A stretch of 64,000 nucleotides of DNA from Planctomycetota bacterium (GCA_016873115.1 VGYB01000004.1:1-64000), one strand, 5' to 3'; positions 1-64,000 are shown, counted from the first letter of the stretch. Made by a program: numbers and translations. The notes: a model not told the origin generated them from the letters alone.

Positions 1-1
1 G

Positions 2-85
2 CTCGCGCTCGTCCCGATCGCACTCCTGCGCTGGCTGTGGCTCGTCGAGCTGCGCCGCTGCTACCGCAGCAGCGATCTCGCGTGA
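2..85 (+). CDS. C-terminal end of an unidentified, probably membrane, protein (cut by left edge)
   Basis: Only the last 27 codons are inside the window; the frame is open from the left edge and ends at TGA 83-85. The visible residues are a hydrophobic, Trp-rich stretch (LALVPIALLRWLWLVEL) followed by a short basic tail (RRCYRSSDLA), as at the end of a membrane protein whose last helix leads into a short cytoplasmic tail. Function cannot be judged. The following stretch up to the tRNA-Asn terminator, about 215 bases, shows no gene that I can support. Confidence 0.4.
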   Translation, partial: LALVPIALLRWLWLVELRRCYRSSDLA

Positions 86-301
86 GGACCGCGCCCGTTT
101 CGATCGCCCCCGAGATCTCGGAAGGCCGTGAACCCGTTCAGAGAGCGCGTGAGATCAAGGCGGGGTTTCGCCCGTTTCGCGCCGTTCGGATCGGGGGCGT
201 CCTTCCCGATTGGGCTCTCTCCACAAACGCGAGAGCGCCGAACCCCCGCCACGGCGCGGCAGCAGGGGGTTTCGGCATGGTCTCCAGATGGGTCAACCTG
301 T

Positions 302-338
302 GAACAAACCGGTCGACCTCGCGTGAGGCCGACCGGTT
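302..338 (-). terminator. Rho-independent terminator of tRNA-Asn
   Basis: A long inverted repeat (outer arms AACCGGTCG / CGACCGGTT, inner arms CCTC / GAGG, loop GCGT, one A-C mismatch) lies 3 bases beyond the 3' end of the minus-strand tRNA-Asn. Read on the minus strand it is followed by TTTGTT. Position and strand fit termination of the tRNA transcript. Confidence 0.8.
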
Positions 339-341
339 GAA

Positions 342-414
342 CTCCCCCAACTGGACTTGAACCAGTAACCTGGCGGTTAACAGCCGCCCGCTCTACCGAT
401 TGAGCTATAGGGGA
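342..414 (-). tRNA. tRNA-Asn (anticodon GTT)
   Basis: Read on the minus strand, a complete 73-base cloverleaf is seen. The acceptor arms are TCCCCTA and TGGGGGA with discriminator G. The D-arm is GCTC..GAGC. The anticodon stem GGCGG/CCGCC carries the loop CTGTTAA, so the anticodon is GTT. The T-arm is CTGG-TTCAAGT-CCAG. CCA is not encoded. It stands alone, divergent from rpmE, with its own promoter-like sequence upstream and a strong terminator downstream. Confidence 0.96.
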
Positions 415-425
415 ACGGGTTGGGA

Positions 426-454
426 AGGGTAACCGTTGCCGTCGTGAGGTTCAA
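426..454 (-). promoter_or_regulatory. Probable sigma-70 type promoter for tRNA-Asn
   Basis: On the minus strand TTGAAC (449-454) and TACCCT (426-431) are separated by 17 bases, which would start transcription about 5 bases before the tRNA. It is seen only as a consensus match, but its position is right. Confidence 0.5.
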
Positions 455-472
455 GATCGGCGATTCGAAGGG

Positions 473-500
473 TTGCCTTCACGTCCATTTTGGGTATATT
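473..500 (+). promoter_or_regulatory. Probable promoter of rpmE
   Basis: TTGCCT (473-478) and TATATT (495-500) are separated by 16 bases. Transcription would start near 507, giving rpmE a leader of about 20 bases. The hexamers are good matches to the sigma-70 consensus in an otherwise GC-rich sequence. Confidence 0.6.
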
Positions 501-525
501 CCCCGTCCCCCCAAGGGATCCACCC

Positions 526-759
526 ATGAAGGACAAGGCCCACCCCCAGTACTTCCCTGATTGCAAGGTCCACTTCCGCGGCCAGGTCGTCATGACCGTC
601 GGCGCCACGGTGCCCGAGATGCATGTCGAAGTGTGGTCTGGCTCGCACCCCTTCTTCACCGGCCAGAAGTCCTTCGTCGACACCGCCGGCCGCGTCGAGC
701 GCTTCCAGCGCAAGTTTTCCGGCGGCTACTTCGGCAAGGACAAGAAGGCCGCCAAGTAG
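526..759 (+). CDS. rpmE: 50S ribosomal protein bL31, zinc-ligand-poor form
   Basis: 77 aa protein of the large ribosomal subunit, located at the central protuberance. It shows the family ends: an N-terminal KDKAHPQY block, and HPFFTG followed by the GRVERF block. The start is the ATG at 526, which begins the conserved KDKAHPQY block; an in-frame TTG 36 bases upstream would only add a Pro-rich tail and overlap the promoter. Classical zinc-type L31 has a C-x-C pair and a C-x-x-C pair. Here only the Cys in FPDCKV remains, and the second pair has become W-S-G-S in EVWSGSHPFF. It is therefore of the non-zinc (C-minus) type. A perfect terminator follows, so the gene is monocistronic. Confidence 0.96.
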   Translation: MKDKAHPQYFPDCKVHFRGQVVMTVGATVPEMHVEVWSGSHPFFTGQKSFVDTAGRVERFQRKFSGGYFGKDKKAAK

Positions 760-780
760 GTCCAACCGACCCCATCACCG

Positions 781-818
781 CGCGCCGCACCATGATCTGG
801 TGCGGCGTGTGTCGTTTT
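781..818 (+). terminator. Rho-independent terminator of rpmE
   Basis: A 12-bp stem (CGCGCCGCACCA pairing with TGGTGCGGCGTG, one G-T pair) with loop TGATC lies 21 bases after the rpmE stop. It is followed by TGTCGTTTTG. Confidence 0.8.
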
Positions 819-861
819 GCGCACATGATCATGTACACGCTTCAATCCCCTGCCCCATCCG

Positions 862-1941
862 ATGGACCAGCTCCCCGACAACCTCCTGCGCAAGCTCGAT
901 GAACTGAGCGCCGAGTGGACCTCGCTCGGCCGCGAACTCGAGGACCCCATCATCGCGGTCGATCATCGTCGCACGCGAGCGATCGCCATGCGGCGCTCGG
1001 CCATCGCGCCGATCGCGACCGCGTTCACGCGCTGGCGCGCCCTGCCGGCGGAGGCCGCGCACCTGCAGGAACTCGTCGACACCGGCGATCCCGAGTTGGC
1101 CGTCATGGCCAAGGCTGACCTGGCCGCCTTGGCCACCGAGCGCTCAAGCCTGGCCGACACGCTGCAGGAAGCACTCGTCACGGCCGGCGACCGGGCCGTC
1201 GGCAACCTGATCCTTGAAGTCCGCGCCGGCGTGGGCGGTGACGAAGCCGGACTCTGGGCCGGCGACCTCTGCGCGATGTACCTGAAGTTCGCGCAGCGGC
1301 GTGGCTGGCGCGTGGAGGAACTCGAACAGAAGCCGGGCGATGCCGGCGGCGTGTCGCAGGCGATCTTCGCCATCACCGGCACGGGCTGCTGGAGCGACTT
1401 GGGCTACGAAGGCGGCACCCACCAGGTGAAGCGCGTACCCGCGACCGAGGCGCAGGGCCGCGTGCACACGAGTACCGCCACCGTCGCCGTGCTCCCCGAA
1501 CCCGAAGATGTCGAGTCAGCCGTCGACCCCGCCGAGGTCAAGGAAATGGTCACGACCGCCCAGGGCCCCGGCGGCCAGAACGTGAACAAGGTCGCCACCG
1601 CCGTGCACCTGATCCACCTGCCGACCGGCATCGAGGTGCGCATGCAGGAAACGCGAAGCCAGGGCCAGAACCGCGAGAAGGCATGGAAGCTCCTTCGCGC
1701 GCGCGTGCTCGAGCGCCGCGAAGCCGAGGCCGCAGCACGACGCAGCGACCAGCGCACCGCCATGATCGGCAGCGGCGGTCGCGCGGAGAAGATCCGCACC
1801 TATCGCTGGAAGGAGAGTGTGGCGGTCGACCACCGCATCGAGCGCTCGTTCCCGCTGCACGGGCTGCTCGCGGGCGAACTTGAGCCACTGGTCGGGGCGC
1901 TGCGCGCTGCCGACATCGCCGAGCGCATCAAGGCGCTGTGA
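862..1941 (+). CDS. prfA: Peptide chain release factor 1 (RF1)
   Basis: Class I release factor, 359 aa (E. coli RF1 has 360), that reads stop codons UAA and UAG in the ribosomal A site and triggers peptide release. The codon-recognition tripeptide is P-A-T at residues 193-195 (the RF1 type P-x-T, not the RF2 type S-P-F). The catalytic GGQ is at 237-239 in GPGGQNVNK, followed by the usual HLPTGIEV and RSQGQN blocks. The final codons overlap the 3' end of the convergent DUF1573 gene by 14 bases. No prmC (the methyltransferase for the GGQ glutamine), which often follows prfA, is present here. No promoter could be picked out with confidence between the rpmE terminator and the start. Confidence 0.98.
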   Translation: MDQLPDNLLRKLDELSAEWTSLGRELEDPIIAVDHRRTRAIAMRRSAIAPIATAFTRWRALPAEAAHLQELVDTGDPELAVMAKADLAALATERSSLADTLQEALVTAGDRAVGNLILEVRAGVGGDEAGLWAGDLCAMYLKFAQRRGWRVEELEQKPGDAGGVSQAIFAITGTGCWSDLGYEGGTHQVKRVPATEAQGRVHTSTATVAVLPEPEDVESAVDPAEVKEMVTTAQGPGGQNVNKVATAVHLIHLPTGIEVRMQETRSQGQNREKAWKLLRARVLERREAEAAARRSDQRTAMIGSGGRAEKIRTYRWKESVAVDHRIERSFPLHGLLAGELEPLVGALRAADIAERIKAL

Positions 1942-3241
1942 CTGGTGCGGTCGGTTGCGCTGCGGAAGCCGCCGGTGCCGCTGTGGGAGCCGCCGTACCT
2001 TCGGGCTTCGGACGGATCGTGCCGAAGAGATCGAGTTCCTGGAGCTTTCCCCCGCCGCCCACGATGAGCGTGTCCGCGAAGAAGCCGCGCGCATCAGGCA
2101 GCGGCTTGAGCTGGATCACCGCGACCATGCCCTCTTCTTCCGCGTGCGACTCGATGAGTTCAGCCGTCACCGGGCACGCCACCCCACCCTTCACCGACAC
2201 CACATCGAACGGCGTCGAGGCATCCTTCGACTGCACTTCGATGCGTACGCCCTCGATCGGATCGATGCGGCCGGCGTTGATGCGGTACTCACGCATGCGC
2301 ATCACCGGGCGCTTGAAGGGATTCCCGTTGCGGACTCGTACATCCACGAGTCCACAACTGGGGTGATCGGTCTCGACGATCCAGTAGTCACCGATGGCCT
2401 CGCCCTCGGGGAACGACCACGCCAATGTGTGCCGTGCACGCAGATCGCCGGACGCGCCCTGGGGCACGATCGTGGCAGGCTTGCCGTTCACCGAGAGCAC
2501 GCGAAAGGGTATGCCATCGGTGCTCTCGATGATGGTCTCGCCGGAACGCGCACGCTCGCCAACCAGGTTGATGTAGGCCGGTATCGCGCGAACAGGCAGC
2601 GCGACCTCGCCCTGCACCGCCACGATGGCCGGCCGCGCGTAGCCCTTGGCGATGATCTTGAGCTGTGATCGACGGATCCCCTGCATCGGTGCACCGCTGA
2701 GCTCGGTTTCGATGGCAAAGCTCTTGCCCGGCTCGATCGTCACGCCGGCAGCATCGGTGATCGTGGTGCACTTGCACGACGCGGTCACGCTGAGCAGCGT
2801 GACCGGTACGGTGCCACCGTTGGTCAGCGTGACCGTGCCACGCGCGTTGGTGTTGGGGAGCATGAAGCCAAAATCGAGCCGCAGTGGCGTGATCGTGAGC
2901 GGAGGAGCAGCATCGATGGCCCCTTCCTGGACCGGATCGGCCGGCTCGCGCGCTACAGGCGCATCGGCGGCCTCGCGTGCGTTGGGGCGCGGGGTGCGCG
3001 CTCGGGTGCGATCGAGCCGGGGGTCTTCCCCCTTCTGCTTGGAAGCAGGCGCAGCGGGAGAGCCGGCGGGAGCCGTTGCGGGCTCATCGGTCGCTTGTCC
3101 GTTGGGCACCGGAGCCGCTGCGGGTTGAGTCTGGAACGCGCTCGGTGGTGCACCACCGGCCGCGCGGCCCACTCCGAGCGGGCCGAGTGCAGAGAGGCAA
3201 GCGGCGGCACAGATCCAACGCTTGGCGACGAGTGCGAGCAT
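1928..3241 (-). CDS. Exported DUF1573 domain protein
   Basis: 437 aa. It starts at the ATG at 3241, chosen because it gives a signal peptide (MLALVAKRWICAAACLSALG..); an upstream in-frame start would add 78 basic, low-complexity residues. A Pro/Ala-rich, charged linker occupies about residues 40-115. The DUF1573 region follows, with the hallmark PLRLDFG..LPNTNARGTVTLTN stretch and a C-x-C-T motif (C156, C158). It is an Ig-like, ASH/MSP-type beta-sandwich domain repeated in planctomycete secreted proteins. The C-terminal tail is again Ala/Pro-rich. No enzymatic motif is seen, so the function is unknown; it is probably periplasmic or on the cell surface. It is convergent with prfA. Confidence 0.85.
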   Translation of the reverse strand: MLALVAKRWICAAACLSALGPLGVGRAAGGAPPSAFQTQPAAAPVPNGQATDEPATAPAGSPAAPASKQKGEDPRLDRTRARTPRPNAREAADAPVAREPADPVQEGAIDAAPPLTITPLRLDFGFMLPNTNARGTVTLTNGGTVPVTLLSVTASCKCTTITDAAGVTIEPGKSFAIETELSGAPMQGIRRSQLKIIAKGYARPAIVAVQGEVALPVRAIPAYINLVGERARSGETIIESTDGIPFRVLSVNGKPATIVPQGASGDLRARHTLAWSFPEGEAIGDYWIVETDHPSCGLVDVRVRNGNPFKRPVMRMREYRINAGRIDPIEGVRIEVQSKDASTPFDVVSVKGGVACPVTAELIESHAEEEGMVAVIQLKPLPDARGFFADTLIVGGGGKLQELDLFGTIRPKPEGTAAPTAAPAASAAQPTAPVTAP

Positions 3242-3366
3242 GGGAGGATCGTATGCGCCGACCCCCAATTCCGCGCCGGAACTGCGGGTCGGCCCCGTCG
3301 TACGGCGCACTCGTCCGAAGGTTGCACTTGTTGAACCGGATTTCGCCAAAAATTCCGTCGGGTGAT

Positions 3367-3394
3367 TTGGATGCCGCCGGAACCGGGCTATTGT
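3367..3394 (+). promoter_or_regulatory. Possible promoter upstream of candidate small RNA
   Basis: TTGGAT (3367-3372) and TATTGT (3389-3394) with a 16-base spacer would start a transcript near 3401. It sits in a 447-base gap between the divergent DUF1573 gene and efp. The match is moderate and unsupported by any other evidence. Confidence 0.4.
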
Positions 3395-3400
3395 TCTGGT

Positions 3401-3542
3401 GTCGGTGGGGCCACCCGCCGGCCGCGCATCCCGGTTCAACCTGCCAAAGGTGAGAAAGACCCAAGGCACGGCCACACGGCTGCGATGTCAACCGAGCCCT
3501 TTTCCCTCCCTCCGCCCCCGAGCCTTGTGCTCGGGGGTTTTT
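3401..3542 (+). ncRNA. Candidate small RNA or terminated leader upstream of efp
   Basis: About 140 non-coding bases lie between a promoter-like sequence and a strong intrinsic terminator, with no convincing start codon and ribosome site inside. It contains local inverted repeats (GTGGGGCCAC near 3405 and GCACGGCC..GGCTGC near 3465). I tested it by eye against SRP RNA, 6S RNA and the TPP, c-di-GMP, glycine, SAM and fluoride riboswitches and found no convincing match. It may be a free small RNA. It may instead be a leader that attenuates efp, which starts 147 bases further on; a second promoter would then not be needed. Confidence 0.3.
3515..3542 (+). terminator. Strong intrinsic terminator before efp
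   Basis: A perfect 9-bp stem CCCCCGAGC / GCTCGGGGG with loop CTTGT is followed by TTTTT. No protein gene on the plus strand ends here, so it terminates either an unrecognised RNA or a leader transcript. Confidence 0.85.
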
Positions 3543-3688
3543 CTTGATTCAGGCGTCCTGACTCAGGCGTCTTGGTGCCCAGAGGAGGCCGTCGGCACCC
3601 GATCCGGGGGCCGGGGTGCCCACGCCCTCATCCCACGGGGCCAATGTGCTCGTTTGCTATCGTCTCCCCTCCCCAAGAGGGATCCTCC

Positions 3689-4243
3689 ATGAAGAGCACC
3701 GACCTACGCCCCGGCATGGCCATCAAGATGGATGGCAAGCTGTATGTCATCACCCAGTACACCCATGTGACCCCCGGCAACCTGCGCGCGTTCGTGCAGG
3801 TCAAGATCCGCGACATCGAGAAGGGCACGATCATCGAGAAGCGCCTGCGCTCCGGCGAGGAAGTCGAGCAGGTCGAGCTCGATCGGCGCCCGATGCAATA
3901 CCTGTACGCCCAGGGCAAGACGCATGTCTTCATGGACAACCAGAACTACGAGCAGCACGAGCTGTCCGAAGATGTCGTCGGCGACATGCCCCTGTACATG
4001 CTGCCCGACACCGAAGTCATCATGCTCTGGTGCGATGGCCGGCCCGTGAGCATCGAGATGCCCAATGTGGTCGAACTGGTGGTCTCCGACACGCCGCCGG
4101 GCATCAAGGGCGCGACGGCCACCAATCAGCTGAAGGAAGCGACCATGGAGACGGGCCTGAAGACGCGTGTTCCGCCGTTCATCACCAACGGCGAGAAGGT
4201 GCGCATCAACACGACCGACGGCTCGTACGCCAGCCGCGCCTGA
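3689..4243 (+). CDS. efp: Translation elongation factor P
   Basis: 184 aa, the usual length. EF-P binds between the P and E sites and relieves stalling at polyproline stretches. Three domains can be followed: an N-terminal KOW-like domain 1-65, then two OB-type domains, ending with the signature KVRINTTDGSY..R. The ATG at 3689 follows AAGAGGGATCC, and upstream codons do not resemble the family. In the loop that carries the modified residue, E. coli has P-G-K34-G. Here it reads T-P-G-N-L-R, placing Asn31 at the tip. Neither beta-lysylation (needs Lys) nor rhamnosylation (needs Arg) can occur there, so this EF-P probably acts unmodified or with another modification. No epm or earP gene is nearby. 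Confidence 0.97.
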   Translation: MKSTDLRPGMAIKMDGKLYVITQYTHVTPGNLRAFVQVKIRDIEKGTIIEKRLRSGEEVEQVELDRRPMQYLYAQGKTHVFMDNQNYEQHELSEDVVGDMPLYMLPDTEVIMLWCDGRPVSIEMPNVVELVVSDTPPGIKGATATNQLKEATMETGLKTRVPPFITNGEKVRINTTDGSYASRA

Positions 4244-4349
4244 GCGGGCCGACCATCCACGACATCACCCGCGCCCACGGCCCACGCCGAGGGCGCCGTC
4301 ATTGGCGCACGGCCCACGGCCGTGCGGGGGTCGGGCGACCCGGGCTGGG

Positions 4350-5660
4350 TCAGTGCCCAGCGAGCGGGAATCGCGCGCAGAAGGTGCGGATCTCCCCACG
4401 CACCTTTGCGCACTCGGCGGCGTTGCCCTTGGCACCCATCACGCGGTCGAGCCAATCCGCCACCTGCGCCATCTCGCGCTCCTTGAGACCGCGCGTGGTG
4501 AGCGCCGGCGTTCCCAGTCGCAAGCCGCTGGTGACCATCGGCGGGCGTGGATCGAACGGGATGCCGTTCTTGTTGCAGATGATGCCCGCCGACTCAAGCC
4601 ACTTCTCGGCATCGGCACCGGTCAGGTCGGCACTGCGCTGGCGCAGGTCGACGAGCATGAGATGGTTGTCGGTACCGCCGGTGCACAGCCGGTAGTTGCG
4701 TTCGGTGAGCGCCTTGGCCAGTGCCTGCGCGTTGGCGACGACCTGTCGGCAGTAGCCCTTGAACTCAGGCTTGAGGGCCTCTCCGAAGGCCACGGCCTTG
4801 GCCGCAATGATGTGCATGAGCGGCCCGCCCTGGCTGCCGGGGAAGACCTTGCGGTCCAGCTTGGTCGCCAACTCGGCGTCGTTGGTCATGATGAGGCCGC
4901 CGCGCGGGCCACGCAGGGTCTTGTGCGTGGTCGTCGTGACGACATGCGCGTGCGGGAAGGGCGAGGGATGCACGCCGGTCGCGCACAGGCCCGCAATGTG
5001 GGCGACATCGGCCATGAGGTACGCCCCCACCGAGTCGGCGATGGCGCGGAAGCGCGCGAAATCGATCGTGCGCGGATAGGCCGAGTAGCCGCAGATGATG
5101 ACCTTGGGCTTGTGCTCCTTGGCCAAGCGCTCGATCTGGTCGTAGTCGAGCAGTTCGGTCCGCTCGTCGAGGTTGTATTCGACGATCGAGTAGAAGGTGC
5201 CGCTGAAGTTTGGCTTGAGACCGTGCGACAGGTGGCCGCCGGACTTGATCGGCAGGCTGAGCACGGTGTCGCCTGGGTTCATCAGCGCCATGAAGGCCGC
5301 GACATTGGCGTTGGCGCCGCAGTGCGGCTGCACATTCGCGAAGGCGCAGCCGAAGAGCCGCTTGGCGCGCTCCCGGGCCAGGTCCTCGACCTGGTCGTGC
5401 CACTCGCAACCACCGTAGTAGCGCTTGCCGGGGTATCCCTCGGCGTACTTGTTGGTCATCCAACTGCCGGCCGTGTGCATGACGACGGTGCTGACATGGT
5501 TCTCGCTGGCGATCAGCTCGAGCGTCGTCTCCTGACGGTCGCGTTCGCCCGAGAGGATCGTGGCGACCTCGGGGTCGTGGCCCCTGAGCATGTCGAGCAA
5601 GGCTGCACCCATGGGATCGACGGCGTCGGAAACGGCTGGCACGGCGGTGGCGGGCGTCAT
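4350..5660 (-). CDS. glyA: Serine hydroxymethyltransferase
   Basis: 436 aa PLP enzyme, cytosolic, interconverting serine and glycine with tetrahydrofolate and supplying one-carbon units. Family blocks are present: [24 protein letters not shown], and [11 protein letters not shown]. The Schiff-base lysine is in [14 protein letters not shown], Lys247 from the chosen start, and SQGGPLMH follows. The start ATG at 5660 is the last before sequence that overlaps the divergent methyltransferase gene; a second ATG 17 codons in (MGAALLDML) is possible. Only 37 bases separate it from the divergent gene, so the two promoters must share that gap. Between its stop and efp lie 106 bases with an unusually strong inverted repeat (CGCACGGCC, loop CAC, GGCCGTGCG, 4306-4326), possibly a two-way terminator without a T-run. 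Confidence 0.98.
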
Positions 5661-5697
5661 GACCTGATCGTAGCGCGGTCGCTCGTATGCTCGGCGC

Positions 5698-6219
5698 ATG
5701 AAACGATGGCGACTTGGCCCCGCCGACCTGCTGGCCGGCTGCGATGCGCGCGGGCCGTGCACGGCCTGGGTCGAACCCGGCAGCCCAGCACCGCGCGGCA
5801 TGGCCGCTTCGCTTGGTACCACCGATGCCACGAAGTTCGCTGAGCACCACCTGATGCTGGATGAGTTGATCGACAGCATCGAACGGTGGCTCATCGATCC
5901 GCGCACGGTGCCGTCCCATCTCCCATCCGGACCGCCCTTCCACCGGGCGTGCTGGACGGCGGCATGCTCGATCGTGCCGGGCACCACCGTGACCTACGGG
6001 GAACTCGCCACGATGGCCGGTCGCCCCGCTGCTGCGCGTGCCGCTGCGCAGGCCATGGCACGCAACCGGATCGCCCCCTTGGTGCCCTGCCACCGCGTGA
6101 TTGCCTCGCTGGGTCTCGGTGGCTTCATGGGAACCGGTGCGTCGGCCGGGGATGCTGCATGGCCCCTCCGGCTCAAGCGATGGCTTCTCGCGCGCGATGG
6201 CGTGCCTGCCGCTCGATGA
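5698..6219 (+). CDS. ogt: Methylated-DNA-[protein]-cysteine S-methyltransferase
   Basis: 173 aa suicide DNA repair protein that transfers the alkyl group from O6-alkylguanine to its own cysteine. The acceptor motif PCHRV is present with Cys131, preceded by the helix-turn-helix region ([18 protein letters not shown], then the [11 protein letters not shown] recognition helix). The N-terminal 90 residues are poorly conserved, as usual in this family. It could be named ogt or MGMT. The ATG at 5698 gives a 37-base divergent gap to glyA. The next gene, UDP-glucose dehydrogenase, starts 39 bases after its stop and has its own strong ribosome site, so co-transcription is possible but functionally unrelated. 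Confidence 0.92.
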
Positions 6220-6258
6220 CCCACGGCATAGCATCCGCTCCTCCAGAGGAGATCCAGC

Positions 6259-7584
6259 ATGAAGGTCACGATGGTCGGTACGGGTTACGTCGGTCTGGTC
6301 ACGGGTGCGTGCTTCGCCGACATGGGCAATGATGTGACCTGCCTTGATGTGGATCCACGCAAGATCGAGACCCTCAAGCGCGGCGAGAGCCCGATCTACG
6401 AGCCGGGCCTGAGCGAGATGCTCAAGCGCAACCTCAAGACCGGCCGCCTGCACTTCACCCTGGACACGGCGGATGCGTACCGCAACGCCCAGGCGATCTT
6501 CATCTGCGTCGGTACGCCGAGTGACAAGGATGGCAGCGCCGACCTTCAGCATGTGCTGCGCGTGGCCAACGACATCGGCGATGCGCTCCATGCACTGGGT
6601 ATGAAGGGTGCCGACAAGCTGGTCATCGTGAAGAGCACCGTGCCTGTGGGGACGAGCCACCAGGTGCGCGACACGATCCGCGCCAAGACCAAGGTGCCCT
6701 TCCACATTGCCGACAACCCTGAATTCCTCAAGGAAGGCGACGCGATCAACGACTTCATGCGGCCGGACCGCGTGGTCTGCGGCGTCGAGAGCGAGAAGGC
6801 CGAGGCGGTCCTGCGTGCGCTGTACGAGCCGTTCGTGCGCCAGGGCAACCCGATCTACTTCATGGATGTCCGCAGCGCGGAGATGGTCAAGTACGCGAGC
6901 AATGCCATGCTGGCCTGCAAGATCAGCTTCATCAACGAGATCGCCAACCTGACTGAGCTCTACGGCGCGAACATCACGAGCGTTCGGGAAGGCATGTGCG
7001 CCGACAAGCGCATCGGCAACCAGTTCCTCTATCCGGGCCTGGGCTACGGTGGCTCATGCTTCCCCAAGGACACCCAGGCGGTGGTGGGCATGGGTCGAGC
7101 CGTGGGCTTCGAGTGCAAGCTCAACGCCTCGGTGCACGAGGTGAACCAGGACCAGCGCTCCCACTTCTGGGGCAAGATCGAGCAGGAACTGGGCGGCGTG
7201 AAGGGCAAGCGCCTGGCGTTCTGGGGCGTGGCGTTCAAGCCCCGCACCGACGACATCCGCGAGGCCCCGTCGATCGCCCTGATGGAGCGTGCCGTCGCGG
7301 CAGGCGCCAACGTGCGTGCGTTCGATCCGGTCGCCATGGAGAACATGGCGAAGGAATTCCCCCAGGCCGAGGCCGCGAACGACATGTATCACGCGCTTGA
7401 CGGGGCCGATGCGCTGGTCATCTGCACCGAGTGGAACGACTTCCGCAGCCCCGACTTCGGCGAGATGGCGCGGCGCATGAAGGGGCGCACCATCTTCGAC
7501 GGACGCAACCTCTACCGCTCGGAGCAGGTGACCGACGCTGGCTTCGTCTACGCCAGCGTGGGTCGCGAAACCGTCCGCCCGTGA
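6259..7584 (+). CDS. ugd: UDP-glucose 6-dehydrogenase
   Basis: 441 aa. It oxidises UDP-glucose to UDP-glucuronate with two NAD+, supplying acidic sugars for cell-surface polysaccharides. The N-terminal Rossmann motif is GTGYVGLVTGACFADMG. The catalytic Cys267 is in GYGGSCFPKDT. The NAD-binding block PEFLKEGDA and the C-terminal block WGVAFKPRTDDIREAPS are intact. The start ATG follows AGAGGAGATCC, a good ribosome site. No other polysaccharide gene is adjacent. Confidence 0.98.
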   Translation: MKVTMVGTGYVGLVTGACFADMGNDVTCLDVDPRKIETLKRGESPIYEPGLSEMLKRNLKTGRLHFTLDTADAYRNAQAIFICVGTPSDKDGSADLQHVLRVANDIGDALHALGMKGADKLVIVKSTVPVGTSHQVRDTIRAKTKVPFHIADNPEFLKEGDAINDFMRPDRVVCGVESEKAEAVLRALYEPFVRQGNPIYFMDVRSAEMVKYASNAMLACKISFINEIANLTELYGANITSVREGMCADKRIGNQFLYPGLGYGGSCFPKDTQAVVGMGRAVGFECKLNASVHEVNQDQRSHFWGKIEQELGGVKGKRLAFWGVAFKPRTDDIREAPSIALMERAVAAGANVRAFDPVAMENMAKEFPQAEAANDMYHALDGADALVICTEWNDFRSPDFGEMARRMKGRTIFDGRNLYRSEQVTDAGFVYASVGRETVRP

Positions 7585-7676
7585 GCGCGCGCCGCGGACG
7601 CCGGTGACCTTGACCGGACATGCCGGGCTGAGTGCAAAAACTTTGGGATTCCCGTGGTTTTTGGCCTTCCAACCCC

Positions 7677-7705
7677 TTGAAATGCACGATTGCCCCACTT
7701 ATCTT
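7677..7705 (+). promoter_or_regulatory. Promoter of the HU-like gene
   Basis: TTGAAA (7677-7682), a 17-base spacer and TATCTT (7700-7705) form one of the best sigma-70-like promoters in the window. Transcription would begin near 7712, about 77 bases before the start codon. The AT-richer stretch 7630-7720 contrasts with the surroundings. Confidence 0.7.
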
Positions 7706-7788
7706 GGGGTTATCCCGGAGCGGAGATTCGGACGACGCCCGGTTCGCACTCACGGCCCAATAATCGGGCCAGAACAGGATTGGAAAGA

Positions 7789-8139
7789 ATGGCTACCGCC
7801 ACCAAGAAGAAGGCCTACAAGGCTACCCCCACCAACACCACCCGCAGCAAGTCGCAGGTCATCGCCGAGTGCGTGACCGCTACTGGCCTGACCCGCAAGC
7901 AGGTCGTCGGCGTGTTCGACACCTTGACTCAGGTCATGGTCGCTGACCTCGGCAGGAAGGGCTGCGGCACCTTCAAGTTCCTCGGCTTCAAGATGGTCGC
8001 CAAGACCACTCCCGCCAAGCGCGGCGGTGAGAGGAAGATCAACCCCCTCACCGGCAAGGAGTACATCACCAAGGCCAAGCCGGCTGCCCGCAAGGTCCGC
8101 GTCCGCGCGCTGAAGACCTTCACGCAGCACATCGTCTGA
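7789..8139 (+). CDS. HU/IHF-family DNA-binding protein with basic N-terminal extension
   Basis: 116 aa. After a Lys/Thr-rich N-terminal tail of about 22 residues (ATKKKAYKATP...), the HU fold begins at SKSQVIAECV. The dimerisation helices follow, then a CGTFKFLGFKMV strand and the DNA-clamp arm with INPLTGKEY, matching the GRNPQTGE arm of HU. Role: nucleoid architecture. The start at 7789 follows GGAAAGA with good spacing; upstream codons are not HU-like. The promoter (7677-7705) and terminator (8221-8256) make it a single-gene unit. The basic tail recalls histone-like extensions found in other HU variants. It is assigned to the HU family; which subfamily cannot be told by eye. Confidence 0.88.
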   Translation: MATATKKKAYKATPTNTTRSKSQVIAECVTATGLTRKQVVGVFDTLTQVMVADLGRKGCGTFKFLGFKMVAKTTPAKRGGERKINPLTGKEYITKAKPAARKVRVRALKTFTQHIV

Positions 8140-8220
8140 TGACGGCACTCTCCTGCCACCGTGCTTGCGCGGCGGCGGAATGATGTCAGGCGGCAACGCC
8201 TGAGAGCAAGCGAACCGACC

Positions 8221-8256
8221 GGACCCCGCGTGATGAACGCGGGGTCCGTCGCTTTT
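8221..8256 (+). terminator. Rho-independent terminator of the HU-like gene
   Basis: A perfect 10-bp stem GGACCCCGCG / CGCGGGGTCC with loop TGATGAA is followed by GTCGCTTTT. Confidence 0.85.
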
Positions 8257-8339
8257 GGGTGGTTGATCCTGTCGCTCGCGTGGCTGCAAACCGCGTGGCT
8301 GCAAGCGATGTCTCCTCGAAGAGCTGCGAGAACGGGAGC

Positions 8340-9263
8340 CTAGCGCTCGATGGCTGCGCGAAGAACCCCGTGGGCGGCATCAAGACGCGCCTGCGCCGCA
8401 GCACGATCCAGCCCACTCGCATGCATGACGAGCGCGATCTTCAGGCTGCCACCGGCAGCATCGAGCAGCGCGGCCCCCTGCTCGCGTGAGAGTTCCGGAT
8501 GCATGGTGCGCATGATCCGCACGGCACGATCGACGAGCTTGTCGTTGGTGGCCGCCAGGTCCACCATCAGGTTCCCATGCACCTTGCCGAGCTTGGTGAA
8601 GAGCGTGGTGGTGATGCAGTTGAGGGCGAGCTTCGTCGCCGTGCCCGCCTTCAGCCGCGTGGATCCGGTGATCACTTCAGGCCCCGTCCCGATGAGCAGC
8701 AGATGGTCGCAACCCGCTGGCGCATCGCACGGGGCGCATGAGAGGAACGCCGTGAGCGCTCCGCGTTGCTTGGCCATGGTCACCGCGCCGCGCGGGTACG
8801 GGGTGGTGCCACCAGCCGCGATGCCGACCACGGCGTCCTGCGCGCCGATGGCAAGCCGATCGAACTCCGCGGCGATCCCACGCGGATCGTCTTCCATGCG
8901 CTCGCTCGAGGTCCGCAGGGCCGAGTCACCGCCGGCGATCACGCCGATGACCTGGTCGGCCCGCGAGCGGAAGGTCGGCGGGCACTCGCTCGCATCGAGC
9001 ACGCCGAGCCGGCCGCTGGTGCCGGCACCGGCATAGAGCAGGCGACCACCAGCCATCATGCGCGGGATCAACTCCGTGACGAACGCCGCGATCGCCGGCG
9101 CTGCGGCGAGTACGGCATCAACCGCCCGCAACTGGTCGCCGGCAAGCACCTCGATGCAGCCCCGCACCGACAGCGCATCGAACTCGAGGGAGCCCGGGTG
9201 CCGCTGCTCGGTGCCGACATGGCTTCGATCCGGTGGAAGCGCTCGCGCCATGACCTGCATCAT
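8340..9263 (-). CDS. murQ: N-acetylmuramic acid 6-phosphate etherase
   Basis: 307 aa cytosolic enzyme that cleaves the lactyl ether of MurNAc-6-phosphate to GlcNAc-6-phosphate, in cell-wall sugar recycling. The SIS-domain block AGAGTSGRLGVLDASECPPTF contains the catalytic glutamate (E93). The second acid is in the stretch ERMEDDP. The later blocks GTGPEVITGSTRLKAGTATK and NLMVDLAATNDKL are typical. Three alternative ATG starts (9263, 9260, 9251) are equally possible. It is last in a minus-strand run: membrane protein, PfkB kinase, S9 peptidase, murQ (22-base gap). No murein-sugar kinase gene (anmK) or transporter is adjacent; the PfkB kinase is not an obvious MurNAc kinase. Confidence 0.95.
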   Translation of the reverse strand: MMQVMARALPPDRSHVGTEQRHPGSLEFDALSVRGCIEVLAGDQLRAVDAVLAAAPAIAAFVTELIPRMMAGGRLLYAGAGTSGRLGVLDASECPPTFRSRADQVIGVIAGGDSALRTSSERMEDDPRGIAAEFDRLAIGAQDAVVGIAAGGTTPYPRGAVTMAKQRGALTAFLSCAPCDAPAGCDHLLLIGTGPEVITGSTRLKAGTATKLALNCITTTLFTKLGKVHGNLMVDLAATNDKLVDRAVRIMRTMHPELSREQGAALLDAAGGSLKIALVMHASGLDRAAAQARLDAAHGVLRAAIER

Positions 9264-9285
9264 CGGCGCTTGGGAGCGGGTCGCA

Positions 9286-11346
9286 TCAGTTCGCGAGACC
9301 CAGCCCGCGCAGCAGGTGGGTCCAGGTGACCGACTCGTACGACGGGCTCCAGATGCCGTGACCGCTGTTGGGAAAGAGCATCATGTCAAAGGGCTTGCCC
9401 TTCGACTGGAGCGCATCGGCGAGCTGCCAGGCGTTCGCCGGGTGCACATTGTCATCGACCATGCCGTGCACGATCAGGAGTCGCCCCTTCAGGTTCCCGG
9501 CCAGGCGCACGCAACTCGACTGCTCGTAGCCCTTGGGGTTCTCGGCTGGCGTGCGCATGTAGCGCTCCGTGTAGATCGAGTCGTAATTGTTCCAGTCGGT
9601 GACGGCACCGCCGGCCACCCCGACCGCGAAGTCATCGGGGTAGCGCAGGAGGGCCAACGCACTCATGGTGCCCCCATACGAGAACCCCGTGATGCCCACC
9701 CGCTTGGGGTCGACCAGGCCTCGCGTCACGAGCTGGCGGATCGCTGCAGCCTGGTCATCGATGTCGGCGATGCCGAGATTGAGGTAGGTCGCGTCCTCAA
9801 AGGCCTTGCCGCGGCCCGGCGTGCCGCGATTGTCGACCTTCACGACCAGCACGCCGAACTCGCACAGCGGCTCGACCGGGTCATAGGTGTTCTCGACGGT
9901 GCGGAAGAACGGCCCGCCATAGACCTGCACGACCGCGGGAAGACGGGTGCCCTCCTTCCACTCCTTCGGCTTGTGCAGCGTGCCGTACAGCGTGGTCGTG
10001 CCATCGGCCGCCTTGAGCTGCAGGAGCTCGGGGCGCGGCCAGCCCTTCTCGGCGATCGCGTCGCCCTTGCGCTCGGCCACCACGGCCACGCGCGTGCCAT
10101 CCTTGGCCACGAGCACGGTGCGCGGTGCGCTGTCGATCGACTGCTCCACGGCGATCACATGGCCGCCGTCGGGCGCGACGCTGAACGAACTCCAGTGCAT
10201 GTCCGAGGTGGTCACCTCGTTGCCGCCCGAACCATCGAGCGCCACGCGCCAGAGGTGCGGATTGATCCCGACAGGACCGCTGTACCCGATGCACCACAGC
10301 GTGCCTGCCTCCTCGTCGATCCAGTGGATCTCGCGCATCGCGAAGTCACCCTTGGTCAGCACGACCGGATCGCCGCCATCGAGCGAGCGCAGCTCGAAGT
10401 GCGCGTAGCCGGTGCGCTCGGATTCCCAGAGGAAACTGCGCGGCCGCTTGGCGAGGAACCGCAGCTTCGGCAGGTGGTTCTGGTAGCAGCGCTGCTCCTC
10501 GACGAGCACCACGCGGACCTCGCCGGTCGCAGGGTCGGCCACGCAGAGCTCCAGGCGATTCTGCAACCGGTTGAGCCGATGGAAGAGCAGTTCCTTGCCA
10601 TCGGGCGTCCACTGCACGCCGTAGATGTACTGGTCGGCATCGCCCACCTTCACCTGCGTGGTGCGTCCGGTGACGATGCTGAAGATCGACAGGCCGGCGA
10701 TCGGGTTGGGCTCACCGGGCTTGGGATACCGCTCGCGGTCAAGCGACGGCCGCTGCTTCGTCAGCTCGGTCGACAGCAGGAACTCAGGCACCTTCGATTC
10801 ATCGAAGGAGTAGTAGGCGAGCGACGACGACTGCGGGTGCCACCACATCGCCGACTTCTGGTCAAGCTCCTCGCCGTAGACCCAGCAGGCGACGCCGAAC
10901 TTCACACCGGGTGCGGCATCCGGCGTGATGCGATCGCGCTGGCTGCCGCGGGTGATGAAGACATGTCCGCCCTCGTGGATCGCCACGCGCTCGCCGTCGG
11001 GCGATGGCTCGCTGGTGCGCTGGCGCCCGCGTGCCACGCCGGGGCCCTCGTTCGCCGACGATCGCCCGCCGCGCGCGGCTGCCTCGGGTACATCCTGCTC
11101 GCGGATCGTCGCACGCTTGCCCGTGGCGCGATCGATCGAGTTCCACGCCCCGTCCCGCAGCATGTACGCGGTCGTGTCGGTCCAACGGATCTCCTCCGGC
11201 TTGGCGCCCCGCGGGGCGCCCCACTGCTGGCGCGCCTTCTTCACCTTGTCGGCATTGGGCAGGCGGTCAAAGGGGATCCAGTCGGCAGCGGCGGACGCCG
11301 CAACGCCGGCAGCGAGCGCAACGCAGACGAGCAGTCGACGGAGCAT
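9286..11346 (-). CDS. Secreted S9 family (DPP IV-like) serine peptidase
   Basis: 686 aa, with a signal peptide (MLRRLLVCVALAAGVAASAAADW). The N-terminal about 430 residues form the beta-propeller region of the prolyl-oligopeptidase family (for example the TPDGKELLFHRLNR blade). The C-terminal alpha/beta-hydrolase domain has the catalytic serine in GFSYGG (S556), the acid in the VDDN motif (D631/D632) and the histidine in SGHGI (H663). Order and spacing fit DPP IV-like S9B enzymes that release N-terminal X-Pro dipeptides from peptides. Its start ATG shares one base with the stop of the PfkB gene (TGATG); a GTG one codon earlier is the alternative. It is probably periplasmic and takes part in peptide scavenging. 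Confidence 0.93.
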   Translation of the reverse strand: MLRRLLVCVALAAGVAASAAADWIPFDRLPNADKVKKARQQWGAPRGAKPEEIRWTDTTAYMLRDGAWNSIDRATGKRATIREQDVPEAAARGGRSSANEGPGVARGRQRTSEPSPDGERVAIHEGGHVFITRGSQRDRITPDAAPGVKFGVACWVYGEELDQKSAMWWHPQSSSLAYYSFDESKVPEFLLSTELTKQRPSLDRERYPKPGEPNPIAGLSIFSIVTGRTTQVKVGDADQYIYGVQWTPDGKELLFHRLNRLQNRLELCVADPATGEVRVVLVEEQRCYQNHLPKLRFLAKRPRSFLWESERTGYAHFELRSLDGGDPVVLTKGDFAMREIHWIDEEAGTLWCIGYSGPVGINPHLWRVALDGSGGNEVTTSDMHWSSFSVAPDGGHVIAVEQSIDSAPRTVLVAKDGTRVAVVAERKGDAIAEKGWPRPELLQLKAADGTTTLYGTLHKPKEWKEGTRLPAVVQVYGGPFFRTVENTYDPVEPLCEFGVLVVKVDNRGTPGRGKAFEDATYLNLGIADIDDQAAAIRQLVTRGLVDPKRVGITGFSYGGTMSALALLRYPDDFAVGVAGGAVTDWNNYDSIYTERYMRTPAENPKGYEQSSCVRLAGNLKGRLLIVHGMVDDNVHPANAWQLADALQSKGKPFDMMLFPNSGHGIWSPSYESVTWTHLLRGLGLAN

Positions 11347-12263
11347 CACGGTCCCACCCCCAGCATGCTGCGGAAGTGCTCATGCCGCTGCGCGAGTTCC
11401 GCTTGGGTCAGGGCCTGCAGCCGCTCGGGCCCAAAGGACTCGATCGTGAAGCTCGCGACGACCGTCCCCCAGAACAGGGCATCGCGGATGGCCTTGAAAT
11501 CCGTGCGACCCACACGCGCGAGGTGGCCCATCATGCCGCCGGCAAAGCTGTCCCCGGCACCCGTCGGATCGATGACACGATCCTCCGGGGCAGGGAACGC
11601 GGGGAGCGCGGCCACGCCGTCGCGGTGGACGAGCACGGCTCCGTGCTCGCCCTTCTTGACAACCGCAAAGGTCGGACCGAGCGTGGTGATGTGCTGCGCC
11701 GCGCTGACGGCGTTGCGGATCCCGGTGAGTTCGTGCGCCTCGGTGTCGTTGAGCACCACGCCATCGACGCGCTTCAGCAAGGAGAGCAGTTCGCCATGCG
11801 CCGTCCTGATCCAGAGATCCATCGTGTCGCAGACGACGAGCTTGCGCTGCGGGAACTGGTCGATGAAGTCCGCCTGCACCGCGGGGTGCGTGTTGCCAAG
11901 GAACACGAACTGCGTATCGCGGTAGGCAACAGGAACGCGCGGAGGCGCTTCCTGAAGGACGCCGACTTCGGTGAAGAGCGTCTCGCGCTGGTTCACATCC
12001 TCGAAGTAGCGACCGCCCCAGGAGAAGGTGCGGCTGCCCGGTCGCGTCTCGAGCCCCTCCAGGCAGATGCCCTTGAATCGGCCGAGCGCAGCACGGTGCG
12101 CACTCGGCCAGTCGTCACCGACGACCGCGACCAGCCGCACGGGCGAGAGGAGGCTCGCGCCGGCGGCAAAGTAGGCAGCGCTGCCACCCAGCACGCCTTC
12201 CCGGCGTTCGCGCGGTGTGTAGACGGTGTCGATACCGATGGTCCCAGTGACGGCAAGGCTCAT
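11346..12263 (-). CDS. PfkB-family sugar/nucleoside kinase
   Basis: 305 aa ribokinase-like protein. The N-terminus SLAVTGTIGIDT is followed by the GGSAAYFAAGASLL block (PfkB signature 1 region), and DPTGAGDSFAGGMMG near the C-terminus supplies the anion hole and catalytic Asp. It phosphorylates a sugar or nucleoside with ATP; the substrate cannot be told from sequence. The start at 12263 is preferred over the ATG at 12275 because the conserved first strand begins there. Its stop overlaps the peptidase start, suggesting translational coupling. The upstream membrane protein gene ends 37 bases before it. Confidence 0.9.
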   Translation of the reverse strand: MSLAVTGTIGIDTVYTPRERREGVLGGSAAYFAAGASLLSPVRLVAVVGDDWPSAHRAALGRFKGICLEGLETRPGSRTFSWGGRYFEDVNQRETLFTEVGVLQEAPPRVPVAYRDTQFVFLGNTHPAVQADFIDQFPQRKLVVCDTMDLWIRTAHGELLSLLKRVDGVVLNDTEAHELTGIRNAVSAAQHITTLGPTFAVVKKGEHGAVLVHRDGVAALPAFPAPEDRVIDPTGAGDSFAGGMMGHLARVGRTDFKAIRDALFWGTVVASFTIESFGPERLQALTQAELAQRHEHFRSMLGVGP

Positions 12264-12300
12264 GCGGCCGAGCATACGGTCGGACGGCCGGCGACTGGGT

Positions 12301-13128
12301 TCAGTGGTCGTCGGACTCCTCAGCGCCGCCCGACTTGGTCATGCCGTAGCCGAGCGCGACGCCGCAGAGGCTGCCGGCGGCCAGGTCCATCGGCATCAGA
12401 CGCAGGATCGGCGCCACGGCGCCGCGGACGATGTCGTCATCGAATCCCGCACCGGAGGGGAACGACAGCACCAACTGCACCAACCCGATGGCAAGCGCCG
12501 GCGCCGCGAAGACCACGACCGGCTGCGTCCGTGAGCGGATGCTCCGTGCAAGCATGGCCGCGAGCATGGCGCCCAGGGTCACCGCACCGATCGCCTGACC
12601 CTTGGAGTCGGTGCGGGCCATGACGGCCACCGCCACGACGGTTGCGATGGAAGCGAGTGCCGCCACGAGTTGGGGTGGACGGAACGCACCGTACCCGTGC
12701 TCCGGCAGTTCGTCGGGGTCCACCGGCATGTCCGGCAGCGGCCCGGCGAAGGCGAAGGTCGACCATGACAGGACACCGGCAAGCAGCGCGTACACGATCG
12801 ACACCACGGCAATGCTCGTCGGCGATGCGGCGTCGAAGGCGGCATCGAGCACGGTTCCTGAGCGCATCGCGTACACGCCCAGGGCGCAGCCGGCAGCAAA
12901 GAGGCCAACCGCCGTGTTGACCAGCTTGCCGACGCCCAGCGCCAGGAACCAGGCGATGAGCCAGATCAGGGCCACCGCGACCCAGCCCGACAGGCCGACC
13001 GAGGCCTGCGGGATGACGGGCACCACGCCACGGAGGTCCGAAGCAAGGGACGCGCAGGCCAATCCCGCCACGACCGCCACGACCACAGCGACGCCGATGC
13101 TGCCAAAGCGCATGACCACGTCCTTCAT
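12301..13128 (-). CDS. Multi-pass membrane protein of unknown function
   Basis: 275 aa, not recognised. Hydrophobic segments lie near residues 8-30, 45-70, 72-90, 104-125, 158-172, 180-195 and 205-222, suggesting six or seven membrane spans, with Gly/Ala-rich helices. A hydrophilic acidic loop (PDMPVDPDELPEHGYG) lies in the middle and the C-terminus is acidic (EESDDH). No transport signature is visible. It heads the minus-strand run leading to the PfkB kinase, the S9 peptidase and murQ, and is divergent from hutH with a 77-base gap. Similar uncharacterised proteins would be expected in related planctomycetes. Confidence 0.75.
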   Translation of the reverse strand: MKDVVMRFGSIGVAVVVAVVAGLACASLASDLRGVVPVIPQASVGLSGWVAVALIWLIAWFLALGVGKLVNTAVGLFAAGCALGVYAMRSGTVLDAAFDAASPTSIAVVSIVYALLAGVLSWSTFAFAGPLPDMPVDPDELPEHGYGAFRPPQLVAALASIATVVAVAVMARTDSKGQAIGAVTLGAMLAAMLARSIRSRTQPVVVFAAPALAIGLVQLVLSFPSGAGFDDDIVRGAVAPILRLMPMDLAAGSLCGVALGYGMTKSGGAEESDDH

Positions 13129-13205
13129 GGCTCGTGTGGTACGCGCTGGGCTTCAGCGGCGCAAGCGGCCCAAGATCGCGCTCGCTCCACCACTATCCTG
13201 CAGGC

Positions 13206-14732
13206 ATGGCCAGCCCGAACGTCATCCTCGACGGATCTGCACTCTCGATCGCTTCGGTCACCGCCGTGGCCCGCCATGGTGCCCAGGTGCGGTTCGACCA
13301 GGGTGCGCGCTCGCGCGTGGATGCTGCACGCGCCGCGGTCCTCGCGCAGGTGGCCCTTGGCAAGCCGATCTACGGGATCAACACGGGGTTCGGCAACTTC
13401 GCGCAGGTCCGGGTGGATGACCGCAAGCTCGCCGACCTCCAGCTCAACATCGTGCGCAGCCATGCCGCAGGCGTGGGTGAGCCCCTGCCCCCGGAAGTCG
13501 TACGGGGCACGATGCTGTTGACCGCAGCAAGCCTCGCGCGGGGGATCAGCGGCGTTCGCTCGGCCGTCGTCGAGTCGATCATCGCGCACCTCAATGCCGG
13601 CATCGTGCCTCTCGTGCCAGAAGTGGGCAGCGTGGGTGCGAGCGGCGACCTTGCACCGCTCTCGCACATGGCGCTCGCCCTGACCGGCGAGGGCAGCGTC
13701 ATGTCCGGCGGTCGGGTCATGACGGCTGCCGAGGCTCAGCGCAGCGCAGGCCTCGCCCCGCTCGTCCTCGAGATGAAGGAAGGCCTCTCGCTGCTCAATG
13801 GCACGCATGTCATGGCGGCGACGGCGGCACTCGCGCTCGATGACACACGACGGCTTGCTGGCGCTGCGATCGCCGCCACCGCCATGGCGATCGATGGCTG
13901 CCGAGCGAGCGACAGTGGCCTTGACGCCCGGATCCACCACGCCCGCTGCCAGCCCGGCCAGGAGCTGGTGGCCCAACGATTGCGGGCACTCCTCAAGGGA
14001 AGCCAGATCCTGCCCAGCCACAAGGAAGGCGATCCCCGCGTCCAGGATCCATACGGCTTGCGCTGTGCGCCCCAGGTGCTGGGTGCTGCGCTCGATGCCG
14101 TCGCGTGGGCCGAGGGAGTCGTCACGCGCGAACTCGGCGCGGTCACGGACAATCCGCTGGTGTTCACGCTCGGCGGTACCGCCATCGTGAGCGGCGGCAA
14201 CTTCCACGGCATGCCCCTGGCGATCGCGCTCGACACCCTCAAGATCGCCCTCTGTCATGTCGCCGGCATCAGCGAACGCCGGACCTACTGGGCACTCTCC
14301 GGCCAGGATCCTGAAAGCCGCGTGCGGCCGCATCTGGCCGTCGATGCGGGCTTCGACAGCGGCCTGATGATCGCGCAATACACCGCCGCGGCGTGCGTGA
14401 ACGAGCTCGGCGTGCTGGCCCACCCGGCGAGCCCCGGCAATGTGCCCACGAGCGCCGGCATCGAGGACTACAACAGCATGGGTGCGACGAGCGCTCGTCA
14501 CGCGCGCCGCTCGGTCGAACTGGCCACGAGCGTGATCGCGATCGAACTGCAGACGATGGCCGAGGCACTCGACTGCCAGCGACCGCTGCGCTCGGGCGAC
14601 GGCGTGGAGCGCGCACATGCGATCGTGCGCGGCCAGGTCGCGCGGCTCACGGGCGATCGCTCCCCCGCACCCGACATCACCGCCATCGTCGAGTTGATCC
14701 GAAGCGGAGCGTTCGACCGCCTGCTCGACTGA
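13206..14732 (+). CDS. hutH: Histidine ammonia-lyase
   Basis: 508 aa cytosolic enzyme converting histidine to urocanate and ammonia, the first step of histidine breakdown. The MIO prosthetic group forms from A145-S146-G147 in VGASGDLAPLSH. Other family blocks are YGINTGFGNF, QDPYGLRCAPQVLG and NSMGATSARHARR. The ATG at 13206 begins the conserved part; an in-frame upstream start adds 24 unrelated residues. Urocanase (hutU) is 1.3 kb away on the other strand, separated by an unrelated secreted protein. hutI and hutG are not in the window. Confidence 0.97.
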   Translation: MASPNVILDGSALSIASVTAVARHGAQVRFDQGARSRVDAARAAVLAQVALGKPIYGINTGFGNFAQVRVDDRKLADLQLNIVRSHAAGVGEPLPPEVVRGTMLLTAASLARGISGVRSAVVESIIAHLNAGIVPLVPEVGSVGASGDLAPLSHMALALTGEGSVMSGGRVMTAAEAQRSAGLAPLVLEMKEGLSLLNGTHVMAATAALALDDTRRLAGAAIAATAMAIDGCRASDSGLDARIHHARCQPGQELVAQRLRALLKGSQILPSHKEGDPRVQDPYGLRCAPQVLGAALDAVAWAEGVVTRELGAVTDNPLVFTLGGTAIVSGGNFHGMPLAIALDTLKIALCHVAGISERRTYWALSGQDPESRVRPHLAVDAGFDSGLMIAQYTAAACVNELGVLAHPASPGNVPTSAGIEDYNSMGATSARHARRSVELATSVIAIELQTMAEALDCQRPLRSGDGVERAHAIVRGQVARLTGDRSPAPDITAIVELIRSGAFDRLLD

Positions 14733-14751
14733 CCGATCGCGGCGCTCGCGG

Positions 14752-15819
14752 TCAGGGCGTGCGGATCACCCGCAAGCCCGTGTCGCTGTAGAGGTCACCG
14801 TTCTCAAGCTCCTCGTAGCGCACCGCCACACGGCTCAGCACCGGGAAGAGGTGCCAGCAGCCACCGCGGAAGACCCGGCCCCAGGCACTCGACGGACCGA
14901 CCGGATCCACCACGGGACCTTCCGGATAGGGGCCGTACCAGTCGTTGCACCACTCCAGCACATTGCCGCACAGGTCATGCAGCCCGAATCCATTGGGCGG
15001 CTTCAGGCCGACGGGCCGAGTCTGCATGCCGGAGTTGGCGCCGACCCATGAGATCTCGACGAGATAGGACTCCTCGCTGCTGCCTTCCGGCTGGGACGGG
15101 ATGCCGTGGAAGGCGGTGTCGGTGCCCGCCCGTGCGGCGTACTCCCACTGCGCCTCGGTCGGCAACTTCATGCTGGCGGCGGTCACGAATGCCTGGGCCA
15201 TGGTCCAGTTCACGCGCTCGACCGGACGGTCGGGGGAATCCGCAAAGCCGCTGAAGTGACTGGGGTTGGAGCCCATGACCGCAGTCCACTGCGACTGCGT
15301 CACCTCGTGCCTGCCCATGTAGAACGGCTGCGTGAGGATGACCTCATGAATGGGCAGTTCATCCTGGAAGCATCCCCATCCGGGCACCTGCGAGCATCCC
15401 ATCCAGAAGGACCCGGCCGGGATGAGGACCATCTCGATCTGCGTAGCCGTATCGCGAACCCGCCACGCCCAGTTCGAGTCGACGATCGCTTCTCGCAGCA
15501 GCCTGTCCGTCACGATGGCCGGATCGGGTGCGGCCTCAAGCAAGGTGGCCCACCCCGGAACGACCGGGCTGCACGGCCCCCACGCCGTCAGCATCATGCC
15601 CAGATCTGCACCATCAACCACGCCGTTGCCATCCAGGTCGGCAGCGGGACCCATCGTGCCCCACTCGGTCAGCAGGCTTCCGAGGTCGGCACCATCGACC
15701 ACGCCGTTGCCGGTGATGTCGGCGCTGCATTGGGCGAAGGCAAGGCGAGGCATGCCGAGTGCTGTGGTGCACGCAGCGACGAGGCCGAGCGTGAGCTGAA
15801 TGGGCCTGATGTTCAACAT
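14752..15819 (-). CDS. Secreted protein with dockerin-like repeats and a SUMF1/FGE-type domain
   Basis: 355 aa. A signal peptide (residues 1-30, ending LAFAQ) is followed by two dockerin type I-like calcium-binding repeats at 34-53 and 61-80, each with D-x-x-G-N-G-V-V-D-G-A-D-L-G. A short linker follows, then a SUMF1 (formylglycine-generating enzyme-like) domain from about 120 to the end: IPAGSFWMGC, GRHEVTQSQW, LPTEAQWEYAAR, GNVLEWCNDW, RVFRGGCW and a final TGLRVI. The closely spaced active-site cysteines of true formylglycine-generating enzymes are not seen after FRGGCW, so it is probably a non-catalytic or differently acting SUMF1 protein. It sits between hutH and hutU without evident link. 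The start at 15819 gives the signal peptide. Confidence 0.9.
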   Translation of the reverse strand: MLNIRPIQLTLGLVAACTTALGMPRLAFAQCSADITGNGVVDGADLGSLLTEWGTMGPAADLDGNGVVDGADLGMMLTAWGPCSPVVPGWATLLEAAPDPAIVTDRLLREAIVDSNWAWRVRDTATQIEMVLIPAGSFWMGCSQVPGWGCFQDELPIHEVILTQPFYMGRHEVTQSQWTAVMGSNPSHFSGFADSPDRPVERVNWTMAQAFVTAASMKLPTEAQWEYAARAGTDTAFHGIPSQPEGSSEESYLVEISWVGANSGMQTRPVGLKPPNGFGLHDLCGNVLEWCNDWYGPYPEGPVVDPVGPSSAWGRVFRGGCWHLFPVLSRVAVRYEELENGDLYSDTGLRVIRTP

Positions 15820-16073
15820 GGATGACCTGCAGGCGGTGTTGGACCGGACTGGACGGTGAAGGCTAACCCCGAACCCCGTTGATACAAGCCTCAAACCGAC
15901 ATCGACCGGGCTTCTTCACGCCGCGCCCGTCCGTCCGCCGCCTTGGATCCCTGCTGCCGTGGCGGAAGAGGGACTCAGCAGGAAGCGAAGCACTGTGGCC
16001 GCGACCCAAGGCGGGGACGGCCACAACGCGAAGCGAATCGGCTGCCAGCGCAGGGCGACGGCCGCGAAGCGGC

Positions 16074-17741
16074 TCACGCTGACCAGGGGCGGAGCGGGAT
16101 CTTCACGCCGCGCTCGTCCGCACACTGCTGCGCCAACTCGTAGCCGGCGTCGGCATGGCGGAACACGCCCATCATCGGGTCGTTCGTGAGCACGCGCTCG
16201 AGACGCTTGGCGGCCTCGGGCGAACCGTCCGCGACGATGACCTGCCCCGCGTGCTGGCTGTACCCGATGCCCACGCCGCCGCCATGATGGAAGCTCGTCC
16301 AGCTCGCGCCGCTCGCCGTGTTCACGGCGAAGTTGAGGATCGCCCAATCGCTCACCGCGTCGGTGCCGTCCTTCATGCCCTCGGTCTCGCGGTTGGGGCT
16401 CGCGACGCTGCCGCAGTCCAGGTGATCGCGCCCAATGACGATCGGCGCCTTCACCTCGCCCTTGGCGACCATCTCGTTGAAGCGCAACCCGGCGCGGTGG
16501 CGCTCACCCAAGCCGAGCCAGCAGATGCGTGCGGGGAGACCCTGGAACGCCACGCGATCCTGCGCCATGCGGATCCAGCGCTCGAGGCCCTTGTCGTTGG
16601 GGAAGAGCTTGAGCACCGCTTCGTCGGTCGCGGCGATGTCGGCCGGATCGCCCGAGAGAGCGACCCAGCGGAACGGCCCGCGGCCGGTGCAGAATTGCGG
16701 GCGGATGTACGCGGGCACGAAGCCAGGGAAGGCGAACGCATCCTTGAAGCCCATGTCGAAGGCACGCTGGCGGATGTTGTTGCCGTAGTCGAAGACCTTC
16801 GATCCCTTGCGCAGGAAACCAACCATCAGGCGCACATGCCGCTCCATCGAAGCCATGCTCAGCTCCTGATAGCGCGTCGGATCGCTCTCGCGAAGCGCAT
16901 CGGCGGCCTCGCGGGTGAGGCCGTCGGGGTAGTAGCCCTCGAGCGGATCGTGCGCGCTGGTCTGGTCCGTGAGCGTTTCCGGCACGATGCCGCGCGCATC
17001 GAGTCGTAGAAGCAGATCGACGGCGTTGGCCAGGACGCCCACGCTGATCGCCTTGCCTGCGCGCTTGAGCTCGAGCGAGCGATCGATCGCCGCATCAAGG
17101 TCGTCGTGCAGTTCGTCGAGGTAACGGTCATGCACGCGCTTCTCCAGGCGCTCGCGGCAGATGTCTGCGATCAGGCAGGTTCCCTCGTTCATGGTGATCG
17201 CCAAGGGCTGCGCGCCGCCCATGCCGCCGCATCCTGCCGTCACATTCAGCGTGCCCTTGAGGGAGCCGCCGAAATGCTGGCGCCCGCACTCGGCGAAGGT
17301 CTCGTAGGTCCCCTGCAGGATGCCTTGCGTGCCGATGTAGATCCAGCTGCCTGCGGTCATCTGGCCGAACATCATGAGCCCGCGCACGGCGAGGTCGTCG
17401 AAGTGCTGCTGGGTGGCCCAATGGGGCACGAGATTCGAGTTGGCGATGAGCACGCGCGGCGAGTCGACCGTGGTGCGCACGATGCCAACCGGCTTGCCGC
17501 TCTGGACGAGCAGCGTCTCGTCCGGGGCAAGGGTCTTGAGGCTGGCGATGATGGCGTCGAACGCTTCCCACGAGCGTGCTGCCTGCCCGCGGCCGCCATA
17601 GACGATGAGGTCCCCGGGCCGCTCCGCCACCGCAGGATCGAGGTTGTTCATGAGCATGCGCATCGCCGCCTCGGCAGCCCAGGTCTTGCAGGTCAGGGTG
17701 TTGCCACGGGGGGCATGGATCACGCGCGCAGCGATCGACAT
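16074..17741 (-). CDS. hutU: Urocanate hydratase (urocanase)
   Basis: 555 aa, the usual length. A cytosolic NAD+-dependent enzyme converting urocanate to imidazolone propionate, second step of histidine catabolism. Conserved blocks: [20 protein letters not shown] at the N-terminus, [38 protein letters not shown], and near the C-terminus [16 protein letters not shown] with [13 protein letters not shown]. The catalytic Cys lies in [15 protein letters not shown]. Between its stop and the upstream end of the dockerin gene lie 254 bases with nothing recognisable. tsaC ends 37 bases upstream on the same strand. Confidence 0.98.
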
Positions 17742-17778
17742 GGTGGAAGTCTATCCCTGCACCCCTTCGGGGCGAAGC

Positions 17779-18744
17779 TCACGCGGTGGCACGCGCGAGG
17801 CGATCGGTGACGGCATCCCATGCACCGCCTGACTGCTCCGGACGCTCGATCACGATGCGTGCATAGCCTGATGCGTCGGCTCGCCGCAGCGCCCCGTAGA
17901 GGATCGCCGCATACTGCTCTGCGTCGCGCGGCATGGGCACCAGGAGGTGCGGCGACGGCACGGTGCGGCCCTCGAACGCGATCACGGCCGCAGGCTCGGG
18001 TGAGGCATCGAGTGCGCGCTGGAGATCATGCCCATCGACCAGGAGCGCCGGACGCTCGGGCGCGTAGTGGCGCGCAGCCGTACCGGGGCTCGCGCCTTGG
18101 ATCGACGCATGCTCCACATCGACCCGACCGAGCAGTTCCCGCAGCCGTTCGACCGTGACCGAACCGGGCCGCCGCACGACGGGCACTGGCGTCGTCAGGT
18201 CGATCACGGTGCTCTCGATGCCAACCGTGCACGGACCACCGTCGAGCACCAGCAGATCGCGCTCATCGATGAAATCCTGCGCCACATGCTCGGCGGTCGT
18301 CGGGCTGACCTGGCCGCTGCGGTTGGCGCTCGGTGCGCTGATCGGTGCGCCGACCGCGTGCAGCAGCGCCCGCGCCAACGGATGCCTGGGCGACCGGATC
18401 GCGATGGTGTCGCGCCCTCCCGTCGCAGCACGCGGCACGGACTCGGCCTTGCGCAGGATCATCGTCAGCGGTCCGGGCCAGCACGCGCTGGCGAGCAAGG
18501 ATGCCTCCATCGGCCAATCGAGCACCAACGGGCGCGCCGAGACCACATCGAGGACATGCGCGATGAGCGGGTTGTCGGCCGGCCGACGCTTGAGCGCATA
18601 GAGCTTCTGGATAGCCTGGGGATCCATCGTGCGCGCCCCGAGGCCGTACACCGTCTCCGTGGCGAAGGCAACCACACTCCCGCTGCGCAGTTCGCCCGCG
18701 GCATAGTTCACACTCTCACTGTCGTAGGGCAGGACGATGGGCAT
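17779..18744 (-). CDS. tsaC: L-threonylcarbamoyladenylate synthase, Sua5 type
   Basis: 321 aa. It makes threonylcarbamoyl-AMP from threonine, bicarbonate and ATP for the t6A37 modification of ANN-decoding tRNAs. The YrdC domain occupies about 1-200: TETVYGLGARTMD, KRRPADNPL, RSPRHPLARALL, APSANRSGQ..PTTAEHV. A C-terminal Sua5 domain (about 215-321) follows a linker with SPGTAARHYAPERP, the Sua5 signature. The long two-domain form is Sua5-like rather than the short TsaC of E. coli. It starts 3 bases after the stop of the TolC-like gene, so the two are probably co-transcribed. Confidence 0.95.
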   Translation of the reverse strand: MPIVLPYDSESVNYAAGELRSGSVVAFATETVYGLGARTMDPQAIQKLYALKRRPADNPLIAHVLDVVSARPLVLDWPMEASLLASACWPGPLTMILRKAESVPRAATGGRDTIAIRSPRHPLARALLHAVGAPISAPSANRSGQVSPTTAEHVAQDFIDERDLLVLDGGPCTVGIESTVIDLTTPVPVVRRPGSVTVERLRELLGRVDVEHASIQGASPGTAARHYAPERPALLVDGHDLQRALDASPEPAAVIAFEGRTVPSPHLLVPMPRDAEQYAAILYGALRRADASGYARIVIERPEQSGGAWDAVTDRLARATA

Positions 18745-18747
18745 GGT

Positions 18748-20517
18748 TCAGCGCGGGGTACCCCAGCTTCCCGCCTCGTCGAAGGTGAATCCCTTGGATT
18801 CGAGGATCGTGCCTGAAGCCTGCTGCAGCCGCGCGATCGCCTGGTTGTAGCGAGCCTTCGCGCGGGCGCTCTCGATGTGTGCATTGGCCAGCGCAGTCTG
18901 CCGCTGGAACTTGAGTGCAAGGAACTCGGGCGTCAGCGCTGCAAGGGTCTTCTCCAGGAGCAACAGCGCACGCAGGTTCTCTGCCTGCGCCAGTCGCGTG
19001 ATCTGGGCCTGTTCGATGAGCTGGTACGAAGCGCTGACATCACGCATCGCGCTCTTGACGCCGAACACCGCGTTCTCGACGGCCTGCTGGTAGCCGGTGA
19101 CGGCGCGGCTTCGCTGGAGCCGTGCGATGCGCCATGCATCCTCCGCCGGGCGGTTGCCGATGGGTTGCGAGAACTGCAGCGCCGCGAGGTACGAGACGAA
19201 GTCGGCGTCGACGATGTCCTCGCTCGCCCCACCGAGGTCGCCATCGAGGCCATTCAGGCCGACCGCCAGATTGAGGTCGAGTTGGGGAAGCAGCCCGTTG
19301 TTCGCCACGGTCGTGTTGATGTCCGCCTGGTCAATCGTGAGCAATGCGAGTCGCACCGACGGATTGCGCTCGATCGAGGTGATCACGCTGTCACGGAAAC
19401 TGAAGTCGATCGGCGAGGTCGGCGGCTCGTCGGTCGCGGCAACGACCAGTTCGGTGCCGACCGGGAACTGCGCATCGTTCATCAGCAGCTTGAGACGGTC
19501 GCTGGCGGTGCGTGCGGCATTGCGGGCATTGATGAGCGTGGACTTGCGCTGTTCGACCGTGGCGACCGCATCCGAGTAGTCGGCGACGGTGGCATCGAGC
19601 CGCTGCCGCTTCTCCACGACATCCCGCACCTCGGTACCGACCTGGACGAGCCACTGCGCAGCCACCACTTCCTGCCTGCGCACATGGAGTTCCCAGTACT
19701 GGTCCTCGACCGAGAGCAGGAGTTCCTGCATGGAGCGGCGGAGTTCCTCGGCGGCCGCACGATCCCGCACCTGGGCGATCCGCACCTGCGCGAGCGCCAC
19801 ATCCTCGCCGGCGCCGGCCAGCAGCGGTTGGTCGAGGGTCAGGTCGAGCGAGGTCTCGTAGGCGGGGTTGGGGACATAGGTCACGCCGTTGAGGTTCTTG
19901 ATCTGCGTCACCCCGACATCGAGGCCGAACTGACCGCCGGTTTCGAGCTGCTTGCGGATCCCCGCCGTCAGGTTGCCGCCCCGATTCTCGATCGAGGCGA
20001 AGTTGGACGGCGGAGCGAGAGGATCGATCTGGATCGCGGGCTGCGGATCCTCGATGCCTTGGTAGCCACCACCGGCCACGAGCACCGCATCGAACGCCGC
20101 CTCGGCCTGGTCGATCTCGGTGGTCCGGATCGCGCGATCGATGCGCGCCCCTTGCACGGGCAGGCTGTTGCGCAAGGCCGTTGTCAGGGCGTCCTTGAGC
20201 GAGAGCCCGATCTGGGGTTGCTCGGTGCCGGCGAGCCCCGGCCCCAGATCGAGTGTCGTCCCGGCACCAGCGGCCGCCGGCCCGAACGCCTCGAGCTCGG
20301 GAGCGCGCGCCGCCAGGTTGGCGGGTGCGGTGGCAGGTACGCGCGTGACCGGCCGAACAGGGTCCGCGGGCTGGGATTCGTCGATCTGCCGCTTGAGCGC
20401 GCCATCGACCGCTTGGCGCCACTCTGCCTCGTCATCGCGGGTGCCCAGCGGCGACTCGCACGCGACCACCGCGAGCGCCAAGGGGGCGAGCGCAAAAAAT
20501 CGCGGAATCCGGAGCAT
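18748..20517 (-). CDS. TolC-family outer membrane efflux lipoprotein
   Basis: 589 aa. A lipoprotein signal with lipobox V-V-A-C (Cys20) is followed by a Pro/Ala-rich segment to about residue 95. Two long alpha-helical coiled-coil repeats come next, each with strand-forming segments (GGNLTAGIRKQLETGGQFGLDVGVT and similar; LDLNLAVGLNGL in the second half), the pattern of outer membrane factors. Role: outer-membrane exit duct of an RND, MFP or type I export system. No inner membrane pump or periplasmic adaptor gene is adjacent, so it serves a pump encoded elsewhere. It is longer than typical TolC because of the N-terminal extension. It is divergent from the SH3-domain gene with a 41-base gap. 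Confidence 0.9.
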   Translation of the reverse strand: MLRIPRFFALAPLALAVVACESPLGTRDDEAEWRQAVDGALKRQIDESQPADPVRPVTRVPATAPANLAARAPELEAFGPAAAGAGTTLDLGPGLAGTEQPQIGLSLKDALTTALRNSLPVQGARIDRAIRTTEIDQAEAAFDAVLVAGGGYQGIEDPQPAIQIDPLAPPSNFASIENRGGNLTAGIRKQLETGGQFGLDVGVTQIKNLNGVTYVPNPAYETSLDLTLDQPLLAGAGEDVALAQVRIAQVRDRAAAEELRRSMQELLLSVEDQYWELHVRRQEVVAAQWLVQVGTEVRDVVEKRQRLDATVADYSDAVATVEQRKSTLINARNAARTASDRLKLLMNDAQFPVGTELVVAATDEPPTSPIDFSFRDSVITSIERNPSVRLALLTIDQADINTTVANNGLLPQLDLNLAVGLNGLDGDLGGASEDIVDADFVSYLAALQFSQPIGNRPAEDAWRIARLQRSRAVTGYQQAVENAVFGVKSAMRDVSASYQLIEQAQITRLAQAENLRALLLLEKTLAALTPEFLALKFQRQTALANAHIESARAKARYNQAIARLQQASGTILESKGFTFDEAGSWGTPR

Positions 20518-20558
20518 CCGCGGGATGGTAGCACGCGACTTTCTGTATTATCCGCCCC

Positions 20559-21866
20559 ATGAAGGAATGGACTCCTTTGATCGTCGCGATGGCATGCGTA
20601 GTTTCGGCTTCTGCGCAAGATGCCACCCAAGCGCTCTACCAAGGCCGCATCACCTCCAACAACGTCAACGTTCGAACCGGTCCGGTCCTCGGTGACTCGT
20701 ACCCCTTCGGCAAACTCCAGTCGGGGGATGTCGTCGAGGTGATCGAGGAATCGAACGGCTGGGCGCGCGTGCGCACGAGTGGCGACGCGTTCGCCGGGAT
20801 GCACGCGTTCGTGTCGAGCGGCATGCTCTCGGCCGACGGCACGACGCTGTCGCTGACCGACGAGACGCCGCTGCGCGCACCGAACGCAAGTGCACAGGGC
20901 GCGGCACGCAACTCGCATCAGTCGATCGCCGCACTGCCAGCGGGTACCACGCTCCATGTGATCGAGACCATCGAAGTCGATGGCTTGCCTGTCTACAAGG
21001 TGCGCATGCCTGGCGCCGCGACGGGTTGGGTCAATGTCAACTATGTGCGCAAGGCCGCGCCGGTCAATGTGCAGGCTGCTGCCGATGCGGCCCCTGTGAA
21101 GTCCGCGCCCGCACCCGCCGTGGCCACAACGCAGTCGCCTGCTCCCGTGACGACTGCAGCCACGCCCGAACTCGACGCCAGCGGCCCGGCTGCTGCAGCG
21201 ACGACCGGAGAGGTCGTCGGGGTGGAGGAGGTGGTCGCGGTCGAACCTCCCAAGCCGACCGCGCTCGATCTCTTCCGCGAACGCCGAGCCAAGCTCGCCA
21301 CCCTCGAATCGACCTGGAGGCGCGTGCGTGAACAGCCCGACCGCTCCGAGGAACTCGAGGCGATCCGTGGGCAATACATGGACTTCCTCGACAACGCTGG
21401 ATCGGATGTCGGCGCCAAGTCGACGGTGAACTGGCGGCTGCAGCAGATCGAACTGCTGATGAAGATCCAGCAGGAAAACGCCAATGTCGCGGCCACCATC
21501 GACGCGCTCGATGCCAACGCAGACGCCCTCGCGGTCATCGCCAAGGCCGTCGAGTCGCGCGCTGATTTCGACGCGTTCGGCTACCTGAACCAGTCGGTCG
21601 TGTACGACGGCACGGCGCTCCCCGAGCTCTATGTGCTGGCGGATCCGACCACCGGCCAGGCCATTGCCTATGTCGTGCCCGACGACTGCTTCGAGTACGA
21701 CCCCATGCTCGGTACGCTGGTGGGCGTGAAGGGCGATACGACCTACGACCCCACGCTGCGGGTGAAGCTCATCCGCCCGCGCACGATGGAGTCGCTGCCG
21801 GTCTCGCGAACGCCGACCACCCCCGCCGTCGACGGCGTGCCGATCTCGACCGGTCCATCAGACTGA
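20559..21866 (+). CDS. Exported protein with two bacterial SH3 domains
   Basis: 435 aa. A signal peptide (residues 1-20, ending SASAQ) precedes a first SH3b domain at about 28-92 (VNVRTGPVLGDSYPFGKL.. and GWARVRTS) and a second, more divergent one at about 100-165 (TTLHVIETIEVDGLPVYKV, GWVNVNYV). An Ala/Pro/Thr-rich linker (165-245) leads to a helical, coiled-coil-like region (245-345) with many Glu, Arg and Gln. The C-terminal part has no recognised motif. SH3b domains in exported bacterial proteins usually bind cell-wall or protein ligands. No enzymatic domain is seen. An AT-rich TATTAT at 20545 may be its -10 element. A terminator follows at 21898. Confidence 0.82.
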   Translation: MKEWTPLIVAMACVVSASAQDATQALYQGRITSNNVNVRTGPVLGDSYPFGKLQSGDVVEVIEESNGWARVRTSGDAFAGMHAFVSSGMLSADGTTLSLTDETPLRAPNASAQGAARNSHQSIAALPAGTTLHVIETIEVDGLPVYKVRMPGAATGWVNVNYVRKAAPVNVQAAADAAPVKSAPAPAVATTQSPAPVTTAATPELDASGPAAAATTGEVVGVEEVVAVEPPKPTALDLFRERRAKLATLESTWRRVREQPDRSEELEAIRGQYMDFLDNAGSDVGAKSTVNWRLQQIELLMKIQQENANVAATIDALDANADALAVIAKAVESRADFDAFGYLNQSVVYDGTALPELYVLADPTTGQAIAYVVPDDCFEYDPMLGTLVGVKGDTTYDPTLRVKLIRPRTMESLPVSRTPTTPAVDGVPISTGPSD

Positions 21867-21897
21867 GCGACTGGGCCCATCAAAGGCCGTTTCCTTT

Positions 21898-21930
21898 CGA
21901 ACGCCCCGCCCCACGCGGGGCGTTCTTTCG
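21898..21930 (+). terminator. Rho-independent terminator of the SH3-domain gene
   Basis: A 10-bp stem AACGCCCCGC / GCGGGGCGTT with loop CCCAC is followed by CTTTCG. It separates the SH3-domain gene from tRNA-Ala. Confidence 0.75.
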
Positions 21931-22042
21931 TCGAGCACTCGCTGCATCGGCGCCCATGTGCCGGGGATCGCGTCCCGGACCTCGGTGGGCGAGGCTGTTT
22001 CCACCCCCACCCACCCGCGGTACGATCCCCCGCCCCCCGAGC

Positions 22043-22115
22043 GGGGCGTTAGCTCAATTGGCAGAGCGCTGCCTTTGCAAGGCAGAGGTTACCGGTTCGA
22101 CTCCGGTACGCTCCA
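22043..22115 (+). tRNA. tRNA-Ala (anticodon TGC)
   Basis: Complete 73-base cloverleaf. The acceptor arms are GGGGCGT / ACGCTCC with discriminator A and the G3-U70 pair that identifies alanine tRNAs. The anticodon stem CTGCC/GGCAG has loop TTTGCAA, giving anticodon TGC. The T-arm is CCGG-TTCGACT-CCGG. CCA is not encoded. The tandem terminator array begins 2 bases downstream. Confidence 0.97.
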
Positions 22116-22116
22116 T

Positions 22117-22222
22117 CTTCGGCAGCCGTCCCAGCGGCTGCCTTTTTGTTTCGAGCCTTCGGCAGCCGTCCCAGCGGCTGCCTTTTTGTTTCGAGCCTTC
22201 GGCAGCCGTCCCAGCGGCTGCC
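22117..22222 (+). repeat. Tandem 40-bp repeat, 2.65 copies, each carrying an intrinsic terminator
   Basis: Identical units begin at 22117, 22157 and 22197. Each contains the hairpin GGCAGCCG, loop TCCCAG, CGGCTGCC. In the first two copies this is followed by CTTTTTG-type T-runs and TTTCGAGC; the third copy ends after the hairpin without the T-run. The array starts 2 bases after tRNA-Ala, so it acts as a double (possibly triple) terminator of the tRNA transcript. Copies are identical by eye, implying recent expansion by slippage or unequal exchange. On the minus strand no T-run follows the hairpins, so it should not terminate rsmE, whose stop is 13 bases away. Confidence 0.9.
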
Positions 22223-22234
22223 GGCACCGCGACC

Positions 22235-22933
22235 TCAACCGATCCGAATGACCGACATCGCCGCGCTCGCCGCAAGTTCGATGCGGAGCATCGTCGCACC
22301 AAGCCCAACTCGCACGGCACCCGCTGCCTCGCACGCCGCGACCTCGCGATCGGAGAAACCGCCCTCGGGCCCAATGAGCACCGTCACGGCCTCGAGCCCG
22401 CGCACCGCCTCGCGCAGCGGCACACCACCCGGATGAAGGATCAAGGAACGGCCATGGGCCGCGCGCACCGCCGCCTCGGGCGAGACCTCGGGGGCGATCG
22501 TGCACGCCCAGGGCTGGCGTGACTGCTTGCAGGATTCAAGCGCAATGCGCTCAAGCCGCGCCGCGAGATTCGGCGACATGCGCTGGACGCTGCGCTCGCA
22601 GGCGAGCGGCGTGATCGACGCCGGCTCGAATGGCATGCATGACTCGATCAGCGTGGCGCTGCGATCGCCCTTGGGGATCGCACACACCAGATGCACGGCA
22701 GGCCTGGCCCGGGGCGCCCTGGTGGAGTTCCCCACATCGATCGCGAGTGCGCCATCGTGCCGGCGCTGATCGGTCACGACGCCCCTGCCGACATGGCCGG
22801 CACCATCGAAGAGCGTGACGGCATCGCCGGCACCGAGGCGTCGTGCCCCCAACGCATGCTTCGCCTCGTCCTTGGGGATCCAGACGATGCCCGCATCCTC
22901 GAGTGACGGAACATGGAACCAGGCGGTGCTCAT
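22235..22933 (-). CDS. rsmE: 16S rRNA m3U1498 methyltransferase
   Basis: 232 aa SPOUT-class methyltransferase that methylates N3 of U1498 in 16S rRNA. It has an N-terminal PUA-like domain (about 1-75) with HALGARRLGAGD. The SPOUT knot carries IGPEGGFSDREV and the SAM-binding LGATMLRIELA. The usual LR-x-ETA end of the family is here LRIELA, with Leu for Thr, a mild variation. The SRQPW block in the middle is typical. Its ATG overlaps the TGA of rsmJ by four bases (ATGA), so the two rRNA methyltransferases are translationally coupled. Confidence 0.93.
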   Translation of the reverse strand: MSTAWFHVPSLEDAGIVWIPKDEAKHALGARRLGAGDAVTLFDGAGHVGRGVVTDQRRHDGALAIDVGNSTRAPRARPAVHLVCAIPKGDRSATLIESCMPFEPASITPLACERSVQRMSPNLAARLERIALESCKQSRQPWACTIAPEVSPEAAVRAAHGRSLILHPGGVPLREAVRGLEAVTVLIGPEGGFSDREVAACEAAGAVRVGLGATMLRIELAASAAMSVIRIG

Positions 22934-23571
22934 GGTCGGTGCATCAGGTGCGGGCGATCATAGATGTCGTAGCGCACGAGCCGGCTCTCGATCACATGAT
23001 GCGGCTCGTCGCCGAGCGGCGGCGCCTCATGCGGTCGCTTGACGATGATGCGGGGTACCGTCGTCGCCAACGCCACCGCCAACAGGTTGGCGGCATCCGC
23101 ATCGTCACCCACGGCTTCCTTCACCAAGCGGATGTCCCGTGGCGCGAGCGCAGACTTGGCCTTTGGAGGGAACATCGGGTCCACGAGGATGGCCCACGCG
23201 CCCCCTGCAGCCTCGGCGAGGGCGTGACGGGCATCCGCCTGCGACAGCGTGATGCGCGCCGCCACCGGCGCAAGGGCCGGCGTCCTTCGTGCACGCATGA
23301 GTGCATCCTCGAGGACCGCGTGGATCGATGGGTGCCGCTCGAGCGCCACGACCGTGCGGCCCGACGCAGCGAGGATCCACGCATCGCCGCCAAGCCCCGC
23401 GGTGGCATCGACGACATGCCCCGCGCCCTTGCCCACCGCACGCACGAGCGGGTGGCCGCCGAGTGCGCGAACATCGATCGAGCCAAGGTCGATCGACATG
23501 CCAGAGCTGGGCGCATCGGCATCGCTGCGCATGGCGAGCCGGCCGTCCACGATCTCCAGGATCACGCCCAT
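22930..23571 (-). CDS. rsmJ: 16S rRNA m2G1516 methyltransferase-like protein (RsmJ family)
   Basis: 213 aa. Rossmann-type methyltransferase with the RsmJ set of motifs: VVDATAGLGGDAWILAASG for SAM binding, ALERHP, VDPMFPPKAKSAL, IVKRPHEAPPL and YDIYDRP. These match E. coli RsmJ (YhiQ), which makes m2G1516 in 16S rRNA, block by block, although the N-terminus is shorter. The ATG at 23571 is preferred over an upstream TTG. It is coupled to rsmE by an ATGA overlap and divergent from cbs with a 50-base gap. Identity as RsmJ is from motif order; the family is best known from gammaproteobacteria. Confidence 0.85.
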   Translation of the reverse strand: MGVILEIVDGRLAMRSDADAPSSGMSIDLGSIDVRALGGHPLVRAVGKGAGHVVDATAGLGGDAWILAASGRTVVALERHPSIHAVLEDALMRARRTPALAPVAARITLSQADARHALAEAAGGAWAILVDPMFPPKAKSALAPRDIRLVKEAVGDDADAANLLAVALATTVPRIIVKRPHEAPPLGDEPHHVIESRLVRYDIYDRPHLMHRP

Positions 23572-23621
23572 GCCCGGATTGTGCGGCAAATCGCCCGCGT
23601 GCGCACCCGTACACTCCTTCG

Positions 23622-25001
23622 ATGCCGACTGCCCCGGTGTACGACAGCCTCATCGACATGGTGGGCAATACACCCATGCTCCGCCTGCGTCACCTTGACA
23701 CCGGCTGCTGCGAGCTCTACGTGAAGCTCGAGAACCTCAACCCAGGCCAATCCATCAAGGACCGCATCGCGGTGGAGATGGTGGCGGCGGCGGAGCAATC
23801 CGGCACCCTGAAGCCGGGCGGCACGATCGTGGAGGCGACCGCCGGCAATACCGGCATCGCCCTCGCACTCATCGCGACGCTCAAGGGCTACCGGCTCGTC
23901 GTCGTGATGCCCGACAAGATGAGCGAGGAGAAGGTCAGCCACCTGCGAGCGATGGGGGCCGAAGTCCGCATGACCCGCTCCGATGTGGCCAAGGGGCACC
24001 CCGACTACTACCAGGATGTGGCCGAGCGGCTCTCGAGGGAGATCCCCAACTCGATCTATGTGAACCAGTTCGCCAATCCCGCGAATCCGATCGCCCACGA
24101 ACGCACGACCGGCCCTGAGATCTGGGAGCAGATGGGCGGCCGCATCGATGCCTTCGTGGCAGGCGTGGGCTCGGGTGGCACCGTGAGCGGTGTGGGCCGC
24201 TTCCTGAAGTCGAAGGACCCCAAGGTCCAGATCATCCTGGCCGACCCCGCCGGCTCGATCCTGGCGCCCTTGGTGAACGAGGGCCGCTCCGTCGAGCCCG
24301 GTTCGTGGCTCGTCGAAGGCATCGGCGAGGATTTCGTACCGTCGATCCTCGACCTGTCGCTGGTGTCGAAGGCCTACACCGTCACCGATGCCGAGGCGTT
24401 CGAGACCGTGCGCCAACTCCTCGTGAAGGAGGGCGTGCTCGCCGGATCGAGCGTCGGCGTGCTGCTGCACGCGGCCCTGAGCTACTGCCGCGAGCAGAAG
24501 GAACCCAAGCGCGTGGTCACGCTCATCTGCGACTCGGGCGCGAAGTACCTGAGCAAGATGTACAACGACTTCTGGATGGTCGACCAGGGCATGCTCCAGC
24601 GCGAGCGCACGGGCGACCTGCGCGACCTCATCGCCCGCCGCCACGACCGCAAGGAGGACTTCACGCTCACACCAGCGCTTCCCCTGGCGCAGGCCGTGAA
24701 GCGCATGCGCATGTACTCGGTCAGCCAGATGGCGGTGCTCGATGAGCGCGACCGCGTGCTGGGCATCATCGATGAGAGTGACATCCTCCTCGCGCTCTAC
24801 CGCGATCGCGGTGCGCTGCAGCACCCCGTGAGCGACTTCATGACCAGCAACCTCGAGACGGTGCCACCGACCGCGCATCCCGAGGAGCTGATCCCGATCT
24901 TCCGCGCCGACCGCGTGGCCATCGTCGTCGATGGCGATCGCTACTGCGGGCTCATCACGCGCATCGACCTCATCAACTGGCTGCGCCAGCAGACCGCCTG
25001 A
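23622..25001 (+). CDS. cbs: Cystathionine beta-synthase
   Basis: 459 aa. PLP enzyme that condenses serine (or O-acetylserine) with homocysteine to cystathionine. The catalytic core covers residues 1-325: GNTPMLRL, the PLP lysine K46 in NPGQSIKDR, EATAGNTGIALA, the phosphate loop GSGGTVSGVGRFLK, and a final GAKYLSKMYNDFW typical of CBS rather than cysteine synthase. Two CBS domains (about 335-459) form a Bateman module for regulation. There is no N-terminal heme domain. The start ATG at 23622 begins the conserved part; the open frame continues upstream but is antisense to rsmJ. The lyase gene follows after 14 bases. Confidence 0.96.
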   Translation: MPTAPVYDSLIDMVGNTPMLRLRHLDTGCCELYVKLENLNPGQSIKDRIAVEMVAAAEQSGTLKPGGTIVEATAGNTGIALALIATLKGYRLVVVMPDKMSEEKVSHLRAMGAEVRMTRSDVAKGHPDYYQDVAERLSREIPNSIYVNQFANPANPIAHERTTGPEIWEQMGGRIDAFVAGVGSGGTVSGVGRFLKSKDPKVQIILADPAGSILAPLVNEGRSVEPGSWLVEGIGEDFVPSILDLSLVSKAYTVTDAEAFETVRQLLVKEGVLAGSSVGVLLHAALSYCREQKEPKRVVTLICDSGAKYLSKMYNDFWMVDQGMLQRERTGDLRDLIARRHDRKEDFTLTPALPLAQAVKRMRMYSVSQMAVLDERDRVLGIIDESDILLALYRDRGALQHPVSDFMTSNLETVPPTAHPEELIPIFRADRVAIVVDGDRYCGLITRIDLINWLRQQTA

Positions 25002-25015
25002 ACCCGGAACCACCC

Positions 25016-26227
25016 ATGGCCCACGACACCTCCCGGCTCCACCTCGACACCCGCTGCATCCACGGGGGCCAGCATCCCGATCCCTCGACCGGTGCGGTCA
25101 TGCCGCCGATCGCCACGAGCAGCACCTTCATCCAGGACTCACCCGGGGTCCACAAGGGCTTTGAGTACTCACGCAGCCACAACGCCACGCGGTTCGCCTT
25201 CGAGCGATGCCTCGGCAGCCTCGAGTCGAGCGGGCTCTTGGAGGAGCAGGATCGCACCTGCGGCGGATTCGCGTTCGCCAGCGGTCTTGCCGCGATCGGT
25301 ACGGCACTCGAACTCCTCGATGCGGGTGACTGCATCGTGTGCATGGACGATGTGTACGGCGGAACCAACCGCCTGCTCAATCGCGTGCGCGCCCGCAGCC
25401 AGGGACTGAAGGTCGTGTTTGTCGACATGACCGATGCGGCCAGACTCCAGGCCGCGGTCAAGGCGAACGCCCCGCGCATGCTCTGGGTCGAGACCCCGAC
25501 CAATCCCACGCTCAAGCTGGTGGACCTCGCCGCCGTGGCCTCGATCGGGAAGGCCGCTGGCGCGATCACCGTCTGCGACAACACCTTCGCCACGCCCATG
25601 CTCACGCGGCCGCTCGAACTGGGCTGCGACATGGTCATGCACTCGACGACCAAGTACATCGGCGGCCACAGCGATACGGTCGGCGGCGCGCTGGTCACCG
25701 GCCGGACCGATCTCTGCGAGAAGCTGCGCTTCATGCAGAACGCGATCGGCAGCGTGATGGGCCCCTTCGATGCCTACCTCGGCCTGCGCGGCGTGAAGAC
25801 GCTCGCGGTGCGCATGCAGCGCCACTGCGAGAGTGCGATGCGTCTGGCGCAGTGGCTTGAGCGCCATCCCAAGGTCGAGCGTGTCGTCTACCCGGGCCTG
25901 ACCAGCCACCCGCAGCATGCGCTCGCCGCCCGCCAGATGCGCCTGCACGGGCAGCCAGCCTTCGGCGGCATGATCACGATCTTCCTCAAGGGCGGGATCC
26001 GCGAGAGCCGCGCCTTCCTCGAGCATGTGCACCTCTTCGCGCTCGCCGAGAGCCTCGGTGGCGTCGAGAGCCTGATCGAGCATCCAGCGATCATGACCCA
26101 CGCCAGCGTGCCCGAGGCGATGCGCCGTGAACTGGGCATCAGCGACTCGCTCGTCCGCCTGAGCGTGGGCATCGAGCATGCCGATGATCTGATCGCGGAC
26201 CTTGACGCTGCCCTGAAGCGCTGCTGA
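25016..26227 (+). CDS. Cystathionine gamma-lyase / gamma-synthase family enzyme
   Basis: 403 aa PLP enzyme of the Cys/Met metabolism family. The conserved blocks are TRCIHGGQHPDPSTGAVMPP, FASGLAAIGTALEL, ETPTNPTLKLVD, and the PLP lysine K213 in HSTTKYIGGHSD. The C-terminal blocks are AESLGGVESLIEHPAIMTHAS and VRLSVGIEHADDLI. Lyase and synthase cannot be separated reliably by eye. The partner cbs 14 bases upstream argues for cystathionine gamma-lyase, which completes reverse transsulfuration to cysteine, 2-oxobutyrate and ammonia. It is convergent with the helical-repeat gene of the ExbBD operon (43-base gap). Confidence 0.92.
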   Translation: MAHDTSRLHLDTRCIHGGQHPDPSTGAVMPPIATSSTFIQDSPGVHKGFEYSRSHNATRFAFERCLGSLESSGLLEEQDRTCGGFAFASGLAAIGTALELLDAGDCIVCMDDVYGGTNRLLNRVRARSQGLKVVFVDMTDAARLQAAVKANAPRMLWVETPTNPTLKLVDLAAVASIGKAAGAITVCDNTFATPMLTRPLELGCDMVMHSTTKYIGGHSDTVGGALVTGRTDLCEKLRFMQNAIGSVMGPFDAYLGLRGVKTLAVRMQRHCESAMRLAQWLERHPKVERVVYPGLTSHPQHALAARQMRLHGQPAFGGMITIFLKGGIRESRAFLEHVHLFALAESLGGVESLIEHPAIMTHASVPEAMRRELGISDSLVRLSVGIEHADDLIADLDAALKRC

Positions 26228-26269
26228 ACCCCAACCGCGCTGCGCCGGACCTGCGAGCGGGCCCTCCGG

Positions 26270-26986
26270 TCACTTGGTTGCAGACCAACGCCCACCACGC
26301 CACCACCAGGTGGCATCATCGATGCCGAAGGCGCTGGCCGGATCGCGTGCATCGACCTCCGGAACCGATGATGCGAGTCCACAACGGAGTTCATCGAGCG
26401 CTCGAGGGGTCCGGGCCAGGAGGGCCGCCTCCACGGCCAGCAACTGGTCGGCCTGGCGCGGCGAGAGTTGCGGAGGTGCCGAAGCCGAGAGCCCCGTGCA
26501 CGCACGGATGAACCCTTCCCCGCCGCCGGGCAGGAGCGCGCCCCACTCGCGGGCAAGCGCCACGCACGCCGCATCACGCCCCAGTCGCTGGGCCTGCAGC
26601 GAACGCCCCGCGCGATAGTGCGAGATCAACTCCGCGAATCGGAGGCGATCAGCGTCGGGCGCCACCCACGCTCCGCGCGCCACGCGCGTCGGGGCCAACA
26701 TGCGGGCCAGCGCATGCCATCTGGCCCATGCGCCGTGGACGGATGGATCCTCGAGCGACGCCATGCCCAACGCAGCACTGGCCGCCATGCCTGGGTCCTG
26801 GGCCGCTGCCGCCAAGGCACCGGAGCGGCGAAAGAGCTGGCGCGCCAGGTCGACCTCGCCGTCACGCGCAGCATCCTCGCCGGCTTCGAGGTAGGCCAAT
26901 GGCCTGGCGGGATCGAGCGCATCGAGCCGCTCGGGCCACGGCGGCACGGCGATCATCGCCAGGAGGATGGCGACGACCCTCACCAT
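26270..26986 (-). CDS. Exported helical-repeat protein, last gene of the VWA-ExbBD operon
   Basis: 238 aa, not recognised. It starts at ATG 26986, which gives a hydrophobic N-terminus (MVRVVAILLAMIAVPP) and overlaps the previous gene by 7 bases. The body is Ala-rich and almost all helical, with TPR/SEL1-like heptads (LAYLEAGEDAARDGEVDLARQLF). The C-terminal 50 residues carry WWWRGGRW. No catalytic motif is seen. Being coupled to the genes upstream, it most likely works with them in the envelope. Confidence 0.7.
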   Translation of the reverse strand: MVRVVAILLAMIAVPPWPERLDALDPARPLAYLEAGEDAARDGEVDLARQLFRRSGALAAAAQDPGMAASAALGMASLEDPSVHGAWARWHALARMLAPTRVARGAWVAPDADRLRFAELISHYRAGRSLQAQRLGRDAACVALAREWGALLPGGGEGFIRACTGLSASAPPQLSPRQADQLLAVEAALLARTPRALDELRCGLASSVPEVDARDPASAFGIDDATWWWRGGRWSATK

Positions 26987-28707
26987 GTCCACCGCCCCGC
27001 TCGCACACCGATGGCACGCGTGATCGCGCGCTGGTTGGCGATCGCCTGTTCGAGAGCGCTCCCTGCTTCGGCGCGTGACGACGCTGCCGCCTCCAGGGCA
27101 TGCTCGGCCGATGCGCGCTCGCCGCGCGAGACCCCGTTGGCCGGCAGCGCGAGTGCATCGAGCAGCGCCGTCTGCCATGCGATGAAGCGAGCCACCTCGC
27201 CATCAGCGGCGTGAAGTCGCAGCGCGGCCATGTCACGGGCAGGCGGAGTGCCTGCACTGCCCTGCACGATGGCCTCGATCGATGCGGTGCCCAGGTCCCC
27301 TTCGCCGCCCCGCGCAGGCACCGCCCCCAGAAGCGGCGCAATGCGTCCCCATGAGAGTTGGCACGCCGCCACACGCTGGCGGATCGAGTCAGCCTCACCC
27401 TGCGCCAGTGCGATCGCGCGCTCGACGAGGACCTGCCTGATCCGGATCGCACCGTCGGTCGAGGACGCATCGAGTCCAGCACGCCCCAGCCATGCGCTGA
27501 TCGCCGTCGATGCCGTGCCGGGATCGGCGATGGCCAGCACATCCAGCCACCCCATCGCCATCTCCGCGCTGGAAGGGAATCGCGTCTGCGTGATGGCACG
27601 CGCGCGGCGTGAGAGACCATCCTCGGGGCCGCAGGCCAGCAACGCCAGCGTGCGTGCATCCGAGGGGCCGATCTCGTTGGCCGTGCCGAGCCAACGATTG
27701 AGTGCCAGGACCCGCGCCTCGGGACCGTCGGCGCGATCGATCGCCACGGCAAGGCCTCCATCGCCGACCGATCGTCTGCGCTGGACGGCCGGTTCAGGCG
27801 CACGGAACGACTCAGGCATGCCATCGAGGATCAACCGCGCATCGGCCGCTCGGCCCGCATCCAGCAGGAGTGCTGCCTCGGTCAACGCCTGGATGCGCTC
27901 CAAGAGCGAGAGCTCCGCATCGACGCCTGCACCGGTCGAGAGTCGCGATCCGTCCAGCCGAGCAGCGAGCTGGTCCCAGTCCGTCGAGGGCGCCAAGCCA
28001 CGCTTCTGCGTCGATACGGGATCATCCGGCATCGAAGGAAGGGCTGCGGGTGGACGGGGCGAACGCACCGCTGGTCTCGACTCCGGTGCAGGCTTCGGCT
28101 GGGACCCGGGTGGTTGCTCGGCCTGAGTCACTCCCGGGTTGGACTCCCGGGTTGGTGGGGAGACGGCCGCTTCGTCCATGCGACCTCGATCGAGCACCGC
28201 CAGCGTGATGGTGGCCGTGGCTGCGAGGGCGAGGATCGCCGCCATGAAACCGATCGCCCACGGCAGCCACGACCGGTCACGATCACGCCGCAAGGCCCCC
28301 ATGGATGGAGCGACGGCAGGCCGCGAGGCCATGCCCGGATCGCCCGAAGGACCGCCGAGCAGTTCGACCAAGCCACCAGGATCGACGCCATGCAGTGCAG
28401 CCCAACGCAGCGCACGAGCACGAGCCTGGCGATTCCAACCGCCTGCACTGGCGACCAACGCGCGCAGGCCATCAGGGTCGGCCGCTTCCGTCGCCTGGTC
28501 GACGAGGATGCGCACCGCTGCCCGAAGCCGGGCACGCGCCGCGATGAACGCCGGATCATGCTCGGGAAACCGAGCATGGACCGCCCGCAACCGCTGCGTC
28601 GCACTTTCGAGGATCTCATCGCGGGAAGCATCAGGTGCAACACCGATGAGTTCATGTGGCGGCACATCAGGCGTCACGCCAAAGCATGCGTGGAGCGCAT
28701 CGATCAT
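26980..28707 (-). CDS. Single-pass membrane protein with J-like N-terminus and helical repeats
   Basis: 575 aa, not recognised. The N-terminal about 70 residues (ACFGVTPDVPPHELIGVAPDAS.. then helices) look like a degenerate J-domain-type helical bundle without the HPD motif. A clear membrane helix lies at 147-172 (WLPWAIGFMAAILALAATA..). A Pro/Ser-rich linker follows to about 240, then a long Ala-rich helical region resembling TPR or HEAT repeats to the end. Predicted topology: short cytoplasmic N-domain, one span, large periplasmic helical domain. The start ATG at 28707 overlaps the stop of the preceding gene (ATGA). Confidence 0.7.
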   Translation of the reverse strand: MIDALHACFGVTPDVPPHELIGVAPDASRDEILESATQRLRAVHARFPEHDPAFIAARARLRAAVRILVDQATEAADPDGLRALVASAGGWNRQARARALRWAALHGVDPGGLVELLGGPSGDPGMASRPAVAPSMGALRRDRDRSWLPWAIGFMAAILALAATATITLAVLDRGRMDEAAVSPPTRESNPGVTQAEQPPGSQPKPAPESRPAVRSPRPPAALPSMPDDPVSTQKRGLAPSTDWDQLAARLDGSRLSTGAGVDAELSLLERIQALTEAALLLDAGRAADARLILDGMPESFRAPEPAVQRRRSVGDGGLAVAIDRADGPEARVLALNRWLGTANEIGPSDARTLALLACGPEDGLSRRARAITQTRFPSSAEMAMGWLDVLAIADPGTASTAISAWLGRAGLDASSTDGAIRIRQVLVERAIALAQGEADSIRQRVAACQLSWGRIAPLLGAVPARGGEGDLGTASIEAIVQGSAGTPPARDMAALRLHAADGEVARFIAWQTALLDALALPANGVSRGERASAEHALEAAASSRAEAGSALEQAIANQRAITRAIGVRAGRWTW

Positions 28708-31109
28708 CCCTCGACCCCCAGCCGAAGCGCGAGTTCCGCAAGCGGCCCCGCCTGCAGGCCCTGCTTCCATCCGGGAGTGAGCGTGAAGAGCTGGCGGAGC
28801 AATGTGCGCGCACGCCCTGGATCCACTCGCGAGAGAGAATCGATCAGCATTACATCGACCGCGGCCCGATCGGGATCATCCGCGGCCAGACCCGACGCAA
28901 GCTTGGTCCCCCAGGTCACGGCGCGAGCATCATCTCCGGCAGCGCGGGATGCGGCCAGAGCGCTCAGCAAGGTGGTCCGGTCCGGGGATCGATCTGCGAG
29001 CGCTGTGGCAACGCTCATCAACTGCGGTGCGAGCGTGGACTCACCCGCGCGCACTGCGACGGTCGCCACCTGCACCCATGTGAGCGCCGCGGCTGGATCC
29101 ACGGCAGGATCGATCCCCTCCCGTGCCGCGCTCGCGGCCTCGATCGCCAGTCGATCGCGCCGTGCTGCCTCGATCGCCCCTTGGCGGATGACCTCCCACG
29201 ATGCATCAAGAACCACACGAGCCGCCTTCGCGCGCTGCGAACCTTCGAGTGCGCCCAGTGCAGCGAGCGCCTGCTCGGGGAACCCACGCGCACAGGCCAC
29301 ACGGACCATGGCTTCAGCCACGACCCCCCGCTCGGCCGGCTCCATCGACGCGAGCGATCGTGCCGCTGCGATCTCATCCAGCAGTGCACCTGCGCGGGCG
29401 ACCGTGGCCGGCGAGCGGAACCACGGAAGCATCGCCGTCACCAGTTGGCGAAGCACCACAGGATCGATGCGCCCATCCGGCCACGCGCTGCTGGGCACTG
29501 GCGCGGGACGCATGACCAGTTCAGCCAGGCGAAGCCGATCCGACGCGGGTGACGCGCGCATGCGCTCGTATGCCGCAGTGCACAGCGCATCCTGCGCCCG
29601 GCGCCATGCCGGGTCTGACTCATCGACGGCCTCGAGGGCGAGCAGCACGGGGTCGTCGTGGATCCCCTGCGACGCCGCAAGGATCGCCACCCGCGTGGAC
29701 CATTCACCCGCGGGCGGTCCCGCCAGGAATGCAAGCGACTCCTCGCGCAAGGCCGGATCCTGCGCGGCAGCGAGTGCCAGCAGTCGAAACCACTGCACGG
29801 CGGGCGCGGGTTCGCGCGCTTGCGCGAGGCACTCGCCCGCAATCACGGCCGCCTGGGATGGATCGCCGGCCCGGAGCAGGAGCCGAGCGGCTTCGAGCTT
29901 GAGCGTGGTGGCCGCCGATCCCTTCGTGGTCGCCGCAATGCCGAGTGCGCCCTCCGCAGCACGCCGCAGGGCATCAGGCGTGGCTGTTGGATCGCTGGAA
30001 GCAGTGGCCAACCCACCGAGAGCCTGCACGACGCCGCCCGCCCCTGAGGGCGGCAGCGCCTGTGCCACCCAGGACACCAAGTCGCCGCGACCTGAAGCGA
30101 GCAGCATCGGCAGTGCCGCCTCGACCACGCGCAGGGCCTTCTCGTCAGTCGCCCCGAGCCGTGCAGCACGGCGCGCCACGCGGGCGAGCGCAGGCTCGGA
30201 GCCCTGCGGCACCTGTCCCGCGCTGGTCAGCAGCACACGGGCGCGCGTCCAATCCCGTGCGTCGAGGCACACCTGCACACGCCACTCCATCGCGGCCGAA
30301 CGGACGACCGGCGCGGTGACTGGATCATCACACAGCTCGAGCCAACGCATGGCATCACTGGCGCCGCCACGCTCCAAGAGGGCCCGAGCCTGAGCCATGC
30401 CCACGATCGCCCAGGCATAGACCTCGTTCGATCGCAGATCGACGCTGACCTCCTCCGGCTTCAGGGCGCGACCATCGATCTCCAGGACATCGGCCAAGGG
30501 AGGGATCGCCGACTCAGCCAACTCCTCCACGCCGCGACCCTCGCCCTGCGTGCGGAGCCACGCACCCTGGAGCCTCGACCACGCCAGACGCGATCGCAGC
30601 ATCTGCTCGAACCCCGGCGGCGTGCGCGAACCAAGGTCCTTGATCATGGCTTGCGAGAGCGACTCCGCCCGGCTCGCCCAGCCGATCGCTTGCGCCACCT
30701 CGGGCGCGGGAACCTCATCGCCCGCACGAAGCCGACCGATCACCTGGCCGCTTGCCTCGAGCAGGCGACCCACGCAGGCCATGCCTGGCGCATCCACATG
30801 CACGGTGGCGAACTGGCCGAGGATGCGCTCCAAGCGCTGTGCCAAGGCATCCGCGAGTTCCGGATCGGCCCCTTCGGCCATGGGCTCGATGGCGCGTACG
30901 AGATCGCGCGCGACCGCCTCGCGTTCCTCGGGGCTGGCAGCCTGATCGAACCGGCGCTCAGCCAGATGCCACGCGAGCCGATCGAGCCGAAGCGAGCCTG
31001 ACAATCGCTCGAGCGCCGCCGCATCGGCATCGAGACGCCCTTGATCGGCACGCGCTGGATGCCCGACCGTCGCCAGCAGCAGTGCCACGGCAACGCACCG
31101 CGCCAGCAT
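28704..31109 (-). CDS. Large exported TPR/HEAT-like helical-repeat protein
   Basis: 801 aa, not recognised. The ATG at 31109 gives a signal peptide (MLARCVAVALLLATVGHPARA). An in-frame upstream extension of 128 Arg/Pro-rich residues is antisense-like and excluded, since it would overlap the ExbD gene. The mature protein is an unbroken series of Ala/Leu/Arg-rich helix pairs, as in TPR or HEAT solenoids. It probably lies in the periplasm and may scaffold the ExbBD complex encoded upstream. A 43-base gap separates it from the second exbD, the only sizeable gap inside this operon. Confidence 0.72.
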   Translation of the reverse strand: MLARCVAVALLLATVGHPARADQGRLDADAAALERLSGSLRLDRLAWHLAERRFDQAASPEEREAVARDLVRAIEPMAEGADPELADALAQRLERILGQFATVHVDAPGMACVGRLLEASGQVIGRLRAGDEVPAPEVAQAIGWASRAESLSQAMIKDLGSRTPPGFEQMLRSRLAWSRLQGAWLRTQGEGRGVEELAESAIPPLADVLEIDGRALKPEEVSVDLRSNEVYAWAIVGMAQARALLERGGASDAMRWLELCDDPVTAPVVRSAAMEWRVQVCLDARDWTRARVLLTSAGQVPQGSEPALARVARRAARLGATDEKALRVVEAALPMLLASGRGDLVSWVAQALPPSGAGGVVQALGGLATASSDPTATPDALRRAAEGALGIAATTKGSAATTLKLEAARLLLRAGDPSQAAVIAGECLAQAREPAPAVQWFRLLALAAAQDPALREESLAFLAGPPAGEWSTRVAILAASQGIHDDPVLLALEAVDESDPAWRRAQDALCTAAYERMRASPASDRLRLAELVMRPAPVPSSAWPDGRIDPVVLRQLVTAMLPWFRSPATVARAGALLDEIAAARSLASMEPAERGVVAEAMVRVACARGFPEQALAALGALEGSQRAKAARVVLDASWEVIRQGAIEAARRDRLAIEAASAAREGIDPAVDPAAALTWVQVATVAVRAGESTLAPQLMSVATALADRSPDRTTLLSALAASRAAGDDARAVTWGTKLASGLAADDPDRAAVDVMLIDSLSRVDPGRARTLLRQLFTLTPGWKQGLQAGPLAELALRLGVEG

Positions 31110-31152
31110 GATGCTCGCGCAAGGGATCCCGCCTGGGCAGGCGACGTCACGC

Positions 31153-31557
31153 TCACCGTGCGGGTGCATACGCCACCTCTCCGAAGCCGGCATCGGTCGC
31201 GGCTTGCATCGCCGCCGCCACGGAGGCAACCGACGCGCTGTCATGGCCCCGCACGAGCAAGCCGGCTTGCTTGGGAAGCCGCTCAAGGATCGAACGCAGC
31301 TCATCCCGCGTGGCGACGGCATTGCTGCCCACCGTGAAGGCCACGGCACTGCCACCACGGACCTCAACCACCTGCGGGCGCAACTCGCTGGCCACCGAGG
31401 CGGCGCGTGCAGCAAGCGCCGCGGTGAGCTGTTCCTCGCGTCGCTCGACGCCCGAGGTGAAGATGAAGTACGCCAGAAGCAGGAATGTGGCATCGATCAT
31501 GCTGGTCATGCCCAGCACGATGCGACCGCCACGGCGCCCACCACGCGCGAATCTCAT
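31153..31557 (-). CDS. ExbD/TolR-type protein, second copy
   Basis: 134 aa. Short basic N-terminus (MRFARGGRRGG), then one membrane helix at 16-38 (GMTSMIDATFLLLAYFIF) with the proton-pathway aspartate D22 retained, and a periplasmic domain of about 95 residues ending in the typical RGHDSASVASVAAAMQAATDAGFGEVAYA. It pairs with ExbB to form the proton channel. It overlaps the other exbD by four bases (ATGA). Two different ExbD proteins beside one ExbB suggest a heteromeric TolR/ExbD pair. Confidence 0.9.
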   Translation of the reverse strand: MRFARGGRRGGRIVLGMTSMIDATFLLLAYFIFTSGVERREEQLTAALAARAASVASELRPQVVEVRGGSAVAFTVGSNAVATRDELRSILERLPKQAGLLVRGHDSASVASVAAAMQAATDAGFGEVAYAPAR

Positions 31558-31967
31558 GTGCCGCCTCCCGGCGTGGTGGCGAGACGGATGCCGTCGAACC
31601 CGGCCTGTCGGCACGCATCGATGACATCATTGAGCCGAGCTCCCGGTGCGCTCCGATCGGCCCGCACCACGGGCACCAGGCGACCGCGCTCACTGCGCGA
31701 TGCACGGGCAGCCGCCGTGAGCTCATCCATCGTGACGACGCGGCCTGCGAGTTCGCAGGAACCGTCGGCGCGGATCGACACGACAAGTCCAGGACCGGTC
31801 GGCGTTGGATCGGGTGTACCCGCCTCGCGCGGCAGGTCCAGCTTCACCCGATTGGCCTGTGCGATCGCTGCCGTCGTGAGGAAGAAGATGAGCAACTGGA
31901 AGACGATGTCGATCATCGGCGTCATGTCGATGCCGCCCTCGGTCGTCATCCGCCTGGCGAATCTCAT
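31554..31967 (-). CDS. ExbD/TolR-type protein, first copy
   Basis: 137 aa, with the ExbD pattern: MRFARRMTTEGG, membrane helix with MTPMIDIVFQLLIFFLTTAA and the conserved aspartate D20, then a periplasmic domain (LVPVVRADRSAPGARLNDVIDACRQAGFD). The shared MRFAR start suggests that the two exbD genes arose by duplication. Start and stop overlap the neighbours by ATGA on both sides. It transduces proton-motive force together with the ExbB upstream. Confidence 0.92.
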   Translation of the reverse strand: MRFARRMTTEGGIDMTPMIDIVFQLLIFFLTTAAIAQANRVKLDLPREAGTPDPTPTGPGLVVSIRADGSCELAGRVVTMDELTAAARASRSERGRLVPVVRADRSAPGARLNDVIDACRQAGFDGIRLATTPGGGT

Positions 31968-32677
31968 GCACGGCCTCCGCGAACCTTGGCAGCGTGGCGC
32001 TCCAGATCGGCGACGACACGGTCGCATTCGTCGCCAACGAGCGCAACGATCCGCGTGAGCCGTGTGCGCAGGAAGGTGTGGAGGGCAATGCATGGGATGG
32101 CGACGCACAGCCCCTGGAAGGTGGTGATGAGCGCGATCGAGATGTTGTCCGCGAGCCGCTGGTAATAGCTTGAATCGTTCACGGCACTCGAGGCCACGGT
32201 CTCGAAGGCACCGATCATGCCCTGGACCGTGCCGAGCAGACCCAAGAGCGTGGCGATGTTCGCGATCGCCGCAAGCCAATCAAGCCGCTGTTCAAGCTGC
32301 ATCGACTCCTCGCCGCCGGCATCTTCCATGGCACTGCGGGCTTCCAACGGCCCGAGCGGTCCTTGGCTGGCACGCGTCAGGCCAGCACGCAGCACGCGAC
32401 CGGCGAAGCAGTCCGCGTCAGCCAGCTTGAGTCGCTCGAGCGCCCTGCCGAAGTGCCCCTGCGAGGCCATCGTGTTGACATCGTCCATCAGCGATGCCGG
32501 AGCCAGCGACGCTGCACGCAAGTACACCAGTTGCGCGAGCCCATGCGTCACGGCGATCACGCTCAAGCCGATGATCACGTACCCGACGATGCCGCCACCG
32601 GTGAGGTAGCGCAGATAGGTGGCCGAGGCCTCTTGGGCGAGGAGCGGCATGGAGTGAAGGCCAAGGAGCACATGCAT
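31964..32677 (-). CDS. MotA/TolQ/ExbB-family proton channel protein
   Basis: 237 aa. Three membrane helices: about 28-50 (GGGIVGYVIIGLSVIAVT), 132-158 (WLAAIANIATLLGLLGTVQGMI) and 172-200 (NISIALITTFQGLCVAIPCIALH). The cytoplasmic region lies between helices 1 and 2. The block LLGLLGTVQGMIGAF and the polar NISIALITT helix are the ExbB/TolQ signature. The start ATG at 32677 shares its base with the stop of the gene upstream (TGATG); a GTG one codon earlier is possible. Together with the two ExbD it should form a 5:2-type proton-driven motor in the inner membrane. Confidence 0.93.
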   Translation of the reverse strand: MHVLLGLHSMPLLAQEASATYLRYLTGGGIVGYVIIGLSVIAVTHGLAQLVYLRAASLAPASLMDDVNTMASQGHFGRALERLKLADADCFAGRVLRAGLTRASQGPLGPLEARSAMEDAGGEESMQLEQRLDWLAAIANIATLLGLLGTVQGMIGAFETVASSAVNDSSYYQRLADNISIALITTFQGLCVAIPCIALHTFLRTRLTRIVALVGDECDRVVADLERHAAKVRGGRA

Positions 32678-33705
32678 CACGGTGAGGTTCCTTCCTGGAG
32701 CAAACGGTTCCGGACGGTGGTAGCGCCGCGGGCATCACCCGCGGCATCGAGCGCCTGGGCGCCGAGGGCGGCACAGGTCGCGGAAAGCATGGGAATCGCG
32801 GCATCGTCGCAGGCGACGACGGTCAGGAACTGCTCCGCCGCATCGAGCGCGAGCCGGCGTGCCTCGACGGATCCCGGCTTGGCGGCACGGGCTTCGATCA
32901 TGAGCGACTGACCGATGGCTGCGCGGCACCAGTGGCGTACCGGGGTCTCGTTCCGAGCGAGCATGTCGGCCAAGGCTTCGCGGGCGCGCTGCCGCGTGCT
33001 CGGCGCATCCGCAAGGGCATCGAGCCACTGCTCGAGCACCAGCCGCTCCCGGCGCATGACGTCGTCCCTTGCGGCCCCGCGCGATGGCTTGGACAGTGGC
33101 TTGGGCTCCACGCCGGCCTGGCGGGCAGCGACTTCGCGCATGAGTGCGCTCCACGCCGCCGCGCGCGGCGCAGCGGAGGGCGCTGCATCGAATGCGGTGC
33201 ACGCTTCGTGGGCTTCCTTCTGATCGGCATACGCCGGGCACAGATCCGCTGGCCACGGCGGGAGGGCATCGTCAGCCGAGAGTTCGATCGCCCTGACCTG
33301 CGCCAGAGCCGCGGCCGTGCCACGGCCGCATGCCTGCAACGACCGAGCCCATTGCAGCCAGGCGATCTGGACGCACTCACCGCGTGCCCCGGCCAGCAGC
33401 GCCGTCACACGCTCATAGGCCTCGGCGGCCAGCGCGGCATCGCCCCGGATCAGGCGCTGCTCACCGCGCCGAGCGGCGTCGCCAGCCTCGATCCAGGCCG
33501 ACCATGATGGATCGGCGGGTGCGATCGAACGCACCTCGGACCAGCCGAGCGTGACGGTGGCCTTGCCTCCTTCGAGCGCGATGACCACACCGCAGGCATC
33601 GGCACGCGCCACGGTGCCGCGCACCGGCGCGCCGCCCCAGGGCGTGCATTCGATCGAGTCGGCGGCGAGCACCGCGGCCGCCAGCATGGTTGGCGCAAGG
33701 ACCAT
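32677..33705 (-). CDS. Exported protein with N-terminal beta domain and helical repeats
   Basis: 342 aa, not recognised. The hydrophobic N-terminus (MVLAPTMLAAAVLAA) looks like a signal peptide. A short beta-rich module follows at about 17-65 (VRGTVARADACGVVIALEGG.. TLGWSEVRSI), the kind that begins many planctomycete secreted proteins. The rest is Ala-rich helical with TPR-like spacing. It starts in a TGATG overlap with the VWA gene and ends in one with exbB, so it is an integral operon member. Confidence 0.72.
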   Translation of the reverse strand: MVLAPTMLAAAVLAADSIECTPWGGAPVRGTVARADACGVVIALEGGKATVTLGWSEVRSIAPADPSWSAWIEAGDAARRGEQRLIRGDAALAAEAYERVTALLAGARGECVQIAWLQWARSLQACGRGTAAALAQVRAIELSADDALPPWPADLCPAYADQKEAHEACTAFDAAPSAAPRAAAWSALMREVAARQAGVEPKPLSKPSRGAARDDVMRRERLVLEQWLDALADAPSTRQRAREALADMLARNETPVRHWCRAAIGQSLMIEARAAKPGSVEARRLALDAAEQFLTVVACDDAAIPMLSATCAALGAQALDAAGDARGATTVRNRLLQEGTSP

Positions 33706-34646
33706 CACTGCGGGTACTCGGGTACGAAGGTGAAACTGCCCCCACTCACGGCAGCCACGCGCTGCAACTGCACCTTCCCCGCGTCACTGCCGAGGGCGAT
33801 GCAATGGATGACCGCAGGCCGCCCCGAGGCGTTCAAGGCGAGGATCGCATCGACCTCCTCGGGATTGATCTCGCCGTCGCTGAGGAAGTACACCAGATCC
33901 GGCCGTTCGCCCTGGCCGAAGGCGCGACGGAACGCGCCGATGGGCGAGGTGTCACCCGAGGGACGCATGCCGGCAAGGAACGCCACGAAGTCATCGCGCG
34001 ATGCGCCGCGCAGGCGGGTGAAGGCATCGAAGCCCGGCGGTGAGACCACGGTCGTGTCATAGAAGAGCACGCACACCTTGGCGTAGTCAGGCAAGCCCCA
34101 GACGGCCGCCGTGACTTCCGCCCGCGCACGATCCATGCGGCTGCCGCGTGACATCGAGCCACTCTTGTCCACGATGAAGGCGACGCGACGGCCCGTGCCC
34201 TGCACACCGAAGAAGGTGGTGCCGCCCCCGCTCCCGCCACCGAACCCATCGCCCCCGCCATCACCCACGCCCATCCCGGCCCCGGCGCCGAATCCACTCT
34301 CGATCGGTACCGGCGACCCCTGCCTGGGCAGCGGCATCGCCTCGGCACTCGCGGGATCGGCGGTGCCCGGGGACTCGAGCGCCGGCAGGTCATCGGCCAG
34401 CTCGGTCGATGGCTCCGCCGGCCGCTCAAGCGGCGTCGGCGCGGCAAGCACGACATCGAAGACCTCGAACACGGGCTCCGTCGCCACAGGGCGGAGCATC
34501 GGGATCAGCGCAAGCACGCCGACGAGCAGCAGGTGGAACGGCACGCTGAAGGCCACCCCCAGCAGGATGGCACGCAACAGCCGGGGCGTACGCACGGGTG
34601 GTTCGCCGCTCTCCTGCCGTGCTCCTGCAGCCGACTGCACGCGCAT
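33705..34646 (-). CDS. Membrane-anchored VWA protein with TonB-like layout
   Basis: 313 aa, first gene of the eight-gene minus-strand operon. Layout: short basic N-terminus, one membrane helix at about 24-50 (LLRAILLGVAFSVPFHLLLV), a Pro/Ala/Glu-rich stretch at 51-118, a Gly-rich hinge at 119-142, then a von Willebrand A domain at 153-313. The metal site DKSGSMS (D160-x-S162-x-S164) is intact, and SDGEINPEEVDAIL and GSDAGKVQLQRVAAVSGGSF follow as expected. A membrane anchor plus a Pro-rich periplasmic spacer is the layout of TonB and TolA, but here the end domain is VWA. The start at 34646 is chosen because an upstream in-frame start would sit within the divergent pyrH leader. It is 56 bases from pyrH. 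Confidence 0.88.
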   Translation of the reverse strand: MRVQSAAGARQESGEPPVRTPRLLRAILLGVAFSVPFHLLLVGVLALIPMLRPVATEPVFEVFDVVLAAPTPLERPAEPSTELADDLPALESPGTADPASAEAMPLPRQGSPVPIESGFGAGAGMGVGDGGGDGFGGGSGGGTTFFGVQGTGRRVAFIVDKSGSMSRGSRMDRARAEVTAAVWGLPDYAKVCVLFYDTTVVSPPGFDAFTRLRGASRDDFVAFLAGMRPSGDTSPIGAFRRAFGQGERPDLVYFLSDGEINPEEVDAILALNASGRPAVIHCIALGSDAGKVQLQRVAAVSGGSFTFVPEYPQ

Positions 34647-34702
34647 CCTCCTCGTCCGTTGGACACGAAGGATTGTAGTACGCTTCGACCGGATCCCCAC
34701 CC

Positions 34703-35422
34703 ATGGCGAGCCCCTACAAGCGCATCCTCCTGAAGATCAGCGGCGAGTCGTTGGCCGAACAAGGCCAGTTCGGGATCTCGCCCGGCGAGTTGTCGATCAT
34801 CGCCGCCGAGATCGCCGCGGCCAAGCAGTCCGCCGCGTTCGACCTGGCCGTCGTGGTCGGTGGCGGCAACATCATCCGCGGCGCCAAGCTCGCCGCTGAA
34901 GGCAAGTTCGACCAGAGCACCGCCGACTACATGGGCATGCTCGGCACGGTCATCAACGGCCTGGCGCTCAAGGAGGCCCTGGCGGCGGTCGGCGTGGAGA
35001 GCCGCGTCATGAGCGCGATCCTGCTGCCCTCGGTGGCTGAGTCCTTCATCCGGCCCCGGGCGCTCCGTCACTTCGAGAAGGGCCGCGTGGTCATCCTGAC
35101 CGCAGGCACGGGCAACCCCTACTTCACCACCGACACCTGCGCGAGCCTGCGCGCAATCGAATTGAATGCGGATGTCCTGCTCAAGGCCACCAAGGTCGAT
35201 GGCGTCTATACCTCGGACCCGCGCAAGGATCGATCGGCACGGCGCTACGACAAGCTGACCTTCAGCGAAGCCGTCGAGAAGCAGCTGGGCGTCATGGATC
35301 TCACGGCCCTGACCATGTGCATGGAGCACAGGCTCCCGTTGATCGTCTTCGACTACAAGGTGCCCGGGAACATCACGCGCGCGGTGCGCGGGGAGTCCAT
35401 CGGCACGCTGGTCAGGGCCTGA
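34703..35422 (+). CDS. pyrH: UMP kinase
   Basis: 239 aa cytosolic amino-acid-kinase-fold enzyme phosphorylating UMP to UDP with ATP. Motifs: KRILLKISGESLA at the start, VVVGGGNIIRG, and TADYMGMLGTVINGLAL in the UMP site. TAGTGNPYFTTDTCA follows, with LLKATKVDGVYTSDPRKD for ATP binding. It is followed by frr (48-base gap), a pyrH-frr pairing common in bacteria. Confidence 0.98.
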   Translation: MASPYKRILLKISGESLAEQGQFGISPGELSIIAAEIAAAKQSAAFDLAVVVGGGNIIRGAKLAAEGKFDQSTADYMGMLGTVINGLALKEALAAVGVESRVMSAILLPSVAESFIRPRALRHFEKGRVVILTAGTGNPYFTTDTCASLRAIELNADVLLKATKVDGVYTSDPRKDRSARRYDKLTFSEAVEKQLGVMDLTALTMCMEHRLPLIVFDYKVPGNITRAVRGESIGTLVRA

Positions 35423-35470
35423 ATCGGGGCCTGAGCCACGACAGCATTCCCGAGGACCACGAGGAACACC

Positions 35471-36037
35471 ATGGATCTGGACACCATCCTGCTCGAGTGC
35501 GAGGAACGCATGCAGAAGTCGGTCGACTACCTGCAGCGCGAACTGCGCGGCCTGCGCACCGGCCGGGCCAGCACTGCCCTGCTTGAGTACGTGAAGGTCG
35601 ACTACTACGGCAGCATGACCGACCTGCGTGAGTTGTCCGCCATCAGCGTGCCCGAGGCATCGCAGTTGCTGTGCAAGCCCTTCGATCCCGGTGCCAAGGC
35701 TGCGATCATCCGGGCCATCGAGACCAGCGGCCTCGGCCTCAACCCGCAGGCCGAGGGCAACCTGATCCGCATCAATGTGCCGCCGCCGTCGGCCGACCGC
35801 CGCAAGCAGCTCGCCGGGCAGGTCAAGAAGCTCGCCGAGGAGTCGCGCGTGTCGGTCCGCAACGAGCGGCGCGATGCGAACAAGGCGATCGACCTCGCCA
35901 AGGCGGATCCCAAGGTCAAGGTCAGCGAGGACCAGGCCAAGGGGGCCAAGGAGTCCGTCGACGACCTGACCAAGCAGTACACCTCGCGCATCGATGAGAT
36001 GGCCGCGAAGAAGGTCGCGGAGATCGAGGAGATCTGA
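35471..36037 (+). CDS. frr: Ribosome recycling factor
   Basis: 188 aa. With EF-G it splits post-termination ribosomes. Conserved blocks: LRGLRTGRASTALLEYVKVDYYG, then P-E-A-S-Q-L with PFDPG, GNLIRINVPPPSADRRKQL and VRNERRDANK. The GAGGAACACC ribosome site precedes ATG 35471. An Asp/Lys-rich insertion near 145-160 does not disturb the helices. The NrdR gene follows after 55 bases. Confidence 0.98.
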   Translation: MDLDTILLECEERMQKSVDYLQRELRGLRTGRASTALLEYVKVDYYGSMTDLRELSAISVPEASQLLCKPFDPGAKAAIIRAIETSGLGLNPQAEGNLIRINVPPPSADRRKQLAGQVKKLAEESRVSVRNERRDANKAIDLAKADPKVKVSEDQAKGAKESVDDLTKQYTSRIDEMAAKKVAEIEEI

Positions 36038-36092
36038 TCATCATGATGGTGCCGTCCGGTCATCCGACCATCCACCGCCGGGAGGCCTGAGC

Positions 36093-36605
36093 ATGCGCTG
36101 CCCGAATCCCGACTGCACCGCCCTGGATACGAATGTCGTCGACAGCCGCCCCGCGGAGGAGGGTGGCGCGGTGCGACGCCGCCGCGAGTGCAAGAACTGC
36201 GGCCGGCGATTCACGACCTTCGAGCGCATCGAGCGCGCGGAGCGGCTCATGGTGATCAAGCGTGACGGCTCGCGCGTGGCCTACGACGGCGAGCGCGTGC
36301 TGATCGGGATCCAGCAGGCCTGCTCGAAGCGGCCCATCGAAGCCTTGGTCATGGAGCGGATCGCCACACAGGTCGAGGACGAGCTGCACCGCCGCTTCAA
36401 CCGCGAGGTCGACAGCGCCGAGATCGGAAGGTCGGTCGCCCTCAAGCTGCGCGAGGTCGATCCGGTGGCCTACATCCGCTACGCGAGCGTGTACTACGCC
36501 TTCCGGTCGGTCGAGGACTTCGCCGCCGAGATCACGGCGCTCCAGGAGCGGCCGCCCGTGGGCGACCACCCGACCCTCTTCGGCGAAGGCAAACCGAAGT
36601 CCTGA
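36093..36605 (+). CDS. nrdR: Transcriptional repressor NrdR
   Basis: 170 aa regulator of ribonucleotide reductase genes that senses ATP/dATP. The zinc ribbon is C3-P-x4-C8 and C33-K-N-C36. The ATP-cone runs from about 49 (LMVIKRDGSRVAYDGERVLIGI) to about 140, including the ALKLREVDPVAYIRYASVYYAF block. The ATG at 36093 follows GGGAGG; a longer in-frame version adds basic residues not seen in the family. No ribonucleotide reductase gene is in the window. Confidence 0.97.
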   Translation: MRCPNPDCTALDTNVVDSRPAEEGGAVRRRRECKNCGRRFTTFERIERAERLMVIKRDGSRVAYDGERVLIGIQQACSKRPIEALVMERIATQVEDELHRRFNREVDSAEIGRSVALKLREVDPVAYIRYASVYYAFRSVEDFAAEITALQERPPVGDHPTLFGEGKPKS

Positions 36606-36635
36606 GCCGGCCGTGGCGCGGTACCTTGCGCCCAC

Positions 36636-38726
36636 ATGCCTCGCATCACGCTTCCTGATGGAACCGTCAAGTCCTACGACGCCCCAGTGACTGCCGCGCA
36701 GGTCGCCGCCGACATCGGCGCCGGCCTTGCGAAGGCCGCGCTCGGCGCCAAGGTCGACGGCACGCTCACCGACCTGTCCACCACACTCGACCGCGACTGC
36801 ACGCTGGCCATCGTCACCATGAAGCGTCGCGAAGGCGGGATCGATCCCGAGGCACTCACGCTGCTGCGTCACAGCGCCGCGCACATCATGGCCGAGGCGA
36901 TCCAGCGGCTCTTCCCGCAGGTGCGGCTCGTGTACGGGCCGCCGCTGGAGACGGGCTTCTACTACGACATGGCCTTCCCCGATGGGAAGGTGCCGAGCAC
37001 CGATGACTTCGCCCGCATCGAGGCCGAGATGGCCAAGATCGTGGCCGAGGACCGGCGCTTCACGCGCTACGACCTGCCGCTCGCCGAGGGCATGGCCAAG
37101 TTGCGCACCGAAGGCAGCAAGTACAAGCTCGACAACGCCGAGCGCGCCGCCGAGGCCGGCAGCACCACGCTGAGCTGGTACGCCACCGGTCACCCGGGCA
37201 AGGACTGGGAAGACCTCTGCCGTGGGCCGCATGTTCCGAACACGGGTCGCGTCGGCGCCTTCAAGGTCATGAGCCTGGCCAGCAGCTACTGGAAGGGCGA
37301 CGAGACCAGCGACCGGCTCACGCGCGTCTACGGCACGGCCTTTGCGACCAAGCCTGAGCTCGAGGCCCACATGGTCCAGCTCGAGGAAGCCCGCAAGCGC
37401 GACCACCGCGTGCTCGGCAAGCAGCTGCGGCTCTTCCACATCGACGAGATGGTCGGCCAGGGACTGATCCTGTGGACCCCGAAGGGATCGATCATCCGCA
37501 ACGAGTTGCAGAACTTCATCGGGACCGAACTGCGCAAGCAGGGCTACCAGCAGGTCTATACGCCGCACATCGGCAAGCTCGACCTGTACCGGACCAGCGG
37601 GCACTTCCCCTACTACCGCGAGAGCCAGTACCCACCCATCGTCGAGCATGACGAGATGGCACGCCTGGCTTCGGAGGGCTGCACCTGCGCCGACCTGAGC
37701 AACCGCATGGCCCAGGGCGAGGTCGACGGCTACATGCTCAGGCCGATGAATTGCCCGCACCACATCCGCATCTTCGCGAGTGCGCCGCACAGCTACCGCG
37801 ACCTGCCGGTGCGCCTGGCGGAGTTCGGAACGGTCTACCGCTGGGAACAATCGGGCGAGATCGGCGGCATGACCCGCGTGCGTGGCTTCACCCAGGATGA
37901 TGCGCACCTCTTCGTCCGCGAGGACCAGGTCGCACAGGAGGTGCTCGGCTGCCTGTCGCTCGTGAAGATCATCTTCGCCACGCTGGGCATGAACGAGTAC
38001 CGCGTGCGCGTGGGCCTGCGCGATCCCGACAGTGCGAAGTACGTCGGTGATCCGGCGAACTGGGACAAGGCCGAGAAGGCCTGCCGCGATGCTGCTCGCT
38101 CGCTCGGCGTGCCGTTCATCGAGGAGCCCGGCGAGGCCGCCTTCTACGGACCGAAGATCGACTTCGTGGTCAAGGATGTGATCGGCCGGTCGTGGCAGCT
38201 CGGGACGGTGCAGGTCGACTACAACCTGCCGATCCGGTTCGACCTTTCCTACGCGGGCGCCGACAACCAGCCTCACCGCCCCGTGATGATCCACCGTGCG
38301 CCCTTCGGCAGCATGGAACGGTTCATCGGCTGCCTCATCGAGCACTTCGCCGGCGCGTTCCCGCTCTGGCTCAGCCCGGAGCAGGTGCGCGTACTGCCGA
38401 TCTCGGAGAAGAGCGCGGCCTATGCCGACGAGTTGTGTGCGGCCCTCAAGGCACGCGGCATCCGGGCCGAGACCGATCACTCGAACGAGCGCGTGCAGGC
38501 CAAGATCAAGATCGCCGCCGAGGAGAAGATCCCCTACATGGCCGTCGTCGGCCCTCGGGATGCCGAGAGCCGCGCCGTCAGCGTGCGTGCCCGTGGCGTC
38601 GAGGCCAACCTCGGCGAGATGCCGTTCGATGCCTTCGTCGACGGCATCCTGCGCGAGGCGGAGGGTCGCATGCTCTCGGGTGCACCAGGCTCGGTCCAGG
38701 CATCGTTCACTGCGCGTTCAGCCTGA
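36636..38726 (+). CDS. thrS: Threonyl-tRNA synthetase
   Basis: 696 aa class II synthetase, cytosolic. Domains in order: TGS domain (about 1-62, starting RITLPDGT), the editing domain with the HSAAHIMAEA motif near 85 and C-x-G-P-H (LCRGPHVPNTG), the catalytic core, and the anticodon-binding domain from about 580. The zinc ligands of the active site are C373 (MNCPHHI), H424 (TQDDAHLF) and H553 (MIHRAPFGSMERF). The start ATG at 36636 follows nrdR by 30 bases. thrS-infC is a common order in bacteria and is kept here, with a 327-base gap before the proposed infC start. Confidence 0.98.
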   Translation: MPRITLPDGTVKSYDAPVTAAQVAADIGAGLAKAALGAKVDGTLTDLSTTLDRDCTLAIVTMKRREGGIDPEALTLLRHSAAHIMAEAIQRLFPQVRLVYGPPLETGFYYDMAFPDGKVPSTDDFARIEAEMAKIVAEDRRFTRYDLPLAEGMAKLRTEGSKYKLDNAERAAEAGSTTLSWYATGHPGKDWEDLCRGPHVPNTGRVGAFKVMSLASSYWKGDETSDRLTRVYGTAFATKPELEAHMVQLEEARKRDHRVLGKQLRLFHIDEMVGQGLILWTPKGSIIRNELQNFIGTELRKQGYQQVYTPHIGKLDLYRTSGHFPYYRESQYPPIVEHDEMARLASEGCTCADLSNRMAQGEVDGYMLRPMNCPHHIRIFASAPHSYRDLPVRLAEFGTVYRWEQSGEIGGMTRVRGFTQDDAHLFVREDQVAQEVLGCLSLVKIIFATLGMNEYRVRVGLRDPDSAKYVGDPANWDKAEKACRDAARSLGVPFIEEPGEAAFYGPKIDFVVKDVIGRSWQLGTVQVDYNLPIRFDLSYAGADNQPHRPVMIHRAPFGSMERFIGCLIEHFAGAFPLWLSPEQVRVLPISEKSAAYADELCAALKARGIRAETDHSNERVQAKIKIAAEEKIPYMAVVGPRDAESRAVSVRARGVEANLGEMPFDAFVDGILREAEGRMLSGAPGSVQASFTARSA

Positions 38727-38820
38727 TGCGGGAAGCGCCCAGGTCGTTGCCGTTGGTCACGCCTACCCCATGCTGCGGCCCTGTTTTCCGTGTGGACCCC
38801 ACCGATTTCACGGCGTCTGC

Positions 38821-38849
38821 TTGTGCCGGGCCGGATCTTGGGCTAGTGT
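38821..38849 (+). promoter_or_regulatory. Probable promoter of infC, inside a 327-base leader region
   Basis: TTGTGC (38821-38826) and TAGTGT (38844-38849) are separated by 17 bases. Transcription would start near 38856, leaving a leader of about 200 bases before infC. The region between thrS and infC (38727-39053) holds no gene that I can support. It is less regular in codon pattern than its neighbours and could contain a structured leader, as infC is autoregulated in other bacteria. Confidence 0.45.
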
Positions 38850-39053
38850 CCCGGACGGCGTCTTGTGGCGCCGATCCTCCATGCAGCGGACCATCTCCGA
38901 ATGATGACTTCCCCAACGCGCGTCCTCCCATGAGGCCGTCGCGCGCAAGCATGGACAACCTCCACCCACCCAGTGGAACCCTGACCCAAGGTTCGCGGTC
39001 GCTGTCAGCGCGCCGTGGCCACTCCCGTTCGAGCTGACGCCCAGGAGCCTCCC

Positions 39054-39743
39054 ATCAGCCAGTTTCCGCCTCGCCGTCCCCCCTTCCAGCGCGACTTCGC
39101 CCCCGCGGGCCCCCGCATCAACGACCGCATCCGCATCACCCCGGTCCGTCTGATCGACGCGCACGGCACCATGGTCGGCGTCGTCGAGACCGACGACGCC
39201 AAGCGCATGGCCCAGGAGGCTGGGCTGGATCTGGTCGAGATCGCCTCCGATGTCCGCCCGCCGGTCTGCAAGATCATGGACTTCGGGAAGTACAAGTACG
39301 AACAGGCGAAGACGGAGAAGAAGAACCGCCAGAGTTCCAAGGGTGGCGAACTCAAGGAAGTCCGTCTCGGCCGCAGCATGAAGATCGGCGTGCACGATGT
39401 CGAACTTCGTGTGCGCCAGGCCCGTGCCTTCCTCATCGAGGGCAACAAGGTCCAGATCGTGCAGAGCTTTCGCGGCGCCCGCGAGCTTGCCCACCGCGAG
39501 ATCGGCGACCAGCTCATCAAGCAGGTGATCGACGCGCTGCTCGATGTCGCGCGGCTCGACATGGCTCCACGCATGGCCGGCCGACGCCAGTCGGCGATCC
39601 TTTCGCCCGACCGCACCAAGATCGACACCTACAAGCGCAAGATGGCCGCTGCCGGCAAGAAAATCGAGGGCTCGAAGGAACTTCCACCCCAGGAACCCGA
39701 AGTCGCCGACAACGGGCCGAGCGACGGCGTCCAGGCAGGGTGA
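39054..39743 (+). CDS. infC: Translation initiation factor IF-3, probable ATC start codon
   Basis: 229 aa from the proposed start. IF-3 prevents subunit joining and checks the start codon on the 30S subunit. The N-domain contains GPRINDRIRITPVRLIDAHG and the linker KIMDFGKYKYEQAKTEKKNR. The C-domain begins near KEVRLGRSMKIGVHDVELRVRQA. An AGGAG sequence (39043-39047) stands 6 bases before ATC 39054, an ideal ribosome-site distance. No ATG exists near, and the alternative GTG at 39015 has no ribosome site. Rare start codons on infC are known to serve autoregulation by IF-3 itself. The C-terminal tail is long and acidic (PPQEPEVADNGPSDG). A terminator follows. Confidence 0.93.
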   Translation: MSQFPPRRPPFQRDFAPAGPRINDRIRITPVRLIDAHGTMVGVVETDDAKRMAQEAGLDLVEIASDVRPPVCKIMDFGKYKYEQAKTEKKNRQSSKGGELKEVRLGRSMKIGVHDVELRVRQARAFLIEGNKVQIVQSFRGARELAHREIGDQLIKQVIDALLDVARLDMAPRMAGRRQSAILSPDRTKIDTYKRKMAAAGKKIEGSKELPPQEPEVADNGPSDGVQAG

Positions 39744-39770
39744 TCCTCGGCCGATCGACACCGCCCCATG

Positions 39771-39797
39771 ACCGCGCCCGTTCGGCGCGGTTTTTTT
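39771..39797 (+). terminator. Rho-independent terminator of infC
   Basis: A perfect 8-bp stem ACCGCGCC / GGCGCGGT with loop CGTTC is followed by TTTTTTT. It separates infC from the arginine operon; rpmI and rplT, which usually follow infC, are absent. Confidence 0.9.
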
Positions 39798-39808
39798 CAT
39801 CGTCGTGC

Positions 39809-39842
39809 TTGCATAGTATGCAGTACGCTGTATATTCATGCA
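39809..39842 (+). promoter_or_regulatory. Promoter of the arginine operon with two ARG-box-like operators
   Basis: TTGCAT (39809-39814) and TATATT (39831-39836) with a 16-base spacer make a good promoter in a clearly AT-rich stretch. The perfect palindrome TGCATA-G-TATGCA (39810-39822) covers the -35. A similar imperfect palindrome TGTATATTCATGCA (39829-39842) covers the -10. Their centres are about 20 bases apart. Paired palindromes about two helix turns apart are the layout of ArgR operators, so autorepression by ArgR with arginine is inferred. Confidence 0.6.
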
Positions 39843-39849
39843 CACTTCG

Positions 39850-40317
39850 ATGCCTGCCACCAAGGTCCAACGCCACCGCGCCATCGCGCGCCTCATTGCA
39901 GGAGCCGAGCTGCACAGCCAGCACGCGCTCCAGCGGGAGCTTGCCGCCCAGGGCATTCGCACCACGCAAGCCACGCTCTCACGGGATCTCGCGGAACTTG
40001 GGGTCCTCAAGGGGGCCGGCGGCTACCGGCTTCAGGATGGAACGCCTGAGCCCTCGGGTGATGCGCTCGATGCCCTGGCTCGACGGCTGCTGGCTGGCAT
40101 CGAGCGGGCCGGCAACCTCGTCGTGCTGCACACCCCGCCGGGCCAGGCCAGCGCGCTGGCCGTCCAACTCGATCGAACGAGCATGCGTGGCGTCGTCGGC
40201 ACCATCGCTGGCGATGACTGCGTGTTTGTGGCCACACGCACGCCGACGAACGCCAAGGAACTCGTGCGCCGGCTGACCGTCGCTGGCTCGTCCGCCCGCC
40301 GCAAGGCCACTGCCTGA
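39850..40317 (+). CDS. argR: Arginine repressor
   Basis: 155 aa. N-terminal winged helix-turn-helix (TKVQRHRAIARLIAGAELHSQ.. with TTQATLSRDLAELGV as recognition helix) and a C-terminal hexamerisation and arginine-binding domain (GNLVVLHTPPGQASALAVQLD, VVGTIAGDDCVFVATRT). It represses arginine biosynthesis when arginine is plentiful. The start is taken at ATG 39850 because the promoter -10 ends at 39836 and transcription should begin near 39843; an ATG at 39838 would lie upstream of that. The transcript is then nearly leaderless, without a ribosome site. It is first gene of the arginine operon. Confidence 0.93.
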   Translation: MPATKVQRHRAIARLIAGAELHSQHALQRELAAQGIRTTQATLSRDLAELGVLKGAGGYRLQDGTPEPSGDALDALARRLLAGIERAGNLVVLHTPPGQASALAVQLDRTSMRGVVGTIAGDDCVFVATRTPTNAKELVRRLTVAGSSARRKATA

Positions 40318-40344
40318 TCCGTCGGCCGCGCCCTCCCCACCACC

Positions 40345-41409
40345 ATGACCATGTCCATCCTTCCCGTTGCCGTCGTCGGTGCCGCTGGCTACAGCGGGGC
40401 CGAACTCGTCACCATGCTCGCCTCGCACCCCGAGGTGTCGGTCGTCGGTGTGTACGGCTCTGGTTCGCGCGCCGGCGACGAGGCCCTGTCGAGCGTCCAC
40501 CCGCGACTGCGTGGCGTTGCCGACCTGCCCATCGAAGCGGCCGACCCGTCCGCCATCGTGGCCTCGGGTGCCAAGGCGGTCTTCCTCTGCACCCCGCACG
40601 AGGCCAGCGAGGCTCTTGCCCCAGCGCTGCTCGATGCCGGCCTGGTCGTCCTCGATCTCTCGGCGTCCTTCCGCTTGCGCGATCCGGGGCTCTATCCGGC
40701 ACACTACGCCTTCGAGCACCGCCACCCGGAGCTGTTGGCGACAGCCGTCTACGGGCTCGCTGAGCTCCGCAGCGGCGACCTGGCGAGCGCACAGCTCATC
40801 GCCGTGCCAGGCTGCTATCCGACCAGCGTGATCCTTCCGGTGCGACCCCTCATCGATGCCGAGCTCGTGTTGCCCCGGCGCGTGATCGTGGACAGCACCA
40901 GCGGTGTCAGTGGCGCGGGCCGGACCGCTCTGGTCAAGAGCCTGTTCTGCGAGGTCTCGATGCAGCCCTACGGCGTGCTCTCGCACCGTCACCAGCCCGA
41001 GATGGCGCAGGAGACCGGTGCCGATGTGCTGTTCACGCCGCACTTGGGCTGTTGGGACCGCGGCATCCTCTCCACGATCCATCTGGACCTTGCACCGGGT
41101 GCAACCATCCATGCGTGCCGTCAGGTGCTCACCGAGCGCTACGCCTCGAGCGCCTTCGTTCGCGTGCTGCCCACGGGCTCCTGGCCAAGCGTGGCGGGTG
41201 TCGAACGCACGAATTTCTGCGACATCGGGCTCGGTGGCTGCGATCGCCGCAACCATCTCGTCATCGCCAGCGCCATCGACAACTTGGTCAAGGGCGCAGC
41301 CGGCCAAGCCCTGCAGTGCATGAACATCCGCTTCGGATTCCCCGAAGCGATGGGCCTTGGACTCTCCCGCCACACATCCGCCCGCACCGACTGCGGAGCC
41401 CTTGCGTGA
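40345..41409 (+). CDS. argC: N-acetyl-gamma-glutamyl-phosphate reductase
   Basis: 354 aa NADPH-dependent enzyme reducing N-acetylglutamyl phosphate to the semialdehyde, third step of arginine synthesis. The Rossmann start is VAVVGAAGYSGAELV, the catalytic Cys157 is in VPGCYPTSVILP, and the substrate block is STSGVSGAGR. The catalytic His is in SHRHQPEMAQE. Its TGA overlaps the GTG start of argB by four bases. Confidence 0.97.
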   Translation: MTMSILPVAVVGAAGYSGAELVTMLASHPEVSVVGVYGSGSRAGDEALSSVHPRLRGVADLPIEAADPSAIVASGAKAVFLCTPHEASEALAPALLDAGLVVLDLSASFRLRDPGLYPAHYAFEHRHPELLATAVYGLAELRSGDLASAQLIAVPGCYPTSVILPVRPLIDAELVLPRRVIVDSTSGVSGAGRTALVKSLFCEVSMQPYGVLSHRHQPEMAQETGADVLFTPHLGCWDRGILSTIHLDLAPGATIHACRQVLTERYASSAFVRVLPTGSWPSVAGVERTNFCDIGLGGCDRRNHLVIASAIDNLVKGAAGQALQCMNIRFGFPEAMGLGLSRHTSARTDCGALA

Positions 41410-42215
41410 GCACACCCTTCGTCATCAAGCTCGGTGGTGCGCTGATGGACAGCGCGCCCGCACTCACCGCCATCTGCCGGCAGCTCGCGGCCATGCATGC
41501 CCAGCAGCCCGGATGCGTCGTCGTGGTGCACGGCGGCGGCAAGGCCGTCGATCGTCAGCTCGCGGCGCTCGGCATGCCGACCGAGCGGCGTGACGGGATC
41601 CGCATCACGCCCCCTGAGCAGGTGCTGCAGATCTGTGGTGTCTTGAGCGGTCAGGTCAACGCGCAGCTCGTCGCCTGCATGATCGCCGCCGGGGTACGCG
41701 CATGCGGGCTTCGATTGACCGACGCGGGTCTGGCTCAATGCTCACGCTCCACGCATCTTGGCTTCGATCCGGGCTGCGTGGGCTCCATCACCGATGGTGA
41801 TCCACGCGGGATCCGCGCGCTGCTGGATGCAGGCGTGCTCCCCGTCATCAGCAGCATCGGGACCAGCGCGTCGGGTGAACTGCTCAATGTCAATGCGGAC
41901 GATGCCGCCGCCGCGGTTGCCTCGATCCTCGGTGCTCGTGGACTGGTCTTCCTGACCGATGTGCCGGGCGTGCTCGATGCGAGCCGATCCATCCTGCCCT
42001 CGCTCGATGCAGCGGCGATCGAGCGACTCATCAGCGATGGCACCATCAGCGGCGGCATGATTCCCAAGGTCCGAGGCGCTCTGGAGACCGCCGCAGCCAC
42101 TGGCGTGGCAGTCACGATCGCCGGCTGGGCCGATCCGGCCATCCTCTCGAACCTGCTCACCGGCGGCGTTGCCGGCACCCGCATCGCCGCACCCTCCACG
42201 GTCACCTGCCCATGA
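41406..42215 (+). CDS. argB: Acetylglutamate kinase
   Basis: 269 aa amino-acid kinase, phosphorylating N-acetylglutamate with ATP. Motifs: FVIKLGGALMD, VVVHGGGKAVDRQL, the substrate block LLNVNADDAAAAVA, FLTDVPGVLD for ATP, and ISGGMIPKVRGALE. The start is GTG at 41406, within a GTGA overlap with argC; its homologous N-terminus begins at once, and upstream sequence in the same frame is out of frame with argC. There is no N-terminal helix as in arginine-inhibited hexameric kinases, so it may be of the arginine-insensitive dimer type (inference). Confidence 0.95.
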   Translation: MSTPFVIKLGGALMDSAPALTAICRQLAAMHAQQPGCVVVVHGGGKAVDRQLAALGMPTERRDGIRITPPEQVLQICGVLSGQVNAQLVACMIAAGVRACGLRLTDAGLAQCSRSTHLGFDPGCVGSITDGDPRGIRALLDAGVLPVISSIGTSASGELLNVNADDAAAAVASILGARGLVFLTDVPGVLDASRSILPSLDAAAIERLISDGTISGGMIPKVRGALETAAATGVAVTIAGWADPAILSNLLTGGVAGTRIAAPSTVTCP

Positions 42216-43237
42216 CAGCGCTCGCCAACACCTCATCATCCACACCGACGGCCCCTGCGGCCGCGCACCGCCCCCTGGCCACGCGTCACCTCACGCGCGT
42301 GCACGACCTTGCCCAGCATGAAGTGCATGGCCTGCTGGCCTTGGCAGCGCGCATCAAGCGGGATCCCACACCATGGTCGTCGGCCTTCCACGGCATGGCG
42401 CTTGCACTCGCCTTCGAGAAGCCCTCGCTGCGGACGCGCGCCTCCTTCGAGGTGGGGTTCCAGCTCATGGGAGGCAGCGTGGTCTTCATGGACCAGTGCG
42501 ACTCGCCGATTGGCCAGCGCGAGGCCCTGTGCGACTGGGCCCGCAGCATGGAGCGCTGGTTCGACGCGATCGTCGTGCGCACGATGTCCCACGACACCGT
42601 GGCAGCACTCACCACATGGTCCTCGATCCCGGTCGTCAATGCCCTGAGCGACCTCCACCATCCCTGCCAGGCGATGGCCGATCTGCTCACGCTTGCCGAG
42701 CGATCGGGCTCACCATCCTGTTGGCATGTGGCGTGGGTCGGTGACGGCAACAATGTCTGCCACTCGCTCATGGAAGCCATCGCCTCGGTCGGCGGTCGGC
42801 TCACGGTCATCACCCCTGCCGGCCTCGCCCCATCCGCCGAGATCGTGCGCGCCGTCCAGGCCCGTTGCATGCGTACAGGCGCGTCGATCAAGGTCACCCA
42901 CGACCTTGATGCCGTGGCTGGCGTGAATGCGATCTACACGGACACCTGGATCAGCATGGGACAGGTCGATGCAGAGTCCAAGCGTGCCGCACTCCGTCCC
43001 TACCAGGTCAATGCAGCGCTGATGGCCAAGGCCGCTCCGGGTGCGATCTTCATGCACTGCCTGCCTGCCCATCGTGGCGAGGAAGTCACCGACGATGTGA
43101 TCGATGCCCCCACCTCCGTCGTCTTCGACCAAGCCGAGAACCGCATGCATGTGCAGTGTGCGATCCTCCTGGCGCTGCTGCGTCCCGACCTCGTCGAACT
43201 GCCGGCCACGCTCGTGCCCGGCGACTTCACTGCCTGA
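42212..43237 (+). CDS. argF: Ornithine carbamoyltransferase
   Basis: 341 aa cytosolic enzyme making citrulline from ornithine and carbamoyl phosphate. Carbamoyl-phosphate motif F68-E-K-P-S-L-R-T-R; the first variable residue is Leu, as in many bacterial enzymes. Other blocks: SDLHHPCQAMADLLT, then DTWISMGQ for ornithine, and HCLPAHRGEEV with its catalytic Cys near residue 283. The N-terminal 25 residues are a Thr/Ala-rich extension. It overlaps argB by ATGA. Confidence 0.95.
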   Translation: MTALANTSSSTPTAPAAAHRPLATRHLTRVHDLAQHEVHGLLALAARIKRDPTPWSSAFHGMALALAFEKPSLRTRASFEVGFQLMGGSVVFMDQCDSPIGQREALCDWARSMERWFDAIVVRTMSHDTVAALTTWSSIPVVNALSDLHHPCQAMADLLTLAERSGSPSCWHVAWVGDGNNVCHSLMEAIASVGGRLTVITPAGLAPSAEIVRAVQARCMRTGASIKVTHDLDAVAGVNAIYTDTWISMGQVDAESKRAALRPYQVNAALMAKAAPGAIFMHCLPAHRGEEVTDDVIDAPTSVVFDQAENRMHVQCAILLALLRPDLVELPATLVPGDFTA

Positions 43238-43288
43238 ACCGCTTCCCCAACGATCGATCCGATCGCCCCGTATCGTTCCTCGAAAGCA

Positions 43289-44530
43289 ATGACCATGCCT
43301 ACATCACCGACCAAGATCGCCGTCGCCTACTCCGGTGGCCTCGACACCAGTTGCATCATTCCATGGCTCCGTGAGCACTATGACGCCGATGTCGTGGCCG
43401 TCGTGGCCGATGTCGGCCAGGGTGATCGCGAACTCGATGGCATCGAACAGAAGGCCCGCTCGACCGGCGCCTGCGCGTGCGTCGTGATGGATCTCAAGCG
43501 GGAGTTCCTCGAGGAGTTCGCCTTCCCCATGGCGATCATGGGCTCGGTTTACGAGGGCCGCTACCTCATGGGGACGAGCATCGCCCGTCCGTGCATCGCC
43601 CGTGCGCAGGTCACGGCGGCACTGCAGACCGGCTGCGATGCGCTGGCCCACGGCTGCACCGGCAAGGGCAACGACCAGGTGCGATTCGAGAGCACCTACG
43701 CCGCGCTCGCTCCGCAACTCACGGTGATCGCCCCGTGGCGCCTGCCGACCTGGGAACTGCGCTCGCGCGAAGCCATGCTCGACTACCTCGCCGCGCGCAA
43801 CATTCCCTGCGCCGCAAGCAAGGAGAAGCTCTATTCACGCGATGCCAACCTCTGGCACATCTCGCACGAGGGCGGCGATCTCGAGGATCCCTGGAAGTCC
43901 CCTCCGGAGGATGTGTGGATGCTCACCACGAGCCCGGCGCAGGCCCCGGACCAGCACCAGGATGTCATGATCTCGTTCCGGGGCGGGTTCCCCACCGCCA
44001 TCGATGGCCGCGCCATGGACAGTGTCAGCATCATGAACACGCTCAATGCGATCGCGGGTCGCCACGGCGTCGGTCGCATCGACCTCGTCGAGAACCGACT
44101 CGTGGGCATGAAGAGCCGCGGCGCCTACGAGACCCCGGGCGGCACGATCCTCATGGAAGCGCTGCGTGGGCTCGAGCAGCTCGTGCTCGACCGCGACACC
44201 CTGCATTGGAAGCAGCGTCTGGCGCTCGAGTTCGGCGACCATGTCTACAACGGCACCTGGTTCACGCCGGTCCGGGCCGCCATGTGGGCCTCGGCGCAAT
44301 CCATCGCAAAGGTGATGGATGGCGATGTCGTGGTGCGCTGCTACAAGGGCACCGCAGCGGCCGTGCGCCGCCGCAGCCCCAACAGCCTCTTCAGCCAGAA
44401 CTTCGCGACCTTCGGCCAGGACGAGGTCTACGACCACAAGGATGCCGATGGCTTCATCCGGCTCTTCAGCCTGCCCTCACGGATCCGCGCCCTGAAGCAG
44501 AACGCCGCCACACAGGATCTGGCCCGATGA
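43289..44530 (+). CDS. argG: Argininosuccinate synthase
   Basis: 413 aa ATP-dependent ligase joining citrulline and aspartate. The PP-loop is YSGGLDTS at 14-21, and other family blocks are GCTGKGNDQVRFE, the SREKLYSRDANLWHISHEGG-like stretch and VENRLVGMKSRGAYETPGG. The two ATG codons at 43289 and 43295 give starts two residues apart. The 51-base gap to argF is the largest within the operon. It is followed by argH with an ATGA overlap. Confidence 0.97.
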   Translation: MTMPTSPTKIAVAYSGGLDTSCIIPWLREHYDADVVAVVADVGQGDRELDGIEQKARSTGACACVVMDLKREFLEEFAFPMAIMGSVYEGRYLMGTSIARPCIARAQVTAALQTGCDALAHGCTGKGNDQVRFESTYAALAPQLTVIAPWRLPTWELRSREAMLDYLAARNIPCAASKEKLYSRDANLWHISHEGGDLEDPWKSPPEDVWMLTTSPAQAPDQHQDVMISFRGGFPTAIDGRAMDSVSIMNTLNAIAGRHGVGRIDLVENRLVGMKSRGAYETPGGTILMEALRGLEQLVLDRDTLHWKQRLALEFGDHVYNGTWFTPVRAAMWASAQSIAKVMDGDVVVRCYKGTAAAVRRRSPNSLFSQNFATFGQDEVYDHKDADGFIRLFSLPSRIRALKQNAATQDLAR

Positions 44531-46419
44531 CGGCGCTCTGGGCCGGCCGCGCCAGCGGCGAGGTGGATCCGCTCTTCAAGCGATTCAATGACAGCCTGCC
44601 GTTCGACCGCAGGCTCGTGCGCCAGGACATCGAGGGCAGCATCGCGTGGGCGCGTGCCTTGAGGCACGCGGGCGTCCTCGATGCTGCCGAGCTCACCCGC
44701 GTGACCGAGGGCCTCGCAGCGGTCCTTCAGTTCGTGGAAGCAGACCCATCGTCGATCGAGTCCGCCCAGGACGAGGATGTGCACTCCTTCGTCGAGCGCG
44801 AACTCGTCGCCCGCATCGGCGACCTCGGCAAGAAGCTCCACACCGGACGCAGCCGAAACGACCAAGTGGCGACCGACCTTCGCCTGTGGACCCTGGCCCA
44901 GATCGAGCAACGCCGCATCGAGATCGATGGCGCGATCGACGCCCTGCTGCGGCTGGCCGAGCGCGAGAAGGACACGGTCTTCCCCGGCTACACGCACCTG
45001 CAACGCGCGCAGCCGCTCCTCTTCGCACACTGGTGTCTTGCCTATGTCGAGAAGTTCTCGCGCGACGGCGATCGTCTGGCGGATGCCGCGCGCCGCACGG
45101 CGGTCTGCCCACTCGGATCGGGTGCGCTGGCGGGCACCACCTACCCGATCGACCGGGTGCGCCTGGCCGAGAGCCTGGGCTTCCACGCCGCCAGTGCGAA
45201 CAGCCTCGATGCGGTGAGCGACCGCGACTTCGTCGTCGAGACGATCGCCGCCTGCACGCTCTGCGCGGTGCACCTCTCGCGCTTCGCCGAGGATGTGATC
45301 TTCTACGCCAGCGCCGAGGCAGGCTTCGTCGAGCTCAGCGATGCCGTCACCAGCGGCAGCAGCCTGATGCCGCAGAAGAAGAATCCCGATGCGCTCGAGC
45401 TCATCCGGGGCAAGACCGGCCGGCAGGTCGGCAACCTCGTCACGATCCTCACGGTCCTGAAGGGACTGCCGCTGGCCTACAACAAGGATCAGCAGGAGGA
45501 CAAGGAACCGCTTTTCGACACCATGGAGCACCTCTCCATGTGCCTGCGCATGGTGGCCATCGTCCTCGATGGCATGACCGTCAATCGCGAGCGCTGCCAT
45601 GCCGCCGCGCTCGGCGGCTACTCCAACGCCACGGAACTCGCCGACTACCTCGTGGCCAAGGGGCTGCCCTTCCGCGATGCCCACCATGTCGCCGGCCGAC
45701 TCGTCCGTGAGGCGATCATCCAGCAGAAGCCACTCGAGGGCCTGAGCGTCGAGCAGATGTCCAGCGTGGACGCACGCATCGGCTCCGATGTCTACACCGC
45801 CCTCACGGTCGACAGCGCACTGCGCAAGCGCGATGTGGCCGGCGGGACTGCACCGGCCCGGGTGGCCGAGCTGTTGGGCGCCCGCAAGGCGCGGCTTGGC
45901 CATCGACGCGTCCGCACCCCCATGGGGGGCGTCACGATCCGCAAGGCACGAATGTCCGATCTTGATGGCATCGTGTCGCTCGTCGATCACTGGGCGCGTG
46001 AAGGCGAGAACCTGCCGCGCTCGCGCGACGAGATCATGGAGTGCGTGCAGGAATTCGCCGTCGCACAACTCGCCGACGGGTCGAACGACAAGGTCGTCGG
46101 GTGCGGATCGCTCTGGGTCTACACGCCGCAGTTGGCGGAGATCCGCAGCCTGGGCATCGATCCGACCGTGCTCGGCCATGGCATCGGCCAGAAGCTCGTG
46201 CAGTACTTCGTCGACTGGGCAGCCAAGCTCGGTCTGCAGAAGGTCTTCGTCCTGACCCGTACGCCGCAGTTCTTCGAGCGCTGCGGGTTCCGGCAGGTGA
46301 GCGTGAACAGCCTGCCCGAGAAGGTGCTCAAGGACTGCGCGAACTGCCCCAAGAAGGAACAGTGCGACGAGATCGCCATGGTGTTCGAGCTCCCCACCGC
46401 CCCAGCCCCCAACGCCTGA
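44527..46419 (+). CDS. argH: Bifunctional argininosuccinate lyase / N-acetylglutamate synthase fusion
   Basis: 630 aa. The lyase part (about 1-455) splits argininosuccinate to arginine and fumarate: LWAGRASGEVDPLF at the start, KLHTGRSRNDQVATDLRLW, GYTHLQRAQPLLFAHW, and the superfamily signature GSSLMPQKKNPD near 278-289 with the catalytic Ser. A GNAT acetyltransferase domain (about 469-625) follows: VTIRKARMSDLDGIVSLV, AEIRSLGIDPTVLGHGIGQ for acetyl-CoA, FVLTRTPQFFERCGF, and the ending PEKVLKDCANCPKKEQCDEIAM. These GNAT features match the short ArgA-type N-acetylglutamate synthases, so the fusion probably supplies the first and last steps of the pathway (argHA). No separate argA is needed. 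ATGA overlap with argG. Confidence 0.92.
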   Translation: MTALWAGRASGEVDPLFKRFNDSLPFDRRLVRQDIEGSIAWARALRHAGVLDAAELTRVTEGLAAVLQFVEADPSSIESAQDEDVHSFVERELVARIGDLGKKLHTGRSRNDQVATDLRLWTLAQIEQRRIEIDGAIDALLRLAEREKDTVFPGYTHLQRAQPLLFAHWCLAYVEKFSRDGDRLADAARRTAVCPLGSGALAGTTYPIDRVRLAESLGFHAASANSLDAVSDRDFVVETIAACTLCAVHLSRFAEDVIFYASAEAGFVELSDAVTSGSSLMPQKKNPDALELIRGKTGRQVGNLVTILTVLKGLPLAYNKDQQEDKEPLFDTMEHLSMCLRMVAIVLDGMTVNRERCHAAALGGYSNATELADYLVAKGLPFRDAHHVAGRLVREAIIQQKPLEGLSVEQMSSVDARIGSDVYTALTVDSALRKRDVAGGTAPARVAELLGARKARLGHRRVRTPMGGVTIRKARMSDLDGIVSLVDHWAREGENLPRSRDEIMECVQEFAVAQLADGSNDKVVGCGSLWVYTPQLAEIRSLGIDPTVLGHGIGQKLVQYFVDWAAKLGLQKVFVLTRTPQFFERCGFRQVSVNSLPEKVLKDCANCPKKEQCDEIAMVFELPTAPAPNA

Positions 46420-46439
46420 ACCGAGCGAGTCCCCGCCCC

Positions 46440-47645
46440 ATGATCACGACCTCCAGCGCACCACGACGCGCCGTGACCGGCCCTGCCGATCTTCCCCTGC
46501 CCTTGGGCTTCGCCTGCTCGGGGATTCCTGCCGGCATCAAGAAGTCAGGCGCGCCCGACCTCGGGCTGCTCGTCTGCGCCAAGGGTGCCGTGGCCGCGGC
46601 CATGTTCACGCGCAATCTCGTCGCTGCCGCACCGATCCAGATCTCGCGCACGAACCTCGCGTGCAGCCGTGGCCACTGCACGGCGCTCCTGGTCAACTCA
46701 GGCTGTGCGAATGCAGCGACCGGCCCGCGCGGGTTGGCGGCCTGCCAGGACACGATCGACGCCGTGGCGCGACTCATGGATTGCGCTCCCGAAGCCGTGC
46801 TCGTGAACTCGACCGGCGTGATCGGCGTGCTCCTCCCGAGCGATCGGATCGTGTCGGCGCTGCCCGCGCTCCAGGCGGGGCTCACGACCGAATCCTGCGC
46901 ACCCTTCGCCACGGCGATCCTGACCACCGACACCCGTGCCAAGGCGTGCACGCGAACCGTGGGCAGCGTCCGCGTGACCGGCATGGCCAAGGGTGCTGGC
47001 ATGATCCACCCCGACATGGCCACCATGATCGTGGCCATCACGACCGATGCAGAGGTCGATGCCCCGACGCTCGACCGCATCCTGCGCCGGAGCGTCGATC
47101 GCAGCTTCCACCGCATCAGCGTCGATGGCGACACGAGCACCAACGACAGCGTCTTCGCCCTCGCGAGCGGCCAGGCCGGTCCCTGCGACGAGGCGCTCCT
47201 TCAAGGTGCCTTCGATGAAGTCTGCACCGATCTTGCCCTGAAGATCGTGCAGGATGGCGAGGGCTTCGAGCGCGGCATCAAGGTCACGGTGACCGGTGCC
47301 GCCACACCTGCGGACGCCCTGCAGGTGGCGCGCACCGTCGCCATGAGCCTGCTCGTACGCACCGCCGTGACCGGCGGCGATCCGAACTGGGGCCGCATCC
47401 TTGCCGCGGCAGGGCGCGCTGGCGTGCCCTTCGATGTCGAGGATCTTCGCGTCAGTGCCAATGGCGTGCCACTCTTCGAGGGCGGTGCGCCTGCCGACAG
47501 CGCGGCCCACGACCGCCGCGCAGCCTTCACGGCCGATGTCGTCCACATCACCATCGACCTCGGGCAAGGCTCGTGCAGCGATGTCTTCCACAGTTGTGGC
47601 CTGACCAAGCGCTACGTCGAGATCAACGCCGACTACACGACCTGA
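46440..47645 (+). CDS. argJ: Glutamate N-acetyltransferase / ornithine acetyltransferase
   Basis: 401 aa. It recycles the acetyl group from N-acetylornithine to glutamate. Motifs: FACSGIPAGIKKSGAPDLGLLV, NSGCANAATG, and the autocleavage site in GMAKGAGMIHPDMATM, where Thr195 becomes the nucleophile of the beta subunit. The late blocks GDTSTNDSVFALASG and GGDPNWGRILAAAGR are typical. The start ATG at 46440 follows argH by 20 bases with a weak ribosome site. With argJ the operon runs the cyclic route, and the ArgA-type domain on ArgH only needs to top up acetylglutamate. argD is the one step not encoded here. Confidence 0.96.
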   Translation: MITTSSAPRRAVTGPADLPLPLGFACSGIPAGIKKSGAPDLGLLVCAKGAVAAAMFTRNLVAAAPIQISRTNLACSRGHCTALLVNSGCANAATGPRGLAACQDTIDAVARLMDCAPEAVLVNSTGVIGVLLPSDRIVSALPALQAGLTTESCAPFATAILTTDTRAKACTRTVGSVRVTGMAKGAGMIHPDMATMIVAITTDAEVDAPTLDRILRRSVDRSFHRISVDGDTSTNDSVFALASGQAGPCDEALLQGAFDEVCTDLALKIVQDGEGFERGIKVTVTGAATPADALQVARTVAMSLLVRTAVTGGDPNWGRILAAAGRAGVPFDVEDLRVSANGVPLFEGGAPADSAAHDRRAAFTADVVHITIDLGQGSCSDVFHSCGLTKRYVEINADYTT

Positions 47646-47699
47646 GCGCACCGGCGGCGGGCGGAATCCCGGTGGATGCCGCGCGCCATCGCCAAGGCA

Positions 47700-48692
47700 T
47701 CAGAACTGCCGCAGGAAACGGGCGTCGTTCTCGAAGAGCCAGCGGATGTCCGAGATGCCGTAGCGGCGCATGCAGATGCGCTCCACGCCCAGGCCGAACG
47801 CGAAGCCGCTCCATTGCTCGGGATCGATGCCCACGGCGGCGAACACCGCCGGATCGACCATGCCGCATCCGCCGAGCTCGACCCACTGCCGCTGCCCGCG
47901 GACCTGCATCATGATGTCCACCTCGGCGCTGGGCTCGGTGAACGGGAAGAAGCTCGGCCGCATCCGTACCTCGGCATCCGCACCGAAGTACGCGCGTGCG
48001 AACTGGATCAGGGTCGTCTTCAGGTCGGCCATGCTGACCTGCCGATCCACATACAGCCCCTCGACCTGATGGAACATGCTGTAGTGCGTTGCATCATGCG
48101 TGTCAGGGCGATACACGCGCCCCACCGCGCACACCCTCAAGGGCGGCGGCGTGGTCTCCATGGCACGAATCTGCACGGTGCTCGTCTGCGTGCGAAGCAG
48201 GCGCAACGCCCCGCCCTGCGCACCCATGTAAAAGTTGTCCGTGGGCTCGCGCGCAGGGTGACCATCCGGGATGTTGAGGGCGTTGAAGTTGTGCCACTCA
48301 TCCTCGACCTCAGGCCCTTCGACCACGCTGAAGCCCATGCGACCGAAGACCTCGACGATCCCATCGATGGTCCGGGTCAGCACATGCTGTCGCCCACCTC
48401 CACAGGGAGTGCCGGGTTCCGTCACATCGACCGCGGGACCCGAGGGGCGAGCACCCACGACTGCCTTGCGCTCCGTGAAGGCCGCTTCAAGCGCGGCCTT
48501 GAGTTCGTTGAGCCGCTTCCCCGCAGCCGGCTTTTCGGAGCCCGACAACGCCTTCAGCCCGGCCATCGCATCCTTGAGCCGACCCGACGCACCAAGCCAC
48601 TCCACGCGCCACGCCTCGAGCGAAGCGGGCGCCGACGCGGCAGCAAGGGCGTGCAGCGCAGCGGTCCGGAGTGCATCGAGCTCGGCGAGCAT
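47700..48692 (-). CDS. pheS: Phenylalanyl-tRNA synthetase alpha subunit
   Basis: 330 aa class II synthetase subunit. Coiled-coil N-terminus (1-85), then HVLTRTIDGIVEVFGRMGF, VEGPEVEDEWHNFNALNIP, motif 2 (YRPDTHDATHYSMFHQVEG) and motif 3 (GFAFGLGVERICMRRYGI), ending in FLRQF. It charges tRNA-Phe as an alpha2-beta2 enzyme with PheT. pheT is not adjacent, unlike in most bacteria, and must lie elsewhere. It is downstream of rplQ on the same strand but separated by a hairpin, and is convergent with argJ. Confidence 0.96.
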   Translation of the reverse strand: MLAELDALRTAALHALAAASAPASLEAWRVEWLGASGRLKDAMAGLKALSGSEKPAAGKRLNELKAALEAAFTERKAVVGARPSGPAVDVTEPGTPCGGGRQHVLTRTIDGIVEVFGRMGFSVVEGPEVEDEWHNFNALNIPDGHPAREPTDNFYMGAQGGALRLLRTQTSTVQIRAMETTPPPLRVCAVGRVYRPDTHDATHYSMFHQVEGLYVDRQVSMADLKTTLIQFARAYFGADAEVRMRPSFFPFTEPSAEVDIMMQVRGQRQWVELGGCGMVDPAVFAAVGIDPEQWSGFAFGLGVERICMRRYGISDIRWLFENDARFLRQF

Positions 48693-48737
48693 GTCGGGGC
48701 GAGGCTACACCAAACGCCCGATCACGCGCCCCAAGCA

Positions 48738-48766
48738 CAACGACCCGGCACAGGGCCGGGTCGTTG
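48738..48766 (-). terminator. Hairpin terminator at the end of the ribosomal cluster
   Basis: A perfect 12-bp stem CAACGACCCGGC / GCCGGGTCGTTG with a 5-base loop lies between rplQ and pheS. On the minus strand it is followed by TGCTTGG, so the T-run is weak; strand assignment rests on position after rplQ. Confidence 0.6.
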
Positions 48767-48817
48767 GTGATGAGGCATGATGGCACGCGGGCGACTGGCG
48801 ACCCGGGCAGGCCGGAC

Positions 48818-49411
48818 TCAGGCCGCGGCCGGCTTCGCCTTGCGGCGCGCAGCGGCGAACTTGGTGCGGTTGTCCGCCTTCTCGCGACGACGGCTGGCCG
48901 AGCCAGACACCTGCGAACCGCTCTCGCGGCCGACGAGCTGGAGCAGCACCAGGTCGCTGGCATCGCCCTGACGGTGCTTGCCCAGGCGCACGATGCGGGT
49001 GTAGCCGCCGGCACGACCTTCGAAGAGCGGCGCCACGCGCTTGATCAGGTGCTCAACCAGGCGCGGACCGCGCTTGATCTCGCCGGTCGACTCGTCGATC
49101 ACGATCTCGTCGGCCTTGGGCAGATCCCAGAAGTCACCCGTGAGCTTCTGCTGATCCTTGACCAGTCCGTCGGCGATCCAACGGAAGATGTTGCGATCCG
49201 TCAGGCGCGAGTTGAGCGTGCGACGCGCCGCGAGCGAACGCTTGCGAGCAGTCGTGATGAGCTTCTCGACGAACGGCTGGACAGCCTTGGCCTTGGCCAC
49301 GGTGGTCTCGATCTGGCCGTGCTCGAAGAGGCCGGCAGCGAGGTTGCGCAGCATGGCCCGGCGGTGGTCCGCCTTGATGCTCAGCTGCTTTCCTGAAACG
49401 CGGTGACGCAT
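48818..49411 (-). CDS. rplQ: 50S ribosomal protein bL17
   Basis: 197 aa, longer than the usual 120-130. It lies near the polypeptide exit tunnel. The core 1-150 holds MRHRVSGKQLSIKADHRRAM, LRNLAAGLFEHGQIETTVAKAK and GGYTRIVRLGKHRQGDASDL. The extra length is an insertion near 75-110 (FRWIADGLVKDQQKLTGDFW region) and a Lys/Arg/Ala-rich C-terminal tail. Last gene of the ribosomal cluster, following rpoA by 27 bases. Confidence 0.96.
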   Translation of the reverse strand: MRHRVSGKQLSIKADHRRAMLRNLAAGLFEHGQIETTVAKAKAVQPFVEKLITTARKRSLAARRTLNSRLTDRNIFRWIADGLVKDQQKLTGDFWDLPKADEIVIDESTGEIKRGPRLVEHLIKRVAPLFEGRAGGYTRIVRLGKHRQGDASDLVLLQLVGRESGSQVSGSASRRREKADNRTKFAAARRKAKPAAA

Positions 49412-49438
49412 GGTGACTCCTTGGGGTGTTCCTGTGGC

Positions 49439-50446
49439 TCAGGCCTGGACCGTCGGGGTGAAGCCGTCGGGCAGGCGCATGCCGAGGCTCAGGCCATGCT
49501 CGGCGAGCTTGTCCTCGACCTCGCGCAGGCTGGTCTTGCCGAACGCGCGGATCTGCAGCAGATCGTCGATGGTCCGGGTGACGAGTTCGTGGACGAAACG
49601 GACCTGGGCGCTCTCGAGGCAGTTGCTCGAGCGCACGCCGAGTTCGAGGCCGGTCACCGGCATCGACAGCTTGCGGAAGAGTTCTTCCTCGCTGGCGGTC
49701 TCGGCGCCGATGCCCTGGACCGCGAGTGCTTCCCCGGCCGTGGCGTACTGCACGAAGGGGTTGAGGTGCTTGCGCATGATCTTGGCGGCCTCGACCACGG
49801 CCAACTCGGGTGACACGGTGCCGTTGGTCCACACATCCAGGATGAGCTTGTCGTAGTTCGTGCGCTGGCCGACGCGGGTGGCCTCGACGCGGTAACGCAC
49901 GCGCTGCACCGGGCTGAAGATCGCGTCGATCGGGATCACGCCGACGACCTGCTCCTGTCCGTTGGCGTACTGCTCGCTGGCGGGCTGGTAGCCGCGACCG
50001 CGCTCGACGGTGAGTTGCAACTCGAGCGACACATCACCGGTGAGCGTGGCGATGTGACGGTCCTTGTTGACGATCATGACGCCGGCCGGGCACTCGATGT
50101 GCTCGGCGGTGACGGCGCCCTTGCCCTTCGCCCGCAGACGCAGGATCTGTGACTCGTCGCCGTCCATGTCCACGATCAGGTCCTTGCAGTTGAGCAGGAT
50201 CTCGGTCACGTCCTCCAGGACGCCCGAGATCGTGCTGAACTCGTGCGACACGCCGCCGATCTGCACGCTCGTGACCGCAGCGCCCTCGAGGCTCGAGAGC
50301 AGGATGCGGCGGATGCTGTTGCCGATGGTGGTGCCGAAACCACGCTCGAACGGCTCGGCCACGAAACGGCCGAAGGTCTCGGTGCGCGAAGCGGGTTCGA
50401 CGACGACGGCAGCAGGAAGTTCAAGGCCGCGCCAACGGATGTGCAT
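49439..50446 (-). CDS. rpoA: RNA polymerase alpha subunit
   Basis: 335 aa. The N-terminal assembly domain contains FERGFGTTIGNSIRRILLSS and EDVTEILLNCKDL. The C-terminal domain (about 255-320) has the LELGVRSSNCLESAQV helix-hairpin-helix and LREVEDKLAEHGLSLG, which contacts UP elements and activators. An unusual N-terminal lead (HIRWRGLELPAAVVVE) is present. rpsD, which normally precedes rpoA, is missing. The 149 bases upstream contain a GGCCGC/GCGGCC hairpin and a TACACT -10-like sequence (near 50571-50576 on the minus strand), so rpoA may have its own promoter or leader. Confidence 0.97.
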   Translation of the reverse strand: MHIRWRGLELPAAVVVEPASRTETFGRFVAEPFERGFGTTIGNSIRRILLSSLEGAAVTSVQIGGVSHEFSTISGVLEDVTEILLNCKDLIVDMDGDESQILRLRAKGKGAVTAEHIECPAGVMIVNKDRHIATLTGDVSLELQLTVERGRGYQPASEQYANGQEQVVGVIPIDAIFSPVQRVRYRVEATRVGQRTNYDKLILDVWTNGTVSPELAVVEAAKIMRKHLNPFVQYATAGEALAVQGIGAETASEEELFRKLSMPVTGLELGVRSSNCLESAQVRFVHELVTRTIDDLLQIRAFGKTSLREVEDKLAEHGLSLGMRLPDGFTPTVQA

Positions 50447-50595
50447 GGTGAGTCTCCAGAGTCCGGCAGGACAGGTTCTTCGGGACCGGTCACCCCGCCT
50501 CGATCGGATGCTCCGGGCCGCTGCCGGGCGGCCTGGGCCCCTTCAGTGAGGCGGGAAAAAGTGGGACGAACAGTGTAGCGGAGGTGCCGCGTGGA

Positions 50596-50970
50596 TTACA
50601 TGCGGCGCTTCTTGGGTGCCCGGCAGCCGTTGTGCGGCACGCCGGTGTGGTCTTCGATGGTGAGCACGCGCAGCCCAGCGGCGCCCAGGGCAGTGACCGC
50701 GCTCTCGCGGCCGGGGCCCGGGCCCTTCACGCGGACATCGCACTCGCGCATGCCCACGCGCTTGGCCTTGCTGGCAGCGCGCTCGCTCGCGCGGCTGGCG
50801 GCGAACGGGGTCGCCTTGCGGGCGCCCTTGAAACCGGCCGTGCCGGCCGAGTCCCACGCCACCGTCTCGCCATTGAGGTCGGTGATGGTGACGATGGTGT
50901 TGTTGAAGGACGCGTGCACGTGCACGATGCCCTTGACGACGCTCTTGCGGACCTTCTTCTTGGTAGCCAT
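50596..50970 (-). CDS. rpsK: 30S ribosomal protein uS11
   Basis: 124 aa, platform of the 30S subunit, in contact with mRNA at the E site. Family blocks: [36 protein letters not shown] and [20 protein letters not shown], ending [18 protein letters not shown]. The N-terminus is short and basic. It follows rpsM by 30 bases. Confidence 0.98.
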
Positions 50971-51000
50971 GGTGTGTTCCTTGGGGGGCTCGGGGCCGGA

Positions 51001-51378
51001 TCAGCCCTTCACGCCCTTCTTGCCGGCGACCGTCTTCTTGCGGCCCTTGCGGGTGCGGGAGTTGGTGCGGGTGCGCTGGCCGCGGGCCGGGAGGCCCTTG
51101 CGGTGGCGGTCGCCGCGGTACGAGTGGATTTCCTTCAGACGCTGGATCTGCGTCTGCACCTGACGACGCAGAGCGCCCTCGACGAGGTGGCTCTCGTCGA
51201 TCTCGGCGGCGATCGCCGAGAGCTCCTGGTCATTCAGCGTGTGCGCACGACGATCGGGGTCGATGCCGCACTTGCCCAGGATGTCGGTGGCGACCTTCTG
51301 GCCGATCCCGTGCACATACTGGAGGGAAACGATGATCTTCTTCTTCTCGGGGATGTCGACGCCTGCGATACGTGGCAT
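51001..51378 (-). CDS. rpsM: 30S ribosomal protein uS13
   Basis: 125 aa, head of the 30S subunit, contacting the P-site tRNA and L5. Blocks: MPRIAGVDIPEKKKIIVSLQY, HGIGQKVATDILGK, LVEGALRRQVQTQIQRL and YRGDRHRKGLPARGQRTRTN, then a basic tail GRKKTVAGKKG. It starts 25 bases after the rpmJ stop. Confidence 0.98.
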   Translation of the reverse strand: MPRIAGVDIPEKKKIIVSLQYVHGIGQKVATDILGKCGIDPDRRAHTLNDQELSAIAAEIDESHLVEGALRRQVQTQIQRLKEIHSYRGDRHRKGLPARGQRTRTNSRTRKGRKKTVAGKKGVKG

Positions 51379-51403
51379 GGTCTTGTCCTTTCGGTTCGGT
51401 CGT

Positions 51404-51520
51404 TCAACCCTGCCGCTGCTTCAGGCGGGGATTCTTCTTGTTGATGACGATGCGCTTGCCCTTGCGGACGACGATCTGGCAATCCTTGGTGCGGCGCTTG
51501 ATGCTGCTTCGGACTTTCAT
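51404..51520 (-). CDS. rpmJ: 50S ribosomal protein bL36, without zinc ligands
   Basis: 38 aa: [20 protein letters not shown] followed by [18 protein letters not shown]. It has the correct length and the KNPR-x-KQRQG end of the family. The zinc-type protein has three Cys and one His; here only the Cys in KDCQ remains, the others being Thr, Asn and Leu. It is thus a non-zinc form in the main operon, not a stress paralogue elsewhere. Standard place between infA and rpsM. Confidence 0.95.
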
Positions 51521-51548
51521 GGTGTGCTCCGTGTGGTTCCTGCTGGGC

Positions 51549-51767
51549 TCACTGCTGGCGGAAGACGATCCGTCCCTTGGTCATGTCGTACGGGCTGAGT
51601 TCGACCGTGACCCGATCGCCGGGGGTGATGCGGATGAAGAACTTCCTCATCTTGCCGCTCACGTAGGCGATGATCTCCTGATTGTTCGGCAGCTTGACCC
51701 GGAACTTGCTGTCCGGGAGCGCTTCCGTCACTTCAGCTTCGAGAGAGATCTTGTCTTCCTTGGGCAT
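51549..51767 (-). CDS. infA: Translation initiation factor IF-1
   Basis: 72 aa OB-fold protein that covers the A site during initiation. [20 protein letters not shown] starts at ATG 51767, preceded by [27 protein letters not shown] and [18 protein letters not shown] match the family. It directly follows secY (37-base gap); the adk and map genes that often lie between are absent. Confidence 0.97.
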
Positions 51768-51804
51768 GTGCTCCTTTGGGGTGGTGCGGGGGTGATGGCT
51801 GGGC

Positions 51805-53217
51805 TTAGGTCGCCCGGGCGCTCCGAATGCGCGGGCCGTCCTGTGCACCGTCGCTCAGGAAACCCGAGTAGTTGCGCATGAGGAGGTTCGCCTCCAGGCG
51901 CTGGACGATGTCGAGGGCGACGCTCACCACGATGAGCAGGCCCGTTCCACCGAGGAACTGGCTCACATACGGCGGCACGCCGAAGGCCTCGGAGACGAGC
52001 GTGGGGATGATCGCGATGACGCAGAGGAAGCCGGCGCCGACATAGGTGATGCGGCTGATGACATCCTCGAGGTACTCGGCGGTGCGCGGTCCCGGGCGCA
52101 CATTGGGAATGAAGCTGCCGTGTTCCTTGAGCTGCTTGCTCATGTCCTCGGGCGACATCTGGATCGTGACCCAGAAGTAACTGAAGACGTAGATGAGCAC
52201 GATCTCAACGAGCACGTACGGGTACGCGCCCATCTGGAAGTTCTGCGCGAGGAACGCAGTGGACTCGACGAGCCACTGGCTCCAACCGCCCGATGTGGCC
52301 AAGCCGGCAAGCCAGCCCAGGATCATGCTCGGGAAGATCATCAGGCTGCTGGCGAAGATGATCGGCATGACGCCGGCGTGATTCAGGCGCAGCGGCAGGT
52401 AGTGGCGGCCCCCACCGAGCATGCGACGGCCGGAGACATGCTTGGCCTGCTGGATCGGGATGCGCCGCGTGGCCACGGTCATGATGACCGCGCCCATGAC
52501 GACCACCACGAAGCAGGCGATCAGGAGCACAAGGCCCAGCGTGCCGACCTTGCCGTCGGAAGCCTGGATGCTCGGGTTGAAGTTGTCGAACAGCCATTGG
52601 ATCGCGGCCGGCATGCGTGCCAGGATGCCCGCGGTCAGGATGATCGAGATGCCGTTGCCGATCCCGAACTTGTCGATCTGCTCGCCCAGCCACATCAGGA
52701 AGAGGCTGCCGGCCACGAGCGCCGTCACGCCCGAGACATAGAAGACCATGCGACCGCCGCCGGACACATACTGCGGCTCGACCAGATTCTGGCTGTAGAG
52801 GTAGCCCAGCCACATGAAGCCCTGAACGAAGCAGAGCGCTACGGTGGCGTAGCGGGTGTACTCCATCACCTTCTGCTGCCCCGACATGCCTTCCTTCTTC
52901 AGGGCAGCCAGCGGCTGGTAGACGGTCTGGAGCAGCTGGAAGATGATCGACGCCGTGATGTACGGCGCGATGCCGAGGCCGAAGACGGTGCTCTGCTGCA
53001 GGCTGCCACCCGAGAAGATGCTGGCGAACTGGAGCAGGCGCCCGAAGCCCGTGGAGTCTTCCGTGGCCTTCTCGGCCAGGTTCGACAGCGCGGCCTGGTC
53101 GACCCCGATGAGCGGGATCCAGAAGCCGACGCGGTAGATGATCAGCATGCCCAGCGTGAACAGCACGCGGTTGCGCAGGTCAGGGATGCGGAAGATGTTC
53201 AGGAAGGCGCTCAGCAT
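51805..53217 (-). CDS. secY: Protein translocase subunit SecY
   Basis: 470 aa, ten membrane helices, the protein-conducting channel of the Sec machinery in the inner membrane. Blocks: [74 protein letters not shown] (cytosolic loop and helix 7), and near the end [20 protein letters not shown]. The N-terminus [20 protein letters not shown] is typical. Located between rplO and infA. Confidence 0.97.
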
Positions 53218-53227
53218 GGAAAGGGCA

Positions 53228-53671
53228 TCACGCGATGGTGACGCTGCCGCCGGCCTTCTCGATCTTGGCCTTGGCGGTCTCCGAGAACTTGCCGGCCGTG
53301 ACCGAGAGCTTCTTGCCCAGATCGCCGGTGCCGAGCACCTTGACCGGGAGCTTGCGGTTGCGCACCAAACCGACCTTCACCAGCGCATCCTGGTCGACAT
53401 GCGCGCCAGCGTCGAAGTGCTTCTCGAGGTCCGACACATTCACGACCGCGTAGGTCGTTGCGAAGGCGTTCTTGAAGCCGATCTTGGGGAAACGACGCAT
53501 GAGCGGCGTCGAACCACCCATGTAGCCGGGGCGGCTGGTCCAGCCTGCACGGCTCTTGGCACCCTTGTGGCCGCGACGGCTCGTGCCACCGATGCCGGAG
53601 CCTTCACCGCGGCCGCGGCGCATGCGCTTGGTGTGCGCGCCGGCCTTCTTCGTAATGTCGTGGATCATCAT
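53228..53671 (-). CDS. rplO: 50S ribosomal protein uL15
   Basis: 147 aa, core of the large subunit. GRGEGSGIGGTSRRGHKGAKSR, GGSTPLMRRFPKIGF and the C-terminal KIEKAGGSV are family blocks. Starts MMIHDITKK; two ATG codons in a row give starts one residue apart. rpmD (L30), the usual neighbour between rpsE and rplO, is absent: the gap is only 45 bases. Confidence 0.96.
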   Translation of the reverse strand: MMIHDITKKAGAHTKRMRRGRGEGSGIGGTSRRGHKGAKSRAGWTSRPGYMGGSTPLMRRFPKIGFKNAFATTYAVVNVSDLEKHFDAGAHVDQDALVKVGLVRNRKLPVKVLGTGDLGKKLSVTAGKFSETAKAKIEKAGGSVTIA

Positions 53672-53716
53672 GTGAGCTGCGCTCCTCTGTGTTCGTTCGT
53701 GTGCGGATGACCTGGA

Positions 53717-54433
53717 TCAGCCTGCCGAAGGGGCATCGGCCGCGGGTGCTTCGGTGGTCGGTGCGGCAGGAGCCGCGGCCGGAGCGTCGCCACCCTCAGA
53801 GCGGCGACCACCACCACGGGGACCGCCACGCTGACCGCCGCGACGACGATCGTCGCCGACGGTATTGACCGGGGCCTGGGCGCGCGGGCCGCCCGACGAC
53901 TTGGGCATGAACGCCATGCCGCGCGCAATCGCGTCTTCCACGGCGGTGGTGCCGAGGGCAACGCCACGCAGTGCCTCGACCCGTTCGCGGGTCTGCAGCA
54001 TGGCCAGCGCGTCAAAGGTGGCCTTGACCAGGTTCTTCGGGTTGCTGCTGCCGTAGCACTTGCTCAGGCAGTCCTTGACACCGAGCATTTCGAGCACCGC
54101 ACGCACGGCGGCGCCGGCCTTGATGCCCGTTCCGGGGCTTGCTGGCACCAGCACCACCTTCGTCGCGCCGAAGCGGCCCTCGACGGTGTGGGGCACAGTC
54201 GTGGACTGCACCGGGTAGCGCTGGACCTTGCGGCGCGCCTCGCGGGTGGCCTTCTCGACCGCCTGCGGGACCTGGTTGCTCTTCGCGTAGCCCACGCCGA
54301 CTTCGCCGCGGCGGTTGCCGACGACGACGAGTGCGGCGAAGCTGAAGCGACGGCCGCCGGCGACCGTGGAGCTGGTGCGGTAGACGCCCACGGTGATGGC
54401 GTCGGTTCCGTTGTCTTCAAGCATCTCTGCCAT
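53717..54433 (-). CDS. rpsE: 30S ribosomal protein uS5, with long C-terminal tail
   Basis: 238 aa, longer than the usual 165. The core has VYRTSSTVAGGRRFSFAALV, VGVGYAKSNQVPQAVEKATR, the second-domain block VPASPGTGIKAGAAVRAVLE and GSSNPKNLVKATFDAL. The last about 60 residues are a Gly/Arg-rich and then Ala/Pro/Glu-rich tail (DDRRRGGQRGG.. to AADAPSAG). The tail is typical of planctomycete-type extensions and probably unstructured. Confidence 0.96.
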   Translation of the reverse strand: MAEMLEDNGTDAITVGVYRTSSTVAGGRRFSFAALVVVGNRRGEVGVGYAKSNQVPQAVEKATREARRKVQRYPVQSTTVPHTVEGRFGATKVVLVPASPGTGIKAGAAVRAVLEMLGVKDCLSKCYGSSNPKNLVKATFDALAMLQTRERVEALRGVALGTTAVEDAIARGMAFMPKSSGGPRAQAPVNTVGDDRRRGGQRGGPRGGGRRSEGGDAPAAAPAAPTTEAPAADAPSAG

Positions 54434-54454
54434 TGGTGATCCTTGGTGGTTGGC

Positions 54455-54814
54455 TCAGAACTGCAGGCCGGCGGTGCGAGCCGCGTCGGCGAGGGCCTTG
54501 ATGCGGCCGTGGAATCGGAATCCGTTGCGGTCGAACACGACCTTCTGCACGCCAGCCTTCATGGCGCGCTCGGCGACGGCCTTGCCGACGGTCGCTGCAG
54601 CGGTGGAGTTGCCGCCCGGCGCCGCGCCGTCGACATCGCGGGTGCTGGCGCTCACGAGCGTGCGGCCCGCGTAGTCGTCGATCACCTGCACATAGATGTG
54701 CTTGAGCGAACGGAAGACGGTGAGGCGCGGACGGTCCGGCGTCCCTTGGATGCGCTTGCGGATGCCCTTCTTGCGACGGGAGCGCGCGGCGACTTTCTTG
54801 GTGTACTTGTCCAT
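54455..54814 (-). CDS. rplR: 50S ribosomal protein uL18
   Basis: 119 aa, binds 5S rRNA with L5. [20 protein letters not shown] begins at ATG 54814; [20 protein letters not shown] and [20 protein letters not shown] are the family blocks. An open frame continues upstream but would overlap rplF. 20-base gap to rplF. Confidence 0.97.
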
Positions 54815-54834
54815 GGTCGTTTCCTTGGGTGGGA

Positions 54835-55398
54835 TCAGGCGCCGAAGGCCTTGCCCTGCTTGCGCTGGATGACTTCGTCGGAGTACTTCACGCCCTTGCC
54901 GTTGTACGGTTCCGGCTTGCGCTTGCTGCGGACGAGCGCAGCGAAGGCACCGACCTTCTGGCGGTCGATGCCGGTGATCGTGACATTCACGCCCTGGTCG
55001 ACGGCCACGGTCAGGCCATCGGGGATGGCGAGCTCGATCGGGTCGGCATAGCCGAGCTTGAGGGTGATCTTCTTGCCGGCGACCTTGGCATCCCAACCGA
55101 CGCCGACGATCTCGAGCTTGCGCTCGTAGCCCTTGGTGACGCCGGCGACCATGTTGTTCAGGGTCGCTCGGGTGGTGCCCCAATACGCGCGGCGGTTGCC
55201 CAGGTCGATCTTCGCCGGGTCGTCGATGGTGCAGGTGATGGCCTTGTCGGCCTCGCTGAAGGCCACCTTCACCTCGGGACGGTGGACGAAGCTGGACTTG
55301 CCCTTGGGCCCTTCGATGCTGACGGTGCGGCTGGCGGCGTTGACCGCGACCTTCACCCCGCCGGGGACTTGGATCGACTTCTTTCCGATGCGTGACAT
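54835..55398 (-). CDS. rplF: 50S ribosomal protein uL6
   Basis: 187 aa, near the sarcin-ricin loop. [40 protein letters not shown] and the late [20 protein letters not shown] are conserved. Two similar domains as expected. 25-base gap to rpsH. Confidence 0.98.
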
Positions 55399-55423
55399 GG
55401 TTCGCTCCTGTTGTTCCGGTGGT

Positions 55424-55822
55424 TCAACTGACGGTGACCACGACTTCGCCGCCGACGCGCATCTCGCGCGCCTTGCGGTCGCTCATCACACCGCGGCTCG
55501 TGCTCACGATGGCGATGCCGAGGCCCTGCTGCGGACGCGGCAGCGAGTCACAGCCCTTGTAGATGCGGCAACCCACGCTCGAGACGCGCTCGAGGCGGTG
55601 GATCAAGCTCTCGCCGCGCTCGCCGTACTTCAGGGCGATGCGGAGCACGCCCTGCCGGCCGTCATCGACGACCTCGAAGCCGCCGAGGTAGCCCTCGTCC
55701 ACGAGCACCTGGAGGATGCCGCGGTTCAGCTTGTTGTTCAGGCAGGTCACGCTCTTGCGGTTCTGCTTCACCGCATGGCGGATGCGGGTGAGCATGTCGG
55801 CAGTCAGGTCTTGGAGGCTCAT
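55424..55822 (-). CDS. rpsH: 30S ribosomal protein uS8
   Basis: 132 aa, central domain of the 30S subunit and in E. coli the autogenous regulator of the spc operon. DLTADMLTRIRHAVKQN at the start and GLGIAIVSTSRGVMSDRKAR-EMRVGGEV at the end are family blocks. 25-base gap to rpsN. Confidence 0.97.
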   Translation of the reverse strand: MSLQDLTADMLTRIRHAVKQNRKSVTCLNNKLNRGILQVLVDEGYLGGFEVVDDGRQGVLRIALKYGERGESLIHRLERVSSVGCRIYKGCDSLPRPQQGLGIAIVSTSRGVMSDRKAREMRVGGEVVVTVS

Positions 55823-55847
55823 GTGTTGCTCCTGGGTTCGGTGTCGA

Positions 55848-56033
55848 TCACCAGCTCGCCTTGCGCATGCCCGGGATGAGGCCCTGGAGGGCCAGCTCGC
55901 GGAGCATGATGCGGCTGATGCGGAACTTGCGGTAAAAGCCGCGGGCGCGGCCGGTCAGCTCGCAGCGATTGCGCTTGCGAGTGCTGAACTTGGGGGTCTG
56001 CTTCATTCGGGCGAAGGTGCGCTTGCTTGCCAT
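55848..56033 (-). CDS. rpsN: 30S ribosomal protein uS14, short form without zinc site
   Basis: 61 aa, the length of the zinc-type S14, with [20 protein letters not shown] at the start and [11 protein letters not shown] at the end. Zinc-type S14 has C-x-x-C..C-x-x-C. Here the sites read C-E-L-T and S-R-I-M, so three of four Cys are lost. This is a short S14 that cannot bind zinc in the normal way. Standard place between rplE and rpsH. Confidence 0.96.
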
Positions 56034-56050
56034 GGTTGATCCTTCGTTGG

Positions 56051-56656
56051 TCAGGCGATGCGCTTGCCGTGCTCGTCACGCCGTTCGAAGGGCATGCCGA
56101 GCTCACCGAGGGCGAAGCGGCTCATCTTGGGGTTGCTGTTGCGGAACACGATGTTGATGTTCATGCCATGGCTGAAGTTGACATTCGCCATGTTGATCTC
56201 GGGCCACACCGACTGCTCGGTCAGGCCGCAGGAGTACGAGCCGCCCTTGTCGAAGGCGCGGTCGCCGAGACCACGGAAGTCCTTGATGCGGGGCGTGGCC
56301 AGGTTGATGAAGCGATCCATGAACGACCACATGCGCTCGCGGCGCAGGGTGACCATGAAGCCGCTCGGAGCGCCTTCGCGCACCTTGAAGTTGCTCACGC
56401 TCTTCTTGGCGAGCACCATGATCGGCTTCTGGCCGCTGATGGTCTTCAGCGTGCCGATGACCGTGTCGCGGTACTCGGGCTTGAGCTTCTGGTTCTCGAG
56501 CTGCTTGCCCACGCCGACATTGATGACGATCTTCTCGATCGTGGGCGCCTGGTTGACATTGATCAGGCCGAACTCCTTCATGAGCTTCGGCGTGACGGTC
56601 TCGACGAACAGCTGCTGCAGCCGGGGGGTCGGGGTGGATGGAACGGCGTGAGGCAT
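56051..56656 (-). CDS. rplE: 50S ribosomal protein uL5
   Basis: 201 aa, 5S rRNA-binding, contacts S13 and the P-site tRNA. Blocks: [46 protein letters not shown] and [22 protein letters not shown] 56656 follows GGAG; a GTG seven codons upstream overlaps the rplX stop and is less likely. Confidence 0.97.
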
Positions 56657-56673
56657 GGTGGTGGCTCCGGGGC

Positions 56674-57021
56674 TCACTTGGCCTTCTTGGTGGTGCGGGG
56701 ACCGTGCAGCGTGGAGAGTTCGGCGCCGTTGCGGGCCGCCACGCGCACCTTCGAGCCGTCGGCCTTCGTGGCGAAGCGCACGCGGGTGGGCTTGCCGTCG
56801 ACAACCGGGCTCACATTGCTCATGTGGATGGGCAGTTCCATCTCGACGATCGCGCCCTTCGGACGGCCCTGGGTGGGCTTCAGGTGGCGCTTGTGGATGT
56901 TCACGCCTCGCACCACGACCCGACTGGCCTTGGTGTCGACCGAGACGATCTCGCCGGTCTTGCCCTTGTCATCGCCGGCGGTGACGATGACGACATCACC
57001 CTTCTTCACGTGCGCTGGCAT
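56674..57021 (-). CDS. rplX: 50S ribosomal protein uL24
   Basis: 115 aa, an early assembly protein by the tunnel exit. KOW motif HVKKGDVVIVTAGDDKGKTG at the N-terminus, then GVNIHKRHLKPTQGRPKGAI and SNVSPVVDGKPTRVRF. Its ATG shares the last base of the rplN stop (TGATG), implying translational coupling. Confidence 0.97.
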   Translation of the reverse strand: MPAHVKKGDVVIVTAGDDKGKTGEIVSVDTKASRVVVRGVNIHKRHLKPTQGRPKGAIVEMELPIHMSNVSPVVDGKPTRVRFATKADGSKVRVAARNGAELSTLHGPRTTKKAK

Positions 57022-57407
57022 CAGACCACCTCCGTCGCAAGGCTGACGATCTTCATGTAGTTCTTCTCGCGAAGCTCACGGGCGACCGCACCGAAGATGC
57101 GGGTGCCGCGCGGGTTGCCGTCGTCGTCGATCAGCACGCAGGCGTTCGTGTCGAAGCGCACGTAGCTGCCGTCGTCGCGGCGCACCGGATACGACGCGCG
57201 CACGATCACGGCCTTGGCCTTGTCGCCGCTCTTCACATCGCCGTTGGGGATCGCGCTCTTGATGGCCACGACGATCTTGTCGCCGACGGTCATGGTGAGG
57301 CGGCGGAAGCGGCCTCGGGCGGTGCTCGCGCCGAGCACGCCGATGACCATCACTTCCCTGGCGCCGCTGTTGTCAGCGACATCGAGCCTGGTTTCCTTCT
57401 GGATCAT
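57021..57407 (-). CDS. rplN: 50S ribosomal protein uL14
   Basis: 128 aa, at the subunit interface. [20 protein letters not shown] at the start; [40 protein letters not shown] and [20 protein letters not shown] are conserved. 15-base gap to rpsQ. Confidence 0.98.
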
Positions 57408-57422
57408 GTCAGTTGCCGGGCG

Positions 57423-57734
57423 TCAGGCGCCCGCCTCCTCTGGCGTGTATTCGAGACCGACCGGCGCGCGCTCGACGACGCGCACGAGCGCCCACGACTT
57501 CGTCTTGGACACGGGGCGGCACTCGGCCACCTCGACGCGGTCGCCGCGGCGGCTCTCGTTGTTCTCGTCGTGCACATGCAGCACGGTGCGGCGCTGGACG
57601 AACTTGTTGTAGCGCGGGTGCTTGGCCACATAGGCCACGACGACCTTGCGCGTCTTGTTGGTGCGGTCGCTCTCGACCACGCCCACCAGGCGTGGGCTGT
57701 TCTCAGGCAGCACCAGGGGCTTCTTCAGGCTCAT
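57423..57734 (-). CDS. rpsQ: 30S ribosomal protein uS17
   Basis: 103 aa, OB-fold primary binder of 16S r[57 protein letters not shown] follow the family; N- and C-terminal tails are slightly longer than usual. Starts in an ATGA overlap with rpmC. Confidence 0.97.
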
Positions 57735-57937
57735 CGGGCGGTCTCCTTGCTGGCGGCGCGGGTGTTCTGCTCGGTGAGCAGGCGGGCCACGTCACGCTTG
57801 ATCTTGCCGAACTGCGAGTGATCGTTGAGCTTCTCGACCATGGTCTGCACGCGGAGGTCGTACAGGCGGCGCTTGAGCCCCTGCACCTCGGCGGAGAGCT
57901 GCTCGTCGGTCAGTTTGCGGATGTCCTTGGCTTCCAT
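57731..57937 (-). CDS. rpmC: 50S ribosomal protein uL29
   Basis: 68 aa two-helix protein near the tunnel exit, docking site for trigger factor and SRP together with L23. [20 protein letters not shown] at ATG 57937; [20 protein letters not shown] and [15 protein letters not shown] fit. Overlaps rpsQ by four bases. Confidence 0.96.
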
Positions 57938-57962
57938 GTCTGGTTCCTCGGTTGGTCCTGGG

Positions 57963-58382
57963 TCAGACGGCCAGCCGGCGGCCGACGAAGCGGCAGCGGA
58001 TGGGCATCTTGTGGGCGACGCGGGCGAGGGCCTGCTTGGCAAGCTCCTCGGACACGCCGGCGATCTCGAACAGCATCGTGCCGGGCTTCACGCAGGCTGC
58101 CCAGAACTCGACTTCGGCCTTGCCGGTACCCATTCGGGTTTCCAGCGGCTTCTTCGAGATGGACTTGTGCGGGAAGACGCGGATGTACAACTTGCCCTGG
58201 CGGCGCAGGAAGTGCTGGGCGGCAATGCGGCCGGCTTCGATCTGGCGGCCGCTCACCCAGTGGGTGTCCAGTGCCTGGAGCCCGAAGTCGCCATAGGCGA
58301 CATAGTTGCCGCGCGTGGCGTTGCCCTTCATCTTGCCGCGCTGCATCTTGCGGTGCTTGACTCGTTTTGGCATCAAGGCCAT
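57963..58382 (-). CDS. rplP: 50S ribosomal protein uL16
   Basis: 139 aa, organises the A-site and peptidyl-transferase region. MPKRVKHRKMQRGKMKGNAT, GDFGLQALDTHWVSGRQIEA-GRIAAQHFLRR, VFPHKSISKKPLETRMGTGK and EFWAACVKPGTMLFEIAGV are conserved. ATG codons at 58382 and 58373 are both possible; the first aligns better with the E. coli start. Confidence 0.97.
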   Translation of the reverse strand: MALMPKRVKHRKMQRGKMKGNATRGNYVAYGDFGLQALDTHWVSGRQIEAGRIAAQHFLRRQGKLYIRVFPHKSISKKPLETRMGTGKAEVEFWAACVKPGTMLFEIAGVSEELAKQALARVAHKMPIRCRFVGRRLAV

Positions 58383-58420
58383 GGTTCAGTCCTCTCTGGG
58401 TCCGTTGGTCGTTGGAACAC

Positions 58421-59125
58421 TCAGCGACGTCCGCGGGCGCGCGCACGGCCGCCGGCAGCCTTCGATTGGTATTCCTCTTCTTGGTTGCTCGAGTACAGGC
58501 CCTTGAACACCCACACCTTCACGCCAATGACGCCGTAGGTGGTGGATGAGTGGGCGACGGCATAGTCGACATGCGCCTGCAGCGTGGTCAGCGGGATGCT
58601 GCCCAGGCGCGAGTCGAGCTGGCGGCTCATTTCGGCGCCGCCGAGGCGGCCCGACAGGAGGATGCGGATCCCCTTGGCACCGTTCTGGATGGCGTTCTCG
58701 CAGCGTTGCTTCAGCACGCGGCGGAAGTTCGCGCGCTTCTTCAGCTGCTCGCCCATGGTCTCGGCGATGAGCTTGGCATCGATTTCCGGGTTGCGGACCT
58801 CGACGACCTGCACCGCGACCTTGCGGCCGGTGAGCGCCTGGAGTTCGTTGACGAGCTGCTCGCGGCTGGCACCCTTCTGGCCCAGCACCTGGCCGGGACG
58901 CGCGGTCTTGATGATGACCGTGAGTTCCTCGCGGGTGCGCTCGATGTGGATGTCGCTCACCGCAGCGAAGGGCGGCGTGCGATTGAGACGCTTGTCGATG
59001 TACGCGCGGATCTTGTGGTCTTCGACCAAGAGCTCGCCGAAGAGCGCCTTGGGGGCGAACCAGCGGCTCTTGTGGGCTTCGGTGACGCCGACGCGGAAAC
59101 CGAACGGATGAACTTTCTGTCCCAT
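58421..59125 (-). CDS. rpsC: 30S ribosomal protein uS3
   Basis: 234 aa, at the mRNA entry channel; shows helicase-related basic patches. MGQKVHPFGFRVGVTEAHKS at the start, KH domain with RPGQVLGQKGASREQLVNEL, then the GIRILLSGRLGGAEMSRQL and YGVIGVKVWVFKG blocks. Basic tail RARARGRR. 12-base gap to rplV. Confidence 0.98.
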   Translation of the reverse strand: MGQKVHPFGFRVGVTEAHKSRWFAPKALFGELLVEDHKIRAYIDKRLNRTPPFAAVSDIHIERTREELTVIIKTARPGQVLGQKGASREQLVNELQALTGRKVAVQVVEVRNPEIDAKLIAETMGEQLKKRANFRRVLKQRCENAIQNGAKGIRILLSGRLGGAEMSRQLDSRLGSIPLTTLQAHVDYAVAHSSTTYGVIGVKVWVFKGLYSSNQEEEYQSKAAGGRARARGRR

Positions 59126-59137
59126 GTGGTGCTCCGG

Positions 59138-59467
59138 TTACTTGATGTCCACCGCCACGATGATGTGGCTGGTGCGCTTCATGATCGGGTGTGCGCGACC
59201 GCGGTCCTTCTGCTGGAACCGCTTGATGGTCGGCCCTTCGTCGACACGGCTCTCGACGACGACCAGACGCGCGATGTCGGCGCTGGCCTGCTCGGCGTTC
59301 GCGATGGCGCTCTTGAGCACGCCCTGCACGAAGTAGGCACCGCGACGCTTGGAGAACTGGAGCTCGGTCAGTGCATCGGCGATACCGCGGCCACGGATCA
59401 GGTCAGCGACCAGACGGGCCTTGCGCGGCGCGATGCGACAGAACTTGTGTGATGCCTTGTATGCCAT
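59138..59467 (-). CDS. rplV: 50S ribosomal protein uL22
   Basis: 109 aa, lines the exit tunnel; macrolide resistance site in the beta-hairpin of other species. KFCRIAPRKARLVADLIRGR near the start; VKSAIANAEQASADIARLVV and the hairpin end ..GRAHPIMKRTSHIIVAVDIK at the C-terminus. 24-base gap to rpsS. Confidence 0.97.
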   Translation of the reverse strand: MAYKASHKFCRIAPRKARLVADLIRGRGIADALTELQFSKRRGAYFVQGVLKSAIANAEQASADIARLVVVESRVDEGPTIKRFQQKDRGRAHPIMKRTSHIIVAVDIK

Positions 59468-59491
59468 GGTGGTGTCCTCGGCGGACCGCGA

Positions 59492-59782
59492 TCAGTCCTT
59501 GGTGCCTTCCTCGATGCCTTCCTTCTTGTTGGTGTGTCCCTTGAAGGTCTTCGTGAGCGAGAATTCGCCCAGCTTGTGGCCGACCATGTCCTCGGTGCAG
59601 TACACATCGATGAACTTGCGGCCGTTGTGGACCTGGAACGTGAACCCGACGAACTCGGGAACGATGGTGCAGGCGCGCGACCAGGTCTTGATCGCGGTGC
59701 GCTTGGTGCCGCCCGAGGCCTTCTCCACCTTGCGGTAGAGCTTCTCATCGACGAACGGGCCCTTCTTCAGTGATCGTGACAT
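59492..59782 (-). CDS. rpsS: 30S ribosomal protein uS19
   Basis: 96 aa, head of the 30S subunit, forms a dimer with S13. [20 protein letters not shown] at ATG 59782; [40 protein letters not shown] and [15 protein letters not shown]. The continuation of the frame upstream lies within rplB and is ignored. Confidence 0.97.
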
Positions 59783-59801
59783 GGTTCGGGTGTCCTGTGG
59801 T

Positions 59802-60656
59802 TCAGAGCTTGAGCTGGCCGTAGCGGCGGCTGAAGCGACGGCGCAGGATGCGCTTGTCGCTGGACTTGCCATAGCGGCGGGTACGACCGCCCTTGGCCTG
59901 CGTGCCTGATGCGTTGGTCGGCTCCTGGCCGCCCTTCGAACGGCCTTCACCACCACCGTGCGGGTGCTGGTGGTGGCTCATGGCCACGCCGCGGGTGCGC
60001 GGACGACGACCGAGCCAACGGGCGCGGCCGGCCTTGCCGAGGACGACATTGGCGTGGTCGGGGTTGCCGACGGCACCGATGGTCGCGCGGCACTCCAGGC
60101 TGACCTGGCGGATTTCGCCAGACGGCATGACGAGCGTGCCCCAGCGGCCTTCCTTGTTGGAGAGGCGGGCCGCCATGCCGGCGCTGCGCACGAGCTTGCC
60201 GCCGCGGCCGGGAATGATCTCGACATTGTGCACATCCATGCCGGCGGGAACATGGGCCAACGGCATGCAGTTGCCCGGGCGAGGATCGATGCCGCTCTTG
60301 CTGCTGGTGACGGTGTCACCGGCGGTCAGGCCCTTGGGAGCGAGGATGTAGCGACGCTCGCCGCAGGGATACTCGACCAGCGCGATGTGGCAGGAGCGGT
60401 TCGGGTCGTATTCGATCCCGATGACCTTGGCCACCACATCGAGCTTGTTGCGGGTCCAGTCGATGAGGCGGTAGCGGCGCTTGTGGCCGCCGCCCTGCTG
60501 GATGACGGTGAGCTTGCCCTGGCAGTTGCGGCCGCCGGTCTTGTGGAGCGGGCGGAGCAGGCTCTTCTCGGGGCGCTTCTTGGTGACTTCGGCGTGAATG
60601 TTCACGCTGGCGTTGCGCCGGCCGTTGGTGACACGCTTGTAGACGCGGATTGGCAT
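59802..60656 (-). CDS. rplB: 50S ribosomal protein uL2
   Basis: 284 aa, a core protein at the interface near the peptidyl-transferase centre. [60 protein letters not shown] and the C-terminal stretch [20 protein letters not shown], in which E. coli L2 has [14 protein letters not shown], so the functional His region is present with altered first residues. Confidence 0.98.
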
Positions 60657-60673
60657 CGTTCAGGCTCCGTGGC

Positions 60674-60952
60674 TCAGAAGAGCTCGATCTTGTCTTCGGG
60701 GTGGATGCGCACGATCGCGCGCTTGGTGACCTTGGCGGGAACCAGGCCGAACTTGTAGGTGCGATCGCGGCCACGACGGTTCTGCGTCTGGACAGCCAGC
60801 ACGCGGACCTTGTAGATGGCCTGGATCGCGTTCTTCACGTCGGTCTTGGTGGCGCGACGGTCGATCTCGAACACATACTGGTTCGCGGCCTCGTTGGACG
60901 CGGTCGCCTTCTCGCTCAGCAGCGGGCGACGGATGACGGTGGTGGCTTCCAT
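60674..60952 (-). CDS. rplW: 50S ribosomal protein uL23
   Basis: 92 aa, tunnel-exit protein, docking site for trigger factor and SRP. VIRRPLLSEKATASNEAANQ and YVFEIDRRATKTDVKNAIQA are the N-terminal family blocks; RRGRDRTYKFGLVPAKVTKR follows. The ATG at 60952 shares a base with the rplD stop (TGATG); a GTG start one codon earlier is possible. Confidence 0.97.
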   Translation of the reverse strand: MEATTVIRRPLLSEKATASNEAANQYVFEIDRRATKTDVKNAIQAIYKVRVLAVQTQNRRGRDRTYKFGLVPAKVTKRAIVRIHPEDKIELF

Positions 60953-61599
60953 CACATGGTCTCCTTGGCGAAGGCGCTCTCATCGAGGAAGGACTGCAGC
61001 GAAGCCTTGTCGACCACGAGGTAGCGGTGGTTGAGCAGGCCGTACGCGCAGAGTTGGTCCACGCTGCAGCAGTCGACGCCGGCCAGGTTGCGGGCGGACT
61101 TGAGGGCGTTGTCGTTGCCGGCGGCGAGCGCGACCAGGCAGGTGCGATCGACGCCGACGGCGCGGATCAGCTTGGCGAAATCAGCGGTCTTGGGTGCCTT
61201 GAACGACAGCGAGTCGATGCACTTGACTTCGTTGTCGACCAGCTTGGCCAGCAGCGCGTTGCGGTTGGCCAGGCGACGCATCTTCTTGGGGAGCTCGGTG
61301 CGGAAGTCCTCGCGGGTGCGGGTCTTCGCGAAGGCGACACCACCGCCCTTGCGGTTGGGCACACGCGATGCACCGACGCGAGCGTTGCCGGTGCCCTTCT
61401 GCTTGTAGAGCTTTCGGGTCGAGCCTTCGACGGAACCGCGGCTCTTGGTTCGGGCCGAACCCTGCCGCTGGTTGCCGTGGGTCGTGACATAGGCCTGCTT
61501 GAGGAGCGCGACGCGGACCTCTCCGCCGAGCGTGGCGGGGTCGATCTTCAGCGAGTCGACCTGCTTGCCTTCCTTGTTGTAGATGGGAAGTTCGATCAT
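60952..61599 (-). CDS. rplD: 50S ribosomal protein uL4
   Basis: 215 aa; in E. coli it also represses its own operon. Loop residues line the exit tunnel: TKSRGSVEGSTRKLYKQKGT-GNARVGASRVPNRKGGGVAF. Start ATG 61599 follows GGAAAGAACC. Upstream is a 180-base spacer to rplC, the longest inside the cluster, with two hairpins (arms 61613-61618/61623-61628, and 61730-61735/61741-61746), the nearer only about 13 bases from the start codon. Confidence 0.97.
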   Translation of the reverse strand: MIELPIYNKEGKQVDSLKIDPATLGGEVRVALLKQAYVTTHGNQRQGSARTKSRGSVEGSTRKLYKQKGTGNARVGASRVPNRKGGGVAFAKTRTREDFRTELPKKMRRLANRNALLAKLVDNEVKCIDSLSFKAPKTADFAKLIRAVGVDRTCLVALAAGNDNALKSARNLAGVDCCSVDQLCAYGLLNHRYLVVDKASLQSFLDESAFAKETM

Positions 61600-61778
61600 G
61601 GTTCTTTCCTTCGGCGGGGTGACCCGCCATGCGCCTTGCCTGCCTTGCCCCAATCACGACCGAGGGCTCGGACCGGCTTGACTCAGGTCCAACAGTCTTG
61701 TCGCGATCTCGCGGTTCCCGGTCCGCCTGCGCCCGTGGCCCGGGCGTCAGGTGAGCAAGGCCTGCGGGATCATCCAGG

Positions 61779-62462
61779 TCACGTGCCGGCCTGGATGTGC
61801 GCCTTTCGCTTGTAGAGCCGGTTGCTGGCTCGGATGAACAGATAGCCGTTGCTGGCCCCGGGCACCGCGCCCTTGACCAGGATGAGATTCTTGGCGGCGT
61901 CGATCGACACCACATCGAGGCAGCGGACGGTCACGCGCTCGTCGCCGAGGTGACCGGGCATCTTCTTGCCCTTCTTGATCTTCGCACCGTGGCCACGGTC
62001 AGTGCCGTGGCTGCCGATGGAGCCCGGCGAGCGGTGCTTGCGCTCGGTGCCGTGGCTGGCGCAGAGGCCCTTGAAGTTCCACCGCACCATGGCACCGGTG
62101 AAGCCCTTGCCCTTGCTGGTGCCGATCACATCGACGAACTTGATGCCGTCGAGGCAGCTCGCATCGATGCGCTGGCCGAGTTCGAAGCCCTTGGCTTCGT
62201 CATCGCTGTCGCAACGGACTTCGCGGTGCACGCGCAGCGGATCGCTGCCGGCCTTGGCATCGTGGCCGATGACAGGCATGCTGGAGTTGCGGGCGGCCAG
62301 TTCCTCGAACCCGAATTGCACGGCGGCGTAGCCATCGGTCTCGCTGGTCTTGACCTGCGTCACGACGCAGGGACCGGCCTGGATCACGGTGACGGGGATG
62401 TTCTTCCCGTCGGCGGTGAAGTAGCGGGTCATTCCGATCTTCTTTCCGATGATGGCTGGCAT
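61779..62462 (-). CDS. rplC: 50S ribosomal protein uL3
   Basis: 227 aa, an early assembly protein reaching the peptidyl-transferase centre. IIGKKIGMTRYFTADGKNIP at the N-terminus, VDVIGTSKGKGFTGAMVRWN, the Gly-rich block GSIGSHGTDRGHGAKIKKGK-KMPGHLG (methylated Gln site in E. coli is not obvious here) and the C-terminal SNGYLFIRASNRLYKRK. 98-base gap to rpsJ. Confidence 0.97.
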   Translation of the reverse strand: MPAIIGKKIGMTRYFTADGKNIPVTVIQAGPCVVTQVKTSETDGYAAVQFGFEELAARNSSMPVIGHDAKAGSDPLRVHREVRCDSDDEAKGFELGQRIDASCLDGIKFVDVIGTSKGKGFTGAMVRWNFKGLCASHGTERKHRSPGSIGSHGTDRGHGAKIKKGKKMPGHLGDERVTVRCLDVVSIDAAKNLILVKGAVPGASNGYLFIRASNRLYKRKAHIQAGT

Positions 62463-62560
62463 GGCTTGATGCTCGGTTCAGGGACTGGCCAGAGGTCGCT
62501 TGGACTTGGCCCTTGCAGGACACCCCGGCGAGCAGGTCGCCGGATGACAGGGTAGTTCGG

Positions 62561-62866
62561 TTACGCCTTGATCTTGACGAAGACTCCAGCGGGAACGACG
62601 AGGCGGTTCAGCGCATCGATGGTGCGCGCATTGGGTTCGGTGATGTCGATGATGCGCTTGTGGGTGCGGATCTCGAACTGCTCACGCGACTTCTTGTCGA
62701 TGAACGGCGAGCGGTTGACGGTGTAGGTCTCGCGGCGCGTGGGAAGCGGAACGGGACCAGCGACGCGCGCGCCGCTGATCTTGGCCTGCTCGACAATCTC
62801 CTTGGCGCTCGCGTCGAGCACCTGGTGGTCGTAGGCTTCCATCCGGATTCGGATCCGTCCGTGCAT
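62561..62866 (-). CDS. rpsJ: 30S ribosomal protein uS10
   Basis: 101 aa, first gene of the cluster; S10 also works with NusB in antitermination. [20 protein letters not shown] at ATG 62866; [20 protein letters not shown] and [20 protein letters not shown] are conserved. tuf, fus, rpsG and rpsL, which often precede it, are not present: upstream is the promoter and a divergent gene. Confidence 0.98.
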
Positions 62867-62970
62867 AATCGTTCGTGCCTTGGACTTTGGGTTCGTACGA
62901 TGGCTACCCTGCAGACTCGAGCACCTACCGGACGCTGCGGGGAAGTCCCGTCCGATTGGGGGAATCGGCA

Positions 62971-62998
62971 AGAGTAGCGATCTCACGCAATCTGTCAA
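62971..62998 (-). promoter_or_regulatory. Main promoter of the ribosomal protein cluster
   Basis: On the minus strand a perfect TTGACA (62993-62998) and TACTCT (62971-62976) are separated by 16 bases. This is the best promoter in the window and stands at the head of the S10 cluster. The transcript would start near 62964 and have a leader of about 100 bases before rpsJ. The leader includes an inverted repeat GGACG..CGTCC (62930-62953) that could fold as a regulatory hairpin. Confidence 0.8.
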
Positions 62999-63004
62999 TG
63001 TGGG

Positions 63005-63032
63005 TTGAAGGTGAAAGCGAAGTGAATAGGAT
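63005..63032 (+). promoter_or_regulatory. Possible promoter of the rightmost gene
   Basis: TTGAAG (63005-63010) and TAGGAT (63027-63032) are separated by 16 bases, adjacent to and divergent from the ribosomal promoter. Transcription would start at about 63039, the first base of the start codon, so the mRNA would be leaderless. Confidence 0.45.
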
Positions 63033-63038
63033 GCTGCG

Positions 63039-64000
63039 ATGGCAAGCGCTTTCGTTATGAGGACATGCGAGATCGCAGGCGTTCTGGCGATCTGCGGCAG
63101 TGCTCTGGCGCAGAGCTCCTCGAAGGGAGCGACGCAAGGCGGCGCGCCTGCGAAGCCACCACCTGCATCCTCACGACAGACGCCCGACAAGCCATCGGGC
63201 GATGCACAGAAGCCACTTCCATCCGGCAAAGGCAGCGCCAAACCCACCCCACCGGCGTCTGGTGATCCCATAACTCCAGACCGAAGGCCACCTGGAGCTC
63301 CTGAGTCCGAGAACAAGACACCTGCAGCCAAGCCCGATGCCGTGCCAGCCACACTCGAGGCCAAGGCGACCGCCATCGAGTCGCTCGGCATGACCCTGCA
63401 CCAGCCGAAGGGTGCCGTCTTTGCACCTGACATGCAGAGTGCGACCCCGGCCTTCGTGATGGACGACCAGCAGGATCCGCCGCGCTATCGGTGCCGACTG
63501 TCGATCCTCGTGCCGAGCGAACTCGATGCGACCTGCGAATCGCTCGTGACCGACCACCTGCTGGCGATGCAGGGCCGGGGGCAGAAGCCCACGATCCTCT
63601 CGAATGAGCTGCTCCCCTGCGGCGAGCGCGACGGGCGCCTCTTCTATGCCAGTGTGCCGCTGGACGAGTCAACGACCGCCATCACCGGTTGGTACCTCGT
63701 GCAGATGGCACCGAGCCAATTTTTGGTGTGCAGCGTGGTCTCGAGTGCGCTCGACTTCCCAACCGTGCGCGCGACCTTGAAGGACTTCTTCACCAACTGG
63801 GACTTTGCCGATCGCGATGCCATCGCGGTGCGGCAGGTCGAACGATTGAAGGCCGGGTCGGAACTGCTCGAGCGCATCAACCCTGATCGCCTGCGTGCGG
63901 CGGCATCCCCTGCACCGCGCTGGTTCCGCATCCATCGTCTTGATGCTGATGGGCGCCCTGCCGAGATCGGCTACATGACGCTCTCCTCTCGGCCCGGCCT
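63039..64000 (+). CDS. Exported protein of unknown function (cut by right edge)
   Basis: The frame is open from ATG 63039 to the window end, 320 codons so far; a second ATG at 63057 is possible. N-terminus [20 protein letters not shown] (from the second ATG) is a signal peptide. A Pro/Lys/Ala-rich linker covers about residues 26-100. The folded part begins near 105 ([20 protein letters not shown]), with mixed beta and alpha sequence, three scattered Cys and the block [20 protein letters not shown]. No family is recognised. It is divergent from rpsJ. Confidence 0.75.

Follow-up and report, generated by a model that had tools for sequence, protein, structure and literature searches.

An eight-gene cassette pairing an ExbB/ExbD-type motor with a candidate VWA force transducer in Phycisphaerales

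The locus and its eight products

The window, a 64,000-nt stretch of a planctomycete genome (G000; 2.36 Mb, 96% complete), contains eight minus-strand open reading frames at 26270–34646 (Table 1). A first-pass annotation had described them as a mostly overlapping set, and we confirmed overlaps at six of the seven junctions: TGATG at VWA/TPR342 and TPR342/ExbB; ATGA at ExbB/ExbD1, ExbD1/ExbD2, and S801/S575; and 7 nt at S575/S238. The sole gap, of 43 nt, lies between ExbD2 and S801. Pfam matches agree with the names given earlier to the VWA, ExbB, and two ExbD genes; for TPR342, S801, S575, and S238, the Pfam search gave no family over the cut-off. All eight genes have dN/dS values of 0.04–0.15 relative to a congener, indicative of purifying selection, and thus behave as real genes. 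Scans of the locus for sigma-70 promoters and terminators gave no signal above shuffled sequences. Elsewhere in the window, a tRNA gene (22043–22115) is directly followed by three tandem 40-bp copies (22117–22236), two of them identical and the third at 68%, which contain an internal palindrome (GGCAGCCGTCCCAGCGGCTGCC).

Table 1. Features of the cassette locus and its neighbor, with window coordinates.
Feature	Coordinates	Strand	Evidence
VWA protein, candidate force transducer, 313 aa	33705..34646	-	Pfam VWA_3 1e-10; alignment A1
TPR342, exported	32677..33705	-	family A4, spanning the order
ExbB/TolQ-like channel subunit, 237 aa	31964..32677	-	PF01618 (MotA_ExbB) 9e-26
ExbD1	31554..31967	-	PF02472 3e-25; aligned to E. 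coli ExbD
ExbD2, divergent second ExbD	31153..31557	-	PF02472 2e-9
S801, exported, predicted periplasmic TPR superhelix, 801 aa	28704..31109	-	AlphaFold2; structure and profile matches
S575, predicted J-domain-like head, TM, and external helical repeats	26980..28707	-	AlphaFold2; J-domain matches
S238, small exported protein, last gene	26270..26986	-	family A5; signal-like N-terminus
pyrH, divergent neighbor, outside the system, marks the fixed locus	34703..35422	+	73/73 loci

Among the accessory proteins, TPR character is clear for S801 and weak for TPR342. The latter has a signal-like N-terminus, a small N-terminal domain, and a helical part, with weak TPR matches in single members only. The AlphaFold2 model of S801 (pLDDT 91.7) is a TPR superhelix of ~39 helices, whose best match to TPR superhelix structures has a Z of 17.7 (rmsd 11.9 over 378 residues). 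S801 also matches a consensus-TPR profile (2.6e-22), its profile touches that of YbgF/CpoB (2xev, E 0.0011), and its structural matches include LbcA, a TPR adaptor of bacteria (Z 12.2, rmsd 23.4 over 375 residues). Full-length S801 is otherwise rare, with 20 of 294 genomes of the phylum matching at E ≤1e-10, about half of them partly. The Campylobacter periplasmic flagellar scaffold was rejected as a relative of S801, the resemblance being that of a generic solenoid (TM-score 0.23).

The model of S575 (AlphaFold2, pLDDT 79) has a J-domain-like head (amino acids 6–79), a TM segment (about 147–179), and an external helical-repeat domain that weakly matches ARM/HEAT-type structures. The head superimposes on the J-domain 2ys8 (Z 8.8, 2.7 Å over 72 residues), and three more J-domain entries follow at Z 7.1–7.2. 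Foldseek assigns J-domain probabilities of 0.92–0.99 but E values of about 1–2.5, and we therefore regard the modeled head as a J-domain fold resemblance and not a proven J-protein. At the expected HPD loop, S575 of the window has FPEHDP, and its relatives often show HP. Homologues of S575 are 840–1,220 amino acids in length in many relatives, and both S575 and S238 are less conserved. The earlier picture of periplasmic solenoids is supported by the S801 model and holds in part for S575, with its predicted cytoplasmic head, single TM, and external helical repeats.

The motor and the VWA protein

The ExbB-like protein aligns to TolQ and ExbB structures, and its Thr150, Thr186, and Pro195 are invariant in 66 sequences; both pore threonines are thus intact. 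The position equivalent to Glu176 of E. coli ExbB is occupied by a nonacidic residue, Ile. The transmembrane aspartates of ExbD1 (Asp20) and ExbD2 (Asp22) are each invariant in 66 of 66 sequences, and both ExbDs thus keep the proton-carrying Asp. These intact Asp and Thr residues support the proton-driven motor proposed at first pass. The presence of two different ExbDs suggests a heterodimeric axle.

The VWA protein of the window has a TM segment (27–45) containing SVPFH, a strand (FEVFDVVL), a Gly/Pro-rich linker, and a C-terminal VWA domain, which carries a MIDAS motif (DKSGS..T..D) and matched VWA structures in profile comparison. We aligned 35 diverse VWA proteins (alignment A1, whose numbering is used below). 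Two TM residues, S26 and H30, are invariant, as are D152, S154, S156, T225, and D249 of the MIDAS and a few further residues near the start of the VWA domain. By eye, a strand-like segment (e.g., VEFAVL) follows the TM in A1 and precedes a Gly/Pro-rich linker; it resembles the motor box, a term taken from the description of vWA transducers (PMC12204202). The SxxxH pattern, given there as the central part of the motif by which TonB and TolA dock on their motors (PMC12204202), occurs in 86 of 90 distinct cassette VWA TMs and seldom in control TMs (S575, 1/49; ExbD1, 1/78; ExbD2, 2/72). A Leu at +11 is present in 71 of 101 SxxxH TMs but a Ser at +15 in just 8 of 101, which defines the motif as SHL, not full SHLS.

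Because its TM carries SxxxH and is followed by a motor-box-like strand, the VWA protein appears to be the missing TonB/TolA equivalent, that is, the transducer itself. This candidate assignment corrects the earlier statement that no tonB or tolA is present, and it makes the VWA protein the transducer rather than an additional partner of the motor. Departures from the motif are few: the VWA proteins of L099 (9623–10555), L109 (8599–9561), and L112 (9686–10654) have SxxxN, and that of L122 has AxxxH. In L099 and L109 the motor genes accompany SxxxN, which offers a natural test of the histidine. A coupled motor loss and His-to-Asn change in G035 was not accepted, as the contig stops within TPR342 and motor genes coexist with SxxxN in L099 and L109.

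Recurrence of the cassette and its genomic setting

HMMs built from 15 members per gene were run on ~120 loci, which had been chosen by VWA similarity and not by gene context; the named relatives are metagenome-assembled genomes of Phycisphaerales/Phycisphaerae. Families f1–f4 of one order (Phycisphaerales) share the gene order VWA-TPR342-ExbB-ExbD1-ExbD2-S801-S575-S238, divergent from pyrH, and retain the cassette near-universally; it is absent from families f5 and f6. In all 73 loci having enough upstream sequence, pyrH is the divergent neighbor. The earlier idea of one unit is supported, as the genes are inherited together, and in relatives the VWA and solenoid genes are linked to exbBD, not scattered.

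Gene presence was counted in those loci, named or from the window, in which 9.4 kb or more of sequence follows the VWA gene (n = 47). All 47 have VWA and S801; ExbB, ExbD1, and ExbD2 are present in 43 each, S238 in 44, and TPR342 and S575 in 41 each. Loss of S575 from the six loci missed by its HMM (L056, L058, L060, L062, L064, and L065) was rejected, as an ORF of ~600 amino acids and the same design occupies the slot. An apparent order with ExbD1 before ExbB (L090, L099, and L109) was likewise rejected: it arose from ordering the ORFs by their stop-to-stop limits, and start-trimmed coordinates give ExbB, ExbD1, ExbD2.

TPR342 and S801 form a single fused protein in seven named loci (L067, L068, L072, L077, L079, L082, and L085). 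In G032, which has the fused protein, a separate contig carries the motor trio in the order ExbB-ExbD1-ExbD2, with cassette-type scores (7e-69, 1e-35, and 7e-36) far better than those of other ExbBs; the VWA protein retains SLPVH though the trio has relocated. The cassettes of G054 (L050) and L130 lack motor genes, and no clear cassette-type motor copy was found elsewhere in the G054 genome. The distances of the individual cassette genes co-vary (rho 0.33–0.79), for example TPR342 with S801 (0.79) and VWA with ExbB (0.72). Correlations with pyrH range from -0.07 to 0.58, and within-cassette values are mostly higher; as they still include shared descent, these correlations are no more than supportive.

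Related arrangements extend beyond these families. Family f73 (G176 and G257), outside the class, has VWA-TPR-ExbB-ExbD-ExbD-S801-S575 with pyrH not adjoining, and other Phycisphaerae families (L133 and L135) have VWA-ExbB-ExbD-ExbD with S801-like and S575-like genes. In the shorter vWA systems of f5, f6, and others (L141, L145, and L150), the last gene still encodes a large exported protein (~830–950 amino acids), and the ancestral core therefore probably had six genes, not five. Even genomes of only 2.0–2.4 Mb retain the cassette, which suggests a housekeeping function.

Among 61 relatives searched by HMM, TolB_N (PF04052) was detected in none, with matches in control genomes; OmpA-domain proteins were found in 61, Omp85 in 59, TonB_C over the cut-off in 31, and Plug in 30. 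In the genome of the window, OmpA-domain proteins are encoded on contigs C2 and C19, the copies in L152 and L153 show a lipobox-like Cys close to the N-terminus, and the HMMs gave no TonB_C or Plug match. Its contig C10 (L151, about 7056–8923, minus strand) does encode an ExbD beside gyrA and an SxxxH-type protein (SLLLH) rich in proline. The C-terminus of this protein is TonB_C-like by eye and was missed by PF03544; our statements of absence therefore extend to what the HMMs detect. Related loci occur in L160 (6755–8736), L165 (965–7068), and L166 (6460–8016), with a STAS-like ORF between gyrA and ExbD in L151 and L166, and with no ExbB alongside in the stretches examined. This ExbD and TonB-CTD-like transducer could serve a Ton/Tol-like function. 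A congener has a separate Ton cluster (G003:C6; L154, 7944–15446) of two ExbB-like proteins, two ExbDs, TonB, and a TonB-dependent receptor of ~1000 amino acids.

Relation to known systems, proposed mechanism, and alternatives

The core of the cassette resembles the vWA force transducers described in PVC bacteria, in Tichowtungia-type clusters, by Williams-Jones et al. (2025; MBE msaf138, PMC12204202), whose vWA genes adjoin TPR, tolQ-like, and paired tolR-like genes. An AlphaFold3 model is given there, and the function is stated as unknown. As described in that paper, those transducers share with the cassette the neighboring TPR, tolQ-like, and two different tolR-like genes and a C-terminal vWA tip unrelated to the TolA/TonB C-terminal domain. 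Their TM motif is of SHLS type, mostly SHL here, and their motor box and ~100-residue linker may correspond here to the strand-like segment and Gly/Pro-rich linker. The vWA gene is downstream in their clusters but first here, and S801, S575, S238, the TPR342–S801 fusion, and the pyrH linkage are extra relative to their description. The first-pass statement that no named system has this composition thus does not hold for the core, which has been known since 2025. Our literature search found no description of the eight-gene cassette as a whole; judged against the published description of the core, the full cassette, fixed beside pyrH across most families of one order, is new. The main texts of essential-gene papers on P. 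limnophila and V. spinosum make no mention of ExbB, ExbD, TolQ, Tol-Pal, or von Willebrand.

Tol-Pal (TolQ-TolR-TolA-TolB-Pal-CpoB) has in common with the cassette a motor, an SxxxH transducer, a periplasmic TPR partner, and housekeeping-type conservation, as well as OmpA-domain lipoprotein-like (Pal-like) proteins, here encoded elsewhere in the genome. The cassette differs in having a VWA domain in place of TolA domain III, two distinct ExbD/TolR proteins, long solenoids, and a J-domain-like protein, and in that TolB is undetected in the 61 genomes. The Ton system (ExbB-ExbD-TonB) likewise combines a motor with an SxxxH transducer, but the cassette transducer lacks a TonB_C domain, and roughly half of the relatives (e.g., L154) have TonB clusters with receptors apart from the cassette.

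Judged from sequence and models, the cassette is probably a PMF-driven trans-envelope force transducer of Tol/Ton type, perhaps performing Tol-like envelope work; for the pairing of motor and VWA transducer as such, our confidence is high. By analogy with E. coli Ton/Tol, five ExbBs would surround the ExbD1/ExbD2 pair (5:2) and pass protons. As in TonB and TolA, the SxxxH helix of the VWA protein would dock on the ExbB side and its motor-box strand on ExbD, and the flexible linker would place the VWA domain in the periplasm. There, a partner held by the MIDAS might be pulled or let go by the motor. TPR342, S801, and S238 would be exported and form a periplasmic scaffold or client platform, which S575, in its predicted topology, would tie through the membrane to the cytoplasmic J-domain-like head; this head may recruit or sense Hsp70. 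The machine could plausibly act on the envelope or on an extracellular target.

A Tol-like housekeeping task at the outer membrane or cell wall, in preference to nutrient uptake, is suggested by near-universal retention in f1–f4, by the fixed site, and by TolB being undetected and TonB patchy. This role draws on absences by HMM, and we advance it tentatively, at somewhat under even chances. An outright replacement of Tol-Pal, in which a PMF machine uses a metal-gated MIDAS grip (instead of the β-strand addition of TolA–TolB) to constrict or anchor the outer membrane and is coupled to Hsp70 through the J-head, seems rather unlikely. If the cassette does perform the job of Tol, this would explain an energized outer membrane in planctomycetes without TolB. 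For vWA transducers, the locus offers the full set of parts in conserved synteny, gene fusions that arose naturally, and a motor that has moved; together with the order-level pattern (TolB undetected, OmpA-domain proteins and Omp85 kept, TonB optional), it makes the function of the vWA motor testable by deletion and pull-down.

Energized uptake or export, with the motor driving a porter other than a TonB-dependent receptor, a secretion channel, or a lipoprotein shuttle and the TPR solenoids as cargo adaptors, would follow Ton logic, bring motor and solenoids together, and fit the LbcA match of S801. Such a motor would need another client in the genome of the window, which has no Plug or TonB_C match; on the same ground uptake through TonB was set aside, though a divergent TonB-like protein occurs there. 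As the cassette has no recurrent gene for a transporter, porin, or channel, and the set is retained even in genomes of 2.0–2.4 Mb, we consider uptake or export unlikely. Two units that are merely co-transcribed, the motor (vWA-TPR-ExbBDD) and an envelope group (S801-S575-S238) with no relation to it, would account for the lower conservation of S575 and S238 and for a motor trio that relocates alone; the joining of TPR342, on the motor side, to S801, on the solenoid side, in one lineage, the presence of S801 alongside VWA in every one of the 47 long loci, and the large exported protein after two ExbDs in distant vWA systems make this division improbable.

Surface adhesion or gliding, with an adhesin-like VWA tip handled by an Agl-type motor, would suit the intact MIDAS and the kinship of ExbB/TolQ to the gliding motor (PMC12505986); a role in gliding has been suggested by Williams-Jones et al. 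(PMC12204202). A linker of just ~100 residues attaches the VWA domain to the inner membrane, so that the domain is unlikely to reach the surface, and the cassette has no outer-membrane anchor. It is also retained by lineages that are not known to glide, and this role is quite improbable. A TolQ-type motor for anti-phage defense, as in Zorya, is hinted at by a weak match of ExbB to ZorA (E 0.003). The other seven proteins match no defense model, ZorB and the effectors ZorC/D/E were not found among the eight, and a locus fixed across families does not behave as an island; defense was rejected as extremely improbable.

A second vWA family (PMC12204202), as described, combines tolQ with paired vWA genes and no tolR. 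It shares a vWA protein and a TolQ-like protein with the cassette and has the Asp-bearing helix on the vWA protein, where the cassette has two ExbDs and SxxxH. On contig C53 of the window's genome (1457–4182), a VWA ORF lies near a weak ExbB/TolQ match (5.8e-7), with no ExbD match reported there; it may belong to this second family.
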